Shown in pieces: positions 1 to 64,000 of a DNA stretch of 64,000 nucleotides. The position numbers and the translations under genes were made by a program. The notes under the pieces are model-generated. The model saw only the letters and a list, made by a program, of their open reading frames with translations. It was not told the origin of the DNA and made no database searches. Location: the NCBI GenBank assembly GCA_026391355.1, contig JAPLDH010000046.1:1-64000 (forward strand). Reading direction: 5' to 3'. The stretch's first letter is position 1, and the number at the start of each line of letters is the position of its first letter. Origin of the DNA: Bacteroidota bacterium. GTDB taxonomy: Bacteria; Bacteroidota; Bacteroidia; Bacteroidales; FEN-979.

Positions 1-169
1 TGTTCTTGAACGGCTGCCCTACTTTAAAAAGAATGATGACCTGTCGATACTGCTTCCTGCAAACTGGAAAAAAGAGCAGGATGCCAAGGTTGCTACTGGA
101 GGGCTATGATGTAGGGAATGTAGTTTACCAACCCTTTACGTTCAGACGCCGATATTCCTGAATGACAGC
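1..169 (+). other. Frameshifted upstream part of the barrel gene
   Basis: Continuous coding sequence enters from the left edge in the same frame as the barrel gene (starting VLERLPYFKKNDD) and stops at TGA 107-109. Removing one base from the GGAGGG run near 98-103 would carry it into a different frame (EGYDVGNVVYQPFTF). That frame reads sensibly to about 140, after which the original frame (QTPIFLNDSMDIMG) resumes. This looks like one protein interrupted by two compensating frameshifts. They could be sequencing errors near a contig end or a real lesion. Confidence 0.45.
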
Positions 170-1024
170 ATGGATATTATGGGTTTTTGGGGGCAGGCCG
201 GGAATAAAATGTTCTTTGCTAAACCGCGAATTAATCTTGATTTCCATGCAGGAATTGTAAAGTTCCCGAAAAAGAGATCTGTCACATGGACGGGCGACCT
301 TTACTTACGAAAAATATTATTAAGAAATCTGGAGTTGGGTATACGGGCAGAACGGAGTCCTTATTTATCAACAAAAAGCAGCCTCGACAGCAATATTATT
401 GAAAATCATATTGCACTCTCCATAGGATGGACCGATATGAACTCCTGGAATGGCAATTTTACTGCAGAAATCAAAAATTATCCCTTTGATCATAACAATG
501 TGATGTCAATGAATGGATGGGGGTTTGCTCCTCCTCTGAGATTTTCAGTATTTAAGTTATGGTTCGGCCTGGCATATAATTACAGTACGTCACAACAAAA
601 CCACTTCGTTGCTGAAAAGAGCCTGACAGATATCCTGTCAGATTATAATTCGACAACGCTAATCAAGGGAATTTATAATCCCTATTTTACACCTAAGGAG
701 CAGCACGTTGTTTCGGTTGTTCTTGCATTGGCAATTCATCCTGCGAAAATTTTGGATTTCAATGTCAACATGAACCTGGGAGTCTATTCAATTGCAATGA
801 TTCCTTATTTATATCTGGATAAAAATAGCTCCGGTGATATTTACATTGTCCGTGATTTCAGTCATGAGACGTATATTCCGGTTAAGGTGACTGCATCACT
901 CGGCCTTAAACTGGCCTCGAATATCCGGTTGCAAGCCGATTATGATTTCACCAGTACCTATTATTATATCAGACATTATACCGGACTTGGATTGAAAATA
1001 ACTCTCCCTAATGGCAGTAAATAA
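170..1024 (+). CDS. Outer-membrane beta-barrel, C-terminal part (BcsC-like export porin)
   Basis: At least 284 residues of alternating amphipathic strands rich in Tyr, Phe and Asn. The last strands (ADYDFTSTYYYIRHYTGLG, ending in KITLPNGSK) are typical of an outer-membrane barrel. No signal peptide is present, so this is the C-terminal part of a longer protein whose N-terminal portion lies upstream in shifted frames; the listed start is only the first in-frame ATG. It overlaps the following glycosyltransferase by 14 bp, which implies translational coupling. By position it is probably the outer-membrane exit port for the polysaccharide made by the GT2 synthase, comparable to the BcsC barrel. 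The barrel assignment is moderately sure; the pairing is inferred from context. Confidence 0.6.
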   Translation: MDIMGFWGQAGNKMFFAKPRINLDFHAGIVKFPKKRSVTWTGDLYLRKILLRNLELGIRAERSPYLSTKSSLDSNIIENHIALSIGWTDMNSWNGNFTAEIKNYPFDHNNVMSMNGWGFAPPLRFSVFKLWFGLAYNYSTSQQNHFVAEKSLTDILSDYNSTTLIKGIYNPYFTPKEQHVVSVVLALAIHPAKILDFNVNMNLGVYSIAMIPYLYLDKNSSGDIYIVRDFSHETYIPVKVTASLGLKLASNIRLQADYDFTSTYYYIRHYTGLGLKITLPNGSK

Positions 1025-2615
1025 GGAAAAAAATCTCTGGAAATTCAGCCAGTCGGAATCTCCCACTTATTGGGAAAAATTTATTTTACTGGTATTGGTA
1101 ATTGCCGGTCTTATCAGTGTCGTCCAGTTTGCAGAATGGTGGTTCCGGTCTGCAAACATTTGGAACATTTATCTGTATGTAACTCTAAGTCTCTGTTTTT
1201 GGTTTGGTATCAGCAGGTTAATACTGGTCTGGATTAATTACCTGCATATTGATAAACCAAAACATATTGATCCTCCTGCTGGAATGAGTGTAGCTATTTT
1301 TACGACAAGTTCACCTAGCGAACCTCTTTCAATGTTTGAAAAAACGCTTGCTGCCTGTCGTAACATCCGATATCCACATGTTACTTATCTGCTCGACGAC
1401 ACGCAGGATCCTGCCTTTAAGGAGGTAGCCGAAAGGAACGGAGCTATTTGGCTTGAACTCGTTGGGCTTCCCGGAGCAAAAGCAGGTAAAGTAAACAGAG
1501 CGCTGCAAATGACCAGTGAGGATTTTATCCTGATCCTGGATCCTGATCATATTCCGTTCCCCGAATTTCTGGATCATACGCTGGGTTATTTCGAAGATGA
1601 AAGTGTTGGCTTTGTCCAGGTTTCACAGGCGTATTATAACCAATACCGTTCATTCACAGCCAAAGGCGCTGCCGAACAGACTTACACTTTTTACGGACCC
1701 ACCCAGATGGGATTGTTTGGCTTGGGTTCCGGTGTCGCTATTGGCGCTAATTGCACCTTCCGGAGAAAAGCATTGGAAAGTATAGGAGGACATGGGATCG
1801 GACTGGCCGAAGATTTAATCACTTCCATCCGAATCCACAGTAAAGGCTGGAAATCGATTTATAACCCGGTCGTGGTAAGCAGAGGACTTGTACCGGAGGA
1901 TTTTGGCTCTTTCTGTAAACAACAACTCAAGTGGTCCAGGGGGGTTTTTGAAGTCGGGTTTGTAGAGATGCCACGGCTCTTCAATAAACTTTCGTTTCTG
2001 CAAAAGCTCTCCTATTTTACCATCGGAACCTATTATCTGGTAGGTGTCACTTCGTTCTTTTTCTCGATACTCCCATTTTTATTCTTTTTGACAGGAATCC
2101 TGCCAGCCCGGATGTCGTTTACTGAATTTCTGATAAGGGGCTCCTTTGTTGGAATAATCTCTATCATCATTTATCTCTATGTGCAACGATGGATGTGCCA
2201 TCCTGCTACAGAAAAAGGTTTCCACTGGAGAGGAATGATCCTGAAGTTCGCCACCTGGCCGGTATTTCTGCTGGGATTCCTTCTTGGGGTTGTCAATGCA
2301 GAGATACCTTATATCCCCACAGCCAAAAAAGCGGTTACGGGTCATTTTACTCCATTTGCCCGCCCCCTGCTTATCCATGCATTTCTGTTTGTTATGGTAC
2401 TGGTTATCGTCATCATACGTCGAAAATATTTTATCACTGAAAGTGAATTGGTATTCACCGCTGAGCGAACCTGGGCCATGATGGGCTTTGCCTTTATTGC
2501 ATTTATGATGACCCTGGGTGGAATTTATGCGGCGCTCGAAGCCCGCCACCTCAAAGAAGAGGAACCCTGGCAATCGATAGATCTGAAACAAATAAACAAT
2601 AACACTAATGACTAA
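1011..2615 (+). CDS. Membrane glycosyltransferase family 2, cellulose-synthase-like
   Basis: A 534-residue processive GT2. Two N-terminal membrane helices (about 24-44 and 52-73) precede a cytoplasmic catalytic domain with LDDTQD (the first Asp pair), DPDH (D177, D179; metal/UDP-sugar binding), AEDLITS (general base region, TED-like) and QQLKWSRG at 304-311 (the Q(Q/R)xRW acceptor motif, with Lys replacing Arg). Four or more helices follow, as in BcsA, but there is no C-terminal PilZ domain, so c-di-GMP control through this subunit is not evident. It overlaps the barrel gene by 14 bp and the GH26 gene by 8 bp. The likely product is a beta-glucan or related exopolysaccharide polymerised and pushed across the inner membrane; the sugar cannot be read from sequence. 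Confidence 0.88.
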   Translation: MAVNKEKNLWKFSQSESPTYWEKFILLVLVIAGLISVVQFAEWWFRSANIWNIYLYVTLSLCFWFGISRLILVWINYLHIDKPKHIDPPAGMSVAIFTTSSPSEPLSMFEKTLAACRNIRYPHVTYLLDDTQDPAFKEVAERNGAIWLELVGLPGAKAGKVNRALQMTSEDFILILDPDHIPFPEFLDHTLGYFEDESVGFVQVSQAYYNQYRSFTAKGAAEQTYTFYGPTQMGLFGLGSGVAIGANCTFRRKALESIGGHGIGLAEDLITSIRIHSKGWKSIYNPVVVSRGLVPEDFGSFCKQQLKWSRGVFEVGFVEMPRLFNKLSFLQKLSYFTIGTYYLVGVTSFFFSILPFLFFLTGILPARMSFTEFLIRGSFVGIISIIIYLYVQRWMCHPATEKGFHWRGMILKFATWPVFLLGFLLGVVNAEIPYIPTAKKAVTGHFTPFARPLLIHAFLFVMVLVIVIIRRKYFITESELVFTAERTWAMMGFAFIAFMMTLGGIYAALEARHLKEEEPWQSIDLKQINNNTND

Positions 2616-3789
2616 GAAATCAAACCGCTTACTGTTTACTCTGGGCGCATTGGTATTCGCCATCATCTTAATCCTGATCCTTTCCTTTCTCGGTGGGAAA
2701 TCACGAGGTCCCCTTGAGGGAATATTTTCCAGGGCCAGTTCATTAGTGGCCAATGTGGAATCACATCTTATAATTAACCAGAGGAAAGATAAACGGGCAG
2801 ATAATCTCAAATGGTTTACTTCATCCCGATTCAACAAGGATAGTCTGTTGAAATCAAAAGTTATCCTGTTGGGGGCATTCGATAATGAATCGAAAGAATC
2901 GTTTGCCAATATCATCGCTTTTGAAGACTCACTCAGGACAACCTTTTCCCTCATCCATATATATACCGCCTGGGGAGATAAGCAGGAAGAAAAATTTCCC
3001 AGGATTCAGGTCAAGGCCATTCTGGAAATGGGTTCATTACCCATAATAACCTGGGAACCCTGGTTGACCGATTTCGATGCGGAGGAGTACCCAGATCTGA
3101 GGAAGCCGGATGAACGTGATAAAGGGGGATTGGCTGATATTGCCAGAGGGATGTATGATACTTATCTCCGGGAGTGGGCAAATGACGCGAAACAGGTCAA
3201 AAACCTGATCATTCTGCGCGTGGGTCATGAGATGAATGACCCCTACCGATACCCGTGGGGACCACAGAATAATAAAGCAGCCGATTTTGTGGCTGCATGG
3301 AGACATGTCCATAACATTTTTCAATCCGTCGGGGCTACCAACATTGTATGGTTATGGTCACCTCATCCTGCATATGGGTGGTTCGATGCCTATTATCCAG
3401 GAGATAAATATGTTGATTATATCGGTGTTGGTGTCCTCAATTATGGAACAGTTGCTTCCTGGAGTCAGTGGTGGACTTTTGATGAAATATTTGGGAAGTC
3501 ATATGGCTATTTAAAGAAATATGGTAAACCAATCATGATCACCGAATTTGGGTCGCTGAGTGTGGGCGGAAACCGGAGCCAGTGGTTTTCTGATGCTTTA
3601 AGAACATTGCCCTGGAAATATCCTGCGATTAAATCCATCGTCTTTTTCCATTACTCATACGATAAAACCACCACTCAACAACCTTTGAACTGGTATATTA
3701 AAAATGATCCGCAAACGGCAAGGACCATTACAAGACAAATCAGTATCTGGCCTGACTCGGTAAAGCCTAAATTAAGAAATCAATTTTAG
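2608..3789 (+). CDS. Membrane-anchored GH26-family glycanase
   Basis: 393 residues with one N-terminal membrane anchor (about 8-28) and a glycoside hydrolase 26 domain. Diagnostic parts are WEPWLTDF, GHEMNDPYRYPWG with the predicted acid/base Glu208, AAWRHVHNIF, WLWSPHPAYGWFDAYYPG and ITEFGS with the predicted nucleophile Glu313. GH26 enzymes are retaining beta-mannanases, lichenases or xylanases. Last gene of the synthase operon, overlapping the GT2 by 8 bp. It probably trims or releases the nascent polysaccharide in the periplasm, as BcsZ-type endoglucanases do in cellulose operons. Family confident; substrate unknown. Confidence 0.85.
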   Translation: MTKKSNRLLFTLGALVFAIILILILSFLGGKSRGPLEGIFSRASSLVANVESHLIINQRKDKRADNLKWFTSSRFNKDSLLKSKVILLGAFDNESKESFANIIAFEDSLRTTFSLIHIYTAWGDKQEEKFPRIQVKAILEMGSLPIITWEPWLTDFDAEEYPDLRKPDERDKGGLADIARGMYDTYLREWANDAKQVKNLIILRVGHEMNDPYRYPWGPQNNKAADFVAAWRHVHNIFQSVGATNIVWLWSPHPAYGWFDAYYPGDKYVDYIGVGVLNYGTVASWSQWWTFDEIFGKSYGYLKKYGKPIMITEFGSLSVGGNRSQWFSDALRTLPWKYPAIKSIVFFHYSYDKTTTQQPLNWYIKNDPQTARTITRQISIWPDSVKPKLRNQF

Positions 3790-3796
3790 TGATATC

Positions 3797-3831
3797 AAAG
3801 CGCTTTAATCGAAAAACTTTTTTATCTTTGC
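3797..3831 (+). promoter_or_regulatory. Promoter with AAAGCGCTTT operator
   Basis: A -7 element TATCTTTGC (3823-3831) is preceded by the 10-bp palindrome AAAGCGCTTT (3797-3806), centred about 21 bp upstream. The whole segment of roughly 46 bp recurs almost unchanged at 6998-7043, in front of another operon. It probably drives the secreted Ca-binding protein and the sigma/anti-sigma genes behind it. Confidence 0.65.
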
Positions 3832-3957
3832 AGAATAAATTTATTACCAATGTACAGGTTTAACGGCAGGCATCTACCTGTCCCTGGCCAATCTATATAA
3901 AGAAATCATTTTACGTGCAAGTTTTAATCGCCCATTTCGTCTATATAACAAAATAAG

Positions 3958-4416
3958 ATGTTCAATCAAATTAAAAACAAGACTATGCAAACGTTGAAAA
4001 GAATCACAGTGTTAATGGCAATTATGTCATTCATTGTCTATCAGGGATTCTCCCAAAATGCACCGGTAACCGGGACGCAGAAAAATTCTAAGAATACGCA
4101 AACCCCGGCTAACTTAACACCCGGAAAATTTATCGATACTAATAACGATGGAGTTTGTGACAACTATCAGGCAAGGATGAAAAATGGCCGTGGTGTAAAT
4201 TTCGTTGACAAAAACGGAGATGGTATTTGTGATAACCGTCAGAATGCCGGGCAAGGAAAAGGAAATCCGAATGGCTGCGGAATGGGTTACCAGCATCGTC
4301 ATGGAAGAGGTCAGGGAAATTGTTGCGGAGGTGGATATGGATACCAAAACAGACATGGTCGCGGGAATCAAAATGCACCTGCTCCTGAACCCCGGAAATC
4401 CAACGACAAGAAGTAA
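3958..4416 (+). CDS. Secreted protein with two EF-hand/TSP3-like repeats and a His/Gly/Cys tail
   Basis: 152 residues; the second Met (3985, MQTLKRITVLMA) gives the cleaner signal peptide. The mature part has two calcium-loop repeats (DTNNDGVCDNYQ and DKNGDGICDN), then a low-complexity tail rich in Gly, Asn, His, Arg and Cys (NGCGMGYQHRHGRG, NCCGGGYGYQNRHGRG) that looks metal-binding. The following sigma-factor gene starts 87 bp downstream, and the CpxP-like protein at the operon end has a similar GKGMGQGKGM/RRGQGQQGRG tail. I infer a periplasmic or surface metal-binding protein in a metal-stress regulon. No enzyme function is visible. Confidence 0.6.
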   Translation: MFNQIKNKTMQTLKRITVLMAIMSFIVYQGFSQNAPVTGTQKNSKNTQTPANLTPGKFIDTNNDGVCDNYQARMKNGRGVNFVDKNGDGICDNRQNAGQGKGNPNGCGMGYQHRHGRGQGNCCGGGYGYQNRHGRGNQNAPAPEPRKSNDKK

Positions 4417-4503
4417 GAAGAAACCGGTTAAGAAAGAAGCTGAAATATTCCTGATTTTCAGAGATATTTGGGCTTCTTCTCTTTTCTCAAAATCCTCCGC
4501 AGA

Positions 4504-5091
4504 ATGACTGAACAGGAACTGATAGATGGGATTATCACTCAAAACAAGGAAGCAATTCAAACCCTCGTCAATAACTATCAGAAAAATGTCATTAAAACTG
4601 CATATTATTTTGTTGCAAGTATGGAAGATGCTGAAGATTTGTCACAGGAGGTTTTTCTTGAAATCCTTAAATCCATCGGCCAGTATAAGAAAAACTCTTC
4701 TCTCTATACCTGGATAAACAGGATAACAGTGAATAAATCATTAGATCATTTAAGAAAGCAGAAAAGAAGAAATATCTTGCACCAGATAGGAACAATTATT
4801 CAAGTTTCACATGATGGAATGAATAGAAATAATTCTGAACCTGCAATAATGGATACCACCAACGATGATAAAGAGAAAAGAAAAATCCTCGATACTGCTG
4901 TCAATTCTTTACCTGAGAATCAGAAAATAGCATTCATTTTGAATAAATATGATGAACTGGCCTATAAAGAAATAGCTGAGATTATGAATCTGTCGCTTTC
5001 ATCAGTAGAATCCCTTATTCACAGGGCAAAGATGAAACTTCAAAAGAAATTAGTGAATCATTTTTCGGAATATGCAAAAAATAGCAAATAA
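4504..5091 (+). CDS. ECF RNA polymerase sigma factor
   Basis: 196 residues from the ATG at 4504 (MTEQELIDGI), chosen over one 36 bp upstream because family members begin here. Region 2 includes VASMEDAEDLSQEVFLEIL and NRITVNKSLDHLRKQKRR; region 4 has NEYDE-like KYDELAYKEIAEIMNLSLS with the helix-turn-helix SSVESLIHRAKMKLQ. Its 3' end overlaps the anti-sigma gene by 20 bp, the usual arrangement for co-translated sigma/anti-sigma pairs. Together with the downstream CpxP-like protein the layout resembles the CnrH-CnrY-CnrX metal-responsive cassette. Confidence 0.92.
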   Translation: MTEQELIDGIITQNKEAIQTLVNNYQKNVIKTAYYFVASMEDAEDLSQEVFLEILKSIGQYKKNSSLYTWINRITVNKSLDHLRKQKRRNILHQIGTIIQVSHDGMNRNNSEPAIMDTTNDDKEKRKILDTAVNSLPENQKIAFILNKYDELAYKEIAEIMNLSLSSVESLIHRAKMKLQKKLVNHFSEYAKNSK

Positions 5092-5542
5092 CAAAGATTG
5101 CTTTTACGTTCGGCGTAATCTTTTTTCCTACCAGGAAAAACAACTTTCAGATACGGAATACAAAGAATTTGAAGATCACCTTCATTCATGCAAGGAGTGT
5201 GACCGGATTGTTTCAGATTTCCAATCCGTCACCTCCTTTATTGAAGAGAAAAAGTCCGTTGAGCCCAATCCATTCATCCGCACCCGTATTATGCAACGAA
5301 TAGAATCCTATTTAGAACGGGTAAGAGAAAAGCCAAATCCTTTTTTTCAGAAAGTCCTTCGTCCTGTCTCAGTGACCTTCTTACTGGGCATCGCCGTTAT
5401 TATTGGCTTTTCAATTGTTAAGCAAAGGGAACCTGTTATTTCTCAAAAGATAAATCATCAAAATAATATTAAGGCCATGAAATCAGGTCTTAATCTTCCT
5501 GATTTTATTGATGAGAGTAATACATTTTTTGATAATCATTAA
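5072..5542 (+). CDS. Membrane-anchored anti-sigma factor (zinc-finger ZAS type)
   Basis: 156 residues. The N-terminal cytoplasmic domain carries the HxxxCxxC motif (H36, C40, C43 in HLHSCKEC) typical of zinc-binding anti-sigma domains; a single membrane helix spans about 114-132 (SVTFLLGIAVIIGFSIV), followed by a short periplasmic tail. It overlaps the sigma gene by 20 bp and precedes the periplasmic CpxP-like gene by 10 bp. It probably sequesters the ECF factor until a periplasmic signal arrives. Confidence 0.82.
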   Translation: MQKIANNKDCFYVRRNLFSYQEKQLSDTEYKEFEDHLHSCKECDRIVSDFQSVTSFIEEKKSVEPNPFIRTRIMQRIESYLERVREKPNPFFQKVLRPVSVTFLLGIAVIIGFSIVKQREPVISQKINHQNNIKAMKSGLNLPDFIDESNTFFDNH

Positions 5543-5552
5543 AACCCACGCC

Positions 5553-6119
5553 ATGAACTTCTTTTCTAAAAACAGGCTTGTTTTCTGGTTGTTGATCTTC
5601 CTGGTGGTTATCAACCTTACTGTGTTGATCACTTTTCTTGTGTTCTATTCACACATTTCTAATTCGTCAGACCAACAATTGAGAGAGAACCCGGGAATTG
5701 CATTACAGAAAGAATTATCTTTATCTCCTGAACAATCTGAAAAAGTTGAAGTCATCCAGTCCGATTACAGGAATTCAACAGACCCAATTACTGCAAACAT
5801 CAGAAATTACCGTGCCCAACTTCTTGAAGAACTTGCAAAAAATGAACCTGATACAAATCTTATCAACAAGTGTATGGAAGAAATAAGCTTCTTTCAAAAA
5901 CAAATGCAAATGGCTTCTATAAGACAATACATGGCTTTGAAAGAAATTTGCACTCCTGTTCAATGCCAAAGACTTTCCTCACTCTACTTTGAATTATATG
6001 GTTGCCAGGGCAAGGGTAAAGGAATGGGGCAAGGCAAAGGTATGATGCACCAATACCGGAGGGGACAAGGGCAACAGGGTCGGGGAAATAGGATTGGAAA
6101 TGACAGTTCAGCGAAATAG
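5553..6119 (+). CDS. Periplasmic heavy-metal sensor / CpxP-Spy-like protein
   Basis: 188 residues from the ATG at 5553 (MNFFSKNRLVFWLL); an upstream in-frame ATG would lie inside the anti-sigma gene. One N-terminal membrane segment precedes an all-helical domain with the LSPEQ...V...DY pattern and a second CTPVQCQRLSSLYFEL helix, as in the heavy-metal-resistance/CnrX-CpxP superfamily. The tail is Gly/Lys/Met/His-rich (GKGKGMGQGKGMMHQYRRG), likely metal-binding. Position after the sigma and anti-sigma genes suggests it senses metal and controls the anti-sigma factor. Confidence 0.72.
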   Translation: MNFFSKNRLVFWLLIFLVVINLTVLITFLVFYSHISNSSDQQLRENPGIALQKELSLSPEQSEKVEVIQSDYRNSTDPITANIRNYRAQLLEELAKNEPDTNLINKCMEEISFFQKQMQMASIRQYMALKEICTPVQCQRLSSLYFELYGCQGKGKGMGQGKGMMHQYRRGQGQQGRGNRIGNDSSAK

Positions 6120-6139
6120 GTAACGCTAAAAAGCCACGA

Positions 6140-6538
6140 TCAATCAGCAACTCCCGCCTGCTTTGAAAAAATCATTCGCAAGGCCACAAGAATTAATAAT
6201 ATCCCGAATATCTTCTTCATAAGATTTTCCGGCAGCTTTAATGCTATCATTGAACCGAAATATCCACCTGCCAAAAACGCCAATGCAATGATAACTGCAT
6301 ACCAGATGTTCACCTCTCCTGCCTTGTAATAATTATAAGCAGCAAAGAGACCTATCGGAGGCAGCATTATTGCAACACTTGTTCCCTGGGCAGTGTGTTG
6401 ATCAACTCCCAGGAAATAAACCAGTGCGGGTACCATGATAAGGGCACCACCAACACCGAACATTCCTCCAAACACTCCGGCCATCAAACCGATAATGACC
6501 AGAATAATTATCGTAGTCAGATTCATATTCTTACCCAT
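6140..6538 (-). CDS. Half-size TSUP (TauE/SafE) family permease
   Basis: 132 residues from the ATG at 6538, one base after the end of the upstream DUF302 gene. Four membrane helices with the family motif GLMAGVFGGMFGVGGALIMVPAL followed by TAQGTSVAIMLPP. Full TSUP proteins are about 250 residues with two such halves; this has one half and must dimerise if functional. TSUP members export sulfite, sulfonates or related organosulfur anions. Convergent with the CpxP-like gene. Confidence 0.78.
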   Translation of the reverse strand: MGKNMNLTTIIILVIIGLMAGVFGGMFGVGGALIMVPALVYFLGVDQHTAQGTSVAIMLPPIGLFAAYNYYKAGEVNIWYAVIIALAFLAGGYFGSMIALKLPENLMKKIFGILLILVALRMIFSKQAGVAD

Positions 6539-6539
6539 T

Positions 6540-6926
6540 TTATAAAGAATCAATAACACGTTTTAATTTTTCTGTTATTTCCAAAGCGATTGATTCAAGA
6601 TCGTTGTTCTGGATTGCTATCATCGATGCAACAGGGTTTACGGCGGAAACTTCCGTCTTTCCATTTCCCTGGTCTATCACTACGATGTTACAGGGTAACA
6701 TCGTGCCGATTTTGTCTTCTGCCTGTAGCGCTTTATAGGTGTAATCCGGATTGCAGGCTCCGAGTATCCTGTATTTTTTAAAACTGATACCCAGCTTTTC
6801 ATTCAGTTTTTCATGAATGTTAATTTCCGAAATGATACCGAATCCTTCTGATTTCAAAGCATCTGTCGTCCGCTGAACAGCTTCGTCAAACGGTGTTTCA
6901 AGTGTTGTAGTGAAATAGTATTTCAT
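6540..6926 (-). CDS. DUF302 family protein
   Basis: 128 residues matching the DUF302 pattern: TLETPFDEAVQRTTDALKSEGFGIISEINI, then YRILGACNPDYTYKALQAEDKIGTMLPCNIVV, QGNGKTEVSAVNP and a C-terminal helix. The fold is a small alpha/beta homodimer of unknown activity, often beside sulfur, thioredoxin or heme genes. It is co-transcribed with the TSUP gene (1 bp gap) and divergent from the DUF6132-like/thioredoxin operon. Confidence 0.85.
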   Translation of the reverse strand: MKYYFTTTLETPFDEAVQRTTDALKSEGFGIISEINIHEKLNEKLGISFKKYRILGACNPDYTYKALQAEDKIGTMLPCNIVVIDQGNGKTEVSAVNPVASMIAIQNNDLESIALEITEKLKRVIDSL

Positions 6927-6957
6927 ATTGTTCCGAGGTTAAGTGGTTCCGTGGTTA

Positions 6958-6965
6958 CAAAAGTA
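6958..6965 (-). promoter_or_regulatory. -7 element for the DUF302-TSUP operon
   Basis: Read on the minus strand this is TACTTTTG, a match to TAnnTTTG, 32 bp before the DUF302 start. The 16-bp palindrome at 7003-7018 lies upstream and is shared with the divergent promoter. Confidence 0.5.
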
Positions 6966-7002
6966 CAAAAAAGAAAAGTGATAATAAAACGATTTAAGTG
7001 AT

Positions 7003-7041
7003 ATTAAAGCGCTTTAATTCAAAAAACTTTTTTATCTTTGC
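7003..7041 (+). promoter_or_regulatory. Promoter with 16-bp palindromic operator
   Basis: A perfect palindrome ATTAAAGCGCTTTAAT (7003-7018) stands about 22 bp ahead of the -7 element TATCTTTGC (7033-7041). The arrangement copies the one at 3797-3831. It sits between two divergent operons, so one regulator could control both directions. Confidence 0.68.
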
Positions 7042-7059
7042 AGCACAAAAATTTAAACC

Positions 7060-7299
7060 ATGGAAGAAACCTGTTCAGTAAAAAAGAAGCCTAAGACATT
7101 TAAGGAGTTCATTATATCCTCCTATTTTCTGAGACCATTTCTGGGTATCGTTATCGGCGGAGTTGCCGGATACCTGTATTATCATTTTATTGGATGCGCA
7201 TCTGGATCCTGTGCCATTACGGGCAATCCATTCATGAGCACACTCGCCGGCGCTTTCCTAGGATTTTTCATCCTCAATAGCCCCTGCAATAAATGTTAA
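7060..7299 (+). CDS. Small membrane protein, DUF6132-like
   Basis: 79 residues with two hydrophobic segments (about 27-44 and 58-72) and paired cysteines: an N-terminal CS, GCASGSCAI in the loop and a C-terminal PCNKC. This matches small DUF6132-type proteins usually found with thioredoxins and YgaP-like proteins in Bacteroidota. First gene after the palindromic promoter; the thioredoxin gene follows 60 bp later. Possibly a membrane thiol relay; activity unknown. Confidence 0.6.
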   Translation: MEETCSVKKKPKTFKEFIISSYFLRPFLGIVIGGVAGYLYYHFIGCASGSCAITGNPFMSTLAGAFLGFFILNSPCNKC

Positions 7300-7359
7300 A
7301 TGCAGGAATGTAGGAATTTAGGAATGCAGATATTTTTTTAACCAAATAAAATTGTTGTT

Positions 7360-7773
7360 ATGAAATCAAACAATACGAATGTCGTCCACCTGAACAAAAG
7401 GGAATTCAAGGAAAAGATCTTTGACTATACACTCAGTAAAGAATGGAACTATAAAGGTGATATACCTGCAATAATCGATTTCTATGCTGACTGGTGCGCA
7501 CCTTGTAAGATGGTCTCCCCTGTTCTTGACGGGCTTTCGATCGAATATCAGGGGAGAATAAAGATATATAAGGTAAACACGGAAAAAGATCCGGAAGTAG
7601 CAAAAGTATTCGGGGTTTCGAGTATCCCTACCTTATTGTTCATCGCTCAAACGGGGAAACCTATGGTGGTCAGGGGAACCCAATCGCGCCAATCATTGAA
7701 AAGCAACATCGAACGGATTTTACCCAGAGAGGAAAAACGCTTTTTAAACAAATTAATATCCTTAAAATGGTAA
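7360..7773 (+). CDS. Thioredoxin
   Basis: 137 residues with a classical thioredoxin fold: FYADWCAPCKMVSPVLDGL (active site C46-x-x-C49), KVNTEKDPEVAKVFGVSSIPTLLFI with the cis-Pro, and an N-terminal extension of about 30 residues. No signal peptide, so cytoplasmic. It lies between the DUF6132-like and DUF2892 genes, suggesting a disulfide or persulfide handling operon near the arsenic genes. Confidence 0.92.
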   Translation: MKSNNTNVVHLNKREFKEKIFDYTLSKEWNYKGDIPAIIDFYADWCAPCKMVSPVLDGLSIEYQGRIKIYKVNTEKDPEVAKVFGVSSIPTLLFIAQTGKPMVVRGTQSRQSLKSNIERILPREEKRFLNKLISLKW

Positions 7774-7785
7774 GGGTAGTTTAGA

Positions 7786-7794
7786 TAACTTTGC
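7786..7794 (+). promoter_or_regulatory. -7 element before the DUF2892 gene
   Basis: TAACTTTGC matches the Bacteroidota consensus and lies 31 bp before the next start codon, so this small gene may have its own promoter. Confidence 0.4.
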
Positions 7795-7824
7795 AATTTT
7801 AAAAATCATTAAAAATCAAACACT

Positions 7825-8028
7825 ATGAAAAACAATATGGGTTTAATAGACAAGGGGATAAGGATTCTGATTGCTGCACTGGTAATCGTCCTCTATTTTA
7901 CAAATGTAATTTCCGGAATACTCGCTATAATATTATTGATCTTCGCTGGTATCTTTATCCTGACCAGCTTCTTGAGTTTCTGCCCATTATATCTTCCTTT
8001 TGGAATCAACACCCGAAGCAAAAAATAG
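7825..8028 (+). CDS. DUF2892 / YgaP-like transmembrane protein
   Basis: 67 residues: MGLIDKGIRILIAALVIVLYF then a second helix and FLSFCPLYLPFGINT, the usual form of DUF2892 proteins (inner-membrane YgaP C-terminal type). These are often fused to rhodanese domains or placed with thioredoxin genes. Ends 5 bp before the convergent acr3 stop. Confidence 0.82.
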   Translation: MKNNMGLIDKGIRILIAALVIVLYFTNVISGILAIILLIFAGIFILTSFLSFCPLYLPFGINTRSKK

Positions 8029-8033
8029 AGAAA

Positions 8034-9077
8034 TCAAGAATTTGCAAAATACTTCACCTTAATTCTCAGGGCTACATTGACAAGGCCTATCAGTACAGGT
8101 ACCTCAACCAATGGTCCGATCACTGCTGCAAAGGCTTCCCCTGAATTAATGCCAAAAACTGCAATTGCAACCGCTATTGCCAGTTCGAAATTATTGCTGG
8201 CAGCCGTGAAAGAAAGGGTGGCCGATTGTTCGTAGGTGGCCCCTACCCTTTTGCTCATATAGAATGAGACCAGGAACATGATCACAAAATAAATGCTTAA
8301 TGGAATGGCAATCCGGATCACATCCAACGGGATCTTTACAATATATTCTCCTTTCAGTGAAAACATCACCAGGATTGTAAAGAGCAGTGCAATCAATGTA
8401 AGCGGACTGATCTTCGGAACAAATTTAGTGTGATACCACACTTTGCTTTTCACCCTGATGAGGATAAAACGGGTGAGAAATCCTGCCAGGAAAGGGATCC
8501 CGAGGTAAATAAATACACTTTTGGCGATCTGTTTTATAGTTATGGCTTCAACCGCACTGTTGGTAGGCAGACCAAACCATGCCGGGAATACTGCTATGAA
8601 CAGATAGGCATAAACGGAAAACAGCAATACCTGGAAGATGGAGTTGAAGGCCACAAGCCCGGCGCAATATTCAGTATCGCCCTTTGCCAGTTCGTTCCAT
8701 ACGATCACCATGGCAATACAGCGGGCCAGTCCGATCAGGATCAAACCATACATATAATCGATGTTGAACTGCAGGAAGATGATGGCCAGCAGGAACATCA
8801 GCACCGGACCGATGATCCAGTTCTGCACAAGCGATAATCCCAGTATCTTCGTGTTTTTAAATACGTCCCCCAGTTCTTCGTATTTGACCTTTGCCAGGGG
8901 CGGATACATCATCACGATCAGTCCGATGGCAATGGGAATGTTTGTCGTTCCCGACGACATTGAATTCCAGAATCCGGCAATACCGGGGAAAAGCCATCCC
9001 CAAAATACTCCAATGGCCATCGCCAGGAAAATCCATAATGTGAGATAGCGGTCCAGAAATTTTAGTTTTGTCTTCAC
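8034..9077 (-). CDS. acr3: ACR3-family arsenite efflux permease
   Basis: 347 residues, about ten membrane helices. The ACR3 signature is clear: [25 protein letters not shown] containing the conserved Cys, [11 protein letters not shown], and [18 protein letters not shown] near the end. It exports As(III), possibly Sb(III), across the inner membrane using the proton gradient. It follows the arsR gene after 68 bp and is the last gene of the minus-strand arsenic island. The spacer ahead of it holds short repeated TTTGAA(A/G) words. Confidence 0.95.
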
Positions 9078-9083
9078 GGTATC

Positions 9084-9136
9084 AGATTTGAAAATTTGAC
9101 ATTTTGAAGATTTGAAGATGAGTGGATTTGAAAATT
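9084..9136. repeat. Short tandem words (ATTTGAAAATTTGA type)
   Basis: The spacer between arsR and acr3 is built of repeated ATTTGAAAA / TTTGAAGA words. A shorter copy is at 17695-17714. Similar but differently worded spacers recur through the window. Confidence 0.5.
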
Positions 9137-9145
9137 CTTATAGAT

Positions 9146-9481
9146 TTATCCGCATTGATAATCATTATCTACATTGATCTTTTTTATAAAACAGTTGGCT
9201 GCCTTTTCAAATTCTTTGATCTTTTCCGGATTCAGGCAATAATTAACCTTTACCCCGTCCACATGTCCCTGGATCAAGCCTGCATTTTTCAATTCTTTCA
9301 AATGTTGGTTAACGGTGGTTCGGCTCAAGGGTAATTCATCAGAGATGTCTCCTGTGATACAAACCTTGGCTTCAGCAAGGTATTGTAAAATTGCCAGTCT
9401 TGCCGGATGAGCCAGGGCTTTGAATAAGACTGCAGTCGAATTTAATTTTGGATCAAAAAGACCCGTTTTTGCGTATGCCAT
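9146..9481 (-). CDS. arsR: ArsR-family metalloregulator
   Basis: 111 residues, winged helix. FKALAHPARLAILQYLAEAK begins the DNA-binding region; the recognition helix is in LSRTTVNQHLKELKNAGLI. Cys residues at 41, 82, 97 and 110 are candidates for As(III) binding; C41 lies in the KVCITGD segment just before the helix-turn-helix and C82 in the wing (NYCLN). Precedes acr3, so it probably represses that gene and itself. A -7 element lies 13 bp upstream. Confidence 0.93.
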   Translation of the reverse strand: MAYAKTGLFDPKLNSTAVLFKALAHPARLAILQYLAEAKVCITGDISDELPLSRTTVNQHLKELKNAGLIQGHVDGVKVNYCLNPEKIKEFEKAANCFIKKINVDNDYQCG

Positions 9482-9494
9482 ATTCTTTTTTTTA

Positions 9495-9502
9495 CAAAGA
9501 TA
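9495..9502 (-). promoter_or_regulatory. -7 element upstream of arsR
   Basis: TATCTTTG on the minus strand, between the ABC ATPase gene end and the arsR start. It suggests that arsR-acr3 can be transcribed on its own. Confidence 0.5.
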
Positions 9503-9519
9503 ATTTTAGAATCAATAAC

Positions 9520-10197
9520 TTAAAAACCGGTTGTCACAATCTTACCATCATTCAAGTGTAATTTCATTGTACCATATTCTGCTGCAATCGGGCTATGTGT
9601 TACCATAATGATGGTAATTTTATTTTCCTGGTTGATTTTCTTCATGAATTCCAATATTTCAAGAGATAATGTTGGGTCAAGATTCCCAGTTGGTTCGTCG
9701 GCCATGATGATCTGAGGATTGTGGATGATCGACCGGGCGATTGCAACCCTTTGCTGTTGCCCGGCAGATAGTTCCCGGGGAAGATGTTCCATCCTGTCAG
9801 ATAACCCTATATAATCAAGAATTTCACCGGCACGTTTAAACTGCTCCTTTCCTGGTATTTTTTCAAGTGCCAATGGAATCATCACATTCTGGATAGTTGT
9901 AAGATAAGGGATCAATGCAAAACTCTGAAGAATATAGCCGACCGATTTTTTACGAATATCGGTAAGGTGACAATCGTTGATGTTGTCAATTCTTTTTCCA
10001 TCGAAAATAATGTTTCCTGATGTTAGCCTGATCAAACCAAAGAGTGCCAGCAACAGAGTACTCTTTCCTGATCCTGACGGACCAGTCACCGTGACAAAAT
10101 CACCCTTATTAACGCTGAATGACACATGATCGAGTGCGTTGATCAACCCACCCTTATGATGATATTGTTTTACGATATTTTCTCCTTGTAAAATCAT
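9520..10197 (-). CDS. ABC transporter ATP-binding protein (MacB/LolD type)
   Basis: 225 residues with Walker A GPSGSGKSTL, Q-loop YILQSFALIPYLTTIQN, signature LSAGQQQRVAIAR, Walker B IIMADEPTGNLDP and the H-loop VTHSP. Typical of the LolD/MacB/FtsE-like class. It pairs with the FtsX-type permease immediately upstream (3 bp gap). Embedded in the arsenic operon, it may move a thiol or metalloid conjugate, or act in envelope stress; the substrate is not readable. Confidence 0.92.
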   Translation of the reverse strand: MILQGENIVKQYHHKGGLINALDHVSFSVNKGDFVTVTGPSGSGKSTLLLALFGLIRLTSGNIIFDGKRIDNINDCHLTDIRKKSVGYILQSFALIPYLTTIQNVMIPLALEKIPGKEQFKRAGEILDYIGLSDRMEHLPRELSAGQQQRVAIARSIIHNPQIIMADEPTGNLDPTLSLEILEFMKKINQENKITIIMVTHSPIAAEYGTMKLHLNDGKIVTTGF

Positions 10198-10200
10198 CGT

Positions 10201-11421
10201 TCAATCCTCCTGTAAGTTAGTATGAGGGTCAAATTTAGCAGCCAGATATGTTGGGAACAATGAACCTGCCAATGAAATGGCTACGGATAACAGGATCGAC
10301 CATAAGAGGTAAATATAGACCGGTTTTACAATAATACCGGCAAGATAGGGGCCTAAAATAACACCAGCCAGTGTTCCTAACAGATAGCCGAGGATTCCCC
10401 CTGCAACTCCAAGAACCAGCGCTTTTAAAATAAACATCATATAAATTGTTGAACGTTCCGCTCCCATCATTCTTAAGATACCAATTTCCCGTTTCCGCTC
10501 ATTGACATTCGCCCAGATGTAGTTACCAATCGATATCCCGCCAACGAAAAAGATGATGATCAGCATAACCAAAGTAACTCTCTTCATCAACTGATTGGTC
10601 TCAATTTGTGTTGAAACGATTTGGCCAATGGTCGTAACCCGGGTATCGGGAAGGATATTGCGCAATTTTCCCAGCAGTCCCTCTGAAATGGCATTGCAAC
10701 AACCCATGATCTCAATGGCAGATACCTGGTTTTCGATCCCCAAAAGTTGCTGTACATCCCGCAGGTTTGCGAAAATACGGTCATCATCGACCGTTCCGGT
10801 CTCCGGAAGTATTTTTACTACTTTGAAATCTTTTCCCATTATGTCAACAGATCTACCTGCAGTAAGATGTAAAAGTTTCGCAACCTGGGAACCCGCAATA
10901 CAATCCTTGGTATTCAATGTATCGAAGGCTTTGCGTTTTAGCTTTTCATCTTCAAAACCGTGCGATTTGGTCGTTGATTGGTTTGGTGCACAGGCTGTCT
11001 TTAACTCTGCGCCTAATAATCCTGATGACTGCCACAAAGGTTTGGATGCGATTTCGCTCTTTGGAAGTATCCCGGTAAGAACGACGGACTGACCACCCAC
11101 TTTAACCCTGCGGGTCAGTTTTGGAGACATGTTATCCACACCGGCAATTGTGGAAGTAAGGATCCGTTCCACATAATCCATCGGTAAGGTAGGAGCATCA
11201 ATATCGGAAGTATAATAGTTATCTATGCTTGCTCCTTGAGGTAAGACAAGAATATTGGCACCAAGATTATCAAGATTTCTGGCAACATTCTGTTCGGAAA
11301 CAACAGAAACACTTTGAATGGCCACAATTACAGCAATACCCAGGGTAATGGCCAATAATCCGGTAATCAACTGTGACTTCCGTTTCCATAATTCTATCAG
11401 GACAAGTTTTGAAATTGTCAT
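10201..11421 (-). CDS. ABC transporter permease, FtsX/MacB type
   Basis: 406 residues: an N-terminal helix (about 20-40), a large periplasmic MacB_PCD-like domain and three C-terminal helices with the NERKREIGILRMMGAERSTIYMMF motif of FtsX-type permeases. The periplasmic domain contains unusual cysteines (KTACAPNQ, TKDCIAGS and adjacent MGCCNAI), which would suit a thiol or metal ligand. Gap of 3 bp to the ATPase gene and 29 bp from the Cys-tail thioredoxin-fold gene upstream. Confidence 0.88.
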   Translation of the reverse strand: MTISKLVLIELWKRKSQLITGLLAITLGIAVIVAIQSVSVVSEQNVARNLDNLGANILVLPQGASIDNYYTSDIDAPTLPMDYVERILTSTIAGVDNMSPKLTRRVKVGGQSVVLTGILPKSEIASKPLWQSSGLLGAELKTACAPNQSTTKSHGFEDEKLKRKAFDTLNTKDCIAGSQVAKLLHLTAGRSVDIMGKDFKVVKILPETGTVDDDRIFANLRDVQQLLGIENQVSAIEIMGCCNAISEGLLGKLRNILPDTRVTTIGQIVSTQIETNQLMKRVTLVMLIIIFFVGGISIGNYIWANVNERKREIGILRMMGAERSTIYMMFILKALVLGVAGGILGYLLGTLAGVILGPYLAGIIVKPVYIYLLWSILLSVAISLAGSLFPTYLAAKFDPHTNLQED

Positions 11422-11450
11422 CGTCAGAGAGTTAAGAATTAAGAGTAATC

Positions 11451-12194
11451 CTATTTACAACCGCTTTTTGATGCTCCACCGGGACAGCAACCTCCTGCCG
11501 GCGCTTTCTTTGCTGTGCTCACAAGGGTATTCACATCTGTCAGGCCAGTATATGTTCCGGCAACTTGTCCCGCCTTATTGATTACATAGGTTACAGGCTC
11601 CTTAGCGGTCAGGTCGCATTTCAGGGTTTGTAATAATTTTGTCTCTTTTTTATCATCCAATGCAACCATCACCGTCACACTTTTATTATCCATTTTGTTG
11701 CAAGCCACGGCACAATTGTCCATAATACTTTTCTTTGAAGTCATGGACTCATTGTAAACTACGACATAAACTGATTTTCCATCTGCCAGCGCTTTGATTA
11801 ATTCAGAGGTTTTGGGTGAAGGAATCAGTTCTATTACCTTCTCATCTGTAGCATCTTTCAAAACAAGACCACCGGCAGTTGTTCCATTCTTATCCAAAAC
11901 AAGGATCAAGGGTAATGGAGCTCCGGTCAGACGATATTTTGTAACCAATGCACTATTGGCGGCATCTGAAGTATTCATTTTTATAACCACAGAAGAAGCT
12001 TTGAGGCCTTTCTTAGCATCATTGGCAATTGTAAATGCTTTGTCTGCATCAGCGCCAGTGGCATTGTAAGCAACAAGAAAGACAGCTTTGCCGGATTTGG
12101 TAGCTTTCTCTATTTCTGCAAAGGTCTGCGCATTAACCCGGACTAATCCTGTAAACAGAAGAAACAGGAAGATGATGGTTTGAATTTTTTTCAT
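11451..12194 (-). CDS. Secreted double thioredoxin-fold-like protein with Cys-rich tail
   Basis: 247 residues from the ATG at 12194 (MKKIQTIIFLFLLF), where a normal signal peptide begins; an upstream in-frame Met is unlikely because it would run through the promoter. Two similar segments follow, each with the thioredoxin-like pattern of a strand (AVFLVAYN, SVYVVVYN), helix and a PLILVLDKNG or PVTYVINKAG strand turn, but neither has a CxxC active site. The C-terminus is AGGCCPGGASKSGCK, a probable metal(loid)-binding tail. Leads the ABC-arsR-acr3 group behind a palindromic promoter. Function unknown. Confidence 0.6.
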   Translation of the reverse strand: MKKIQTIIFLFLLFTGLVRVNAQTFAEIEKATKSGKAVFLVAYNATGADADKAFTIANDAKKGLKASSVVIKMNTSDAANSALVTKYRLTGAPLPLILVLDKNGTTAGGLVLKDATDEKVIELIPSPKTSELIKALADGKSVYVVVYNESMTSKKSIMDNCAVACNKMDNKSVTVMVALDDKKETKLLQTLKCDLTAKEPVTYVINKAGQVAGTYTGLTDVNTLVSTAKKAPAGGCCPGGASKSGCK

Positions 12195-12212
12195 AGTTGT
12201 TGAATTTTTAGT

Positions 12213-12259
12213 ATAACGCAAATATACGTTATATTTTAAAATGACGTAATAATACGTCA
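12213..12259 (-). promoter_or_regulatory. Promoter with two ACGT-type inverted repeats
   Basis: On the minus strand the -7 element TATATTTG (12219-12226) lies exactly inside an inverted repeat ATAACG/CGTTAT (12213-12218 and 12227-12232). A second dyad, TGACGTA-N4-TACGTCA (12242-12259), lies just upstream. Such dyads fit an ArsR-type repressor. This would let the distal half of the arsenic island be induced separately. Confidence 0.6.
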
Positions 12260-12265
12260 AACATT

Positions 12266-13234
12266 TTAATTAATCTTTTTCATCGAGTTTCTTCCTGCTC
12301 TCAGAGCGATAAAATCTATCTTTTTTGTCAGTCTCAGGGAAACGGCATAGCCGAATGACATCTGTATGCTATTATAGTATTTGTAGATGGGTACATCAGC
12401 GTATGCAGATATATACCAATTGTGTTTAAAAGCATATGTCAGTTGTGGGGTGAAGAAGATCACATGATACCCTGAAGCGTCTATGATTTCATTATTCTCC
12501 CGGGTGGATTTGGCCCTGTTTTCATAGCGTAACTGAAGGTCTATGCCAACCCTTTTCCATACCTGGTAATTGAAGTACAATGCTCCGATCCATTGGTCCC
12601 CGTACTTGTAATAGAAGTTATCCGATTCGATCAGTTGTGAATATTCATAAGAAGAAAATCCTGCCAGAGCAATTTTCCCAATGCCTTTTGAAACAAAAAT
12701 AGTTGCAATGTACCCGTATCCTCCTGAAGATGGTTGGACTGAGATGGGCAACTGAACATTATCCACTTCCTGGTCAAACACTCCGACCGGAAACTTTACT
12801 CCTATGGTTGGGGAAATGGAAAGGCGCAACCTTGAATTGCTGTATGCGTTGAATTTAAGATATAATGCTGCATCACCCAAACCATGACCACTGTAAGAAT
12901 CAATGCCAGGGTTTTTGAGTGTTTTATTAAAAAAATAGCCCAAATCGGTAAGGACAGTAAGCCAATTGGTCACTCCATAACCGATTTGCAGTTCGGTGTA
13001 ATTACTGTAAGCTGCCTCCCGGAACGGCAATTCTCTGAAAGGGCCATCCTTTAAATAATATGAGCCGGAATGGCTGTATCTGTATGCCAGCGAAGTGGTT
13101 AAAACCCTGGATGGAAGGGCGGGTTGCTCAGCGTCACTGATGAACGGATTCCCGGAAGTGCAACATTGTGCCCGTGCTCCGGAACCATTGATCAGGAAGA
13201 AAATCAGTAATAAAAGCCCTGTATAACGAGCCAT
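12266..13234 (-). CDS. Outer-membrane beta-barrel protein, transporter-like
   Basis: 322 residues with a signal peptide ending at GARAQ. The mature N-terminus begins CCTSGNPFISD, then a long series of amphipathic strands (LTTSLAYRYSHSGSYY, LQIGYGVTNWLTVLTDLGYFF, LRLSISPTIGVKFPVG, AYADVPIYKYYNSIQMSFGYAVSLRL). It is likely a pore or passive transporter. It follows the small lipoprotein by 8 bp in the arsenic operon, so it may supply outer-membrane passage or metal contact through the Cys pair. Confidence 0.65.
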   Translation of the reverse strand: MARYTGLLLLIFFLINGSGARAQCCTSGNPFISDAEQPALPSRVLTTSLAYRYSHSGSYYLKDGPFRELPFREAAYSNYTELQIGYGVTNWLTVLTDLGYFFNKTLKNPGIDSYSGHGLGDAALYLKFNAYSNSRLRLSISPTIGVKFPVGVFDQEVDNVQLPISVQPSSGGYGYIATIFVSKGIGKIALAGFSSYEYSQLIESDNFYYKYGDQWIGALYFNYQVWKRVGIDLQLRYENRAKSTRENNEIIDASGYHVIFFTPQLTYAFKHNWYISAYADVPIYKYYNSIQMSFGYAVSLRLTKKIDFIALRAGRNSMKKIN

Positions 13235-13242
13235 AATTTCAA

Positions 13243-13599
13243 CTATTTATTTTCTGATGGATAGGGATAGACTCGTATCATGATCGTATCGGATACTTCT
13301 CCGGTTTCATTGAAAACCCTGCAGGTAATTGTATTATGTCCGGCACAGCTTGTACAGGCATTATATTGTACAACCTTTCCGTTCCCCAATATCCTCCCGT
13401 GATTGGCCACCCACCCATATTGTAAGTTTTCCCCGGTAGCTTCCACCGAAATCTCGGTTATTTCATATGCCTTAACCGGATTGATTGAGGCCGAGAGACT
13501 CACTATTTTTATACTCTCAGAAAGAGTGGGATCACTCTTTTTTGAACAGGCCCATAGGCTGAATGTTACAAATGCAAAAACAATGTATCTACTTTTCAT
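13243..13599 (-). CDS. Small lipoprotein with Ig/PKD-like domain
   Basis: 118 residues. A lipobox (SLWAC, Cys at 18) is followed by a beta-sandwich domain resembling PKD/Ig folds (YEITEISVEATGENLQYGWVANHGRILG) with an internal CTSC pair (NACTSCAGHNTITCRVF). Outer-membrane lipoprotein by prediction. Tightly packed between the thioredoxin-like and barrel genes; it may be a periplasmic partner of the barrel. The CTSC may be redox active or structural. Confidence 0.6.
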   Translation of the reverse strand: MKSRYIVFAFVTFSLWACSKKSDPTLSESIKIVSLSASINPVKAYEITEISVEATGENLQYGWVANHGRILGNGKVVQYNACTSCAGHNTITCRVFNETGEVSDTIMIRVYPYPSENK

Positions 13600-13608
13600 G
13601 GGAGTGTG

Positions 13609-14106
13609 TTAAAAACTAATTTTTTGAAATTCCTTGTTCAAATCATCAAAAGAAAAATAACCTGTATGCCGGAATACTTCCTTACCCGAAGCATTTAGTA
13701 ACACCTGAGTTGGAATGGCAGCAATTCCAAAGTATTTCATCATATCCTGGTTTTCAGGAAGAAGAATATTAAGAAATTTCACATTCACTTTTTGAGGATA
13801 GTTTTCTTTGACCTCCTTCATTACTACTTCCATTTTCCTGCAGGAAATACATCCTTTTGCCCCAAACTCCAGAAAAGTAGTTGCAAATCCTTCCCCGTTT
13901 TTCTGATAATTGAATGCAGAATCAACGATCTGTGCAATACTTTTTTTAATTCCTATGCCGGCTTGCTCTTTCATCTTTTTGGAAACAAAGCTATTCATGC
14001 TACCTCTGAAAACAATAAGCAATACGAAAAAAAGAACAGCCAGAACAATGAAGGTGATGTTCAGAATCTGTTTAAATCGAAATGTATTGTTATTTGATGA
14101 ATTCAT
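13609..14106 (-). CDS. Membrane-tethered thioredoxin-like protein (CISC)
   Basis: 165 residues from the ATG at 14106 (MNSSNNNTF), which overlaps the upstream ArsF-like gene by 17 bp. One membrane helix (about 15-33), then a periplasmic thioredoxin fold with FGAKGCISCRKMEVVM (C86-x-x-C89) and the cis-Pro strand FGIAAIPTQVLL. Similar to thioredoxins that accept electrons from CcdA/DsbD-type membrane proteins. ArsG in the same operon is CcdA-like, so electrons for periplasmic disulfide or arsenical reduction could flow through this pair (inference). Confidence 0.75.
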   Translation of the reverse strand: MNSSNNNTFRFKQILNITFIVLAVLFFVLLIVFRGSMNSFVSKKMKEQAGIGIKKSIAQIVDSAFNYQKNGEGFATTFLEFGAKGCISCRKMEVVMKEVKENYPQKVNVKFLNILLPENQDMMKYFGIAAIPTQVLLNASGKEVFRHTGYFSFDDLNKEFQKISF

Positions 14107-14497
14107 TGATCTTGGCTGTGAGCTCTTTTTCAAATCTTCCGGTATCGTTTGACTTGGCAAAGTCACTAAGAATGGAGGATACATCAATTGACGTCACCTT
14201 TTTTCTTTTAGTTTTTTCAATTATAAGGGTTTGCGATTGAGCATTGTACTTTTTGATCAGTTCATTGTTTGTAGTGTCGCTAAGTTTAACTTGCCTGAAT
14301 TTCACACATCCATCGGCCCAGTTTTTCTCAATGATCTCTTTGACTTTTGCTTCAAGCGTATTACATGCCCTGCCTTTGCAGCATGCCAAATTTGCTTTGA
14401 AATACAGAACTTCAACTCCGCTCTTCTTTTGCTGGGCAAAGGTTGTTGCTGTTCCAGCTATTATAGCCAGTAACAGGATAATAAGACTCTTTTTCAT
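14090..14497 (-). CDS. Second ArsF-like protein
   Basis: 135 residues with a signal peptide (to about 21, TTFAQ). The body resembles the ArsF protein at 17712: VEVLYFKANLACCKGRACNTLEAKVKE against IEVFYFHFTRRCMTCQNLEKTAKK, then a strand-turn (QTLIIE/QTLLVT) and a C-terminal helix. Cysteines at 39, 40 and 45 replace the CMTC of the first copy. ArsF proteins are described as partners of ArsE in reducing nitro-organoarsenicals. This is a diverged paralog with a different Cys pattern, so a different substrate is possible. Confidence 0.65.
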   Translation of the reverse strand: MKKSLIILLLAIIAGTATTFAQQKKSGVEVLYFKANLACCKGRACNTLEAKVKEIIEKNWADGCVKFRQVKLSDTTNNELIKKYNAQSQTLIIEKTKRKKVTSIDVSSILSDFAKSNDTGRFEKELTAKINEFIK

Positions 14498-14555
14498 ATC
14501 ACATGTTTTTTATGGTGGTTTTTTAATAACTTGTCTGCTTGTTTACAGATATCAT

Positions 14556-15011
14556 CTATTGGTCGCTACCGCAGCTACAACCACAAAACGATTTTCCGGA
14601 ATAGGAATCCGGATTGATGCTTCCAATCATTCTTACTATCTCAGTTGCGATTTCATCTATCATTTGAAGATGTTCTTTATTCAGATCTTTATTCCTGACG
14701 ATTTTTTTGTTAAGTGCATTTTCATTCCCTATGATTTTCGAAACATCAATAAAACCGGAGATCTTACCGCTATACTTTTCAGTGCTTCTTTTAGCGCAAA
14801 GTTTATCGCAGCCGTCAACCGATATTGTCGGAAACACTTTTGCAAAATTTCGTTCTTCTTTGCCGCCCGCAAGATATAGTGGCAGACAGAGTGTTACAGT
14901 TTCAACCAGTTTTAATTCCTCAAGAACTTTTCTCGTTGCGAGCCTTGAAATAGTTCCGCCGAGACATTCCTCGCCGCTGCATGATACTACGCCTACTTTC
15001 AATTCAGACAT
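14556..15011 (-). CDS. DGC-domain putative zinc-binding protein with Cys-rich tail
   Basis: 151 residues. The DGC fold is recognised by VSCSGEECLGG near the start, a LCLPLYLAGG strand and the VDGCDKLCAKR motif. The C-terminus adds FCGCSCGSDQ. Third DGC protein in a row, 12 bp after the second. The family is annotated as putative zinc-binding and often lies beside arsenic or Hdr genes; biochemistry is unknown to me. The many Cys suggest metal or metalloid coordination. Confidence 0.75.
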   Translation of the reverse strand: MSELKVGVVSCSGEECLGGTISRLATRKVLEELKLVETVTLCLPLYLAGGKEERNFAKVFPTISVDGCDKLCAKRSTEKYSGKISGFIDVSKIIGNENALNKKIVRNKDLNKEHLQMIDEIATEIVRMIGSINPDSYSGKSFCGCSCGSDQ

Positions 15012-15023
15012 GAATACTCCTCC

Positions 15024-15416
15024 TTAATTAATTTCATTTATTTTTTTCGCGATCTTCTCAGCGATTTCACTCATTACGGCTTCGCTGTCAGCATTAAGTT
15101 GTGTTGGTGAACCAAACTTTTTTCCTTTATGTTCCTTCACCGTGTCCAGGACTTTCATTTCTTCTACTACTATTCCACCAGCTATTGAGACATTTTTTGA
15201 GGCGCACATTTTTGGGCAACCGTCAACGGTAATGCAATCAAAGCCTTCGATTTTAACCTTAACTTCTTTATCACCGGTTACTATGTAAGCGAGGCAAACA
15301 GTTTCTGATTTTTCCGGACATAATTCAAAAACTGTTTTCAAAACTGCTTCTCTTGCCATTAGTCCATATACCTTACCAATGCCACTGCAGGGAACAACTT
15401 TCACTTTTTTATCCAT
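15024..15416 (-). CDS. DGC-domain putative zinc-binding protein
   Basis: 130 residues: VVPCSGIGKVYGLMAREA, VCLAYIVTGDKEVK and VDGCPKMCASKNVSIAGG mark the DGC domain; a helical C-terminus follows. The first motif has a single Cys where the GcvH-fused copy has two. Overlaps the DGC-lipoyl gene by 8 bp. Probably forms a complex with the other two DGC proteins (inference from stacking). Confidence 0.75.
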   Translation of the reverse strand: MDKKVKVVPCSGIGKVYGLMAREAVLKTVFELCPEKSETVCLAYIVTGDKEVKVKIEGFDCITVDGCPKMCASKNVSIAGGIVVEEMKVLDTVKEHKGKKFGSPTQLNADSEAVMSEIAEKIAKKINEIN

Positions 15417-16266
15417 TTACGTCCTTCACCTTATTTTTCACTATTTCAAAATATTTATCGAAACCGATTAAGAGTTCTTTATCGCTCTCAAAATCGGTCA
15501 GTTCAAGCTCTGCAATCCAACCCGATTCATACGGGTTTTCATTGATGAGTTCCGGCTGTTGTACAATCGTTTCATTGATGGAAATGACCTTACCGCTTAC
15601 AGGTGAAATTAATTCAAAGACGGACTTTGATGATTCGATCTCTCCAACTTCCCCGAATTGGTCAATTTCCGCACCTATTTCGGGTGGTGTAAAATATAAA
15701 ATATCGGAAAGGTTTTGTTGAACGAAATCGGTAACGCCTATTCTGGCCCGGTTTCCAATTACATAAACCCAGCAGTCATTTTCATTAAACCAGACCTCCT
15801 GATTTTTTGGTACTCTGAAAATGAATTTGCCATTCTGATAGGTTTCATATTCGAATTTAACTAAGAAGCTTGTCTCAACAGAAGACTGCGTAACCTTAAC
15901 TTCGGTATTGTTCAGCCCGTTCTGGATGATTTCAATAAGAGCATTTTCATTCTCCAGAAGCCTGAGATTACTCCCTAATTCAATTTTATGTTTTTTTGCT
16001 TCTTCAGTTATCGTTACCTGCCTGGAAATTTTCAAGTTTTTTTCCGCAGAAAGCTTACTCGCGCATCGGGTCTGGCAGCCATCTATAACTAAAAGAGGAT
16101 GTTTGCCGGCGATTTTATTATATTTTGCTTCAGCAACTCTGTAATACACAGGGCAAATAATTTCATTTTTAGGGTTCTCGCATAATTTTATCGCTATTTC
16201 CCTTGAAATTACACCAGCGCATTTATCCAATCCATTACATGGGAGGATGGCATAATTTTCAACCAT
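15409..16266 (-). CDS. DGC domain fused to GcvH-like lipoyl domain
   Basis: 285 residues in two parts. Residues 1 to about 120 are a DGC domain (LPCNGLDKCAGVISREIA, VIDGCQTRCASK). Residues from about 155 are a complete glycine-cleavage H-like lipoyl domain: VWFNENDCWVYVIGNRARIG, IGAEIDQFGEVGEIESSK with the predicted lipoylated Lys214, SPVSGKVISIN and NPYESGWIAELEL. No other glycine-cleavage gene is nearby. The architecture recalls LbpA-type lipoate carriers working with Hdr-like complexes. It overlaps the ferredoxin and the second DGC gene by 8 bp each. Proposed: a dithiol carrier or transfer protein in an arsenic- or sulfur-linked redox system. Confidence 0.8.
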   Translation of the reverse strand: MVENYAILPCNGLDKCAGVISREIAIKLCENPKNEIICPVYYRVAEAKYNKIAGKHPLLVIDGCQTRCASKLSAEKNLKISRQVTITEEAKKHKIELGSNLRLLENENALIEIIQNGLNNTEVKVTQSSVETSFLVKFEYETYQNGKFIFRVPKNQEVWFNENDCWVYVIGNRARIGVTDFVQQNLSDILYFTPPEIGAEIDQFGEVGEIESSKSVFELISPVSGKVISINETIVQQPELINENPYESGWIAELELTDFESDKELLIGFDKYFEIVKNKVKDVNG

Positions 16267-16552
16267 TGCTTTCCATCTCCTTTCTTATTTCCCTGATCCT
16301 TTGCGTCGTCGCATTTTTATCAGGAAAAGATAGTGCGTCGGGGCCACAAATCTTCGAGCATGCCCTGCAGAAAACAACACAATTATTCGCATTCCTGATG
16401 ATTAATTTGATGTCTTCGGTTTCCCTGACCTCAAAAACTTTATGAGGACAGAATTTCACACATTCCATACAATAATCGCATTTTGTATAATCGATTGTCG
16501 GTTTCCAATCGATTTTATCGCGTTCAACTCCCATGAATGTAGTCTCGCTCAT
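16259..16552 (-). CDS. 2[4Fe-4S] ferredoxin
   Basis: 97 residues with two cluster motifs: C25-x2-C28-x2-C31-x3-C35 followed by Pro (CDYCMECVKFCP) and C58-x3-C62-x2-C65-x3-C69 (CVVFCRACSKICG). Cytoplasmic. Overlaps both neighbours (4 bp with the HdrA-like gene, 8 bp with the DGC-lipoyl gene). Probably the electron-entry subunit of the HdrA-like/DGC-lipoyl complex. Confidence 0.88.
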   Translation of the reverse strand: MSETTFMGVERDKIDWKPTIDYTKCDYCMECVKFCPHKVFEVRETEDIKLIIRNANNCVVFCRACSKICGPDALSFPDKNATTQRIREIRKEMESNG

Positions 16553-16923
16553 TTTGACTCCTCCAATTTTTCAAGCGCTGCACTTACTTTTTCAATTGCC
16601 TGGTCGGTCGTCATATCCCGCACATCGATTGCGGTTAAATCTTTGTTTACATCGAGACCGGCTTCTGCAAAAGCGTCTTTGAACATCTTACGCTGCATAT
16701 TCAGAGCACAGGCTCCGATAACAACTTTCCGATGCGCTTTAAGATAATCATGTAAAAACCGGTCTCCGTCTTCCTCACAAAGTTGAGGATGGATAAATCC
16801 ATATTCAACCGGCAATTCGATTCTCACTCTGTTTATAAAGTCCCATATATCCATTTGCGAAAATCCGGGACATTTCCCCGTGCAAACGCACATAATGAAA
16901 CCAGGTTTTTCCTTTTCTGACAT
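16549..16923 (-). CDS. HdrA N-terminal-domain-like protein
   Basis: 124 residues. FIMCVCTGKCPGFSQMDIW, IHPQLCEEDGDRFLHDYLKAHRKVVIGACALNMQRKMF and the FAEAGLD segment resemble the N-terminal domain of heterodisulfide-reductase HdrA, which precedes its FAD domain; here that domain stands alone. Cys at 12, 14, 18 and in QLC/GAC could hold an iron-sulfur cluster. It begins the Fd-DGC block 71 bp after arsG. Identity moderately sure; role inferred. Confidence 0.65.
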   Translation of the reverse strand: MSEKEKPGFIMCVCTGKCPGFSQMDIWDFINRVRIELPVEYGFIHPQLCEEDGDRFLHDYLKAHRKVVIGACALNMQRKMFKDAFAEAGLDVNKDLTAIDVRDMTTDQAIEKVSAALEKLEESK

Positions 16924-16994
16924 AAATTCAATTTTCTAAAGGTCAGTTTTTTGTAGAAATCCGAAACGATAAATTAAAAAAGTGTAACCTTTTT

Positions 16995-17693
16995 CTATAT
17001 GAAAAATACCGTTATGTAATAAATCCCGACCAGTATAAACACTACCGCCACTACTCTCCGGAACCACAATTCGAATAGTTTTATCCGATCATAAAGTTTA
17101 CCTACATTCCCGACCGCGTACGCAAGCAACCATGCAAAGATGATCACCGGCAGGCCTGTTGCAATTGCGAAAACTACCGGTAAATACAAACCACTTGCAC
17201 TGGCAATAGTCATTGGAATCAACATAGCAAAATAGAGTACACCGCTGTAAGGACAAAATGCCATTGCAAATACCATCCCCAACAATAATGTCCCCCAGTA
17301 GCTTCGCTTGCTGTGTTCTCCCATTTTCTCAGTTAAACCAGAGAAACCAGGGAATTTAATCTTAATGAAGTCGAGCATAAAAAGACCTATAATGATCAAC
17401 AAAGGACCCAATAATTTTTCTCCCCATCCCTGAAAGAGCATTGAAACATGCATTTTACTGGCCCCAAAAAAGAGGATTACTCCTAAACCAGTATAAGAAA
17501 TCGCCCGGCCAAGAGTGTAAACCAATCCTTTCAGAAAAACCCGTCTGCGGTTTTCAATATCACGGCTGATAAACCCAATAGCTGAGATATTGGTTGCCAA
17601 GGGACAAGGGCTGATCGCCGTCATCAATCCCAGAATGAAGGCAGTCAGTGCAGCATAGTGGGAGTTTTCGAGAATAGTTTGCAGCCAATTCAT
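16995..17693 (-). CDS. arsG: ArsG-family aromatic aminoarsenical efflux permease
   Basis: 232 residues with about six helices. The first carries MTAISPCPLATNISAIGFIS, a CcdA/DsbD-like motif of this family; FCPYSGVLYFAMLIP lies in the fourth helix. Third gene of arsR-arsE-arsF-arsG. Published work on ArsEFG in Shewanella describes ArsG as the exporter of aminoaryl arsenicals formed by ArsE/ArsF. The family call rests on order and size as well as motifs; a thiol-disulfide role is an alternative. Confidence 0.78.
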   Translation of the reverse strand: MNWLQTILENSHYAALTAFILGLMTAISPCPLATNISAIGFISRDIENRRRVFLKGLVYTLGRAISYTGLGVILFFGASKMHVSMLFQGWGEKLLGPLLIIIGLFMLDFIKIKFPGFSGLTEKMGEHSKRSYWGTLLLGMVFAMAFCPYSGVLYFAMLIPMTIASASGLYLPVVFAIATGLPVIIFAWLLAYAVGNVGKLYDRIKLFELWFRRVVAVVFILVGIYYITVFFI

Positions 17694-17711
17694 GATTTGA
17701 AGATTTGAAAA

Positions 17712-18107
17712 TTATTTTACCATCCCGTCTATCGCCTTCTTAATCTCCGCAGTCAGTTTATCCGGATCATTATTCGCATACAAAAACCCTTTCTCCGTCA
17801 GGTCAACACGCTTATCACCGCAGGTCACCAAGAGGGTCTGGCCTTCAACCTTATGCATGGTACCGATCTCCTCGCCGGCTTTTTCGTCAAGATTGATACT
17901 CTGAAAGGAGATCTCTCCCTTTTTCAGTTTATCTGCATACAGCGTTTCAACGGCTTTCTTAGCAGTCTTTTCCAGGTTCTGACAAGTCATACACCGCCGG
18001 GTAAAATGGAAATAGAAAACTTCAATTTTTGCTGTTGTTGCAGGAGTTCCGGCCAACATAACTGATACCGTAAACAGTACCAGTAAAAACAAAACACTTT
18101 TTTTCAT
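17712..18107 (-). CDS. arsF: ArsF-family protein, nitro-organoarsenical reductase subunit
   Basis: 131 residues: signal peptide or anchor (VLFLLVLFTVSVMLAG), then VFYFHFTRRCMTCQNLEKTAKKAV with C39-x-x-C42, EISFQSINLDEK and QTLLVTCGDKRVDLTEKGF. This matches the small ArsF protein of the arsEFG operon. It lies 9 bp after arsE and 18 bp before arsG. A paralog lies at 14090. The predicted location is periplasmic or membrane-facing, which fits the CcdA-like ArsG neighbour. Confidence 0.78.
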   Translation of the reverse strand: MKKSVLFLLVLFTVSVMLAGTPATTAKIEVFYFHFTRRCMTCQNLEKTAKKAVETLYADKLKKGEISFQSINLDEKAGEEIGTMHKVEGQTLLVTCGDKRVDLTEKGFLYANNDPDKLTAEIKKAIDGMVK

Positions 18108-18116
18108 AGATGATAT

Positions 18117-18356
18117 TTATTTTGTTAGTAATTGTTTGATTTCATCGGATGAAGGCACACGCCCTTTTACAATGACTTTTTCATCCACAACAAGGGCTGG
18201 GGTCGACATTATCCCATATTTCATGATTTCCATAATGTCTTCCACCTTGGTAATAGTGGCAATGATGCCGTTCTTTTCTACCACTTCACGGGTTATTTTT
18301 TCCAGGGTTCTGCAATTTGGACAACCGGTACCCAGAATCTTAATTTCCATTTTCAA
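18117..18356 (-). CDS. arsE: ArsE-like small thioredoxin/redox-active disulfide protein
   Basis: 79 residues with GTGCPNCRTLEKI (C12-x-x-C15), ITKVEDIMEIMKYGIMSTPALVV with the cis-Pro and VKGRVPSSDEIKQLL. This is the short thioredoxin-2 (redox-active disulfide) family, the size of ArsE. Cytoplasmic. Second gene of the operon, 77 bp after arsR. Confidence 0.8.
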   Translation of the reverse strand: MKMEIKILGTGCPNCRTLEKITREVVEKNGIIATITKVEDIMEIMKYGIMSTPALVVDEKVIVKGRVPSSDEIKQLLTK

Positions 18357-18399
18357 GGTTTATAATTTGTCATACTTTATCATCTTCAATTTCAAATCA

Positions 18400-18433
18400 C
18401 CACATTAGTACATCAGCACATCAGCACATTATC
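18400..18433. repeat. Tandem words between arsR and arsE
   Basis: CACATTAGTACATCAGCACATCAGCACATTA-type repetition of ACATCAGC units in the 77-bp spacer. No gene or clear hairpin. Confidence 0.45.
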
Positions 18434-18742
18434 TCATTTTCTAAAAAATCCGTCAAAAAGCTTTTGAGCCTCTTCCCAGTGCTCCTTATTGATACAATAT
18501 TTAATGTAGGGAGGGTTGATCTCGCCCTGGATCAGACCGGCTTTTTTCAACTCCTTGAGATGTTCTGAGAGTGTTGACCGTGCAATAGGAAGTTCTTCTG
18601 CCATGTCGCCACTATAACAGCATTTACCAATGTTGTCGGCGAGAAAGTCCAGGATGAAAATCCTAACCGGATGTGCCATTGCTTTTGCATACCGTGCCAT
18701 TTTTTCCTGGTTCACCGTGAAATATTTCTTTTCTGTAATCAT
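18434..18742 (-). CDS. arsR: ArsR-family metalloregulator of the arsEFG operon
   Basis: 102 residues: AMAHPVRIFILDFLADNIGKCCYSGD, then recognition helix IARSTLSEHLKELKKAGLIQG. Candidate As(III) ligands are C41, C42 and C83. Similar to the second ArsR at 9146 (shared Cys just before the helix-turn-helix and in the YC wing), but with an extra adjacent Cys. An inverted repeat overlapping its start region suggests autoregulation. Confidence 0.93.
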   Translation of the reverse strand: MITEKKYFTVNQEKMARYAKAMAHPVRIFILDFLADNIGKCCYSGDMAEELPIARSTLSEHLKELKKAGLIQGEINPPYIKYCINKEHWEEAQKLFDGFFRK

Positions 18743-18753
18743 ATCATTTTGTA

Positions 18754-18779
18754 TTTCGTAGAATAACGAAACAAAAGTA
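18754..18779 (-). promoter_or_regulatory. arsEFG promoter and operator
   Basis: On the minus strand the -7 element TACTTTTG (18772-18779) is followed directly by the inverted repeat TTTCGT-N6-ACGAAA (18754-18771). A repressor bound there would block transcription start. 11 bp before the arsR start. Confidence 0.62.
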
Positions 18780-18905
18780 CACTTATTTTAAATACAATGA
18801 CTTTTTTTGGAGTGATTTTGGAGAGGCAAAAGGGACATGGTTCCACTCTGACCATTCTTCACCTAATCAAATGCTTTGATTGTTCCCGGCTGGGCTTATT
18901 TTGGA

Positions 18906-19580
18906 TTACCGGTAAATAATGATTTTCTTATTCTCTTCGAAGTTTGAAGTTTTGATGTGTAAGAAATAGATGCCGTTTTTAATGCCACTAATATTAAAAT
19001 TAGTTGATTTGGTTTGCAAAATTGTTTGTCCCAAGGTATTGATCAAACTGACCTGGAAGAAAATATTTACTCCATTATCAACAAACAGTTGATGGATAGG
19101 TTTAGCCCAGCCCTGACGGTTTGCAGTAAAACCCCAGGTAATACTATCAGCTTCGTATCCTCCCCATTCATAATACCGGGCAGTTAAAATTCCACCTCTT
19201 CCTTCTCCTCGGGTATGATGGGCAAAGACAAATTTGTATTGTTCAGTGCTGTTTTTAAGTGTATTTTTAAGCCACTGATACTGTGTGTTTCCCAATGTCC
19301 ATGCCCATTTTTCGGGCTTTGCAGAGTGGCATACGTGGCTAAATTATCGGGTGGTCTCCTCCGAAATTATCACCCAAAGTCAGCATAAAGTCGGGATTAT
19401 CCTTTGCCTGGTTTGCCAATGTGATCTGATACAAACCCCGGGCACCTTTTTTATCACAAAGATGTTCATCTGCTTCCACAGTAAAAGTAAATGTCTATCC
19501 GGTTGCCCGTTGAGTATGAAAGGAATGTTCTGTTCCGGAAAGAAAAGAGTCTGATCCGGTGGCACGGTATCGCTCTCAAG
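18906..19580 (-). pseudogene. Decayed metallophosphoesterase with T9SS tail
   Basis: A remnant of a second copy of the phosphatase at 23669. Reading leftwards: ERYRATGSDSFLSGTEHSFH and HTQRATG match the intact protein, then an in-frame TAG (in G-stop-TFTFTVEADEH), then LTLGDNFGGDHP and a frameshift. About 110 residues are missing before KPEKWAWTLGNTQYQWLKN. The sequence then runs to VDNGVNIFF and jumps straight to the sorting domain (VSLINTLGQTIL), so the GHDH metal motif is lost. The N-terminal part is missing too. Tail end of the T9SS operon. Confidence 0.85.
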
Positions 19581-19658
19581 ATAAACAGCCTGACAAGGAG
19601 TAATTTATTCCTGGAAAATACAAATGTAATAAGGATTAATCTAAGCCCTTCCTGATAA

Positions 19659-21374
19659 TTACCGGATAACGGTCATCCTTTTCGTCTCTGAATTATTTCC
19701 GCAGGAGAGCGTGTAAAAATAAATTCCGCCATCTAATCCTTCACTGTTAAAATTGTACTGATAGCTTCCGGGGACCTTGTCTTCATCAGCAATCACTGAG
19801 ATTTTTCGCCCATATAGATCAGTGATAAAAAGCCGGACATGACTTCTTATAAATAAAGTAAACCTGATCGTAGTCGCGGAATTAAAAGGATTCGGATTGT
19901 TCTGGTTTAACAGGAAGATGGTTGAATTTTTACCCGGATTATCCGGGATACCGGCAGGAAAGCATTCTATCGGGTCGCCCGGAGTCAGATCTTTTCCAGT
20001 AAATGCCGGATAATCGGGAGGGTACCTGTACACCCTGAAAATTGAATTCTCGGTCTCATCCGGATGTGAAGGATCGTGCGGTATCGAATCATACCGGCAC
20101 AGCGTCCCGGTATTAATGGTTGGGTTGACGTATTTCCAAACGACAAGTCCTGCAGGAGTAACTTCCGTGAATGTTCCGAGCGGACCATTATCGATTAATG
20201 TATTTCCATTTTGTAAGCGTTGAGCGCCAGAGATATCGCTTGCAAAAAGTGATTCCGGAGGATCCGCTACATAAGTCCAGGCCAGGGATGTCGGACCATA
20301 TGCCATTCCTGTCAGAAGTGTATAATTCCCGCTGCCATCCACCGGAGGCGTTATTTCGTCAATGGTAGAGTAACCCTGCTGAATACCGTTGTTGAAGCAG
20401 GTGAAATCACCGGAACCGGGACAATCCGTATGTACCCACTCCACATCATGCTGTTCATCAAATTTCCGATCATTATTTGTCCCCCTACCATAGGTCAGAG
20501 GATTTCCCCAGCGATACAGGAGATCGCCTCCCTTCCCATGGGTACCGCCAGTGTGGCTCGCCGACTGGGCTGTTGTGGTGCTGTGATCAATAACCCAGAC
20601 CTCGCTGTTCCCCCTTACACTTAATGCAATCTCATCAAAAGCAGGATTGTAATCAATACAATTCATGTGATTCCAGAACTGGGGCAGCAGCCGGTGATCG
20701 CCATCGCAATCGACCAGCTCAGGATGTGCATTCACTACCCCATAATTGTTTTTTAAAGGATCATAATCCTGGATCAGGTGATCCCATACATGCCATTCCC
20801 AAACAACATTCCCTCCGACCGGAAATGTCGGTTGTATTTCAATCACACAATCCGGGCACATATTTCCGTTCTGGAAAATATCCTGGGAAAGTTTGCCCGG
20901 ATCAAAACCAGCTGCAAGCACATCGGCAAGCAATTTTTTTTCCGCCACCAGCATGATGATATTACCATTCGGGAGCCGTTTAAAATCATGGTGCTGCGTA
21001 TAGTCAGCCGTTGAATAATTGAATTCCCAGATGAGGTTGTCATCCCATGTGTATTCTTCGATCCTGCCTCCTTCTCCTCCTCCCAGGCCCAGCTGGCCTT
21101 GTATCTCACAGCTCCTTAAAAGATCCCCGTTTTCCAGCAGGTAAACCGTTTGTCCCGGTGCATAGGTACTCGCGGTCCATTCATGGATCTTCCGGCCTTC
21201 ATTATCGATTATGTATGTCATCGTGTTGTGCTTCGGGGCAAATACAGTATAACCGACGAATGCATTGGCAGTATCATTTAGAAACAACCCTACTGTCTGG
21301 TTCTGACTGTAAGCACTTCCTGCTCCGATGAATATCATCCCAATGATCAACATATTTATTTTCATATTTTTCAT
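19659..21374 (-). CDS. T9SS-secreted arylsulfate sulfotransferase (ASST-like)
   Basis: 571 residues. Signal peptide, then an ASST-type six-bladed propeller: TQHHDFKRLPNGNIIMLV, HMNCIDYNPAFDEIALSVRGNSEVWVIDHS, DEQHDVEWV and RLQNGNTLIDNG. The C-terminal 80 residues are a T9SS sorting domain (NQNNPNPFNSATTIRF, GIYFYTL, KRMTVIR). ASST enzymes transfer sulfate between phenols; many Bacteroidota paralogs are uncharacterised. Paralog of 25411. Last intact gene of the operon, 11 bp after the FGE-like gene. Confidence 0.82.
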   Translation of the reverse strand: MKNMKINMLIIGMIFIGAGSAYSQNQTVGLFLNDTANAFVGYTVFAPKHNTMTYIIDNEGRKIHEWTASTYAPGQTVYLLENGDLLRSCEIQGQLGLGGGEGGRIEEYTWDDNLIWEFNYSTADYTQHHDFKRLPNGNIIMLVAEKKLLADVLAAGFDPGKLSQDIFQNGNMCPDCVIEIQPTFPVGGNVVWEWHVWDHLIQDYDPLKNNYGVVNAHPELVDCDGDHRLLPQFWNHMNCIDYNPAFDEIALSVRGNSEVWVIDHSTTTAQSASHTGGTHGKGGDLLYRWGNPLTYGRGTNNDRKFDEQHDVEWVHTDCPGSGDFTCFNNGIQQGYSTIDEITPPVDGSGNYTLLTGMAYGPTSLAWTYVADPPESLFASDISGAQRLQNGNTLIDNGPLGTFTEVTPAGLVVWKYVNPTINTGTLCRYDSIPHDPSHPDETENSIFRVYRYPPDYPAFTGKDLTPGDPIECFPAGIPDNPGKNSTIFLLNQNNPNPFNSATTIRFTLFIRSHVRLFITDLYGRKISVIADEDKVPGSYQYNFNSEGLDGGIYFYTLSCGNNSETKRMTVIR

Positions 21375-21385
21375 TGTTTATCAGG

Positions 21386-23650
21386 TTATTTAATCAGTAT
21401 GATTTTTTTTGTCGAAATTCGGACTCCATCTGAACAGGTACAGAAATAGACTCCGCTGCTTTCACGGTCCCCATTCCAGGCCGTCGTATACCATCCTGGG
21501 TTTTTCGTTTCATCCGCCAGGATGGAAACGGTTTGGTTGTATAAATTGCTGATTTTTATTGTAACATGGGAGGTCACAGGGATGTAATATTTGAGGGTCG
21601 TCGAATGGCTGAACGGGTTTGGAAAATTTTGCAGCAGCAGGCATGTACCACTTCCACTGTCTCCCGGTCCATTTATTTCGAGCGGGAAGGAATACTGCCG
21701 GGCAACCCTGAATCCAACATGATACCAGGGATGATTAGGATCCTGGGGTCCCCGGAAATAAGAAGGATCCCGATTTGAAACCCTTGAATGCCCGTCATTT
21801 ACCCCGTTTGAATCAATGCCGTTGTACCAGTTCCCACCGCGCATGCCACGGTAGGCCTTACCATCCGGCATCACAGAGCCTGCGTCTGGACCTTTGGGAT
21901 TGTCATAGGGACTCAATTCGTAATAATTACCTGCGTACCAATCGTTGACGAATTCCCAGACATTACCCTGGAAATCGTAAAGTCCAAAACCATTTGCACC
22001 ATCCGTTGTCTGGTAGGTTGAAGCACTTCCAGGCCAGTTATAATCTGACTTCTGCTTCAATGTTCCGTCATAGAACCCTGCCGGGGTTGTCAGAGGATAG
22101 GCGCCTGTTTCATAAGGATCACCTGAATTCGGCAGATTCGCCTGTGTTATGTCAACTGTATTCCCGTTCTCAAATTTTAAATATGGATCCGTATACCCTC
22201 CCCTTCCTGCATATTCCCACTCGGCTTCGGTCGGAAGGCGATACCCGTTACTGTTAAAATCGCACTCCCACGTCGTTGTATTATAACATTTCGACAAGCC
22301 ATTCTGACTGCTTAGCCAGTTACAATAAACCGCTGCCCCGTACCACATGACGCCAACAACCGGGTGAGAAGACCTGAAATCGGCCATCGAAAAAACGCTT
22401 CCGTCGTACCCGATACTGTAATACGGCGCATCCTGATAGGTATAGTAAAGCGTATTGGTGTCGCCGGCGAGATGAACCTTGTTGTTGGTCACCTGGATCG
22501 ACCCTGATAGTAACAATGTATTCAGGAAGGTCATAAATTGCTCGTTCGTGGTCTCTGTTACAGACAGATAAAGGGAGTCGATCTTCACCAGGTGAATGGG
22601 TATTTCATCGTCAGGATGGCTGGGATCGTAATGTCCGTTGTGGTCACCCATCTCATATTCACCCCCGGGAATCCCGAGTTCAGATATGTTCATGCTTTTA
22701 TTATCCAACCCGCCTCTCACAAGAATAACATGTTCCTTCACGCTCTTGTCAGTTTGTGAAACAATGCCGTAATCGACATTTATATCCCAGGCTTTTGAAG
22801 CCGTCTGGAATAAAGTAGTGGAAGACCAGTAATTACCTGAAAGAATATTGATAAAAAAGTTCTTATCGAATGATGGTTTGAAAAGTGTAACCTCATTTAA
22901 GGACTGAAGTTCTTTGACATTGGGCACTCTCCAGTCATTGTTGCCGGCAAGGGATATGCTTTTGCTGTAAATAAGAGCATCCTCCCAGGTCAATGTATCA
23001 TTCGTCTGAATTTTCTGCCAGGTCAACCCGGTAAAATTATCGGCAATAGTTCCATCTCCATTATCGGTGAAGTGTGAAACATTGAATATTGTTGATACCA
23101 GGTCTCTTACAGCTCTTACCTGGAATGATTTTATTCCGCCGGCGCTGATGGTTTCTGTTTTCGGATGAGCCCCGATGCCACCACCGGCATTGACCACCCA
23201 TACTTTTGTTGAATCATCAGCCCTTTTCTCACTGGTCCACCAGTATTCAGCCTGTGTTTTTGTGAAGATGGAAGTGTCGAGCGCCGGATTAAGATGGTTA
23301 TAGTTATTTATACTGAAGAGTTCGATGCCCGTAGGGAGACGCCAATCGGTATATCCGCCAAGTATCAGATTGCTGCAATAGGTAATGGTATTCTCAAAGG
23401 TCATCTCGCCGCCATCAACTTTCTGCCACATCAATAAAGTATTATTATCCGTAATGGTCCCGTCTCCGTTGTCGGTGAAGGATGACGGATTGATGAGATA
23501 GTCGGCATCCTCACCCGGTGTGGAGGTGTAGCTTCCGGTTTGACCTGAATCCTGAAGCTTGAACGGCAGCAGCTTCTGAGCGGATAGATGAGAAATCGAT
23601 AATCCTGTAAGCGTAGTGATCAGTACCCATATTTTCAATTGTCTTATCAT
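21386..23650 (-). CDS. T9SS-secreted protein with two DUF1566 domains and an FGE-sulfatase domain
   Basis: 754 residues. After the signal peptide come two Lcl/DUF1566 C-type-lectin-like domains (GGYTDWRLPTGIELFSI and GNNDWRVPNVKELQSL, each with a YWW/YWSS core), then an FGE-sulfatase domain (GGEYEMGDHNGH, GYRLPTEAEWEYAGRGG, GLYDFQGNVWEFVNDWY, MRGGNWYNG) and a T9SS tail (NFPNPFSHSTTLKYY, KKIILIK). The cysteines of formylglycine-generating enzyme are not visible near SRVSNRDPSYF, so it is more likely a binding module than a sulfatase activator. Between two phosphatase/ASST genes. Confidence 0.82.
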   Translation of the reverse strand: MIRQLKIWVLITTLTGLSISHLSAQKLLPFKLQDSGQTGSYTSTPGEDADYLINPSSFTDNGDGTITDNNTLLMWQKVDGGEMTFENTITYCSNLILGGYTDWRLPTGIELFSINNYNHLNPALDTSIFTKTQAEYWWTSEKRADDSTKVWVVNAGGGIGAHPKTETISAGGIKSFQVRAVRDLVSTIFNVSHFTDNGDGTIADNFTGLTWQKIQTNDTLTWEDALIYSKSISLAGNNDWRVPNVKELQSLNEVTLFKPSFDKNFFINILSGNYWSSTTLFQTASKAWDINVDYGIVSQTDKSVKEHVILVRGGLDNKSMNISELGIPGGEYEMGDHNGHYDPSHPDDEIPIHLVKIDSLYLSVTETTNEQFMTFLNTLLLSGSIQVTNNKVHLAGDTNTLYYTYQDAPYYSIGYDGSVFSMADFRSSHPVVGVMWYGAAVYCNWLSSQNGLSKCYNTTTWECDFNSNGYRLPTEAEWEYAGRGGYTDPYLKFENGNTVDITQANLPNSGDPYETGAYPLTTPAGFYDGTLKQKSDYNWPGSASTYQTTDGANGFGLYDFQGNVWEFVNDWYAGNYYELSPYDNPKGPDAGSVMPDGKAYRGMRGGNWYNGIDSNGVNDGHSRVSNRDPSYFRGPQDPNHPWYHVGFRVARQYSFPLEINGPGDSGSGTCLLLQNFPNPFSHSTTLKYYIPVTSHVTIKISNLYNQTVSILADETKNPGWYTTAWNGDRESSGVYFCTCSDGVRISTKKIILIK

Positions 23651-23668
23651 AATGTTCTCTTCTTAAAT

Positions 23669-25330
23669 TTAGTGACTACAAATCATCTTCATGGTTTTTG
23701 CATCATTTCCCACGGTCATTCTGCAATAATAAATTCCGCTTATGAGTGACAGATTATCCGAATTAACCGAAACATTATATTTTCCGGATTTTTGATATTG
23801 GTTGACAAGTGTAGCCGATTCCCTTCCGAAAATGTTGTAAATTTTAATCTGAACTTTATTGGCCAAAGTGATCGTATAGTTTATTGTTGTGGTCTTGTCA
23901 AATGGATTGGGGAAATTCTGTCCTAGTTGAAATGATGCCTGTTTTTCAGATCTTTCTTCAATCCCTGCTGGAAATGGCTGAATCGTATAAGAGTATGCTA
24001 CATCTCCGTTCTTTTGGGTGGCATTTTCTTCAGTAGGAAGGAATGTCTTGACATAATCGACTTTCACGGTCGAATCAGTAACCTTTACCAACAAGTACCC
24101 CCGGCTGGGCATCAATATCCCATTCACATATCCGTACTGAAGTCCTGTGATAGTGGTAATATTTTTGGAAGATGGTTGTGGAACCTCCTGGTACACGATC
24201 CCGTCCTTATCCTGCTTGGCATAACAATGATCATGACCGTGAAAAAAAATTGTCGCGTGGTTCTCAACCATCAGCGTGTGCTCCGGGTCTGCCCAACCCG
24301 GGCGATTTACAGTAAATCCCCAGGTAGAATCGACATTTTTTCCGCCCATTTCAAAGAAGTCGGCGAATTCTGTTCCTCCGCGACCATCATTCCCATTTCC
24401 CCCAACCAACTGGTGACAAAATACAAACTTGAATTTGGCATTACCGGAAGTGATCACTTTTTTAAACCAATTGTATTGATCCTCCCCCAATGTCCAGCCC
24501 CATTCTGGTTTGGCGGTTGTGTACCAGTAAGGATCCAGGACGATGAACAGCGCGTTTCCCCATTGCCAGGCATAATAATTTTCACGAAGGCCCACGAAAT
24601 TTTCAGCAATGGTATCCCCTGAATAAAAGTTGTTGGGAAGAGGGTTGGGATAGTACAATTTCCGGGTATTTGAAGCCATAACAGTCAAACAGTTTGCCGT
24701 TCCATCACTTTGCCAGCCGTTCTCACCCTCGTGGTTACCGATCACAAGGAACAGTGGAACGGAGTGACAAACTGACCCAAAATAGGGCCTGTAGAGAAGA
24801 TGCCGGTTAGTAATTTCTGTCTGGTTAATGACCGGCAGCTTTTCAGACATGAAATTGTCGCCAAGGTCAATCAGAAAATCCGGTGTCATAGAAAGAATGT
24901 TTTGAAGAGTAAGGGTAAACGCCGGTGGATTTGAATTGGAGTCGAGATGCGGATCAGTTTCCACGGCAAAAGTGAAGGTGCTTCCGACAGCCCTTTGAGT
25001 ATGAAAAGTATGTTCCTCTCCTGCAAGAAATGTAGTGGAAGATCCGGTTGCCCTGTATCTTGTTCGATAGTAGTATTTGTTATTGGTAATAAGGTTTGTA
25101 AAATCTGCTTCAAGAGGAACATTGACTGCAGCAACCAAAGTGTCGGTCACGACTGTATAATCACCGGAAGCAATACCATATTCCCAGTAAACATCTGCCT
25201 GCTGATCAAAAAGGATGCTCATTGTGACTGATGAATTGGTAGGCCTGCCAAGTATTTCAGTATAATTCTGGCCGGACAGTAAGGAGTTGCCTGCAAAAAG
25301 TAACAAACCGAACAATAAAAGGACTCTCAT
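23669..25330 (-). CDS. T9SS-secreted purple-acid-type metallophosphoesterase
   Basis: 553 residues. Signal peptide, N-terminal FN3-like domain (TNNKYYYRTRYRATGS), then the calcineurin-like core with TDPHLDSN, DLGDNF, VIGNHEGENGW, FVFCHQLVGG and FFHGHDHCY, i.e. the five metal-binding motifs. C-terminal sorting domain NFPNPFDKTTTINYT, ending KTMKMICSH. Hydrolyses phosphomonoesters or diesters outside the cell. 80 bp after the upstream ASST and 18 bp before the FGE-like gene. A broken copy follows at 18906. Confidence 0.88.
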   Translation of the reverse strand: MRVLLLFGLLLFAGNSLLSGQNYTEILGRPTNSSVTMSILFDQQADVYWEYGIASGDYTVVTDTLVAAVNVPLEADFTNLITNNKYYYRTRYRATGSSTTFLAGEEHTFHTQRAVGSTFTFAVETDPHLDSNSNPPAFTLTLQNILSMTPDFLIDLGDNFMSEKLPVINQTEITNRHLLYRPYFGSVCHSVPLFLVIGNHEGENGWQSDGTANCLTVMASNTRKLYYPNPLPNNFYSGDTIAENFVGLRENYYAWQWGNALFIVLDPYWYTTAKPEWGWTLGEDQYNWFKKVITSGNAKFKFVFCHQLVGGNGNDGRGGTEFADFFEMGGKNVDSTWGFTVNRPGWADPEHTLMVENHATIFFHGHDHCYAKQDKDGIVYQEVPQPSSKNITTITGLQYGYVNGILMPSRGYLLVKVTDSTVKVDYVKTFLPTEENATQKNGDVAYSYTIQPFPAGIEERSEKQASFQLGQNFPNPFDKTTTINYTITLANKVQIKIYNIFGRESATLVNQYQKSGKYNVSVNSDNLSLISGIYYCRMTVGNDAKTMKMICSH

Positions 25331-25410
25331 AGATACAATTTAAGTGTGGGTGATTTAAAGCTTACACAATAATAGCAGATCACCCTTATCCATTCCATGG
25401 TTCCGGATCG

Positions 25411-27201
25411 TTAGTTTATGGAGATCATTTTTTTACAGAGGATGTGGGTGTCGCTCCTGAGGAGGTAGAAATACATTCCGCTCTCTACATGCATTCCTTT
25501 GTTATCTGTTCCATCCCAGTGAATCGAATAGGTTCCCTGGTGGCAGGTCTTATGAAAAAGAGATTTTACCTTGTTCCCATTGAAATCGTAAATGATAACA
25601 TCTACTGTGGAAGGATCGGTAATTTCAAAGTCAATGGTAGTTCCTGTTGTAAAAGGGTTGGGATAATTCTGATGAAGAGAATTATAAGGGTTTGAACTCC
25701 CATAATTTTCAACAACGGTAAGATCATCGGGAGTCCAATAGTTTGGAGGATCGCCGGTCATAGTAGGTCCGGGAGTCAGGTCATGGCCTGCAAGACCGGG
25801 ATCGTCAGCAGCGTACCGGTAAGCCCTGAAAACACCGTTGTAAGTAGGATAATTATCCACTTTGATTTTCTTAATCCCATTCCGTGTCATAGGGTTGGTG
25901 TATTCCCAAACAACGGATGTGTCGGATGGCGCTATCTCGAAGAAATGGCCGTCATTCATTGCACACATAAAGGTGTTCCCATTCGGAAGTCGCTGAGCAC
26001 TGGATCCGATAGTGCTGTAAAAGGAGGTGTTGTTCTTACTGGAATATTTCCAAACGATTTGTTTTGATACATTCTTATTTTCCTTCATCAGGTTTGCATC
26101 AGGGGAACCTTGAACTATATATCCTGCATCGGGAGGATTTACGAAACTGCCGGTATTCACTCCTGCTGAATTCAGGTAGGGATTTATTTCAATGACATAA
26201 GATTGCGGCGTCAGCTCGAAAAGATTCTGGGCATTGTCAAATACCATGAAATTTCCTGCGCCTGGAAGCCCTGACCGTATCCATTGAATATCATGTGAGC
26301 CTCCGAGTTGCTTATTCCCCGCTGTCGCTTTTTCCCAGTTATCCTCTATCGAAGGCGGATCACCCTGATTATATTTGGCAGGATCGCCAAAACGGTATTT
26401 GAAATCACCTGCAGTGGTTGCGGCAAGCGCTATGCTCCCTGATGGATTGTTGGCAAGAAATGTATTTCCATGATCGATCACATAGAATTCGCCGTGAACG
26501 GAATTAATCACAATGACATCCAGGGTCTGGTTATAATCCAGCGAATTGCAGTGCATCCAATCACTTTTTACATGGTTTCCGCGGATATTCAGGTTAATCC
26601 TTCCGGGTGTGTTTGCGATGATCCCGTAAGTTGGCTTCGCGGAATAAAGATCCTGGACAACATGATCAAAAAACCACCATTCCCATACGACAGTTCCCTG
26701 CCTGTTCACTTCCACGATCGCATCCATCTGAGAACCCGTATAGTCATATTGAGCATCGCATCCTGCATCCAGGCACTGCTGGTTGGTCAAATCCTTATTC
26801 GCAATATAGATAAAGGTCGAATCACCAAGTTTCGGGTTGTATATCTTGGCAAAATCGTGATGACCGTGATAATTCGTACGCGATTCAGTATACTGCCATT
26901 TAACATTGCCGGTCCAACCAAGCTCTTTCCAGGTGTTCTGGTTACTGGGGTTGCCTCCTACGGCATCAAGAAGGTTCCCGTCGCCGGTAAACCTGGGATT
27001 TGTTCCCAGATCCCATGTATGGATCACATGCCCTTCAAAATCTATCAAATAGGTAGTACCCCTTGTACCGAAAAGGGTATATCCGTCAAAAGTCCTTGAA
27101 TTATCCCAATAACGTGTTTCCGTTTTCACCATAAAACTCTCCTGAGCAGCGAGGGAAATGGAAAAAAAGAAAAGTGATGATAAAAAAAGAATTGTTTTCA
27201 T
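25411..27201 (-). CDS. T9SS-secreted arylsulfate sulfotransferase (ASST-like)
   Basis: 596 residues, paralog of 19659: YHGHHDFAKIYNPKLGD, VVWEWWFFDHVVQD, WMHCNSLDYNQTLDVIVINSVHGEFYVIDHG, GGSHDIQWI, RLPNGNTFMCAMN and WEYTNPMT. C-terminal sorting domain NYPNPFTTGTTIDFE, ending KKMISIN. It starts 9 bp after the LytTR regulator gene, so it belongs to the same transcript. Exported across the outer membrane; the acceptor or donor is unknown. Confidence 0.82.
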   Translation of the reverse strand: MKTILFLSSLFFFSISLAAQESFMVKTETRYWDNSRTFDGYTLFGTRGTTYLIDFEGHVIHTWDLGTNPRFTGDGNLLDAVGGNPSNQNTWKELGWTGNVKWQYTESRTNYHGHHDFAKIYNPKLGDSTFIYIANKDLTNQQCLDAGCDAQYDYTGSQMDAIVEVNRQGTVVWEWWFFDHVVQDLYSAKPTYGIIANTPGRINLNIRGNHVKSDWMHCNSLDYNQTLDVIVINSVHGEFYVIDHGNTFLANNPSGSIALAATTAGDFKYRFGDPAKYNQGDPPSIEDNWEKATAGNKQLGGSHDIQWIRSGLPGAGNFMVFDNAQNLFELTPQSYVIEINPYLNSAGVNTGSFVNPPDAGYIVQGSPDANLMKENKNVSKQIVWKYSSKNNTSFYSTIGSSAQRLPNGNTFMCAMNDGHFFEIAPSDTSVVWEYTNPMTRNGIKKIKVDNYPTYNGVFRAYRYAADDPGLAGHDLTPGPTMTGDPPNYWTPDDLTVVENYGSSNPYNSLHQNYPNPFTTGTTIDFEITDPSTVDVIIYDFNGNKVKSLFHKTCHQGTYSIHWDGTDNKGMHVESGMYFYLLRSDTHILCKKMISIN

Positions 27202-27210
27202 AGTTGAGTT

Positions 27211-27927
27211 TTAAGTTAAAAAGTTTTTATCGATATAATTCTGGAATTTGCTTTTATACTGCTCACTGACAGGAATATAAACAGTACCGTCGAAAATGAT
27301 CCTGTTTCTTTCAATCATCGAGATCTTTGAAAGGTTGATGATAAATGATCTGTGAACTCTCATGAAGCGGTTTTCGGGGAGCTTGTCCTCGATTACCTTC
27401 ATGCTGATCTGTGTCATTACCGGTTTGGTATTGGTGAGGTGAATCCGGATGTACTCACTCATCGCCTCGATATATTTAATATCATCAAAGTTTATCCTGA
27501 GGATCTTGTACTCCGATTTGATAAAGAGAAAATCATTGTTACTCGTAACCTCTGTCGGTTTCTGTTGTAATGCGTCGAACCAGGTCTTAACTTTGTTCGC
27601 TGACTTCAAAAAATCGCTATAACTAACCGGCTTAAGCAGGTAATCGATGGCATCCACCCGAAAACCCTCGATGGCATATTCACTATAAGCTGTGATAAAT
27701 ACTACCAATGGAGGATTTTCCAGCATTCTCACGAATTCCATTCCGCTAAGATCAGGCATGTTTATATCGACATACATGAGATCGATGACAAATTTCTCCA
27801 GCATTTCTTTGGCCTGCAAGGCACTTTCACACAATCCTTCCAGTTCCAGGAAAGGGGTTTTCTTTATATAACCGGCAATCTGCTTCAATGCCAGGGGCTC
27901 ATCGTCTATTGCAATACATCTGATCAT
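27211..27927 (-). CDS. LytTR-family response regulator
   Basis: 238 residues: receiver domain with CIAIDDEPLALKQI, phospho-Asp in LMYVDINMPDLSG, conserved VVFITAYSEYAIEGF and Lys in DYLLKPVSY; C-terminal LytTR DNA-binding domain (FLFIKSEYKILRINFDDIKYIEAM, MRVHRSFIINLSKI). It overlaps the kinase gene by 4 bp and is followed 9 bp later by the ASST gene, so it probably controls this secreted-enzyme operon. Confidence 0.93.
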   Translation of the reverse strand: MIRCIAIDDEPLALKQIAGYIKKTPFLELEGLCESALQAKEMLEKFVIDLMYVDINMPDLSGMEFVRMLENPPLVVFITAYSEYAIEGFRVDAIDYLLKPVSYSDFLKSANKVKTWFDALQQKPTEVTSNNDFLFIKSEYKILRINFDDIKYIEAMSEYIRIHLTNTKPVMTQISMKVIEDKLPENRFMRVHRSFIINLSKISMIERNRIIFDGTVYIPVSEQYKSKFQNYIDKNFLT

Positions 27928-29027
27928 AATGGAAGAGATAAATTCACAGTATATAGGTCATCATTGTCGATAATATCCAGATGATAATTGGTGCCATAAA
28001 GAAGGTCTAATCGTTTCCGTGTGTTTTCAATCCAGATACCGTAAAAATCCTTAACACCTTCTTTATCTGTTTTACTGTTCTTTGCAACGAATAATAGCCG
28101 GTCTTTCCCAAGGATCAGGTCTACTTCAATAAACGATTCATTCCTGTAACTTATACCATGTTTAAAAGCATTTTCGATAAAGGAGATGAAGAGGAATGGG
28201 GGAATGGATACATCCGGGACTTTCTCCGGTATATTTAATGTTATTCTGACTTTCTCACTGAATCGAAGTTTCATCAGTTTGACATAGCTTTCAAGAAACT
28301 CCACTTCTTTTTTTAACGTTGTCTTCTCTGTTTCCGTCTCGTATAAAAGATATCGCATCATTTTCGACAGCTTAATAATGGCTTCTTTAGCTTCTGCTGA
28401 ATTTTCATCGACCAATGCATGAATATTGTTCAGCGTATTCATGAAGAAATGCGGGCTGACCTGTGTTTTCAATAAAGCCAACTGGTTGGATACATTCTCT
28501 TTTTCCAGCTTTACCTTTTCATTTTCAGCCTCAATCCAGCGAAGACCGGATCGTAAACCCGTGTCAAATTCCACGATAAGGAAAGAAAAGATTAAAAAGT
28601 TGGCAAAGGGAGGCACAGGCCTTGGTTGACGTTTCCTTGGAGGGATATTGGGAGGATTATTTTTGTCGGGAGGGGAATCAGAGGGTGGTTTCATCTGGTT
28701 TTCTGTCGATGTCTCCTTTTGACGTGAATTATTGTTATATCCATCATAGGCATTGGAGCAAATGGTTAGAAATAAAATAATCCCGATCAGTGAAAAAATA
28801 TAGATTTTTATTTTTCCATTGAATAAAAACACTGGAACCAGAAAAAAACGATTGACAAGAAACAGGATTGATAGCGGAATAAGGATTTCAAGCTGGTTCA
28901 CCACGCTTCGCCATAAAGGTTTATCATTGTCTTCCCTGAAAAGGATGGGTGTAAGGAAAAGTACTGCCCAGACAAAGGCGATAAGTGCTACCTCCGTATA
29001 TTTTATTTGATTTTTTCGGATGTGCAT
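27924..29027 (-). CDS. LytS/YehU-type sensor histidine kinase
   Basis: 367 residues: three or four N-terminal helices, a Pro/Asn-rich cytoplasmic loop (SPPDKNNPPNIPPRKRQP), another helix, a coiled coil and the His_kinase domain with LLKTQVSPHFFMNTLNNIHALV (phospho-His) followed by a HATPase with FLFISFIENAFKHGISYRN. Partner of the LytTR regulator. No extracellular sensor domain is visible, so the signal is probably membrane-borne. Confidence 0.9.
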   Translation of the reverse strand: MHIRKNQIKYTEVALIAFVWAVLFLTPILFREDNDKPLWRSVVNQLEILIPLSILFLVNRFFLVPVFLFNGKIKIYIFSLIGIILFLTICSNAYDGYNNNSRQKETSTENQMKPPSDSPPDKNNPPNIPPRKRQPRPVPPFANFLIFSFLIVEFDTGLRSGLRWIEAENEKVKLEKENVSNQLALLKTQVSPHFFMNTLNNIHALVDENSAEAKEAIIKLSKMMRYLLYETETEKTTLKKEVEFLESYVKLMKLRFSEKVRITLNIPEKVPDVSIPPFLFISFIENAFKHGISYRNESFIEVDLILGKDRLLFVAKNSKTDKEGVKDFYGIWIENTRKRLDLLYGTNYHLDIIDNDDLYTVNLSLPL

Positions 29028-29110
29028 TTTATTTTCTTCTTGGATTCATGATATCACCTCACTAAAGATTTTGCATATATTCAGTTAAAAGATGAGGAAA
29101 TGACCTGGTT

Positions 29111-29770
29111 TTACTTTGGCTCGGGAGCGTTGGCCCTCGGCGGGCGTGAGGCTTTTTCAAGTTCCCGGTATTTCTGAAATTGTTCTGCAGATAAAACCAG
29201 TCTGATTTTTTCATCTCTTGCTTTTTCAAGTGGATCAATTTTTGATTTTTCAAGTGGTACCTGTGGATTTGCCTGTATTTTTAACAGGTTCTCCAATTCT
29301 GAGAAAAAGCATTTATACGCATTCAGTAACGCTTCTTGTTGAGTGGCACTAAGCATCAAAGGTTTAATGATGGCTGTTTCCACGGTTTTCATCCGTTCCT
29401 CCGCAGAGGGAGGTTTTGGTCTCTCCTGGTTATTGCCATCAGGCGGTGGATCGAGTGTTCTCAGCTTTTCAGAATCAAACCCTGCCACCTTGATTGCATC
29501 TCTGGTTTCTGGCCCTGCATGAATCCCCGCCTCTCTGAATTTTTGATGAATTGCTTTGGCATCTGCCGCCGTTAATGTTAAAGCATTGTATTTCGATAAA
29601 ATATTTTTTATTGTTGTAGTCTTTTCAGGAGTTAATGTCTGTTGCTTTTGTGGTGTTTCCTGCCCGCGATTCTGGGTGTTCTGGCAAAAACTAAAACCCC
29701 AGATGAGAAAGAGGAGAATCAAAGCGAACCGAATATTTTTCACATTATTTTTCAATGAAATCCTTTTCAT
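29111..29770 (-). CDS. Lipoprotein, Spy/CpxP-like helical protein
   Basis: 219 residues from the ATG at 29770 (MKRISLKNN). A lipobox-like LIWGFSFC is followed by a helical region with two Leu-x-x-x-Q motifs (LTPEKTTTIKNILSK and MLSATQQEALLNAY) and LVLSAEQFQKYRELE, as in Spy/LTXXQ proteins. Pro/Gly linkers separate the helices. It precedes the LytS kinase and may be its periplasmic signal partner. Family is only tentative. Confidence 0.55.
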   Translation of the reverse strand: MKRISLKNNVKNIRFALILLFLIWGFSFCQNTQNRGQETPQKQQTLTPEKTTTIKNILSKYNALTLTAADAKAIHQKFREAGIHAGPETRDAIKVAGFDSEKLRTLDPPPDGNNQERPKPPSAEERMKTVETAIIKPLMLSATQQEALLNAYKCFFSELENLLKIQANPQVPLEKSKIDPLEKARDEKIRLVLSAEQFQKYRELEKASRPPRANAPEPK

Positions 29771-29797
29771 AATTTTTTGTTTTGTTTGACTGTACAA

Positions 29798-30242
29798 GTA
29801 ATGATTAAACGGACTGAATTTACTTTAAACAGGTTAATCACCATAATATTAGCTATTTGAACATGAAATCGGTGCTTAAAATGTCGGGCATATCAATGGG
29901 TTGTGAATAAAGATATGATCTTATCGATAATTTCAGCAAACATAAACCCAAACTAATGTAAATACAAAAGAGTTCAGTGAAATGGGATTTTATATAACCG
30001 GAAACCGAAATTTTATCTGCGAAGTTAAATCACCCGGTCAAGAAGTAAACGTAAACAAGATTATTTCAACCAATTAATGCGCAACTTATCAAAGACAGGT
30101 CGATGAGTGTTGCGATTCTGTAAATCAGGAGAATTAAGAAGGAAGAAAAAGTACTCGAAGAAAAATTCGGGGAACAATATTTAACCTATAAAAAGGGTAC
30201 CTCGTTCTGAAATACATTTGACCGGTAAGTACTATTTATCAC
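29798..30242. other. Intergenic, no gene recognised
   Basis: 445 bases, AT-rich, between two minus-strand genes. No coding frame with family features, no tRNA-like fold and no strong hairpin seen. It should hold the promoter of the Spy-like/LytS operon near its left end and the terminator region of nothing obvious at its right. Confidence 0.5.
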
Positions 30243-31346
30243 TCATTTATCCTTCAAAGGTGATTTCCTATGTAGCTGTTCTTCACTAATTTTTTTTTGT
30301 TGAAGATAGATTTCAGCTTCATCCGGTGTTCCTAAAAGTATCGCGATCCATCGTGTTTTTTCATTCTGTTCGAGGACGATCTTAATGGTCATGGTGAGCG
30401 GAACGGAAAGGAACATTCCGACGGGCCCAAGGATAAATCCCCAGAAGAGCAGGGAAAGGAATACCACCAGTGTCGACAGGCCTAAACCTTTGCCCATGAC
30501 CCTGGGTTCGATATAGTTTCCAACAACATTATTGACAAGAAGAAACGAGGCCAGTGTCCATATTGCACCGCCCAATCCAACCTGTACCAGGGCAAAGAGA
30601 ACCGCGGGCACAGCCGCAATGATGGAACCGATATTCGGAATATAATTCATCAATCCAGCAATCAACGCCCAAAGAAGGGGATAATCAACGCCGATGATCA
30701 ATAATGCCACATAAATGAGAATTCCTACTGATAAACATACCAGGGTTTTTATCCAAAGGTAGTGGCGGATGTTTTTTAAAATGGCGGAAAAGTAAGAATT
30801 GGATTCATCCGTTCCGCTCAGGATTACTTTTGCTTTAATAGAAAAACTCCCGAATTCCGTAAGGATAAATAATATAATGAGGAAGATCAGGAAGGTATTC
30901 CCCATCATGTTTAACACCTGATTCACTGCGTTGGCAGTAAATTCCAGGACCCTTGCCGGCTGAATAAGATTTGAGGCTTGATCTTCCGGGATCTTTAACC
31001 CTTTTTCATTTAAAAACTTAATAAATGATTTGCTGATCTCAGTCAAGGTAGATTCATATTTTGAAACATTACCTGAAAAAGATGATAATGTCCCTCCGAT
31101 CAGGAAAGCAAATCCCGAAAACAGAATAATCAACCCAAATATAACGATGATAAGGGCGAGCCACTTAGGTAATCTCTTTTTCTCAAGCCAGGAAATCGGC
31201 TGTGCACAAATAATACTTATGAAAAGTGCAAGGAGAAACGGGGTAATGATCGATTTTGCAAAGATCATCCCAGCCATGATAATTATTAATGCAGCGACCA
31301 TTACCACGGGGGAAACCTCTGTTGATACGATGTTCTTGTTGTTCAT
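30243..31346 (-). CDS. AI-2E family transporter / TqsA-like permease
   Basis: 367 residues, about seven membrane helices in the PF01594 pattern: IITPFLLALFISIICAQPISWLEKKRLPKWLA at the start, LIAGLMNYIPNIGSIIAAVPAVLFAL in the middle, GNYIEPRVMGKGLGLSTLVVFLSLLFWGFILGPVGMFLSVPLT near the end. Members include putative autoinducer-2 exporters and Na+/H+ antiporters. Stands alone; ends with a charged tail (KKISEEQLHRKSPLKDK). Confidence 0.9.
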   Translation of the reverse strand: MNNKNIVSTEVSPVVMVAALIIIMAGMIFAKSIITPFLLALFISIICAQPISWLEKKRLPKWLALIIVIFGLIILFSGFAFLIGGTLSSFSGNVSKYESTLTEISKSFIKFLNEKGLKIPEDQASNLIQPARVLEFTANAVNQVLNMMGNTFLIFLIILFILTEFGSFSIKAKVILSGTDESNSYFSAILKNIRHYLWIKTLVCLSVGILIYVALLIIGVDYPLLWALIAGLMNYIPNIGSIIAAVPAVLFALVQVGLGGAIWTLASFLLVNNVVGNYIEPRVMGKGLGLSTLVVFLSLLFWGFILGPVGMFLSVPLTMTIKIVLEQNEKTRWIAILLGTPDEAEIYLQQKKISEEQLHRKSPLKDK

Positions 31347-31467
31347 ATCAGAAATATTTTTTGGTTAATCACCTTTGAATCCTTTATAACAACAAAGTTC
31401 CACTATTTTTTAATTATTTGACGATAACATCCACCTTCTTAATAAAAAACTCCCTTTCTACTTTTAC

Positions 31468-31476
31468 TATATTTGC
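31468..31476 (+). promoter_or_regulatory. -7 element of the barrel-protein gene
   Basis: TATATTTGC matches TAnnTTTG(C) and lies 64 bp before the ATG at 31541. Confidence 0.45.
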
Positions 31477-31540
31477 AGTCCATCATGATAAACAATTTTC
31501 ACTCAATTCCTGTTTTCGCAGATTCAATAAATGTAAAAAA

Positions 31541-32743
31541 ATGAAACTTAGGTTTTTACTTTTCCTATTTGCCCTGATTCCGTTTTTTGTGACAGGTCAA
31601 ACCGATAGCCTGGAAAATAAGTATAGAAATTTCGAGACTACAAAATCTGAAATTATTTCAAAATGGAGACGGATATTGCTTGATAAATTTATGGAAGGCG
31701 ACATTATAAGCGTAAAGGAGATAAAGACCCACCTGGTAAATGAAGTCGGTAATGAAGATTATGCTGTTTTTCATCCTTCAGAATACTGGCTACTCTTATA
31801 CTGGACACAGGAATATGATAAACTGATCACAAACATCAAGGAGTATGACTCCACAGGATTAGTCTCCTTTCAGAAGAAAATAAAACCACAGAAGGATTAT
31901 TTATATGCCGAAGTACGAAACAAAACAAAGAAGTCAATTTCCATGTTTGATCTGTACATCAGACTCTCTGGTTTAAAGACGATTGACAAGGAATTTCTAT
32001 CAATGAATTTAAAAAATTTGTTGGCCGGGAATGATTTTCCGGTAATTACCCAGGATTCATTAAACATCCTGGCGGATAATTTCCTTTTGAATTACCCGAA
32101 AAGCAGTTATGAGAATTATATCAGAAAATATACAAGATTGAAATATGTACCGGCCAAATGGGGGCTGGATTTTGAAATTTTCAGCGGATATGGTATTTTC
32201 ACAGGGAACCTTCAAAAATCCTTCAAGGACAATGTTCCAATAGGTATTGCTGTTGATATTTATTACAAAAATTTTGTTCTTTTCTTAAGAGACTATATCG
32301 GGTTTAGTAAAGTAAGAACGGATATCCCTTATGATAATGGGACCTGGAAAAGGAATGCACAGGTGAGAGTCTATCTTCCGGAGGCCTCCTTTGGATATGT
32401 TGTATTAAATATAAAACACCTTAAAATAGCGCCATTTGCAGGAATTGGTTCAACAGATATTGGCCCGACTCAAAATGATGTAACCAAAGAATCAGGCCTT
32501 AAAAAAGTTGAATTGAAGTTTACAACCACGTATACCATGGGACTTACCCTTGACCTCAAATTAGGCAATTCGAAGAAATCGAAGGCAAAGTACATCCCGG
32601 AGCAGAGTTTCTTTTTTGTGAGGGTCAGATATGCATATACTTTACCTCAGTTTGACTGGAAATATAATGGGTTTAATGGTAATATGCATTATATAACAAT
32701 AGGGTTTGGCAGTTTTTCAAGAAAAATAAAACGTGACCTTTAA
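31541..32743 (+). CDS. Secreted protein with C-terminal beta-barrel-like domain, unknown
   Basis: 400 residues from the ATG at 31541 (MKLRFLLFLFALIPFF), the start of a signal peptide. The first half is helical and charged (TPR-like in appearance: SEYWLLLYWTQEYDKLITNIKEY). The second half has alternating amphipathic strands (WGLDFEIFSGYGIFTGNL, GIAVDIYYKNFVLFLRDYIG, TYTMGLTLDLKLGN, FFFVRVRYAYTLPQF) like an outer-membrane barrel. No family recognised. Single gene with its own promoter. Confidence 0.55.
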   Translation: MKLRFLLFLFALIPFFVTGQTDSLENKYRNFETTKSEIISKWRRILLDKFMEGDIISVKEIKTHLVNEVGNEDYAVFHPSEYWLLLYWTQEYDKLITNIKEYDSTGLVSFQKKIKPQKDYLYAEVRNKTKKSISMFDLYIRLSGLKTIDKEFLSMNLKNLLAGNDFPVITQDSLNILADNFLLNYPKSSYENYIRKYTRLKYVPAKWGLDFEIFSGYGIFTGNLQKSFKDNVPIGIAVDIYYKNFVLFLRDYIGFSKVRTDIPYDNGTWKRNAQVRVYLPEASFGYVVLNIKHLKIAPFAGIGSTDIGPTQNDVTKESGLKKVELKFTTTYTMGLTLDLKLGNSKKSKAKYIPEQSFFFVRVRYAYTLPQFDWKYNGFNGNMHYITIGFGSFSRKIKRDL

Positions 32744-32765
32744 TGGAGAAAACCTAATTAATTGT

Positions 32766-34409
32766 TCAAAAAGCCCGGATAGCACGAACATGGAATAAAG
32801 AGGACTTATCGTAACTCAACGACCAGCCGTATAAAAACTCTATGCAATATGCGGTATTAGCATTGTGCTCCGTAGAGCTCCAATAGTAAACATCTTCAAA
32901 ATTACCAACCACGTCTTTTTGTGAGTACAATAAATCTAACTCCTTTTTTGAGGGTAAATACCAGCCGCCATAAATTACGCCATCAATTGATTCATAAGTT
33001 TCGTTGCAAGCTGCGGCTGCAAATTCAGACCCGTCAACTGATCCCTGATTGGCAATGATTATGGATGTGTTTAGTAAACCGCTTCCAACACCATTTCCCA
33101 TGGCGCGTGTAATTGTGTAAGAACCACCATACCATCTTAAAGGTGTAGCCCCCATAAACCCATAGTCATATTGGTCTGCAATCAAACCGTGTCGTCCGCC
33201 ATCATAAACAAAAAACACAATACCGCCGCCATAACTTTCGCCAATGGAATGAAGCCCTGCCGGCGTTTGCCAACTGGCACGCCCGGTTGCATTAGAAGTA
33301 AGTATTTTTCCTACCCCTTCTGCGCCATCGGTAATTTTAATAGCGCCAATGATGTCTAATTTAGCTGTTGGCGAAGTAGTTCCAATTCCGACCTCTCCTG
33401 CGCCGGTAATCGAAAGTATATCGCCATACGTGCTGTTATAAAAATTAAGTCGTTCGGCGGGTGAAGATGCATTTGTTAAACCCGCAATCGACCAAAAGGA
33501 ACTGCCTGTGTTGTTCATAAATGATAATCGGGCATAATCATTATCTGCTTCATATAAACGTAACGTAGGGACTGTCGTAGAACTGTTTGTTACAACATCT
33601 AACCTTGCTACAGGTGTAGTGGTTCCAATGCCGACATCTCCGTTAAGAATAGCATTTCCGTTAATAATTGTTTTACCCAACCCCCCGGAAGGGGTAAGCG
33701 TAATATCTTGATTAGAACCACCGGCCGAAAAATTCAACAATCCTGTACCATAGATTGAACCATTGATTGTTCCGGTTCCACCATTGGTGACTGCAAGGGG
33801 CAAACTCAATAAACTTTGTTTGCTGTTGAAGGTACTCCAATCAACCGAGGAAAGAAATCCATTTGTGGTTGAGTTGGCCTGAGGGATCGAAATGTTCGGA
33901 TTAGCCCCACCCGTACTCAGGATAGGCGATGATGCTGTAACACCGGAAACACCTGTTACCACCGGGATGCCGTTTTTACGTAAGGTTCCAGTATAGTTGA
34001 TATCACCGGCAGCGTCAATTACGTATGTTGGATTTGTAACGCCAAATCCCACATTCCCACTGGGAAAATAGATATTTGAACCGTTTGAAAACCATTGACT
34101 GCTGATCATTACCCAATTTGGCGCTGCAGGGGTTCCTTTATTGGAATAATAGTGGTAGTTATCGGTGCAAAAGATAAGTAAACCGGTGGCAGGATTGCTT
34201 ATTGAATTGCAATCAGACATTTTCATACGGGGGACAAGCATTCCTTTAGAGCTAGATTTCACATCAAGCATGGCTGAATTGTCGGGAAAACTGCCATCGG
34301 TATTAATGGCAACTTGTGCTGTAAGCTGAACTGTATTGAACATCAGCATTGCAATAAAAATGAATATTGATAATTTCACTTTCAGGTTAAACGGATGTAA
34401 TTTTTTCAT
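32766..34409 (-). CDS. Secreted tail-fibre-like protein with C-terminal DUF1566 domain
   Basis: 547 residues: signal peptide, SAMLDVKSSSKGMLVPRM motif typical of Bacteroidota fibre-like proteins, repeated GIGTTTPVARLDV / GIGTTSPTAKLDI units, then a DUF1566/Lcl C-type-lectin domain (GGWYLPSKKELDLLYSQ, YYWSSTEHNANTAY, ending VRAIRAF). The C-terminal 35 residues align without gaps to those of the broken gene at 61384, with an invariant scaffold and changed residues between. This pattern is seen in targets of diversity-generating retroelements. Confidence 0.75.
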   Translation of the reverse strand: MKKLHPFNLKVKLSIFIFIAMLMFNTVQLTAQVAINTDGSFPDNSAMLDVKSSSKGMLVPRMKMSDCNSISNPATGLLIFCTDNYHYYSNKGTPAAPNWVMISSQWFSNGSNIYFPSGNVGFGVTNPTYVIDAAGDINYTGTLRKNGIPVVTGVSGVTASSPILSTGGANPNISIPQANSTTNGFLSSVDWSTFNSKQSLLSLPLAVTNGGTGTINGSIYGTGLLNFSAGGSNQDITLTPSGGLGKTIINGNAILNGDVGIGTTTPVARLDVVTNSSTTVPTLRLYEADNDYARLSFMNNTGSSFWSIAGLTNASSPAERLNFYNSTYGDILSITGAGEVGIGTTSPTAKLDIIGAIKITDGAEGVGKILTSNATGRASWQTPAGLHSIGESYGGGIVFFVYDGGRHGLIADQYDYGFMGATPLRWYGGSYTITRAMGNGVGSGLLNTSIIIANQGSVDGSEFAAAACNETYESIDGVIYGGWYLPSKKELDLLYSQKDVVGNFEDVYYWSSTEHNANTAYCIEFLYGWSLSYDKSSLFHVRAIRAF

Positions 34410-34498
34410 TGGATGTTGGTTTGGGTTTCAGACCAACAAATGTAAAACCTTGTGAAAGCCGGGTCAATAAGATGAAAGTATGAATTTTTGCAGAGGGA

Positions 34499-35137
34499 TC
34501 AGTCTATCAGTCGTTCATGGAGCGCCTTGATGACGACTTCTGATTTTGAATTCACCTGTAGCTTCCTGTAAATGCTGTAAATATGGCTGCGAACGGTTCC
34601 TTCGGAGATAAAGCAGGCCTCGGCTGTCATCTTATAGCTTTTCCCCTTTACAAGGCATTTCACAATATCAATTTCCCTGGGAGATAACTTGTATTCGTTA
34701 TTTTTTGGGGTATAATTCTTTGAAAAAAAATCAAGCACCATTCTTGCAATCTCGCCTGTCATCGGCGAACCACCGTTATTCAGTTCGTTTATTGCCTCAA
34801 TGATCTTAATGGCATTGAGCTTTTTTAACAGATAACCATTCGCCCCGGCACAAAGTGCGTCAAACACCTTGTTCCTGTCCTCAAAAACGGTGAAGATCAA
34901 TATATTGATCTCCGGAAACTTTGATTTGACAAGGTAAGTAGCTTCAATCCCCGAAATACCGGGCATATCGATATCCATGACGATTACATCAGGTTTGACC
35001 TCCGTGCAGTTCTCCATGATATCTGAACAATCGGGAAAGGCTCCGCAAAATTCCAGCGAATCATCTCCCATGATCAGGTGCGACAGGCTTTTCCTTAGAT
35101 GTTCGTTATCTTCATAAATGGCGACCTTGACGCTCAT
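34499..35137 (-). CDS. NarL/FixJ-type response regulator
   Basis: 212 residues: receiver (VAIYEDNEHLRKSL, phospho-Asp in DVIVMDIDMPGISG, LIFTVFEDRNKVFDAL, Lys in GYLLKKLN) and LuxR-type helix-turn-helix (LSPREIDIVKCLVKGKSYKMTAEACFISEGTVRSHIYSIYRKL). Located 102 bp after the large sensor kinase on the same strand; likely its partner. Confidence 0.93.
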   Translation of the reverse strand: MSVKVAIYEDNEHLRKSLSHLIMGDDSLEFCGAFPDCSDIMENCTEVKPDVIVMDIDMPGISGIEATYLVKSKFPEINILIFTVFEDRNKVFDALCAGANGYLLKKLNAIKIIEAINELNNGGSPMTGEIARMVLDFFSKNYTPKNNEYKLSPREIDIVKCLVKGKSYKMTAEACFISEGTVRSHIYSIYRKLQVNSKSEVVIKALHERLID

Positions 35138-35239
35138 TTTGGTTTCTTATTACAGAAATGCAATATTACTCAACAATCTTTCCGGAAACAATAATACGTA
35201 AGTATGAATTATTTTATCAACCGGAACGTTCATTTTGAT

Positions 35240-38200
35240 TTACCGTTTATTTGTCAATTTCACCTCTAAATTGATTTGAGTTCCTTTACCCGGTTTGGAA
35301 TCAATCTTCAACATTCCATGTATCTTATCAGATCTTTGCTTCATATTTTTCAACCCGTTCCTGGAAGTCAGCACAGTCGGGTCAAAACCAACCCCGTCAT
35401 CAATGATATCCATGATCAAGCAACCGTTTTCCTGACGGAAAATGATTTCTGCTTTCAGGCAGTCGGCATACTTTAATATATTATTGATCGCCTCTTTGGC
35501 AATAAGAAAGATGTTCCGCCTGGTTTCCATGGTAATACGAGTGTTCACCATCTTATCCGGGTAATCTATGGTGAAGATGATGTTCTTTAATTCAAAAAGC
35601 GGCGCGGCAAATTCACTGATCCGTAACCCAAGATTTTCGAATTTATCATTCAACGGGTTGACCAGCCAGATAATATCATCGATCCGCTCCAGCATGTTCT
35701 GGGCATTGATCCCAATCTCATCTACGATAACGGCTGATTCAGGGTCCTTCACTTTTTTATTCAGGATAATGCTCAGGATAGAGATACTGCTCAGCGTGGA
35801 ACTCACATCATCATGAAGATCGGCTGCAATGCGGGTTCTTACACGGACTAATTTTTTCAATTGCCTTACTTTATAGGAATAAATGCCAAAAACAACACCG
35901 CTTACGAGCAATATTGAGCATATTATAAACCACCCTGTTTGCCAAAAGAAAGGTTTGATGGTAAATGAAAAATGTTGTTCAAAATCCTTCCTTGAACCTC
36001 CGGGAGATACCATGACCCGGAATGTATAATGCCCCGGAGGCAAGTTGGTATATCGTGCTTCACGGAAGGTTTCAGCATGAACCCAGTCTTTGTCATATCC
36101 TTCAAGCTTATATTGATAACGGATCTGTTCAACATTTCTGAAACAAATCGCGGTGTAACGGAAAACCAGGTTGTTTTGATCGGCTTTCAGAGTGGTTTTA
36201 CTTCTCCTGTCGGGAAGGTTCTGTAAAATGTTCATTTTACCGTTGACCTCCACCGATTCTATCAGAAGGTTGATTGAAACAGTATCCGAAACTCCAAGTT
36301 CATCAATATTGACCATGTCAAAGCCCCCCTCTGAATCCATAAAAATATTTCCCGATTCATCAACATATACTTTTGAAGCCCCTTCCGGATTACTATGGAG
36401 TCCGTTGCGTTCGTCATAGAACTGGAAATTTTCTGTGTAGGGGTTCAGATGCAACAACCCCTTGTTGACAATCCAGAATGTTCCTCCGGGATCCTGTGAA
36501 ATCCAGTCAATACCGGGAACATTTAATCCATTCCCCGTTGTGAAAATTTTGTAAGAGAAATGCCCTTTTTTTTGTTCTTCAACGCGTACCAGCCCTTCTT
36601 CATCAAATCCGAGCCACATTCTTCCCATCGAATCCGGTTCAATAGTATTAACCCACCTCTTTTTTATCCCGTAATGGCGAATTGAATCCATCATGAAGTT
36701 CAGGAAATGATGTTGTTCCGGATCAAAAATGCTTACACCTTTTGAGTTTCCAAACCAAATCTGGTTGAACCTGTCAATCGCGATAGCTCCAAAATGAGTT
36801 CCGTCAGAAAGACTGAAAGGATCCATGGGATCATTCTTATAATAGGTGGCCTCTTTCCGGGCAGCATCCAGCCGGATGACCCCATCAAAACGGCTCCCGA
36901 TCCAAAGATTCCCTTCCGCGTCTTCTTTTACGGCATAAACAACAGGATCCTTGATCTTTAATACGCTGCCGTCTTTTGTCACGAAAGGTCTCAGGCAGTT
37001 TTTCTCCTTGTCAAGGTATAACAGGTTTCTTCTTGTACTGACCCAAAGAACACCTTTTGAATCCTGGTAAAGATTGGTTATGCTCAATGGTTTGTTGGCC
37101 TGGTGATAATTTTCTTTTATGATATTCCACTTATGCAGCATTTTATCCCAGCAGAACAGACCATCGCTTCCATACCCTGCAACATAAAGCTTGTTATTCC
37201 TCCGGTCGTGAAAATAATCACTGATCCATTCATGTTTATAGGGCAACAGGATTCTCCTGAAAGTGTAGAATTGTCGGTTTTCAATGTTGATCCCTTCCCG
37301 GCTTCCTATCCACAGATCCTTGCCCTGATTGAACCAGGAAATACAGGAAATGCTTTTATCAGAAATCGTATTAAGAACACTCGTATTTTTACCATAAAAG
37401 CGGAAGGATTTAGTATTCATATTGAATACACCAAGGCCATAGTCGGCAGTTGCAAGCAGTACTTCTTCCCTGTTCATGGATGTAATCGAGAAAATAGTAA
37501 CCGGAAGATTTTGAAAGGGATAATCCTTCCAGGTCTCTTTTTTCAGATCCATGCGCAACAACCCCATGCCCCACCCACATGTCCATAAACCGCCTTTACC
37601 ATCAAAATAGATATCTGTAAGGCAAGTTACTTTGTTTACCAGGTGTTTGTAATCCCTGGTGACGGTTCCTGTTTTCTTGTCGAACAGGATAAGCCCCCCG
37701 GCCGTAGCCATCAGGAACTTTTCATGATCACGCGGATCTTCCTTAATACACCCGATATTCCTGAAATTAAATTCACGATCAAGTGGATTTTCACTTCTTT
37801 GAAGTTGAATCAAATCAAATTTAGCATGTGAAAGTGTTGTCCTGACCAGGTTGTTATCTGTTCCGATCCACACTGTCTGGTCTTTGTCTTCAAAAAAACA
37901 ACGAACACTTCTCCCGGAAAAACAGGTCAATCCCGGAGTATCCCTGGAATAACTTCGGAACCTTCCGGTTTTGGGATCATAGACTGATATTCCGTCCGCC
38001 GTACCGATCCAGATCGTCGAATCACTCATTTCCTTCAAGGTATAGATCATGTTATCGACCAGCGACGATCTGTCGCCGGGAACGGAACGGAATATCTTTA
38101 TGTCATGCCCGTCAAACCTGGCAAGCCCGTCTGCCGTACCGATCCAGATATAACCTTGAAAATCCTGAATGAAATAATTTACTATCCTTGAAGGTAACCC

Positions 38201-38332
38201 GTTTTCCCTGGTGATATGGGTGAAATACATCTCCTTCTGGGGATGTTCACCGGGGAATAAACCAACCTTCTGAGAAAAGGCCCCAAAATAACCAAATAAC
38301 AGGAACAAAAAAATATGAATCCGGCTTGTCAT
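35240..38332 (-). CDS. Beta-propeller sensor histidine kinase (Reg_prop/Y_Y_Y/HisKA_3)
   Basis: 1030 residues from the ATG at 38332 (MTSRIHIFLFLLFGYF, a signal peptide); it begins 10 bp after the gene upstream. A long periplasmic region of two-component-propeller repeats (GYIWIGTADGLARFDG, STIWIGTADGISVYDP, LWIGSREGINI, GVLWVSTRRNLLY, NLWIGSRFDGVIRLD), a Y_Y_Y domain (YQYKLEGYDKDWVH), one membrane helix (WFIICSILLVSGVVFGIY) and a HisKA_3 kinase with RIAADLHDDVSSTLSSIS and HATPase (EAINNILKYADCLKAEI, IIDDGVGFDP). Such kinases usually sense oligosaccharides. Here it follows the hydrogenase-like operon. Confidence 0.92.
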   Translation of the reverse strand: MTSRIHIFLFLLFGYFGAFSQKVGLFPGEHPQKEMYFTHITRENGLPSRIVNYFIQDFQGYIWIGTADGLARFDGHDIKIFRSVPGDRSSLVDNMIYTLKEMSDSTIWIGTADGISVYDPKTGRFRSYSRDTPGLTCFSGRSVRCFFEDKDQTVWIGTDNNLVRTTLSHAKFDLIQLQRSENPLDREFNFRNIGCIKEDPRDHEKFLMATAGGLILFDKKTGTVTRDYKHLVNKVTCLTDIYFDGKGGLWTCGWGMGLLRMDLKKETWKDYPFQNLPVTIFSITSMNREEVLLATADYGLGVFNMNTKSFRFYGKNTSVLNTISDKSISCISWFNQGKDLWIGSREGINIENRQFYTFRRILLPYKHEWISDYFHDRRNNKLYVAGYGSDGLFCWDKMLHKWNIIKENYHQANKPLSITNLYQDSKGVLWVSTRRNLLYLDKEKNCLRPFVTKDGSVLKIKDPVVYAVKEDAEGNLWIGSRFDGVIRLDAARKEATYYKNDPMDPFSLSDGTHFGAIAIDRFNQIWFGNSKGVSIFDPEQHHFLNFMMDSIRHYGIKKRWVNTIEPDSMGRMWLGFDEEGLVRVEEQKKGHFSYKIFTTGNGLNVPGIDWISQDPGGTFWIVNKGLLHLNPYTENFQFYDERNGLHSNPEGASKVYVDESGNIFMDSEGGFDMVNIDELGVSDTVSINLLIESVEVNGKMNILQNLPDRRSKTTLKADQNNLVFRYTAICFRNVEQIRYQYKLEGYDKDWVHAETFREARYTNLPPGHYTFRVMVSPGGSRKDFEQHFSFTIKPFFWQTGWFIICSILLVSGVVFGIYSYKVRQLKKLVRVRTRIAADLHDDVSSTLSSISILSIILNKKVKDPESAVIVDEIGINAQNMLERIDDIIWLVNPLNDKFENLGLRISEFAAPLFELKNIIFTIDYPDKMVNTRITMETRRNIFLIAKEAINNILKYADCLKAEIIFRQENGCLIMDIIDDGVGFDPTVLTSRNGLKNMKQRSDKIHGMLKIDSKPGKGTQINLEVKLTNKR

Positions 38333-38342
38333 TCGCGAATTG

Positions 38343-39095
38343 TTATTTGTGCCCAATAAGGTCCAGCACTCCGTTGATAAACGTAAGGGGATGCGGCGGA
38401 TTACCCGGCACATATAGGTCAATTTGATATTTACCAAGGAATTCCCGGTTTAAGGCAGGACTTCCGGTAAAAATACCGCCACTGATTGCATCTGTCCCGG
38501 CAAGGATGATGATTTTAGGTGAAGGAACTGAATCAAAAGTGATCTGCAATGCCTTTGACATGTTTTGTGAAATGGGACCTGTAATTACGATTCCATCAGC
38601 ATGTCGCGGGGAAGCCACAAATTCAATCCCATAACGTCCCATATCGAAGTTGACATTTCCTGCAGCATTCAGTTCCATCTCGGCAGAATTGTCGCCTCCT
38701 GCCGATACCTGGCGCAATTTGAGGGCATGCCTGAAAAAGGAAAGGATCTCATAACGGATAAAACCCGGATTGATACGCAACAGATTGTCATTTCCCTGTT
38801 TTATAAGGAGATCCTCCCGGTTATTTGAAGCAATCCTGTAATCGTCAGTGAACCTGATTTTTCCCGGTAAACAGAAGGAACACTCATTGCAGAAAACACA
38901 TTTGCCAATATCGATGGTGCAGGGAGAGATCGAAATTGCATCAACCGGGCAGATGGATGCTGCTATCCCGGCTTCTTCTTGTGAAATATCAGCGCTGATC
39001 ATGGGCCTTCCCCTGAACAATGGTGTCAGTTCAGCCTTCCGGAGATCCGGGACATACTGTTTACCATGACGATAGAATATCGATAGCTCTCTCAT
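38343..39095 (-). CDS. Ferredoxin-NuoB/HyfI-like small subunit lacking cluster-N2 cysteines
   Basis: 250 residues. N-terminal part with ferredoxin-like CPVDAISI and CVFCNECSFCLPG; the C-terminal part is a NuoB/HyfI-like domain (RYGIEFVASPRHADGIVITGPIS, FINGVLDLIG). In functional small subunits four Cys bind cluster N2 (CxxC, a GDC, and GCPP). Here the corresponding segments read GGDNSAEMELNA, LAGTDAISGG and VPGNPPHP, without Cys. It starts directly after the large subunit. Likely a structural remnant subunit of an Ehr-type (hydrogenase-related) complex. Confidence 0.78.
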   Translation of the reverse strand: MRELSIFYRHGKQYVPDLRKAELTPLFRGRPMISADISQEEAGIAASICPVDAISISPCTIDIGKCVFCNECSFCLPGKIRFTDDYRIASNNREDLLIKQGNDNLLRINPGFIRYEILSFFRHALKLRQVSAGGDNSAEMELNAAGNVNFDMGRYGIEFVASPRHADGIVITGPISQNMSKALQITFDSVPSPKIIILAGTDAISGGIFTGSPALNREFLGKYQIDLYVPGNPPHPLTFINGVLDLIGHK

Positions 39096-40607
39096 TTATA
39101 GGTCATTTCCACAATAGGAAAGATTAAAACTCTTGTTACACAAAGGGAAGTCAGATATCTCCTGTCCTCTCACCGCAAGGGCCAATGCCATCCAGTTGTG
39201 AAATGAAGGATCTTTCACCTTGTAATGAATTATCCTGCCTTCCTTGTCAGTGATGGCAGTATGACAGATCTCTCCTCTCCAGCCTTCTGTAAGTGATATT
39301 GCAAATGAACCCGGTTGAAGCTTTGGTTCATTGACCGGTGGAGAAACAGTAACATCCCCGTGTAACAGCTTTATGAGATCATGAATAACAGCAACGGATC
39401 TTTCTACTTCCTGTTTTCTTAGCATTGCCCTTGACCACACATCACCTTTTTGTAAAGTGACAGGATCAAATTCATTTTTGTTATACATACCGAAAGGATG
39501 CGACCACCTGATATCCCTTTTCAGGCCAGAACTTCGCGCAGCCATGCCGACAGCACCGATCCGGAGCGCCTGTTTCAGCGTGACTTTTCCGATTGTTTCA
39601 AATCTACCTAAAACGCTGGACATGGAGAAGATACGCTCAGTTATCTGAAGATATCGTTCCATTACCTCATCGAGGTTTCCTTTCATTTTTATCAGCGTTT
39701 CCTTCGTCAGTGGATAATGAGTTCCACCGGCACGGATCAATCCCTTCCCAAAACGATTACCGCACCAGAGCTGGGTTGTATTGATGATAATAGTCCTTAA
39801 GGCTTCATTCACAACCTGGCCGAACTGGTATCCGATATCGGTGCAAAGAGCAGCAGTATCCCCGATATGAACAGCTATCCGTTCAAATTCCAGGGCAATG
39901 ATACGTTCTGCCGATAATGAGTCAATGGAATCGAGTCCACCAAGGACTTCGATCAATCCTGTATGGCACAGGGAATGACCGATAGCAGTATCACCTGCAA
40001 TACTTTCTGACAGGATGGCTTTTTGTATAAGTAAAGGTTTTTCCACAAACAGCCTTTCAATTCCCCTATGCTGGTAACCCAGTTGTATCTCAAGGTGCAA
40101 TACCTTTTCCCCATTGCAGATAAACCGGAAATGACCGGGTTCGATGATCCCGGCATGAACAGGTCCGACCCCCACCTCATGTAACTCTTCACTGTCGATT
40201 GAGAAGAAAGGATAATTATCCATCACCATTCCGGTTGAAGCGCGATCAAATGCATATCTCACCGGTTTTAACCATGGATGACCTGTGAAAACAATTCCAA
40301 AATTTTCAGCGATCTCCCTTTCGAAAACATGAAACTGAAAATGAATAGGGGTAATTGATTTCAGTCTGATTTCTTTTGTTTTGGGTTGTTCATGTGAAAA
40401 CAAAATGATGGTATGCTTTTCATCACACCCGATACAACAGATAAACCTGTAATGATCATCAAAAGAAACTGCAAAGTAGTTCAGGCAGTGATTTGATTCA
40501 ACCTGCATAAGTTCATCCACCTGGCTAAAAAATTCCTCGTAATCCAGCACAGGTATGTTTGTCAGTCTTACAGATGAAGGGTTATTTCCTGTTTCTATGG
40601 ATTTCAT
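39096..40607 (-). CDS. NuoCD/HyfG-like large subunit without Ni-binding cysteines
   Basis: 503 residues from the ATG at 40607 (MKSIETGNN). NuoC-like N-terminal part (HVFEREIAENFGIVFTGHPWLKPVRY) and NuoD/HyfG-like part (VGVGPVHAGIIEPGHFRF, LGYQHRGIERLF). The first hydrogenase motif, normally RxCGxC, reads ESIAGDTAIGH; the second, normally DPCxxC, reads DPSFHNWMALALAVRG. Without these Cys no NiFe site can form. Such subunits occur in energy-converting hydrogenase-related (Ehr) complexes. 10 bp after the HyfF-like gene. Confidence 0.82.
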   Translation of the reverse strand: MKSIETGNNPSSVRLTNIPVLDYEEFFSQVDELMQVESNHCLNYFAVSFDDHYRFICCIGCDEKHTIILFSHEQPKTKEIRLKSITPIHFQFHVFEREIAENFGIVFTGHPWLKPVRYAFDRASTGMVMDNYPFFSIDSEELHEVGVGPVHAGIIEPGHFRFICNGEKVLHLEIQLGYQHRGIERLFVEKPLLIQKAILSESIAGDTAIGHSLCHTGLIEVLGGLDSIDSLSAERIIALEFERIAVHIGDTAALCTDIGYQFGQVVNEALRTIIINTTQLWCGNRFGKGLIRAGGTHYPLTKETLIKMKGNLDEVMERYLQITERIFSMSSVLGRFETIGKVTLKQALRIGAVGMAARSSGLKRDIRWSHPFGMYNKNEFDPVTLQKGDVWSRAMLRKQEVERSVAVIHDLIKLLHGDVTVSPPVNEPKLQPGSFAISLTEGWRGEICHTAITDKEGRIIHYKVKDPSFHNWMALALAVRGQEISDFPLCNKSFNLSYCGNDL

Positions 40608-40617
40608 GATCTTCCAG

Positions 40618-42057
40618 TTATTTGGGTAAGGTTGAAACAATACCTTCAAGCAATTGTCTGAAAGCAATGGGTTGAACAAAGCAGAGGAAAATTACAATGC
40701 CGAACAGGATAAACTGGGTAACTGTTTGCCAGGGATTGACCCGTTCATGCAGCTCACTTTTTATACCCCTTGGTTGTGAATAAACAATATGCAGGACCCG
40801 CGTCAGTAAGGCATACATCACAAAGCACAGCAAAACAGCAGTTAACACAAGGTAAATATAATATTTCTGTAATACCATGGATTTCAGCACAAGCAGTTCT
40901 GAAATGAACATGCCGGAGGGAGGAATGGCGGTAATACATAATAATCCCAACAGTAACGCTGTCGCACCTGCAGGATAAAGGTTCATATAATTTCCCGATT
41001 CATCCAACTGGTAGGTTCCCATAACCTTGTATGATTGACCTATCTGGTAGAACAGGCCAGCTTTGGTGAAAGAATGAAGGACAATGTGCAGGATCGCTGC
41101 ATAATATCCGATCCCTCCTATTCCAAGCGCTATGGCCACGATACCCATATTCTCCATGCTCGAATAGGCCAGCATTCTTTTGTTGTGTTTGGCTTTGAGC
41201 ATATACCCGGAAGAAACCAGCAAGGATAAAAAACCGGATAACAGGAGGACATGGTTCATAAAGGGCAGAATCGAAGTGGATGAAAATAAGCTGTAGACCC
41301 TGAATATGGCCAGGAACCCGACATTCATAAGGGTGGTGGAAATGAACGCACTGATGGGCGGTGGGGCAACTGTATGAGCATCCACGGTGACCGTATGCAT
41401 CGGGAACAATCCCATTTTTGTACTGTAACCGACCAACACGAAAACAAATGCGATTTTCAGGTAGAGTGGGTTGGCCAGTCTTGCAATACCGGTTACTGAA
41501 GAAAAGGAAAGAGAAAGAAGATCGGCATTCTGAACCGTAAAACCCAGGAAAAGGATACCGATATAGGCAAGTGCAATACCAATTGAGCAAACAAAAACAT
41601 ATTTCCAGGTAGCTTCGAGGGCAATTGCTGTCCGGTCATGGTATATCAGTGCAGCGACGGCCAGGGTAGTGGCTTCAACAAAGATCCATACCACCGTCAT
41701 CCCGTTGGCAAGATAGGCCCCCGACATCGCTGTTACAAGCGCAATCAATGCTGTATGATAAATCGCAAAGGATTTAGGAGTGTTCTTCCTGACATATATA
41801 AATCCATGATAGACCGTGGTGATCGTCAGCATAGAAAGGATCGTAAGGAACAATACCCCGATTTTATCGAATGTGAAATATCCCAAAACGGTTTCACCCG
41901 GGTGAAACCAGGTATACGTTGTGAAACCTGCATGAGCTGCAACAAACAGAACCGTGATGATCCGGGCAAAGCGCTTATTATGGCATAGAGCTATACTTAA
42001 TGCTGCCAGAAATGACAGAATAAAAAATGAGAGCAATATTATATTGGCATCAATCAT
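40618..42057 (-). CDS. HyfF/NuoN-like proton-channel antiporter subunit
   Basis: 479 residues, about 14 helices, with the antiporter-type motifs VDAHTVAPPPISAFISTTLMNVGF and KRMLAYSSMENMGIVAIALGIGG (the broken-helix Lys/His residues). Translocates protons or sodium in complex-I-like machines. Overlaps the HyfE-like gene by 8 bp. Confidence 0.88.
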   Translation of the reverse strand: MIDANIILLSFFILSFLAALSIALCHNKRFARIITVLFVAAHAGFTTYTWFHPGETVLGYFTFDKIGVLFLTILSMLTITTVYHGFIYVRKNTPKSFAIYHTALIALVTAMSGAYLANGMTVVWIFVEATTLAVAALIYHDRTAIALEATWKYVFVCSIGIALAYIGILFLGFTVQNADLLSLSFSSVTGIARLANPLYLKIAFVFVLVGYSTKMGLFPMHTVTVDAHTVAPPPISAFISTTLMNVGFLAIFRVYSLFSSTSILPFMNHVLLLSGFLSLLVSSGYMLKAKHNKRMLAYSSMENMGIVAIALGIGGIGYYAAILHIVLHSFTKAGLFYQIGQSYKVMGTYQLDESGNYMNLYPAGATALLLGLLCITAIPPSGMFISELLVLKSMVLQKYYIYLVLTAVLLCFVMYALLTRVLHIVYSQPRGIKSELHERVNPWQTVTQFILFGIVIFLCFVQPIAFRQLLEGIVSTLPK

Positions 42058-42667
42058 CTTTCAGCATGGTAAGTTCATGGGCATATTGTTTCAACCTCAT
42101 CACAAAGATCCCAAGGATCAGCACACTAACGAAGATATCAAGCAGGATACCTATGTTGATGAGCATTGGAATCTGGCTTCCAATGGCCATCGATAGAAGA
42201 AGCACGGAGTTTTCAATGACCAGGAATCCCATCAGGTGTGAAAAGACCTTTTTGTGGGAGATGATCAGGAAAAGCCCGGTGTACAACGCGAACAAAGAAA
42301 CAATAAAATAGATCATATTCACCGGGGTGGTATTCATTGAGAAAGAGACCACAATACTCAGCAATAATCCAAACGTAACAAACAACAGCGAATAAAATGA
42401 CGGCAGGGCTTTTTCAAAAACCCTTTCCACTCCGGTCTTCCGGATGATCCTTAACAACAGGTAAGGTACTACAATTACCTTGAAAACAAGTGTTTCAGAT
42501 GCAACAAAAAGCAGAGTTGACAATGTGATCGTTTTAAGTTCAAGGAAAGCCAGCGCAAATAGAAGAACACCCTGGATAATGATCAGGTTGACAAATATCC
42601 TGAACCTTTCAGTAATGCTGAAGTAGATCAGGGTGACAGCAAACATTATAACCAGGGGTATGCTCAT
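42050..42667 (-). CDS. HyfE-like membrane subunit
   Basis: 205 residues with about six hydrophobic helices (FVNLIIIQGVLLFALAF, LVIENSVLLLSMAIG with the Glu typical of NuoK-like subunits, LGIFVMRLKQYAHEL at the end). Size, order and ending match HyfE. 1 bp after the HyfC-like gene. Confidence 0.85.
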   Translation of the reverse strand: MSIPLVIMFAVTLIYFSITERFRIFVNLIIIQGVLLFALAFLELKTITLSTLLFVASETLVFKVIVVPYLLLRIIRKTGVERVFEKALPSFYSLLFVTFGLLLSIVVSFSMNTTPVNMIYFIVSLFALYTGLFLIISHKKVFSHLMGFLVIENSVLLLSMAIGSQIPMLINIGILLDIFVSVLILGIFVMRLKQYAHELTMLKDD

Positions 42668-42668
42668 G

Positions 42669-43580
42669 TTATTGAATGAGTTTTGAGATCATCAACAGGG
42701 AAATAATAAATGCAACCAGTGCGATGGAACTCAGGGTAGCAATGAACTGAGGATTTTTCATCAGCTTTTTCCTTGCCCTGAAGGATTCCAGTATTCCGAT
42801 GATCGTCGCAAAAATGACCTGGATCAGCAGGTAAACAGCAATTCTGCCGGGAATCTCCCAACTAACCGGGATCAGGATATTTGCTATCAGGGTTCCGTAA
42901 AGAGCAAATTTCAATGCAGTGCCTGTTTGTATCAGTGCGAGATCAAACCCGCTGTGGTCAAGGACCATCACCTCGTGGATCATGGTAAGTTCGAGGTGGG
43001 TTTTGGGGTCGTCAACCGGCATCCGGCTGTTCTCGATCATTCCGATCTGGATAAGGATGTAAACAGCGATAATCCCGATTATGACAGAATCATAACCTGA
43101 CATTTGGAAATAGTTGAAAATCGAATGCATAGACAAATGACCTGTCAATAATGCAAGGGTTCCGAACAGAATAAAAAAAGCAGGTTCAGCCAATAAGGAA
43201 TATAACGCTTCACGGTTCGCACCCATCCCTTCAAAACTGCTGCCCGTATCCATGGCGCCAATGATGAAAAAGAATTTCCCCAATGCAAGTAAATAGGCCA
43301 GGAGAATAAAATCAGCAGTGAAGTCAAACAGGGATGGAAGTCCCGGGAATGGAAGAAGAAGTAAGGATACAAGAATTGTAGAAAGATAGATTACCGGGGC
43401 AATCCGGAAAATAAAACTCGTGGTTTTACTGATCACACTGCCTTTTCTGAATAGCAGGAGAATATTTTTCCATGGTTGCATCAGTCCGGGCCCTTTTCTG
43501 CCACTCAAAATGCTTTTAACCCTGACAATGATGCCCGGAAAAAACAAAGCAGTAAATATAGCCAGGATGAGTACAATCAT
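42669..43580 (-). CDS. HyfC/NuoH-like membrane subunit
   Basis: 303 residues, eight helices. LSGRKGPGLMQPWKNILLLFRKGS is the NuoH start motif, ENSRMPVDDPKTHLELTMIHEVMVLDHSGFDLAL the family signature loop near the quinone or hydrogenase contact. Overlaps the HyfB-like gene by 4 bp. Connects the peripheral arm to the membrane arm. Confidence 0.9.
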   Translation of the reverse strand: MIVLILAIFTALFFPGIIVRVKSILSGRKGPGLMQPWKNILLLFRKGSVISKTTSFIFRIAPVIYLSTILVSLLLLPFPGLPSLFDFTADFILLAYLLALGKFFFIIGAMDTGSSFEGMGANREALYSLLAEPAFFILFGTLALLTGHLSMHSIFNYFQMSGYDSVIIGIIAVYILIQIGMIENSRMPVDDPKTHLELTMIHEVMVLDHSGFDLALIQTGTALKFALYGTLIANILIPVSWEIPGRIAVYLLIQVIFATIIGILESFRARKKLMKNPQFIATLSSIALVAFIISLLMISKLIQ

Positions 43581-45559
43581 AGGATATGGAGGTATAGTAG
43601 CATGAATATCAGGATAATGAAGATAAATGCATAGAGTATATAATGTTGGATATTCCCTGTTTGCAATCTTGCCAGTTTTTTCAGTATCAGCATCATGAAG
43701 TCGATTAACCTGTTGAGTGTTGATCTGAAAGTATCTACAGGATGTGTTACGAATGAATGTGGAGTAGGGAAGATCTCCTCATCGCTGATGGGCTCGTACT
43801 CTTTGTTTGATTGCAGGATAGGTTCAGCGAGTTCAATGAAGGGTGTGGCGAAGGAAGTTCCTGTGTATTGTTGCCTGGCATTTCCGGCAGTGTATCCACA
43901 GCCCCAGGTTGGACCTGATGCTACAGTTCTACTCCGCATTATCCGGGAGCGTATAAAGTAAAGTATTACAATCAGTAAGATCAGAATGAATCCTACCAGG
44001 CTGATCATGGATAATGTCCGGGTCAGTGTCGTCAGCAAGGGAAAGGATTGGATCTGATACTGGGTAAAGATCATCTCTGCCATTGGTTTTAGAAACAGAT
44101 AAGGCAAAAGCCCGATGAGGATGATAAATCCTGCTATCACAAATTGAGGGAACAGCATGCCTGTGCTAACTTCCTGTACCTCGTGGTCAAATTCTTTTCT
44201 TGGACTTCCGAGAAAGACAATGCTGAAAGCTTTTGTAAAGCAAAAGATTGCCAATCCTCCGATCATGGTCAATGCAATGATCGCAAGGATCATTGTGATG
44301 GACTGATACACTGACCAGGAGGATAATCCATTGAATAAGCCAATGTATATCAGGATCTCGGAGACAAATCCATTCAGGGGCGGGAGGCCGCATATTGCCA
44401 GGGAGCCTAGCAGAAATAATGAACCGGTATAGGGCATTTTATGGATCACCCCACCCAACTGTTCGATATTTCTTGTGTGACAGGATTTATAAACCGAACC
44501 TGCGCTGAAGAATAAAAGTGATTTGAACAATGAATGATTCAGCACATGCAGCAATCCACCACAAATACCGAAGAATAAAAGTACAGGGTTATTGCTCCCC
44601 CAACCCATCAGTCCGATGCCAAGCCCGATACCGATAATGCCAATATTCTCAATGCTGTGGTAGGCTAAGAGTTTTTTCAGATCGTGTTGTACAATGGCCA
44701 TCATCACTCCTAAAACACCTGAAATGACGGAAATAATAAGGACGATCAGGCCAATAGTATATATATCATGCTGAAGGTACATTGAAACCCTCATGATCCC
44801 GTAGATACCCATTTTGATCATCACACCCGACATAAGTCCTGACACATGGGAAGGAGCAGCAGGGTGAGCTTCAGGAAGCCATGTATGAAAAGGGATAAAC
44901 CCTGCCTTGATGGCAAAACCGCTGAAGAATAACAGAAATAAGCCAATGTTGGTGTGTTGTGAGAAATAGATCTTTAGGGTATCAAAGCTCATTTTCCCTG
45001 TTTCTGCTTCGCAGATCAGAAAAGCGATAACAAGCATCACCAGGCCTATATGCATCTGGATCAGATAATTTACAGCAGTTTTGAGCGTTGCCCTTTTCTC
45101 TGCTTCAAACAAGATCAGCATAAATGAGGAAACAGCCATCAGCTCCCAGGAAATGAGGAACGAAATTCCCTCTCTCAGCAATAGTACACCAAGCATTGAG
45201 AAATGAAGCCATGTATAACTGAAATTGTGTAATGAAAGTTGTGCCGGACTTTTCTTTTCCAGGTAGGGTTCCAGATAGCCTCTGGAATATAGGATACCTG
45301 TGAGTGCAGTGAAATTGGTAACCAATATAAAAAAGCCGGTCAGCCAATCGATAGTGAGGGTCAGAGAACCCAGGAATCCTCCAAAAACGAAACTTTCAGG
45401 TTGCGTACCTGGGGTAATCATCACAGCAACTGCAGGGATAGAGGTGATTGTCACAACATAAAGTGAAACCCCCAGTGAGAAATAATACCGCAACCTGGAC
45501 GGTACTACCAGGATCAGAAAAGACAGAACTACAGCCGTAATAAGGTAAATGTTCTCCAA
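43577..45559 (-). CDS. HyfB-like antiporter subunit
   Basis: 660 residues, NuoL-type with 14 or more helices and a C-terminal extension: WLPEAHPAAPSHVSGLMSGVMIKMGIYG, KKLLAYHSIENIGIIGIGLGIGL and SLFKSLLFFSAGSVY. First gene of the six-gene module (B-C-E-F-G-I order, as in hyf operons) so its promoter must be in 45560-45640. The proton pump of the complex. Confidence 0.9.
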   Translation of the reverse strand: MENIYLITAVVLSFLILVVPSRLRYYFSLGVSLYVVTITSIPAVAVMITPGTQPESFVFGGFLGSLTLTIDWLTGFFILVTNFTALTGILYSRGYLEPYLEKKSPAQLSLHNFSYTWLHFSMLGVLLLREGISFLISWELMAVSSFMLILFEAEKRATLKTAVNYLIQMHIGLVMLVIAFLICEAETGKMSFDTLKIYFSQHTNIGLFLLFFSGFAIKAGFIPFHTWLPEAHPAAPSHVSGLMSGVMIKMGIYGIMRVSMYLQHDIYTIGLIVLIISVISGVLGVMMAIVQHDLKKLLAYHSIENIGIIGIGLGIGLMGWGSNNPVLLFFGICGGLLHVLNHSLFKSLLFFSAGSVYKSCHTRNIEQLGGVIHKMPYTGSLFLLGSLAICGLPPLNGFVSEILIYIGLFNGLSSWSVYQSITMILAIIALTMIGGLAIFCFTKAFSIVFLGSPRKEFDHEVQEVSTGMLFPQFVIAGFIILIGLLPYLFLKPMAEMIFTQYQIQSFPLLTTLTRTLSMISLVGFILILLIVILYFIRSRIMRSRTVASGPTWGCGYTAGNARQQYTGTSFATPFIELAEPILQSNKEYEPISDEEIFPTPHSFVTHPVDTFRSTLNRLIDFMMLILKKLARLQTGNIQHYILYAFIFIILIFMLLYLHIL

Positions 45560-45891
45560 AACGATCTATTTTCAACCAAAGGGTAAATCCTGATGCAAAG
45601 TAATAATAAAAGATCCTTCAATCCGGAAAAATCCAAAGGAATTTTACAACGGGAATAATTAAAAGCCTGAAGTTGCGCTGGCGCTACGAACTCCGCCGAA
45701 CGCAGAGACTACCAAGTTCTGTCGTATTTCTTTTTTTGGGTAATTCTACCCTATTCAGAAAAGCAGATTTACGCACCTTGTTTTCGTTGAAAACACTAAT
45801 AAGATAAGGTATTTCAAGTCTTGATCCCACCTTGCATCCATCGTACCTTAGCACCATGAAATTAATGTTAAACAATTAAAAAACAAAAGCC
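45560..45891. other. Intergenic between divergent operons
   Basis: 332 bases between the HyfB-like gene (minus) and a small secreted protein (plus). Contains no recognised gene. A sequence TACCCTTTG near 45580 on the minus strand resembles a -7 element with one extra base. For the plus side, TACCTTAG near 45846 is a weak match. Confidence 0.4.
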
Positions 45892-46317
45892 ATGAAAACA
45901 AAAAAACTAATGACCGTTCTCAGTCTTGCACTGATCTTCGCAATGGGTGCCTCCGCTTATGCCGGCAATGGTACTCCGGTAACAAAATCGGTTACCTATG
46001 TTGTAAATATTGATAAAAATGTCAAAGTAGCTGAAGCAACTTACATTATCACTGTTTACAATGACAAAAATCAGCCGGTTGCTCATCCTCAGGTATTCAA
46101 GGATAATATCTGGCAATATACTTTTACTGAAACAGGCAGTATTCCTGGAACTCTCAGATATGTAACGATGGTGAAAGATGACAACGGTGATGGTGGTGAA
46201 ACGTTAGTGTTTGATCCCGCTAAATTGTTAGGACCATTTAAGTCAGGTGCAACCTATAACTTCCCGCTTCTGAGTCCTCGTCACACTATTGGTACAGACC
46301 CGACTGGAGTCCAATAA
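45892..46317 (+). CDS. Small secreted protein, unknown
   Basis: 141 residues: signal peptide (LMTVLSLALIFAMGASAYAG) and a single compact beta-rich domain (KSVTYVVNIDKNVKVAEATYIITVY, FTETGSIPGTLRYVTMVKD, GATYNFPLL) with an acidic loop DDNGDGGE. No cysteines. No family recognised. Followed by a strong hairpin terminator, so monocistronic. Confidence 0.65.
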   Translation: MKTKKLMTVLSLALIFAMGASAYAGNGTPVTKSVTYVVNIDKNVKVAEATYIITVYNDKNQPVAHPQVFKDNIWQYTFTETGSIPGTLRYVTMVKDDNGDGGETLVFDPAKLLGPFKSGATYNFPLLSPRHTIGTDPTGVQ

Positions 46318-46345
46318 TAGTAACTTTTTTAAAGCCATAATGTAA

Positions 46346-46370
46346 GAAGCCGCCTCAAAAGGGCGGCTTC
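46346..46370. terminator. Bidirectional hairpin terminator
   Basis: Perfect 9-bp stem GAAGCCGCC/GGCGGCTTC with a 7-nt loop, between two convergent genes (ends 46317 and 46410). Confidence 0.8.
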
Positions 46371-46409
46371 TTGTTATGGTTAAATTAATACGATCAATTA
46401 CCCGGATCA

Positions 46410-49400
46410 TCATTGGATGATCACCTTCCTGATCAGTGTGTTACTGACTGATTTGATCTTCATATAATATTCGCCTTTTGCAATGGATCTGAGATCAAAT
46501 TCGTATGTGTCACTTCCTCTACATTCTTTTGAAAGAATTGTATTTCCGGAATTATCATAGATGGTGATATTGAGGATCTGATCTGCGCCCTTTTTGGTTT
46601 TCAGGAGGAATAAACCGGTATTTGGATTTGGAATCAGGCTGATATCATCGTTTGTGATCTCTGAAATTCCCACAAAGCCATCCTGCGTTACGGTCACAGT
46701 GTTTGGAGCAACACCGCTGACATTTACCGTAAGGGCAGCTACCCTGGGAGAGGTTGACAAATTCTGTGAATAATTTGCGGTCAGTGTACCATTTCCGGTT
46801 CCGGTTGGAGTTGGGATGCACCATGTCTGGTCGCTAACAACAGTCCAGTTGGAATTGGAAGTCACGCTAAAATTCGTTGAACCTGAAGTATAGGTAACAT
46901 TCTGGTTTGGAGGAGTTACGTTGAGGGTTGGTGCCTCGCCCGACTGGGTCACAGTCACGATACTGGGAGACAATCCTGCAACTGTTACTGTAAGGTTTGC
47001 AATCCGTGGGTTTACGGTCGTATTATCCGCATAATTGGCATAGATTGTTCCATTGCCGGAACCGGCGGATGTGGGCACGCACCAGGACTGGTCACTCACG
47101 ACCGTCCAACTGGAATTGGAGGTCACGGTAAAATTCGTCTGACCGGCCGGTGCAGGAACATCCTGGTTGCTTGGAACAATGTTCAATGTCGGTGCTGTGC
47201 CTGATTGGGTTACTGTAACAACTAACGGTGTTAATGTAGCTACAGTGACAGTGATATTGGCTACGCGGGTATTAACAGTAGTATTATCTGTATAATTGGC
47301 AGTGATGGTTCCGTTCCCGGTTCCTGATGGGGTAACCGTGCACCAACTCTGGTTGCTGACTGCTGTCCAATTGGTATTTGAGGTTACATTGAAAGTTGTT
47401 GATCCTGTAGGAGCGGGAACATTCTGATTCGAAGGTGTTACACCCAGTGTCGGGGCCCCCGCTGCTTGCGTAACGGTAACAATTACAGGGGTTAATCCAG
47501 TAACGGTAACAGTAACATTGGCAATCCGTGTTGTTATGTTGGGGTTGTCCGTATAATTGGCAGTGATGGTTCCGTTCCCTGTCCCGGATGGGGTAACCGT
47601 ACACCAGGTCTGATCGCTGACTACAGTCCAGTTTGTGTTTGAAGTTACAGTAAACGCAGTAGAACCGATCGTATTTGGAACATTCTGGTTAGGTGGCAAA
47701 ACACTCAGGGTAGGAAGTCCGGCAGCCTGTGTCACGGTTACTATGACCGGGGTCAACGTAGCTACTGTAACAGTGATATTTGCAACCCTGGAGTTTATTG
47801 TCGTATTTTGTGCGTAATTGGCAGTGATGGTTCCATTACCGGTTCCGGATGGTGTTACAGTACACCAGGTCTGATTACTTGTAACTGTCCAACTACTATT
47901 GGAAGTAACATTAAAAGTAGTCGATCCTGCTGTATTTGGTACATTCTGGTTCGATGGTAACACGTTGAGCGTTGGGGCAGTTGTTCCGGTAAGTTGAACA
48001 TCATCCACGCCCCAGTAATAACCATAGGTTCCCGTGTAATTCCAACGGATCTTTACCTGGCTTTGTCCGCCGAGTGCAGCGATTGTCTGGTTAAATGCAG
48101 TAGGGTTCGAAGTGGTAGTGGTAGTGAAGGTTTGAATGGTCGTCCAGGTAGATCCATTATTGATACTGTATGAAACGGTTCCTGATGACCCCGAATAAGC
48201 CTTGAAATAATGGTTGAATTGTAATGTCACCGATGAAGCAGATGAGCAATCGATGGTCGGCGAAACAAGGTCTGCATTTTGTGAATTGCCTGATCCGTAT
48301 GCATCACTATTCAGATATGCATAATTTCCATTGAGGTTCGGATTGGGAGATTGGCCTGTGATCACACCGAAAAGCCATATCTGTCCATTGCCCTGGTGGT
48401 CAACTTGTGTCCAGCAACCCGGTATGGTCGTTCCGGCGAAGCCTTCTGTAAATGGCAATGCTGAAACACTGCAAAGCGTAGTGAAAGTCAGGTCAGCGCC
48501 ATAATAGGTACCGGCACCATTGGTGGCATAAGCCCTGTGATGGTAAGTGGTGTTTGCTGTCAAACCGGTAAGGCTGCTGGTGAATGTTCCCGTCCCTGTG
48601 CCATCCGTCGTGTGACTACCTGAAACCGTAGGATTGGCAGTTGTGCTCCAGCAGGTACCCCTCGCAGTGACAGAAGAACCACCGTCAGTAGTTACATTAC
48701 CTCCTGCTGTGGCCGTAGTCTGGGTGATCGCAGTTGCGGCTGTTGTGGTGATAGCTGCGGCTCCCGGGATAAAAGAAAAATCAATTCCATTGCTGGTTCC
48801 GTCGCTGTTTGTGGCATCAATCCTGAAGTGATAAGTGGTTCCTGTTGTCAGACCACTTATTGCTGCAGTTTCCGGAACATTGCTTGTTCCTGATCCTGCA
48901 GAAAGTGTTGCAGTATTATTACCATAACTGACAGAAGTTCCCCATTCAAAATGATAGGTAGTGGCCAAACCGTTGGGATTGACTGTCCCGTTCAGGGTGG
49001 CTGTGGTCATGGTTATAGCGGTGGCAGCCTGTGTAGCAACCGAAGGTTGGTTGCTCCATTTGAAAGAAGCAATTTTTGTTGACCATGGCCATGTACCTCC
49101 ATAAGTTCCGATATATTCATTTGTTGTCCAGAAAGTAATATTATCGCTCGGATCAATGTTCGTAGAGGCATAATCCCCCCAACGGGTAGCTCCTGTCATT
49201 GCAACTGTACCTGTCTGGATAATACCTTCCGTTTGGGTCATCGTATTCAGGGCATCAGCTGCTTTTCTTCCCGTAAAATAGATGGAAGGGTACATTGTAC
49301 CACTTGAGACTGTATAAGCCAATCCGATATCCCCGTTAACGTTCATTGCGAGACTACCGAGCCATCTCCATTTGCCATCTGAAGGAGCATAGGTAGACTG

Positions 49401-50690
49401 TTGATAGACTGACCATACGCTCCCTGTTTTCCGGTATTCGTACCATCTTACTCCGGATACACTGTTTATACTAACACTATGGCAGGTTAAGAATGTTTCA
49501 TAGGAACTGAAATTCCTGTACTGATTTCGGAACATCAATCTGTCGCCAAGTCCATCCAGCTTGTTTGTTGTTCCTTGTTGAGGAACGACACCGGTGAAGG
49601 TTCCAAGCATGGTATAGGTTGTCACCGGAAGATTGGTCACATAAGTAAATGTAGAATTGGCAGGAGTTGTAAAATCAGCATGTAATGACCAGATCCGAAG
49701 CTCACTGGCTCCGGCGCCGGTATTATCATTGATATAGGTAAAATAATTTGGTGCATTAGTGGGGGCCCATACACCATCGCAATCAGAAGGTAGCATGGAA
49801 TAGCAATCAGCACCGGCGCCTGAACCTGATCCGCCCAGGGTTTCAGTTTTAAAGTAGATCATGGTTGCTGTTCCATCACCTGCCAGCATTTTGGTCCTGT
49901 TCATCACACATCCCCCTGCTCCTACGAAACTTCCTGAAGTATTGGTATTGAACCTGTTCACTGCCATATAATAACCATCCTGCCATACCCCGATCTTCGG
50001 ATAATCCGGCATGTAATCAAACGAGAAGGCATAACGGTACCAGGAGCCTGTTGGATCTCCTGTTGTTGAAATAGCAACCAGTTCATATTCCCCATATGGG
50101 GTTGAACCACAGTCAATGGCAAATTGGGCAACAAGCCAGCGATCAGCCTGTTCGTCATAGAGCACAACAGCATCGCCATCGTTATGGCCTGTCCATGGGC
50201 CGCTGAACCCATTCCACAATGTAGAAGTCGTTACAGGGCCGTAAAGCGATGTCCCGGTTTTACTAAAAACCTGGAACATGCAGTTTACAACCTGAACATA
50301 ATGGTTTGGACCAACATCTCCATTGGGATCAGGAGGTGTAACACGTCCTGAGTTTGCATTGTTGGAGATCCCGGGGAAATTCTGGATCGGATTTGTCACT
50401 GTCGGAGCCATGGATGGAGAGTTATTGTAGGCTGATTGCCAAGCCCCGTCAGGAGTGTTGGCGTAGTTTGCCGGGATATGCTTAAACTTGTTGGGCACCT
50501 CCCTTTCATCGTTTTCCCTTCTCCAATTGTCCCAGAAATGTTTCCTGGCTGGTTTCATATCCCTCAAAGGAATTGAAACATCAAAACGGAGTGCAGTTTG
50601 AACCACAGGTGCCTGTGAAAACAATTTTTGTGGCAGTATCAGTGTCAACACTCCAATAAGTAAACAATACAAGAATATCCTTTTTCTCAT
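46410..50690 (-). CDS. Giant T9SS surface protein with five BACON repeats
   Basis: 1426 residues. Signal peptide; a region around 80-560 with TPPDPNGDVGPNHYVQVVN and YDEQADRWLVAQFAI, as in secreted hemagglutinin-like proteins; FN3-like domains (TTATLNGTVNPNGLATTYHFEWG, ATAGGNVTTDGG); a MAM/jelly-roll-like domain (FTEGFAGTTIPGCWTQVDHQG); then five BACON repeats of about 86 residues (each with SNSSWTV, DQTWC, GTGNGTI, VTVTQ); C-terminal T9SS domain ending LIRKVIIQ. BACON modules bind glycans or mucin in other proteins. Likely an adhesin. Confidence 0.85.
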   Translation of the reverse strand: MRKRIFLYCLLIGVLTLILPQKLFSQAPVVQTALRFDVSIPLRDMKPARKHFWDNWRRENDEREVPNKFKHIPANYANTPDGAWQSAYNNSPSMAPTVTNPIQNFPGISNNANSGRVTPPDPNGDVGPNHYVQVVNCMFQVFSKTGTSLYGPVTTSTLWNGFSGPWTGHNDGDAVVLYDEQADRWLVAQFAIDCGSTPYGEYELVAISTTGDPTGSWYRYAFSFDYMPDYPKIGVWQDGYYMAVNRFNTNTSGSFVGAGGCVMNRTKMLAGDGTATMIYFKTETLGGSGSGAGADCYSMLPSDCDGVWAPTNAPNYFTYINDNTGAGASELRIWSLHADFTTPANSTFTYVTNLPVTTYTMLGTFTGVVPQQGTTNKLDGLGDRLMFRNQYRNFSSYETFLTCHSVSINSVSGVRWYEYRKTGSVWSVYQQSTYAPSDGKWRWLGSLAMNVNGDIGLAYTVSSGTMYPSIYFTGRKAADALNTMTQTEGIIQTGTVAMTGATRWGDYASTNIDPSDNITFWTTNEYIGTYGGTWPWSTKIASFKWSNQPSVATQAATAITMTTATLNGTVNPNGLATTYHFEWGTSVSYGNNTATLSAGSGTSNVPETAAISGLTTGTTYHFRIDATNSDGTSNGIDFSFIPGAAAITTTAATAITQTTATAGGNVTTDGGSSVTARGTCWSTTANPTVSGSHTTDGTGTGTFTSSLTGLTANTTYHHRAYATNGAGTYYGADLTFTTLCSVSALPFTEGFAGTTIPGCWTQVDHQGNGQIWLFGVITGQSPNPNLNGNYAYLNSDAYGSGNSQNADLVSPTIDCSSASSVTLQFNHYFKAYSGSSGTVSYSINNGSTWTTIQTFTTTTTSNPTAFNQTIAALGGQSQVKIRWNYTGTYGYYWGVDDVQLTGTTAPTLNVLPSNQNVPNTAGSTTFNVTSNSSWTVTSNQTWCTVTPSGTGNGTITANYAQNTTINSRVANITVTVATLTPVIVTVTQAAGLPTLSVLPPNQNVPNTIGSTAFTVTSNTNWTVVSDQTWCTVTPSGTGNGTITANYTDNPNITTRIANVTVTVTGLTPVIVTVTQAAGAPTLGVTPSNQNVPAPTGSTTFNVTSNTNWTAVSNQSWCTVTPSGTGNGTITANYTDNTTVNTRVANITVTVATLTPLVVTVTQSGTAPTLNIVPSNQDVPAPAGQTNFTVTSNSSWTVVSDQSWCVPTSAGSGNGTIYANYADNTTVNPRIANLTVTVAGLSPSIVTVTQSGEAPTLNVTPPNQNVTYTSGSTNFSVTSNSNWTVVSDQTWCIPTPTGTGNGTLTANYSQNLSTSPRVAALTVNVSGVAPNTVTVTQDGFVGISEITNDDISLIPNPNTGLFLLKTKKGADQILNITIYDNSGNTILSKECRGSDTYEFDLRSIAKGEYYMKIKSVSNTLIRKVIIQ
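46690..47980 (-). repeat. Five tandem BACON-coding repeats (about 258 bp each)
   Basis: Repeat starts lie near 47975, 47705, 47445, 47190 and 46925. Copies 2 and 3 share long stretches of nearly identical DNA (GGTTCCGTTCCC, GTATAATTGGCAGTGATGG), suggesting recent duplication or conversion; the copies nearest the C-terminus are more diverged. Confidence 0.8.
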
Positions 50691-50951
50691 AATATAAAGA
50701 TTAGGTGTGAAACATAATATGTTATAAAAATAAAAGAGGTCGCGTAGAAAAATGAATAAAACAGATAAAGTGAAGGAATTTGCCCATAGATGGCAGGAAT
50801 TTTAGATCGAAATTTTCTACCCGTCAAAGGTAAGAAGAAAAAAACTATATGCAAATAATATGAAACTAAAAAAACTGTGAAAACGAGCAGTAATTTTTTA
50901 ATCAGGATCAATTAAAATTAAGCTAACTTTACTTACTCAAACCATAAGGGA

Positions 50952-51362
50952 ATGATCAGGATTCTTGTTGCAGACGACTATGAGATCATCAGGTCGTGTA
51001 TCCGGCAAATTTTGTCGGACGAACCGGACATGATGGTAACCTATGAGGCTTCAAATGGCCAACAGGTATTGGATCATCTCAAACAGCATGAAGTTGATGT
51101 GGTTATCCTTGACTTCTATATGCCGGTATTAAACGGACTTGAAGCTCTTCTGGAAATCCGGAAATTATATCCGGCACTTCCTGTAATCATGCTTAGCGCT
51201 CTTTCGGATTCCTTATATGAGGCAAAAACCCTGAAATCCGGGGCATCAGGGTTTATCGACAAAGAAACTGTGCCGGAAGATCTTGTAAATGCAATTCGTA
51301 TGGTTCTTACAGGAACAATCTATGTTACGCCAAAACCGGATAAACCTTTACGACATCATTGA
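50952..51362 (+). CDS. Receiver-only response regulator (NarL-type without HTH)
   Basis: 136 residues: ILVADDYEIIRSCIRQIL, phospho-Asp in VVILDFYMPVLNGLEAL, VIMLSALSDSLYEAKTLKSGASGFIDKE with the conserved Lys. It resembles the receiver of NarL/LuxR regulators, but ends after YVTPKPDKPLRHH where the linker to the helix-turn-helix would begin. No kinase nearby. Divergent from the BACON adhesin. Either a stand-alone signalling domain or a truncation. Confidence 0.85.
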   Translation: MIRILVADDYEIIRSCIRQILSDEPDMMVTYEASNGQQVLDHLKQHEVDVVILDFYMPVLNGLEALLEIRKLYPALPVIMLSALSDSLYEAKTLKSGASGFIDKETVPEDLVNAIRMVLTGTIYVTPKPDKPLRHH

Positions 51363-51387
51363 ATAAAAAAACAATCCTGCCACCGGT

Positions 51388-53493
51388 TTATTTAAGTCCT
51401 CTTCTGATCAGTAGCGGATCAACAGATGGTTCCTGTCCACGGAATTTATGGTATTGAACCATTCCTTCATCATTTCCGCTCTCAGCAAGGCAATATTTCC
51501 GGAATTTGTCAGCCAGTTGTTTGTTATAAATATCACCCGACGACTTAAATGCATTGAATGCATCAGCGTCAAGGACTGCAGCCCAGATATATACGTAATA
51601 ACCTGCAGGATATTCACCGTCAAAAATGTGAGAAAAATAGGTTGAACGATATCTCGGGATAATCTCATTTATCAGACCAATCGACCCCATGGCTTTCTTC
51701 TCAAATTCCGTCACATTGATATCCTCAGGCGAAGTAATTGAGTGATAGTCAAGGTCAAGTAACGAAGCGGCAAGGTATTCCACGGTGACAAAACCCTGGT
51801 TGAACTGTCCGCTTTTCTGAATTTTCCCGATCAGTTTATCAGGGATCACTTCACCGGTTTTATAATGTTTTGCATAAACGTGTAATACTTCTGGTTCACT
51901 TGCCCAGTTTTCCATAACCTGCGAAGGCAGCTCAACATAATCCAGAGGAACATTTCCGGCCGTGCGGGTATATTTTCCCAATGAAAACAATCCATGAAGA
52001 CTGTGTCCAAATTCATGGAACATTGTGGTTACTTCTTCAAATGTCAGCAATGCCGGAGCATCAGCCGTAGGTTTCGACAGATTGAAAGTTGTTGATTCAA
52101 TGGCATCCACCTTTTTGCCATCCTCCCATCCCGAAGAACGGAAATCGGTGCACCATGCCCCACCCCTTTTTGAATCACGCGGGTAATAATCGAGGTACAA
52201 AATCCCAAGGTGTTTTCCATCGGCCTCTTTCACCTCATAAGTTTCAATATCTTTCTGGTAAACAGGTATATCCGTATGTTTGGTGAAGGTAATTCCATAT
52301 AATTTATTGGCAACCATGAACATGCCGTCACGCACATTGGAGAGGCTGAAATAAGGTTTCAACTCATTATCATCAAGGTCATACTTGGCTTTTCTTACTT
52401 TTTCTGCATAATACCACCAGTCCCATGGCTCAAGTTTAAACTTTCCGCCTTCCTTATCAATGATCTTCTGCATTTCAATTACCTCCTTTTTTGCAACGGG
52501 TAAAGAAGCGTCCCATAGTTTCATCAGGAATTGTTTTACATTGGCCGGAGTTTTTGCCATGTTATCATCGATCACATAAGCGGCATAACTTTCATAACCC
52601 AGTAATTTTGCCTTCTGATAACGCAGCTTTACAATCTTTGCGATCACCTCTTTATTATCGAATTTATTACCGTTGTCCCCCCTCATGAACCAGGCCCGAT
52701 ATATTTTTTCACGCAAATCGCGTTTGGCGGAGTATTGAAGGAACGGGATCCAACTGGGTTTTGCCAGTGTAAATATCCATTTACCCTGCATTCCTGCCTC
52801 TTTTGCTGCTTCTGATGCACCATCAATCACGCTCTGTGGCAGCCCCTCAAGGTCATTCTTATTATCGATGACCAGTTTAAAACTCTTATTCTCATTCAGG
52901 ATGTTTTCACCAAAGTTCAGTGTCTGCAAGGATAACTGTTCATTAACTTTGCGGAGTTCATCCTGTTTATTTTTTGGAAGATTGGCTCCTGACCTTACAA
53001 AATCCCGGTAATATTTCTCGGTAACCCTGATCTGTTGACTATCCAGTTTCATTTCGAAACGTTTATCATAAACGGCTTTGATCCGTTGAAACAGTTTCTC
53101 ATTCATTGAGATATCGTCATTATGCTTGGATGTAAGGGGACTGAGTTTTCGTGCAATATCCTGTAACTGCTGATTTGTGTTGCCTTCGGTCAGTTGGTTG
53201 AAAACCTTGCTGACATTGGTCAGCAATTTTCCGGATTTGTCGAATGAAAGGACTGTATTTTCGAATGTAGCGGCATGGTCATCATTAACGATTTTGTCGA
53301 TTTCTTCGTTATGCTGCTTCATTCCTTCAAGATATGCAGGCATAAAATGGGTCGAATCGATCTTATCAAACGGGGGTACCTGAAAAGGTGTTTTGTATTC
53401 TGAAAAGAAAGGGTTATCGGTCTTTTTGACGCTTTTACAACCCGTAAAAATGACAACAACAATTGCCAGTAAAAGAAAAGAAAACTTTTTCAT
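51388..53493 (-). CDS. M3-family metallopeptidase lipoprotein (Dcp-like)
   Basis: 701 residues. A lipobox (VVIFTGCKSVKK) then a full M3 domain: FEEVTTMFHEFGHSLHGLFS with HEFGH (H493, E494, H497), and the downstream NVPLDYVELPSQVMENWA with the third zinc ligand Glu. Exposed on the outer or periplasmic membrane face. Cleaves dipeptides or oligopeptides. Monocistronic. Confidence 0.94.
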   Translation of the reverse strand: MKKFSFLLLAIVVVIFTGCKSVKKTDNPFFSEYKTPFQVPPFDKIDSTHFMPAYLEGMKQHNEEIDKIVNDDHAATFENTVLSFDKSGKLLTNVSKVFNQLTEGNTNQQLQDIARKLSPLTSKHNDDISMNEKLFQRIKAVYDKRFEMKLDSQQIRVTEKYYRDFVRSGANLPKNKQDELRKVNEQLSLQTLNFGENILNENKSFKLVIDNKNDLEGLPQSVIDGASEAAKEAGMQGKWIFTLAKPSWIPFLQYSAKRDLREKIYRAWFMRGDNGNKFDNKEVIAKIVKLRYQKAKLLGYESYAAYVIDDNMAKTPANVKQFLMKLWDASLPVAKKEVIEMQKIIDKEGGKFKLEPWDWWYYAEKVRKAKYDLDDNELKPYFSLSNVRDGMFMVANKLYGITFTKHTDIPVYQKDIETYEVKEADGKHLGILYLDYYPRDSKRGGAWCTDFRSSGWEDGKKVDAIESTTFNLSKPTADAPALLTFEEVTTMFHEFGHSLHGLFSLGKYTRTAGNVPLDYVELPSQVMENWASEPEVLHVYAKHYKTGEVIPDKLIGKIQKSGQFNQGFVTVEYLAASLLDLDYHSITSPEDINVTEFEKKAMGSIGLINEIIPRYRSTYFSHIFDGEYPAGYYVYIWAAVLDADAFNAFKSSGDIYNKQLADKFRKYCLAESGNDEGMVQYHKFRGQEPSVDPLLIRRGLK

Positions 53494-53534
53494 TTTGTTT
53501 AAATTAAGGATCCGTGATTTGAATGAATAAAAGG

Positions 53535-53568
53535 TTGTAAATTTAACAATAAATTTACAGTATCTTTG
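53535..53568 (+). promoter_or_regulatory. Promoter overlapping a 22-bp dyad
   Basis: TTG (53535-53537) and -7 TATCTTTG (53561-53568) bracket a perfect inverted repeat GTAAATTTA-ACAA-TAAATTTAC (53537-53558). The dyad covers the spacer region, so it is a candidate operator for the laminin-B-domain gene 100 bp downstream. Confidence 0.6.
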
Positions 53569-53668
53569 ATGAAAATCCGACTTAATATATGAAATTTGTT
53601 TGATTATAAATTTAGCAAAAACAACTCTTAACTTTTCAAACTGATTAAACTATTTAAACACATTATTT

Positions 53669-55033
53669 ATGAAAACATTTTTATTTTCAATGCTATTTGT
53701 CAGCTTGTTACTTGGAACATCAATCACCAGAGGACAGAGCGTTTACAGTGATTTTTTATCCGATAATGAAGGGTGGGTGATTGCAGGAACACAAGGTGAT
53801 TATCAACCTGATTATAATTTAACAGGCGGAAACCCGGGTGGTTACATTTCCGGTTCCAATGCCCTGGACGCAGGTTTATGGGTTTTTGTAGCCCCGTCCA
53901 AATTCCTTGGAGATAAAAGTGGCGCCTATAACCATTCATTAAGTTTCGATTTGCTTCTCGATATCTCAGATCCACAATTCGATGATGCCGACGTAACGCT
54001 GATCGGCAGTGGTTTTCAACTTGTTTGTGACCTTCCTCACGATTCGATCAGTACCTGGCAGAGTTTCCTGATCATCCTGAATGAAAATGCCGGATGGCAC
54101 ATTAGCACGCTATCGGGAGCAGCTCCCAGCCATGATTTAATGATCAATGTCCTCTCAAATCTGTCACACCTTGAGATCAGGGGTAAATTCAGTAACGGGA
54201 CCGGGTCGGGATCGATTGATAATGTTTACCTGAGCGTTTCGTTTCCATTCAGTAAGTTCGATAACAATTATGAGGGATGGAGGGTTTCCGGTGATGCACA
54301 AGGAGGATCAGGGATGCCAAACTACCGTTCAACCGGAGGAAATCCGGGTGGTCACCTTTCAGCTACGGATGATGTAACAGGTGGCACATGGTACTGGCAG
54401 GCACCCGGCAAATTCCTGGGTAATATGTCAGGTGCCTATGGTCAGTTGCTCAAATTCGATCTGAAGCAATCCGCCCTTACAAGTCAATTTGATAACTATG
54501 ATGTCATTTTACAGGGACTATCCTTTAATCTCGTTTACAATACTCCAAATAATCCGGACACATCGTGGACCTCTTATTCCATTGAACTTGATACAATTTC
54601 GGGGTGGAGAATAGGTGATACGGCTGGTACTGTACCAACCCATGACCAGTTTACTTCGGTATTGTCGAACCTTCAGAACCTTTATCTACGGGGTGAATTC
54701 ATTGTGGGAGACGATTCAGGTTCTATTGATAATGTCATCATGGGAACCATCCAGGGAATTCAGGAAGAAGCCTGGTCAGTTCAGCATTTACTTATCTTTC
54801 CTAATCCGGCTTCTGAATCTGCAGTACTTTCTTTTACCGTTGAAGATCCGGGTTATTTTACACTGACCCTTTTTGATGAAACAGGAAAACCCATGGCACC
54901 GGTTCACAGGACTTACTGCAGTAAAGGTAACCAGAAGATCACGGTTCCACTTAAAGGGATCCCCTCAGGGATCTATACTTGTGAGTTAAAACACAGCAGA
55001 GACAGGTTGATCGGCAAGATCATCGTGAGATAA
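53669..55033 (+). CDS. T9SS-secreted protein with two laminin-B-like domains
   Basis: 454 residues. Signal peptide (to TRGQS), then two similar 170-residue domains starting SDFLSDNEGWVIAG and SKFDNNYEGWRVSGD, each with a Gly-rich turn TGGNPGG(Y/H), PSKFLGD / PGKFLGN, and LNxLxLRG(K/E)F. They match the laminin IV/B jelly-roll pattern. C-terminal T9SS tail (IFPNPASESAVLSF, DRLIGKIIVR). Probably a carbohydrate- or matrix-binding surface protein. Confidence 0.8.
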   Translation: MKTFLFSMLFVSLLLGTSITRGQSVYSDFLSDNEGWVIAGTQGDYQPDYNLTGGNPGGYISGSNALDAGLWVFVAPSKFLGDKSGAYNHSLSFDLLLDISDPQFDDADVTLIGSGFQLVCDLPHDSISTWQSFLIILNENAGWHISTLSGAAPSHDLMINVLSNLSHLEIRGKFSNGTGSGSIDNVYLSVSFPFSKFDNNYEGWRVSGDAQGGSGMPNYRSTGGNPGGHLSATDDVTGGTWYWQAPGKFLGNMSGAYGQLLKFDLKQSALTSQFDNYDVILQGLSFNLVYNTPNNPDTSWTSYSIELDTISGWRIGDTAGTVPTHDQFTSVLSNLQNLYLRGEFIVGDDSGSIDNVIMGTIQGIQEEAWSVQHLLIFPNPASESAVLSFTVEDPGYFTLTLFDETGKPMAPVHRTYCSKGNQKITVPLKGIPSGIYTCELKHSRDRLIGKIIVR

Positions 55034-55279
55034 TCACATTTCTGTTTTATTTTTTCCGGATTCCAGTTTCGACAATCAGGATTAAGGCACCCTATAATAC
55101 CTTCGAATTTTTTTCTCTGGATTTGTAACGTCAGACCGTTTCCCTCGTCTTATTGTTCAATATTTACAGTTCCCGGTCATGTATTCAGCGATAAGTAATA
55201 CTGAAACATCGATTTGATTTCCTGACGGGTCAATTAACTGTTAAACTTGCATCTTTGTCAGTTTTGAATAATAGGGGAT

Positions 55280-55954
55280 ATGATCAGTATAAAAAATATT
55301 CACAAGTCTTATGTAATGGGTCAAAACAGCCTTCATGTGCTGAAAGGCATTGACCTGGATATTGAACAAGGGGAAATGATCTCGATTATGGGCGCTTCCG
55401 GATCAGGAAAATCCACATTACTCAATATTCTTGGAATTCTGGATAATTATGATGAAGGAGAATATAACCTGAACGGTACTAAAATAAAAAAGCTCAATGA
55501 GCGAAAAGCCGCACAAATGAGAAACCGGATGCTGGGTTTTGTTTTCCAGTCATTCAACCTTGTCTCTTTTAAGAATGCCATGGAAAATGTTGCATTGCCG
55601 CTATATTACCAGAATGTTCCGCGCAAGAAACGGAATGCGATCGCCATGGAATATCTTGAAAGAATGGGATTAAAGGAATGGGCGCACCATCTTCCGAATG
55701 AATTGTCAGGCGGGCAAAAACAGCGGGTGGCCATTGCACGTGCACTCATCACCAATCCCAAAGTGATCCTGGCAGATGAGCCTACTGGCGCATTGGACTC
55801 GGTAACCTCACTGGAAGTGATTGATCTGCTTCATGAAATAAACAAAACAGGAATCACCGTCATCATTGTCACCCATGAACTCGATATTGCCCAACGGACA
55901 CGGCGAACGGTAAGGATTACTGACGGGATGATCACGGAGATCATTATCAATTAG
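55280..55954 (+). CDS. ABC transporter ATP-binding protein (MacB type)
   Basis: 224 residues: Walker A GASGSGKST, LNILGILDNYDEGEYNLNG, Q-loop FVFQSFNLVSF, signature LSGGQKQRVAIAR, Walker B ILADEPTGALDS and VTHE. First gene of a four-gene efflux operon with two permeases and a MacA-like adaptor. 69 bp to the next gene, separated by ACCAC-word repeats. Confidence 0.94.
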   Translation: MISIKNIHKSYVMGQNSLHVLKGIDLDIEQGEMISIMGASGSGKSTLLNILGILDNYDEGEYNLNGTKIKKLNERKAAQMRNRMLGFVFQSFNLVSFKNAMENVALPLYYQNVPRKKRNAIAMEYLERMGLKEWAHHLPNELSGGQKQRVAIARALITNPKVILADEPTGALDSVTSLEVIDLLHEINKTGITVIIVTHELDIAQRTRRTVRITDGMITEIIIN

Positions 55955-55957
55955 AAA

Positions 55958-56021
55958 TTAACCACCTAACCATGTAACCACTTAACCACGGAACCACAGA
56001 ACCACTTAACCACGTAACCAC
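55958..56021. repeat. Tandem ACCACTTAACCACG-type words
   Basis: Short repeated words AACCAC, built as ACCACTTAACCACG(G/T)AACCAC, ending just before the permease ATG at 56024. The reverse complement of the same words appears at about 6931-6957. Confidence 0.6.
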
Positions 56022-56023
56022 GT

Positions 56024-57262
56024 ATGTTTGATCTTGATAAATGGCAGGAAATATACAGCACGATACGGAAGAACAAGCTTCGTACTTTTCTTACGGGGTT
56101 CAGTGTAGCCTGGGGGATCTTTATGCTGATCATACTGCTGGGTTCTGGCAACGGACTGGAGAATGGCGTCAAATCTCAGTTTGGAGGTGGCGCTGTTAAC
56201 GGTATCTGGATTACCAATGGCATGACAGGGATGGACTACAAAGGATTGAAGACCGGTCGCCAGATCCGTTTTACCAATGATGATTACAAGGTTATGAAAT
56301 CTACCCTTACAGGCCCGGATCATATGTCGGCACGTATGTTTCTGGGAAATAACCTGACCTCCTATAAAGATCAATATGGTTCATTTTTCATCTCCCCTTG
56401 TCATCCCGATTATGGATATATTAAAACTATCAACCTTTTACAGGGAAGGTTTCTGAACAATATAGATATTACTGAATTCAGGAAGGCGTCGGTAATCGGA
56501 GAAAAAGTTAAACTAGCCCTGTTCAGGGGGAAAGATACTGTTGCCCTTGGTAAATATATCAATATCAATGGAGCGCTCTTTAAAGTGGTAGGGGTTTTCC
56601 GCGATTTCAGCAGGAATGATGATGAACAAAAACGGATCTATATTCCCATCACTACAGCTCAAAGGGTTTTCAGCGGTTCAAATTTTGTAAACCAAATCTC
56701 CTTCACCACCGGAAGCGCTGATCCTGACGAGGTAGACAAGATGGTTGAAAAATCAAAATCTATTCTGGCAAACCGTCACACGTTTGATCCAAAAGATGAA
56801 CGTGCCATAAATGTCTGGAATAAGAGCGAGGATGTAAGAAAATTCACTTCATTGTTCAGAGGGATCCGGCTGTTTATCTGGATCATCGGTATCGGGACTA
56901 TTGTTGCAGGGATCGTAGGAGTCAGTAATATTATGATGATCGTAGTGAAGGAGAGGACCAAGGAGATTGGTATCCGCAAGGCCCTCGGGGCCTCCCCTTC
57001 TTCAATAATCTCCCTGATCATGCAGGAAGCCATTGTGATCACAGGTTTTGCAGGATATATTGGACTGGTGCTTGGTGTAGGCGTACTGGAACTCGTGCGG
57101 ACATATATGCCTTCAACCGAGTTTTTCAAGGACCCGGAAGCTGATTTTTCAATTGCAATCAGTGCCACGGTTCTGCTGATTTTTGCCGGAGCTATTGCCG
57201 GCTTTGTTCCTGCAATGAAAGCAGCGAAAGTACGACCCGTCGAGGCACTTCGTGATGAATGA
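56024..57262 (+). CDS. ABC permease, MacB/FtsX type (first of pair)
   Basis: 412 residues: N-terminal helix in LRTFLTGFSVAWGIFMLIILLGSGNGLENG, periplasmic MacB_PCD domain (VIGEKVKLALFRGKDTVALGKYININGALFKVVGVF), and three C-terminal helices with IMMIVVKERTKEIGIRKALGASPSSI. 45 to 50 percent like the next gene by eye, so a tandem duplicate. Works with the ATPase and the MacA-like adaptor. Confidence 0.93.
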   Translation: MFDLDKWQEIYSTIRKNKLRTFLTGFSVAWGIFMLIILLGSGNGLENGVKSQFGGGAVNGIWITNGMTGMDYKGLKTGRQIRFTNDDYKVMKSTLTGPDHMSARMFLGNNLTSYKDQYGSFFISPCHPDYGYIKTINLLQGRFLNNIDITEFRKASVIGEKVKLALFRGKDTVALGKYININGALFKVVGVFRDFSRNDDEQKRIYIPITTAQRVFSGSNFVNQISFTTGSADPDEVDKMVEKSKSILANRHTFDPKDERAINVWNKSEDVRKFTSLFRGIRLFIWIIGIGTIVAGIVGVSNIMMIVVKERTKEIGIRKALGASPSSIISLIMQEAIVITGFAGYIGLVLGVGVLELVRTYMPSTEFFKDPEADFSIAISATVLLIFAGAIAGFVPAMKAAKVRPVEALRDE

Positions 57263-57268
57263 ACATCC

Positions 57269-57322
57269 TACGACTTACAACTTATGACTTACGACTTATG
57301 ACTTACAACTTATGACTTTACG
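57269..57322. repeat. Tandem GACTTACAACTTAT-type words
   Basis: Four to five copies of a 7-nt-based word ((T)ACGACTTA / CAACTTATGACTTA) fill the spacer between the two permease genes. No hairpin or gene. Confidence 0.6.
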
Positions 57323-57345
57323 CCAATTCTTAATAATTAAGTAAA

Positions 57346-58608
57346 ATGTTTGATCTGGATCGTTGGCAGGAGATATTTCATGTTCTGAAGAAAAACAAGT
57401 TACGGACGTTTTTAACGGCATTTGGCGTGTTCTGGGGCATTTTCATGCTGGTTATCATGCTGGGTTCGGGGAACGGACTAGAAAACGGAGTAACCCAAAA
57501 TTTTGGGGATATGGCCACGAACAGTGTTTTTTTATGGCCCCAGCAGACCTCCATTTCCTATAAAGGGTTCCCGCGAGGCCGGCGTTTCAATTTCGATGAT
57601 GAGGATACCAAAGCTTTCCGGAAGTCGATCCCGGAGATCAAATATCTCGCCCCACGGCTACAGGCAGGTGGATTTATGCAAGCAAACAATGTGGTGAGGG
57701 GAAAGAAAACCGGCGTTTTCAGCCTGATGGGAGATTATCCCGAATTTAACCTGATAGATCCGTTGAACCTTCAAAAGGGCCGGTTTATCAATGACATTGA
57801 CATAAAAGATAAGCGGAAGGTAGTGGTTATAGGATCCCGTGCAAAGGATATTCTTTTTACAAAGGATGAAGACCCCATCAACCAGTATATAAAAATCCAG
57901 GGGATTTACTTCCAGGTAATCGGTCAGTTTATTTCAAAACGCAACGGAGAAAATGCGGAACAGGAGAACCAAACCATATATATGCCTTTTACCACCATGC
58001 AAAGGACCTTCAATTATGGCAATGCTGTAGGATTTTACAGTGTTACTTCGAGGGACAATATTCCGGTTTCCGTTGTTGAAGATAAAGCCATCAGGCTGCT
58101 GAAAAAGCAACATTCTGTTTCTCCTGTTGATGAGACAGCCATCGGCCATTTCAACCTTGAAAAAGAATTTGATCAGATGCAAGGTTTATTCGGAGGGATC
58201 CGAGGATTGGTCTGGCTGGTAGGGATCGGTACTTTACTTGCGGGGATCATAGGTGTCAGTAATATTATGCTTGTTGTAGTACGGGAACGGACAAAAGAGA
58301 TCGGGATCCAGCGTGCACTCGGTGCCTCTCCCTGGAATGTGATCAGCGGGATCATCACCGAGTCGGTCGTTCTTACTACTTTTGCAGGTTATACAGGACT
58401 GGTGATCGGCGTCGGTTTGCTCGAGATGATCAACTATCTGCTGGTAAAATCAGGAGCAAAAACAGAGATGTTCCTCCATCCTGGCATCAACTTCAATGTT
58501 GCTGTGATGGCGTTAACCATTCTGATCATTTCAGGGGCATTTGCCGGTTTTATTCCGGCAAAGAGGGCTGTATCGATTAAACCTATCGATGCTTTAAGGT
58601 TTGAATGA
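57346..58608 (+). CDS. ABC permease, MacB/FtsX type (second of pair)
   Basis: 420 residues, same architecture: LRTFLTAFGVFWGIFMLVIMLGSGNGLENG, a periplasmic domain, IMLVVVRERTKEIGIQRALGASPWNVI and three helices. Differs in the periplasmic loop (MATNSVFLWPQQTSISYKG). The pair may form a heterodimer. Confidence 0.93.
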   Translation: MFDLDRWQEIFHVLKKNKLRTFLTAFGVFWGIFMLVIMLGSGNGLENGVTQNFGDMATNSVFLWPQQTSISYKGFPRGRRFNFDDEDTKAFRKSIPEIKYLAPRLQAGGFMQANNVVRGKKTGVFSLMGDYPEFNLIDPLNLQKGRFINDIDIKDKRKVVVIGSRAKDILFTKDEDPINQYIKIQGIYFQVIGQFISKRNGENAEQENQTIYMPFTTMQRTFNYGNAVGFYSVTSRDNIPVSVVEDKAIRLLKKQHSVSPVDETAIGHFNLEKEFDQMQGLFGGIRGLVWLVGIGTLLAGIIGVSNIMLVVVRERTKEIGIQRALGASPWNVISGIITESVVLTTFAGYTGLVIGVGLLEMINYLLVKSGAKTEMFLHPGINFNVAVMALTILIISGAFAGFIPAKRAVSIKPIDALRFE

Positions 58609-58655
58609 CCTCATCCCCTGCACCACTTCGTCTTCAAGGAGAAGTGGACGGGGTT
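58609..58655. repeat. REP-like palindromic element, degenerate copy
   Basis: CCTCATCCCCTGCACC, then CTTC, AAGGAGAAG, GGACGGGG. Partial copy of the element at 61284-61339, with substitutions in the central palindrome. Lies between the second permease and the adaptor gene. Confidence 0.65.
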
Positions 58656-58702
58656 AAAACCATTTGATTAATAATTTTGAAAATCTAAAACATCTTACAA
58701 TT

Positions 58703-59803
58703 ATGAAAAAAGCATTCAAAATATCGAGATTGGTTATTGTCCTTTCGGTATTTGTTCTGACACTCTTCTTCCTTTATAATAAATCAAAGGCAAAACCGAT
58801 GGTTTTTCACACAGAGAAACCATTTATGACATCGATCATAAAAAAGACTGTCGCAACAGGTTCGGTTGTTCCCAGAAAGGAGATTGAGATCAAACCCCAA
58901 GTTTCAGGAATTGTGGAAGAGTTATTTATTGAGGCAGGAAAAAAGGTGAAATCGGGTGATGTTATCGCTCGGGTAAGGATCATCCCCGACCTGGTCAATC
59001 TGAACAACGCTGAGGGACGGTTGGAGAGAGCCAAAATTGCCTTTGAGGATGCACGTACAAATTTTGAACGTGAAAAGAAACTTCTGTCCGACGGCGTCAT
59101 TGCTGCCACCGAATTCCAGCAGGCAGATGTGACCTTTAAAAATGCCAGGCAGGAAGTCGATGCTGCAGGGTCAAACCTGGAACTGATCAAGGAAGGGGTG
59201 AACAGAAAATCAGGAAAAGTGACCAATACGCTAATCCGTTCCACCATTGATGGGATGGTGCTGGATGTTCCGGTGAAGGTGGGTACCTCCGTGATAGAAA
59301 CCAATAACTTCAATGCAGGAACAACGATTGCCTCCGTTGCAGATGTAAATGACATGATCTTTGACGGGAAGGTTGACGAAACCGAGGTGGGTAAGATCAA
59401 ACCGGGGATGGACCTTATGCTGATTGTCGGGGCAATTGACAATGACACTTTTCATGCAACGCTTAAGTACATTTCTCCCAAAGGTGTTCTGGAAAACGGC
59501 GCTGTTCAGTTTGAAATAAAGGCCGACGTGATCCTGAAAGCTGACCAGTTTATCCGCGCAGGATACAGCGCAAATGCCGACATCGTTCTTGACCGGAGAC
59601 CACAGGTAATGGCCATCAAGGAAGCATACCTTCTGTTTGAAGGAGATTCGGCATATGTGGAGATCGAAACCGCATCCCAGGTCTTTGAAAAAAGATATGT
59701 AAAAACCGGCCTTTCTGATGGTATCAACATCCAGGTACTGTCTGGAATTACCATGAAGGATAAAATCAAAGTACCTGCAATGAATGTAAATATGCAGAAA
59801 TAG
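58703..59803 (+). CDS. MacA-like periplasmic adaptor (HlyD family)
   Basis: 366 residues from the ATG at 58703 (MKKAFKISRL); an upstream in-frame ATG is within the repeat-derived spacer. One anchor helix, then the lipoyl/barrel-sandwich halves VVPRKEIEIKPQVSGIVEELFIEAGKKVKSGDVIARV and TLIRSTIDGMVLDVPVKVGTSVIETN, an alpha-hairpin between them (ERAKIAFEDARTNFEREKKLLSDGVIAATEFQQA), and a beta-barrel domain (KPGMDLMLIVGAID). Links the ABC permeases to an outer-membrane duct not in this window. Confidence 0.92.
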   Translation: MKKAFKISRLVIVLSVFVLTLFFLYNKSKAKPMVFHTEKPFMTSIIKKTVATGSVVPRKEIEIKPQVSGIVEELFIEAGKKVKSGDVIARVRIIPDLVNLNNAEGRLERAKIAFEDARTNFEREKKLLSDGVIAATEFQQADVTFKNARQEVDAAGSNLELIKEGVNRKSGKVTNTLIRSTIDGMVLDVPVKVGTSVIETNNFNAGTTIASVADVNDMIFDGKVDETEVGKIKPGMDLMLIVGAIDNDTFHATLKYISPKGVLENGAVQFEIKADVILKADQFIRAGYSANADIVLDRRPQVMAIKEAYLLFEGDSAYVEIETASQVFEKRYVKTGLSDGINIQVLSGITMKDKIKVPAMNVNMQK

Positions 59804-60189
59804 GTTGAAACGGTGGAATCGCTAACAGGTAAAAGTTCCCGAAAAAACCTCGTAGAATGAATGGAAGCGATTGGAAGGCAAGTTTATCTGGAGGATTATC
59901 ACTGTTTGGGTCCAGGGCTTGCCCTGGGGTTCATTCCCGTGATTTATCATTCGAGTTTCTCAGGTTGTGATTTCATGATTTGTTCATATTTTACTTTCAA
60001 AATCTGAATACACTGAAAGCGAAAGTTCCATCAGGATGTCGCACTTGACAGTTTTATATTCCCGAGTACTCTGGACGAATTTTTCGCAGGTACATTTGCG
60101 ATAATTTCGAGTTTAATAAAGTGCGGTGGGTTTTTGTTCGCTATTAATTCAAAAATCAGACTGTAGGGGATTTCTAATTCGGTTCAATA
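59804..60189. other. Intergenic with a dispersed repeat, no gene
   Basis: 386 bases between the adaptor and the vapC remnant. Contains one copy of a 27-bp repeat (59908-59934) and otherwise nothing recognisable. Confidence 0.45.
59908..59934 (+). repeat. 27-bp inverted-repeat partner, left copy
   Basis: GGGTCCAGGGCTTGCCCTGG followed by GGTTCAT. The reverse complement (one internal difference and one base longer) occurs at 61222-61249. Each copy also contains its own CCAGGGC/GCCCTGG dyad. Confidence 0.7.
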
Positions 60190-60330
60190 TTATTTCGTCC
60201 AGTCCTCCAAAGCGATTTCCTTTATTTTTGTGAAATGGTTGGTGTTGGCTTTCTCAAATTTTTTATTGAGATCAAATTTGCCTTTAATGTAATAAATGCA
60301 TATGTTCGTGTCAATGAGATATTTTTTCAA
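60190..60330 (-). pseudogene. VapC-like PIN-domain toxin with internal deletion
   Basis: 46 codons, opening at TTG 60330 with KKYLIDTNICIYYIKGKFDL, the N-terminal acidic motif of VapC toxins, and ending in HFTKIKEIALEDWTK, which resembles the C-terminal end (HFxxI..L..ENW) of full PIN toxins. The roughly 80 middle residues with the other catalytic acids are missing. It overlaps the antitoxin gene by 4 bp, normal for VapBC-type pairs. Confidence 0.75.
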
Positions 60331-60572
60331 AACTGTTCAATTTGGCGGTTTAGTGTCCTGCTGTTCCGTAGATCATTGATGATTTCATCAGCCGTTTGTT
60401 TTGACTCCCAGGCGCCAAATGCTTTGTAAAAAGAGTTTTTCCTGTCGGTGATGTCCGTCTTAACTGAAAGAGTAAGTTTAGAAATAAGATCAAGTTTGTT
60501 GCTTGGGCTAAGATTGTCTAATAGCCGCAAGTAACCTTCAATCAGTGTCGTATTTATGTCTATGGCTTTCAT
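60327..60572 (-). CDS. Antitoxin of a VapC-type pair
   Basis: 81 residues, mostly helical: MKAIDINTTLIEGYLRLLDN, SNKLDLISKLTLSVKTDITD, FGAWESKQTADEIINDLRNSR. This is the small DUF2281/VapB-like antitoxin type that precedes PIN toxins in Bacteroidota. The toxin behind it is deleted, so the gene is probably an orphan. Confidence 0.72.
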   Translation of the reverse strand: MKAIDINTTLIEGYLRLLDNLSPSNKLDLISKLTLSVKTDITDRKNSFYKAFGAWESKQTADEIINDLRNSRTLNRQIEQF

Positions 60573-60793
60573 CGTAGTCCTGTTTTATTTATAAAGCAAA
60601 AGTACTAAATAATCTGTCGGGTCTCGAATCCACAACGATTTATCCTGCAAACGGGGTAAATTGTGACTTGGAATTTTTTAAAATGTACGGTTTTATCCCG
60701 TTTTGAGTATAAACTTTCACCCGATTATGATATTGCTTCCTGAATGGTCATGTTCGATTGCCGGACATGTCATAAATCCATGAATAGCGTCTG

Positions 60794-61111
60794 TTAATTT
60801 ATTTCGATCCCTTCCTGGCGGACAACTTCAAGTACCATTGAGTAGTCTTCTGTTTGAAATCTTTTTTTACCAATGGCAACAGGTTCAATACGATAATCAT
60901 TCCTGTATTTTGGCGACCAGGGTTCTGATAAAATAAGGTCATCATCTGTATCAAAGGCATCTGAGACCAACAAAATATCAATATCGCTACTTTCTCTTGC
61001 CTGGTTGCGGGCATAGCTTCCAAATAAATAAGCCTTGTAAATGACAATTCCGGCTTTATTAAGATTAGCAACGTACTGACGAGCAATATTTAAAGCATCT
61101 TGCTGAAGCAT
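60794..61111 (-). CDS. Minimal nucleotidyltransferase (MNT) domain protein
   Basis: 105 residues with LFGSYARNQARESSDIDILLVS, the GS...DxD active site of nucleotidyltransferases; later LILSEPWSPKYRNDYRIEPVAI supplies the third Asp/Glu region. Usually paired with a HEPN toxin (MntA-HepT). No HEPN partner is visible on either side, so it is an orphan. Confidence 0.88.
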   Translation of the reverse strand: MLQQDALNIARQYVANLNKAGIVIYKAYLFGSYARNQARESSDIDILLVSDAFDTDDDLILSEPWSPKYRNDYRIEPVAIGKKRFQTEDYSMVLEVVRQEGIEIN

Positions 61112-61221
61112 TGGAAAAGAATTTTAGTTTCGTTAAGGTATTCATTTATTTTTTTCGGCGATGGCGCTTTCTGATATTATTCCGGGTAACGCCCTTCGAG
61201 TTGATATTTCAATCAATTGGT

Positions 61222-61249
61222 ATGAACCCCAGGGCAGAGCCCTGGACCC
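61222..61249 (-). repeat. 28-bp inverted-repeat partner, right copy
   Basis: ATGAACCCCAGGGCAGAGCC followed by CTGGACCC: reverse complement of 59908-59934. The pair encloses the vapC remnant, the antitoxin and the MNT gene. Confidence 0.7.
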
Positions 61250-61283
61250 AAATTCCGGAGCAAGCCACGGGGAATTTACCATG

Positions 61284-61339
61284 CACCTCATCCCCTGCAC
61301 CCCTTCTCCTTAAGGAGAAGGGGACGGGGGTTGAGGTGA
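61284..61339. repeat. REP-like palindromic element
   Basis: A 56-bp imperfect palindrome: outer arms CACCTCATCCCC and GGGGGTTGAGGTG, central perfect 24-bp dyad CCCCTTCTCCTTAAGGAGAAGGGG at 61300-61323. Degenerate copy at 58609-58655. Confidence 0.8.
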
Positions 61340-61362
61340 GAAAATTAATTGCTAAATGGTTA

Positions 61363-61382
61363 AACCTGCCGGCAGGCAGGTT
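61363..61382. terminator. 8-bp-stem hairpin just after the DUF1566 stop
   Basis: AACCTGCC-GGCA-GGCAGGTT, an exact 8-bp stem with a 4-nt loop, one base after the stop codon (61384-61386) of the gene on the minus strand. It can act as a terminator; its position and size also match the cruciform next to retroelement variable regions. Confidence 0.65.
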
Positions 61383-61383
61383 G

Positions 61384-61485
61384 TTAAAAAGCCCTCACAG
61401 CACGCACATAGTTTGTGGAGTTCTTATTGTAGAGGTCCTGGTAGCCATTGGAGAAGTACTGGGTCCACGCGTAGTTTGCATTGTA
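61384..61485 (-). other. Candidate DGR variable region (VR)
   Basis: The last 34 codons (61384-61485) include tac, acc, tac, tcc, tac, gac, ctc, tac and tcc at positions where an AAC codon is expected, beside unchanged aac and aat. All changed codons keep C in position 3 and differ from AAC only at A positions, the mark of adenine-targeted mutagenesis by a diversity-generating retroelement. The 3' end (GTGCGTGCTGTGAGGGCTTT) is free of such changes, as an IMH region would be. No reverse transcriptase or template is in the window. Confidence 0.6.
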
Positions 61486-62936
61486 CTCGGAGGAACTCCA
61501 ATAGAGGTAACTGACAAAGCCGCCAATTACAGTTTTTTGCAGGTACATTTGGTTAAGCTCGTCTTTCGATGGTAAAAACCAGTCGTCGTAACTGTTCAGC
61601 ATAAGATCATTGCAAATTCGCACCGCGATGCCTGCCTCACTGCATCCGTTTACAATAAGCATGGTATTGGCTTGTCCTGTGCCTATGGCGGTGGATGTTC
61701 CAGGAATGGATGTTCCATAACAACCCCATTGCGCTCCGGTACTTTGGTCGGTAGAAGCGGCTATCAAACCATGTTGTCCCGTGCCATCAATATAGAAAAT
61801 TATTCCGCCGCCGTAGGCTTGGCCAACTGCAAAAGCAATGGTTGAAAAACTCACCTGGTTTCCATAAGTCGTGCCAACGCTGTTGGTGGCATACGCTTTT
61901 ACATAATAGAGCGTGTTTGGAGCTAACCCTGTCATACTGCTTGTAAAAATCCCGGTTCCACTCCCATCTATGGTTTTGAAGTCGGATGTAGTCGGATTTG
62001 GGGATAAACTCCAGCAAACACCCCTTTCGGTTATAGTTCCGCCGCCATCCCAGGTAACATTTCCGCCGCTGGTTGCCGATGTTTGGGCAATACCGGTCGG
62101 CGATGTAGTTGTTACGGTTGGAAGTACAACGCAGGGTCCGGTTGATTGATTTAATGTTGTAACCAACGAGTAACCACACCCATTATATGCCCAAACATAC
62201 CGGGTATATCCTGTTCCACAGGTCAGGCTTGACTCACTTTTCGTGGTTGCCATTCCCATATCAGTTGCCGTTCCATTATCATTGGTGGTATTCCATTTAT
62301 ACCCTGTGGCATCCGCTACGGTATTCCAGTTCCATACAATGCTTATTTGTGTGGCAGTGTGTGTTCCAGTGGAAGGCGATACCGGGACAATTGCGGAAAC
62401 TGTTTGTGTTAAAGTTACCGGAACAGAGATTTCACATTCATTATAAGACCACACTATCTTGTATAGGTTGTGCCGCAGGAAATCCCGGTCTCAGCCTTTA
62501 AAGTTGCTGTATTCATTTCGATTGCCGAACCATAATTAGTGGTCGTATTCCATTTGTAACCAACAGCCCCGGCAACCGGGTTCCAATTCCAGTTAATCTG
62601 GCCGGGCGATAAAGTATTTACGCCTTGTGTTGGCGGAGCAGAACTGCACTGGATGAATGTTCTCCATGCACCATTTGAATATACACTCAATGCACCATTT
62701 GATCCGCAGTTTGAGCAAAAAACCATTAAGCCTTCAGCCGGACTGGCAATGGTATTACGCTGGTCGAAGGTCATACGGGGTAATAAAGCGCCCTTGGTGG
62801 TTGAATTTACATCCAGCATAGCCGATGGATCGGGAGAGCTGTTGTCTGTACTGATGCTTACCTGGCTGAAAGAGTAAAGACATGGTACCGTCAAAAAAAA
62901 TACTAATCCGATAAAAAGCAGGAAACTTGTTTTCAT
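61384..62936 (-). pseudogene. Secreted DUF1566 protein, split by a frameshift
   Basis: Two adjacent frames form one protein. The first (62936 to 62454, 160 residues) has a signal peptide, the PSAMLDVNSTTKGALLPRM motif and one Fn3-like unit ending CGTTYTR; the second (62454 to 61384) continues with WSYNECEISVPVTL, then a unit ending CGTGYTRYVWAYNGCG, an FN3 domain (TSATSGGNVTWDGGGTI) and a DUF1566 domain (WFLPSKDELNQMYL, ending VRAVRAF). The repeat shows what is missing: TYTR(Y)VW became TYTR-stop by loss of one base near 62454. Could be a sequencing error or a true lesion. Total about 516 residues if repaired. Confidence 0.82.
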
Positions 62937-63046
62937 TTTAAAGTGGTTTTAATTTGAAATTAACGCTTTTGCTTTTGAAAATGTTCAGCCTTTGACCTAT
63001 TCGTTCATTTTGCCAATTTCGGCAATACTTTGTAACGGTTTTTACC

Positions 63047-63624
63047 TTATTCCCACCAATGAAAATTATCCGAAATGATGATTTCATTTTTCTCTACATG
63101 ATGGGTTGTTTTCATTGGTAATGTCTTGTATTGTAAATTGTACTTTTCAGCAAGTTGTCGAATTTCCGGGGTGTCGTCATAGGTCAACATGAACTTTCCT
63201 TTGATTTGTGATGTTAACATGAATAACCTTTCATGGTCTATTTCGTAGTAGGTGTATAAACGTTTGCCAGCTCATAAGTAAAATCGAATGAAAATATTTT
63301 ATCGGCAAGCCATTTGTTCTTATCGTTCAAAATCACTTCCCAAACTGCCGCTATTTCTTTATCCATTTCGATCATGGTAATAGGATCGGCTAATCTCTCA
63401 AAAGCTGCCGTTAAACTTACAATACCACCACCTGCAAAAGGCTCAATCAAAATACTTGCTTTTGTGTTTTGTTTCAACCATTGTCGCACAGTCGGAATGA
63501 GCCAGGTTTTACCCCCAGGATAACGAAACGGACTCCTTTGCGGTACGGACGAAACATTAACAACAGTTTTTGTCCCGTGGAGTTCAGGTATTTCAAACAT
63601 TGTCATTTGCTGATTCATCATCAT
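63047..63624 (-). pseudogene. D12-class DNA adenine methylase with internal deletion
   Basis: N-terminal part from 63624: FRYPGGKTWLIPTVRQWL, IEPFAGGGIVSLTAAFE (SAM binding), MIEMDKEIAAVW; it stops at 63238 (VYTPTTK). The C-terminal part continues in another frame: YYEIDHERLF, QIKGKFMLTYDDTPEIRQLA, PMKTTHHVEKNEIII, DNFHWWE, stop at 63047. About 100 residues, including the catalytic DPPY motif, are absent at the joint. The gene must be inactive. Confidence 0.85.
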
Positions 63625-63734
63625 TCTACTACAATGTTATCAAGGTTATTAATTTTAGAACTACCAGAAAGTTTTGTGTCAGGAAACCCGAAAACTTCGG
63701 CTAACGGTTGATTATTGTCTTTATCCATCTTCAT
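63621..63734 (-). pseudogene. Small leader fragment, possibly NotI-type endonuclease
   Basis: 37 codons (MKMDKDNNQPLAEVFGFPDT...) whose TGA overlaps the methylase ATG by 4 bp. The start PLAEVFGFP resembles the N-terminus of NotI-family restriction endonucleases, but the rest of such a protein is missing. It could equally be an intact small ORF of unknown function. Confidence 0.35.
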
Positions 63735-63851
63735 TTGTCAAATTTAGGAAATATTTTCGTACGACAACCAATGGTGCAGAAACCAATGAGTTTGGATTTT
63801 GATCCTTTATCAAATGCAGTTTCACTAAAATTATCCAATATATTGTCTTTG

Positions 63852-63975
63852 AAAAAATCACATCTTTATTCAGGATGAGACACGATATAGTACACTCGAC
63901 AGCAAAGGAATAAAACCGGTCATCACCGACAATTATGTGATCCAGGACTGCAACATTGAAGGCCTGGGTAATTAA
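63852..63975 (+). other. C-terminal coding fragment, unknown
   Basis: Frame reading KNHIFIQDETRYSTLDSKGI, then KPVITDNYVIQDCNIEGLGN, stop at 63973. No start codon or upstream continuation in this frame (TGA just before). Looks like the 3' end of a decayed gene; family not recognised. Confidence 0.35.
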
Positions 63976-64000
63976 ACACTTTTATCAGCAGCTCATCTCT

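Follow-up and report, generated by a model that had tools for sequence, protein, structure and literature searches.

The window, as the whole stretch of 64,000 nucleotides of Bacteroidota DNA analysed here is called, contains a compact cassette of five genes, which encode an HdrA N-terminal-domain-like protein (hereafter HdrA-N), a ferredoxin, a fusion of a DGC domain with a GcvH-like domain, and two further DGC proteins (Table 1). A sequence-only reading had proposed these five genes between positions 14556 and 16923 of the minus strand, and all of them are found there, with their identities established by family profiles. The overlaps of 4-8 bp that it ascribed to the set hold for the first three joints (4, 8 and 8 bp), but not for the fifth gene, which follows the fourth after 12 bp without overlap. 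The placement of the cassette behind arsR-arsE-arsF-arsG is correct, the gap between arsG and the HdrA-N gene being 71 bp, while the second ArsF-like gene on its other side does match the ArsF model, albeit under the cut-off. NCBIfam names ArsF a nitrophenyl compound nitroreductase and ArsG an aminobenzylarsenical efflux permease, and the combination that marks ArsEFG (arsG over its cut-off beside arsE and arsF) is found in the neighbours and not in the cassette itself. Profile search detected no Pfam family between positions 11451 and 13599, whose products were named by eye as outer-membrane-like proteins or lipoproteins.

Table 1. Features of the cassette and its surroundings in the window
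Feature	Position	Strand	Remarks
Palindrome TTCGT-N6-ACGAA	18755..18770	.	Upstream of arsR; likely ArsR operator
ArsR-family repressor	18434..18742	(-)	PF01022 39.6 bits, cut-off 22
ArsE, MTH895-type thioredoxin-like	18117..18356	(-)	TIGR00412 119 bits
ArsF family protein	17712..18107	(-)	NF040494 101 bits, cut-off 60
ArsG, DsbD-like permease	16995..17693	(-)	NF040495 317 bits, cut-off 200
Degenerate copy of the palindrome	16950..16965	.	2 mismatches; upstream of HdrA-N
HdrA N-terminal-domain-like protein	16549..16923	(-)	124 aa; invariant C12, C14, C18, C49, C72
2[4Fe-4S] ferredoxin	16259..16552	(-)	97 aa; eight invariant Cys
DGC-GcvH fusion	15409..16266	(-)	285 aa; DGC Cys C10, C38, C64, C68; lipoyl lysine K214 in ESSK
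Second DGC protein	15024..15416	(-)	130 aa; PF08859 45 bits
Third DGC protein	14556..15011	(-)	151 aa; PF08859 55 bits
Second ArsF-like protein	14090..14497	(-)	NF040494 48 bits, below cut-off 60
Thioredoxin-like protein	13609..14187	(-)	Recurrent neighbour of the cassette in Bacteroidota
ACR3 arsenite efflux transporter	8034..9077	(-)	TIGR00832 448 bits, cut-off 283

The two halves of the fusion are recognized by PF08859 (67 bits) and PF01597 (105 bits), respectively. Its DGC domain and those of the two separate proteins score 67, 45 and 55 bits against a gathering score of 27, with the four cysteines and the DGC motif present, and the third DGC protein additionally carries a Cys-rich C-terminal tail that is kept in most of the relatives aligned. 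Neither Foldseek nor a second look with VIA gave a confident fold match for the DGC domain; the VIA matches of the DGC half to the phosphosugar isomerase 3etn (Z 7.0, 113 aligned, 4.4 Å) and to ArsH 2q62 (Z 6.8, 117 aligned, 3.5 Å) may mean only a common arrangement. The remaining half of the fusion is predicted to adopt the GcvH fold, with confident Foldseek matches that cover this half only, and its K214 aligns to the ESxK lipoyl motif of GcvH (46/46). As regards HdrA-N, it aligns to positions 4-101 of the HdrA model NF041778 (E 7e-5) and, by profile, to HdrA 7bkb (E 4e-4), and the best Foldseek matches of its predicted structure are HdrA chains (probability 1.00, TMq about 0.6, E from 1.5e-3 to 5e-3, none below 1e-3). 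By this similarity of sequence and fold, it belongs to the superfamily of the HdrA N-terminal domain. A full-length HdrA with its FAD domain was discarded, given the length of 124 aa and a score of 20.8 bits against the NF041778 cut-off of 1400.

Spread and conservation of the cassette

A scan seeded only with the DGC part of the fusion found 48 loci, 42 of which contain all five genes (39 in the same order and three permuted), in distantly related anaerobic hosts from the Bacteroidota, the Bacillota, the Asgard archaea and others. Such a recurrence of the five genes over several phyla is more than chance would produce, and the cassette of the window is no local accident. Among 398 Bacillota, the nine strong matches to HdrA-N (E < 1e-60) all lie inside complete cassettes. 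The putative functional residues are conserved as well: the five cysteines of HdrA-N are invariant in 46/46 aligned sequences and the eight of the ferredoxin in 49/49, K214, C38, C64 and C68 of the fusion are present in 46/46 and C10 in 44/46, and each of the three DGC domains per cassette has four conserved cysteines. L052-L058, which are copies of genomes under other locus identifiers, were left out of these alignments, and the partial L094, L106 and L107 out of that of the fusion.

In a tree used to look at horizontal spread, the archaeal rows form one clade and the Bacteroidota are nested among the Bacillota, although the root is unsure because of long branches. When 395 genomes of the phylum were searched with the entire fusion, 392 gave matches, mainly of the ordinary GcvH type; among the matches listed, none covered the DGC part except that of the window's own genome. 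Plasmid searches with HdrA-N and with the DGC part gave no match.

The arsenic neighbourhood

The sequence-only reading had assigned the cassette an arsenic setting and had named co-occurrence across genomes as one way to check it, which would speak against the assignment if rare. This assignment withstands several independent tests, and the link with arsenic is strong. ACR3 lies near the cassette in 20 of 44 genomes, where 0.22 would be expected. This control covers 44 of the 48 loci (L094, L101, L102 and L105 not included) and used 49 of the TIGR00832 matches there, eight weak ones out of the 57 having been dropped. The curated cut-off is exceeded by 19 of the 20 ACR3 observed, while that of L095 is a fragment and stays below it. 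In 40 of 49 cassette loci there is an ArsR-like or dedicated ars gene. Related loci were counted separately, here as in the other counts, which are thus not phylogenetically independent, and neighbours throughout bear BLAST labels against the genes of the window and representatives rather than a full annotation. The ArsR and ArsP_1 families are broad and serve other metals too, but the labels that recur near cassettes also comprise ACR3, ArsA, ArsC, ArsD and ArsM, which we take to be arsenic-linked. No ArsR-like or dedicated ars gene was labelled at the set threshold in the other nine loci, four of which are contigs under 5 kb (L088, L094, L101 and L102); the other five (L061, L099, L104, L105 and L107) are not short contigs, and laxer or profile criteria reveal an ArsR-like gene in L105 and L107.

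Parts of the cassette show the same company. DGC genes outside cassettes stand with ACR3 or an ArsP_1-type permease in 18 of 20 places (mostly high-scoring ones, drawn from 19 of 43 genomes with matches), and pairs of HdrA-N and ferredoxin genes without DGC or GcvH adjoin ars genes in 9 of the 12 cases taken from 14 matches. Furthermore, in L178, L181 and L187, all from Bacillota, ACR3 is near a separate GcvH-like gene, two DGC genes, an OsmC-like gene and a dihydrolipoyl dehydrogenase (Lpd) gene, together with a lipoate ligase or ligase-like gene. No single part is thus indispensable to the arsenic link, since the lipoyl and DGC components are missing from the pair variant, and HdrA-N and the ferredoxin from the split variant.

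A further, less uniform trait is the palindrome of Table 1, whose exact form precedes the same arsR in 11 of the 12 Bacteroidota-type loci examined. It was also sought before HdrA-N in 46 loci, where exact copies appear only in Bacteroidota-type loci, namely in four of the 14 whose upstream stretch is complete: L061, L062 and L070 have it at the corresponding place or close by, and L063 further up, at -112. Of the ten without an exact copy, L060 and L067 have one with a single mismatch, and none was found before HdrA-N in L064, L065, L066, L069, L071, L073 and L094. L068 offered just 15 bp upstream of HdrA-N for this search. L071 and L073 present the exact palindrome before another gene behind arsG, and L061 has it upstream of the cassette although its stretch of 14.5 kb contains no labelled ars gene. 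The 4.83 Mb genome holds four exact sites, as many as of the reversed control pattern, and shuffling the window at one mismatch was not informative (2 found vs 1.75 expected). These positions suggest that the cassette may be expressed under an ArsR-type operator.

Probable lipoylation and possible modes of action

Lipoylation of the fusion at K214 is likely, judging from the conserved lysine site and from the lipoylation genes in related loci. Lpd is encoded near 15 of 49 loci, leaving out a match in L076 that is only a 28% relative, and a lipoate ligase (LplA) near 9 of 49, the representatives reaching 524 bits for TIGR01350 and 430 bits for TIGR00545, respectively. In the genome of the window, LplA and Lpd are encoded away from the cassette, and no LipA is over the cut-off. 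Among the split loci, profiles confirm the GcvH, lipoyl synthase, Lpd, ACR3 and OsmC genes of L187, the only one with a profile-confirmed lipoyl synthase; L181 has a lookalike recognized by eye, and none occurs in the stretch of L178 that was read.

We lean towards the view that the five genes form a redox module that depends on lipoate and serves anaerobes in arsenic detoxification, in which a lipoyl-dithiol relay would handle an arsenical before its efflux. The GcvH domain of the fusion would likely carry a lipoyl arm on K214, whose dithiol might be charged from NADH via Lpd and/or by low-potential electrons via the ferredoxin and the HdrA-N iron-sulfur protein. The four-cysteine DGC domains, one fused and two separate, could hold the thiophilic arsenical and exchange it with the lipoyl arm, so that an arsenical in pentavalent, thiolated or organic form would be reduced and/or captured by the module and, as a trivalent dithiol adduct, passed to a local exporter (ArsG or ACR3 in the window, and ArsP-type permeases or ACR3 in Bacillota). 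The proposal made at the outset, of an electron or thiol relay that handles an arsenical or thioarsenical, is partly supported and would be the best reading.

The dithiol of lipoic acid binds As(III), which makes this cofactor a classic target of arsenic; a lipoyl carrier that shares a conserved operon with arsenite pumps, and related loci that add Lpd, lipoate ligase or lipoyl synthase, suggest that anaerobes have made a tool of this weakness. The recurrence of the cassette beside arsenic-resistance genes points to a so far undescribed route of arsenic handling, no description of it having been found in an open-licence library, and the uncharacterised DGC family PF08859 gains a functional setting. 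Cultured carriers exist, such as the genetically tractable acetogen Clostridium ljungdahlii, whose strain ERI-2 contributes locus L080. A much bolder version, which we consider decidedly unlikely, would be a split heterodisulfide-reductase-like machine, with HdrA-N, the ferredoxin and Lpd (whose genes are side by side in many Bacillota) replacing the domains of HdrA and linking a lipoyl-arsenic heteroadduct to both NADH and ferredoxin; lipoic acid would then serve bacteria and Asgard archaea alike as a dedicated arsenic coenzyme, and the DGC proteins would be arsenic handlers as a general class.

Other readings of the cassette have to be weighed. The lipoyl arm might instead deliver sulfane sulfur to arsenic or take it away, so that thioarsenates would be formed or broken, a rhodanese or a cysteine desulfurase being the sulfur source. 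Rhodanese-like genes are present in 8 of 49 loci, all eight among the 15 of Bacteroidota type; in L062, L063, L064, L067 and L070 they stand between arsG and HdrA-N. Cysteine-desulfurase-family genes occur in 9/49 and a Se/S-carrier-like gene in 4/49, and an HdrA-like protein with a lipoyl carrier and a rhodanese resembles the sHdr system (PMC6067878). We regard this sulfur transfer as unlikely, since 32 of 49 loci carry no label of the rhodanese-like kind or of the cysteine-desulfurase family, and no HdrB/HdrC-type CCG domain was found on the contig of the window or among the neighbour-cluster representatives profiled. It seems quite improbable that the set is a non-catalytic buffer, in which DGC domains and the lipoyl dithiol would sequester As(III), act as a chaperone for pumps and shield housekeeping lipoyl enzymes: three DGC domains per cassette with four conserved cysteines each, and DGC genes that adjoin pumps on their own, would suit such a role, but it leaves superfluous the ferredoxin, HdrA-N, Lpd and lipoyl synthase encoded in or beside these loci.

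The substrate could also be another thiophilic metal or organometal (mercury, antimony, copper or zinc), the ars neighbours reflecting a common multi-element stress regulon. This appears highly improbable in view of the recurrent ACR3, ArsA, ArsC, ArsD and ArsM labels, even though the ArsP_1 and ArsR families have non-arsenic members and the SaoE and SO_0444 models match too. In 5 of 49 loci an HgcA-like gene is close to the cassette (the copy in L063 over the cut-off), but hgcAB beside ars genes is already a known pattern (PMC7438021). That ordinary genes of one-carbon or glycine metabolism came to lie beside an ars operon by chance has practically nil probability: the carrier domain is a GcvH homologue, but the arsenic association extends over several phyla and separate gene arrangements, a recurrence that argues strongly against it. 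This explanation was rejected, as the fusion falls below the NCBIfam gcvH cut-off (102.1 vs 115.85 bits) and neither gcvT nor gcvP was found among the neighbour-cluster representatives profiled, which cover part of the neighbours; the stand-alone GcvH of L187, one of the split loci, passes that cut-off (125.8 bits).

Relation to known systems

The SirTM/GcvH-L/LplA2 systems of staphylococci and streptococci have, like the cassette, an extra GcvH-like protein outside glycine cleavage; unlike in them, no sirtuin or macrodomain was found among the neighbour representatives profiled. In Ohr/OsmC peroxide reduction, a similar relay runs from NADH through Lpd and a lipoyl protein to a thiol enzyme, and an OsmC-like gene is indeed present in the three split loci, whereas the five-gene cassette differs by its arsenic setting, its DGC domains and the absence of an OsmC gene. 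The HdrA of the heterodisulfide reductase of methanogens (5odc, 7bkb) has a similar N-terminal domain, and the alignment shows that the two share four of the five columns of conserved Cys, but the cassette protein is only 124 aa long, the ferredoxin is separate and there is no FAD/thioredoxin-reductase-like domain.

ArsEFG, upstream of the cassette in the window, is a thioredoxin-like/DsbD-like trio without lipoate, ferredoxin or DGC, unlike the cassette, and the arsG label appears in 12 of the 15 Bacteroidota-type cassette loci but is absent from those of Bacillota and archaea. The presence of ArsG alone says little, since it is over the cut-off in 41 of 61 relatives; the cassette is present in 8 of the 61, which weakens the idea that it depends on ArsG.

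The closest parallel is the sHdr-LbpA system, in which one gene cluster encodes an HdrA-related protein and a GcvH-like lipoyl carrier, with a specific lipoate ligase and with an Lpd gene linked to the archaeal clusters (PMC6067878). Membership in sHdr was rejected for want of HdrB/HdrC, the ten CCG-domain matches in the genome of the window including none on its contig (C3). Compared with that system, the cassette also lacks a full HdrA with its FAD domain, has its carrier fused to DGC and is surrounded by arsenic genes. Nonetheless, the fusion has the attributes of the GcvH-like lipoate-binding protein of sHdr, being a putative carrier of the GcvH family with an invariant lysine, and both systems share an HdrA-related protein, a GcvH-like lipoyl carrier, a lipoate ligase and Lpd.

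Gene order and distribution of the cassette

On the minus strand, arsR, arsE, arsF and arsG are followed, after a gap of 71 bp, by genes for an HdrA-N-like protein, a ferredoxin, a DGC-GcvH fusion and two further DGC proteins (DGC being the four-Cys domain PF08859). The sequence-only reading had described a stacking with overlaps of 4-8 bp, which holds for the first four cassette genes; the fifth instead starts 12 bp after the fourth. Downstream lie a weaker ArsF-like gene and a thioredoxin-like gene, then three genes, a MacB/FtsX-type ABC exporter, a second arsR and the gene of the arsenite efflux transporter ACR3. Most members of the group formed by the exporter and the three genes have relatives that accompany the cassette in a number of Bacteroidota loci.

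Coordinates of the cassette and the surrounding genes in the window
Feature	Position	Strand	Remark
arsR	18434-18742	minus	
arsE	18117-18356	minus	
arsF	17712-18107	minus	
arsG	16995-17693	minus	
HdrA-N-like	16549-16923	minus	cassette
Ferredoxin	16259-16552	minus	cassette
DGC-GcvH fusion	15409-16266	minus	cassette
DGC	15024-15416	minus	cassette
DGC	14556-15011	minus	cassette
Exporter and three genes, between cassette and ACR3	9520-13599		MacB/FtsX-type ABC exporter and the three genes
Three genes	11451-13599		no Pfam family found
ACR3	8034-9077		

Among the window's genome and its relatives, 61 in all, nine matched PF08859. Eight carry the five-gene cassette and give three matches apiece; G454, the remaining one, has one DGC gene, sharing its stretch with arsREFG and ArsP_1-like genes. 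Upstream arsREFG genes are present in five of the seven other cassette loci among these relatives, the remaining two being L053, where the contig ends at the cassette, and L055, with no labelled ars gene in its stretch. A scan of genome contigs, for which the query was the fusion's DGC part alone and held nothing from the arsenic genes, gave 48 loci, seven of them from the same genomes as in the relatives set. According to BLAST labels, all five genes are present in 42, with the order kept in 39 and two DGC genes in front in three (L079, L081, L089). Among the six incomplete loci, contig ends truncate four (L094, L095, L101, L102), L106 (Moorella) has only the ferredoxin and two DGC genes, and L107 has the HdrA-N gene, the ferredoxin and a shortened fusion. 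Carriers include Clostridium ljungdahlii, C. ragsdalei, Sedimentibacter, Desulfosporosinus, Sinanaerobacter, Formimonas warabiya and Eubacterium, to which many Bacteroidales MAGs, a planctomycete MAG, an actinomycete MAG and Loki- and Sigyn-type archaea are added. A contig labelled Alphaproteobacteria (L071), whose fusion groups with a Bacteroidales sequence in the tree and whose arsREFG genes are 67-89% identical to those of the window, may be mis-binned.

Other genes recur around the cassette. HgcA-like genes occur in the cassette-bearing ars clusters of L062, L063 (NF040863, 438 bits, cut-off 275), L068, L073 and L083, followed by a ferredoxin gene in four of the five, L083 being cut by the contig end. 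Rhodanese-like genes occur in such clusters in L062, L063, L064, L065, L067, L070, L071 and L073, and five of them (L062, L063, L064, L067, L070) have it between arsG and HdrA-N; the window's cluster has no counterpart. A cysteine-desulfurase-family gene lies near the cassette in L075, L077, L080 (a fragment), L084, L085, L092 (TIGR01977), L096, L098 and L106, and also in L140, L142 and L143; L077, L080, L084, L092 and L106 add a gene with a PF04060-type Fe-S domain, and L075, L085, L096 and L098 a Se/S-carrier-like gene. In Loki- and Sigyn-type archaea, a DUF166 gene is found directly behind the third DGC gene (L097, L101, L102, L105) or upstream (L104).

Association with arsenic genes and operator-like sites

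The link to arsenic, which the sequence-only reading had drawn from the position behind arsREFG, is borne out by co-occurrence: over 49 loci (the window and the 48 scan loci), dedicated ars labels (ACR3, ArsA, ArsC, ArsD, ArsM, ArsP_1 or ArsG) are near 32, and such a label or an ArsR-like gene is near 40. The other nine comprise four contigs of less than 5 kb (L088, L094, L101, L102) and L061, L099, L104, L105 and L107, an ArsR-like gene appearing in L105 and L107 under laxer or profile criteria. ACR3 (TIGR00832) was observed in the stretch around the cassette at 20 loci against 0.22 expected at random placement in the 44 cassette genomes, a measure of effect and not an exact probability, since related genomes are counted separately; the expectation is based on a genome-wide count of 49 copies, eight weak matches being dropped.

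Of 12 Bacteroidota-type loci inspected ahead of the arsEFG-linked arsR, 11 have an operator-like palindrome, TTCGT-N6-ACGAA, at this place; the twelfth (L067) is truncated by the end of its contig. The 285 kb of Bacteroidota-type loci contain 18 exact copies: 11 precede arsR, four precede HdrA-N (in L061, L062 and L070, and at a greater distance in L063), two precede a different gene behind arsG (L071, L073), and one lies elsewhere (L064). In L061, whose 14.5 kb include no gene with an ars label, the exact site begins 28 bp before the HdrA-N start codon. The sequence before HdrA-N departs from the palindrome by one mismatch in L060 and in L067 and by two in the window, and the remaining Bacteroidota-type loci lack the palindrome there. 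The window's genome (4.83 Mb) contains four exact sites, one of them in the window, and the reversed control pattern also occurs four times, so the genome-wide number is at chance level; the weight of these putative operators is in their position and conservation, not in their number.

When HdrA-N was used as a separate bait, 53 of 398 Bacillota genomes gave matches, and all nine at E <1e-60 lie within complete five-gene cassettes (L080 and L093, already known, and seven new ones, L138-L144). A further match (G873) is truncated, 14 matches with E values of about 1e-31 to 1e-34 represent a second variant, and the other 29 are weaker, many in long frames, as HdrA would give. The 12 second-variant loci examined (of 14) all have HdrA-N and ferredoxin without DGC or GcvH, and all have an ArsR-like gene, with ACR3, ArsP_1, ArsC, ArsA or ArsD labels in nine. 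The gene pair of these loci (L146-L157) encodes a short ferredoxin and an HdrA-N homologue (~40% identical). The DGC bait matched in 43 of 299 Bacillota genomes; outside cassettes, an ACR3 or ArsP_1-type permease lies within the stretch in 18 of 20 places examined, the exceptions being L172 and L188, and the PF08859 family in general may be tied to arsenic. In most of the places examined, the non-cassette DGC genes (L169-L187 in Bacillota; L059 in a more distant Bacteroidota relative) have as neighbours ArsR, an ArsE-like thioredoxin, and an ArsP_1-type permease or ACR3.

Protein features and lipoate association

The five Cys residues of HdrA-N are kept in 46 of 46 sequences, four of them aligning with the HdrA N-terminal domain in the printed alignment, and the window's protein is 66-70% identical to archaeal HdrA-N; its model (pLDDT 81.8) finds HdrA as best structural match, at E 1.5e-3 and above only. 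Conservation extends to the eight Cys of the ferredoxin (49/49) and the four of each DGC (44-46 of 46). Both domains of the fusion are confidently modelled (pLDDT 87.5), their relative placement being unsure (pTM 0.54 in the predicted model), and a poorly ordered linker (122-133) would fit a swinging carrier, as expected.

All 46 fusions keep the lipoylation-motif lysine of GcvH, which falls on the ESxK motif when aligned to GcvH proteins of solved structure. A dihydrolipoyl dehydrogenase (Lpd) gene is near 15 of the 49 loci (37-63% identity to a profiled representative over 384-465 residues), directly before HdrA-N in 11, and directly before or behind the permuted cassette in L081 and L089; a lipoate ligase gene is near nine (a weak match in L098), directly behind the DGC genes in six. 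Three Bacillota loci found only via the DGC bait (L178, L181, L187) share ACR3, a separate GcvH-like gene, two DGC genes, an OsmC-like gene and Lpd, also with a lipoate ligase or ligase-like gene and with no HdrA-N or ferredoxin label. Profiles in L187 confirm GcvH (125.8 bits, cut-off 115.85), LipA (TIGR00510, 361 bits, cut-off 310), Lpd (492 bits), ACR3 (454 bits) and OsmC (PF02566, 49 bits); its ligase-like gene is under the ligase cut-offs, and that of L178 passes (348 vs 280). Outside the window cluster, the window's genome encodes LplA (420 bits) and Lpd (555 bits), and the profile search found no LipA over the cut-off in it, so that the carrier could be lipoylated by scavenging.

Proposed relay and comparison with known systems

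Since the arsenic links of HdrA-N with ferredoxin, of DGC, and of GcvH with Lpd each hold without the full cassette, the latter looks like an assembly of arsenic-linked modules. Trivalent arsenic is bound strongly by lipoyl dithiols. These are also low-potential reductants, of about -0.29 V (PMC6067878), and the most economical reading of the gene content would be a lipoyl-dithiol relay for an arsenical. In such a relay, Lpd would supply electrons from NADH, HdrA-N and ferredoxin would supply or take low-potential electrons, the DGC cysteines would hold the arsenical, and ACR3, ArsG or ArsP would export the product. To the observed gene content, conservation, co-occurrence and operator-like sites, the relay adds lipoylation in vivo, the binding of arsenic to DGC, a direction of electron flow, a substrate and its hand-over as steps that we infer.

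Among the matches listed in the open-licence literature, no title or abstract connects arsenic genes with DGC or with a lipoyl carrier, and the searchable text of PMC9144182, which names arsEFG, mentions neither GcvH nor ferredoxin and contains no word starting with "lipo". Set beside hgcAB adjoining ars genes, already described (PMC7438021), and the lipoyl carriers and Hdr-like proteins described for sulfur oxidation (PMC6067878), the cassette would be a predicted system of a new kind, its function being likewise a prediction.
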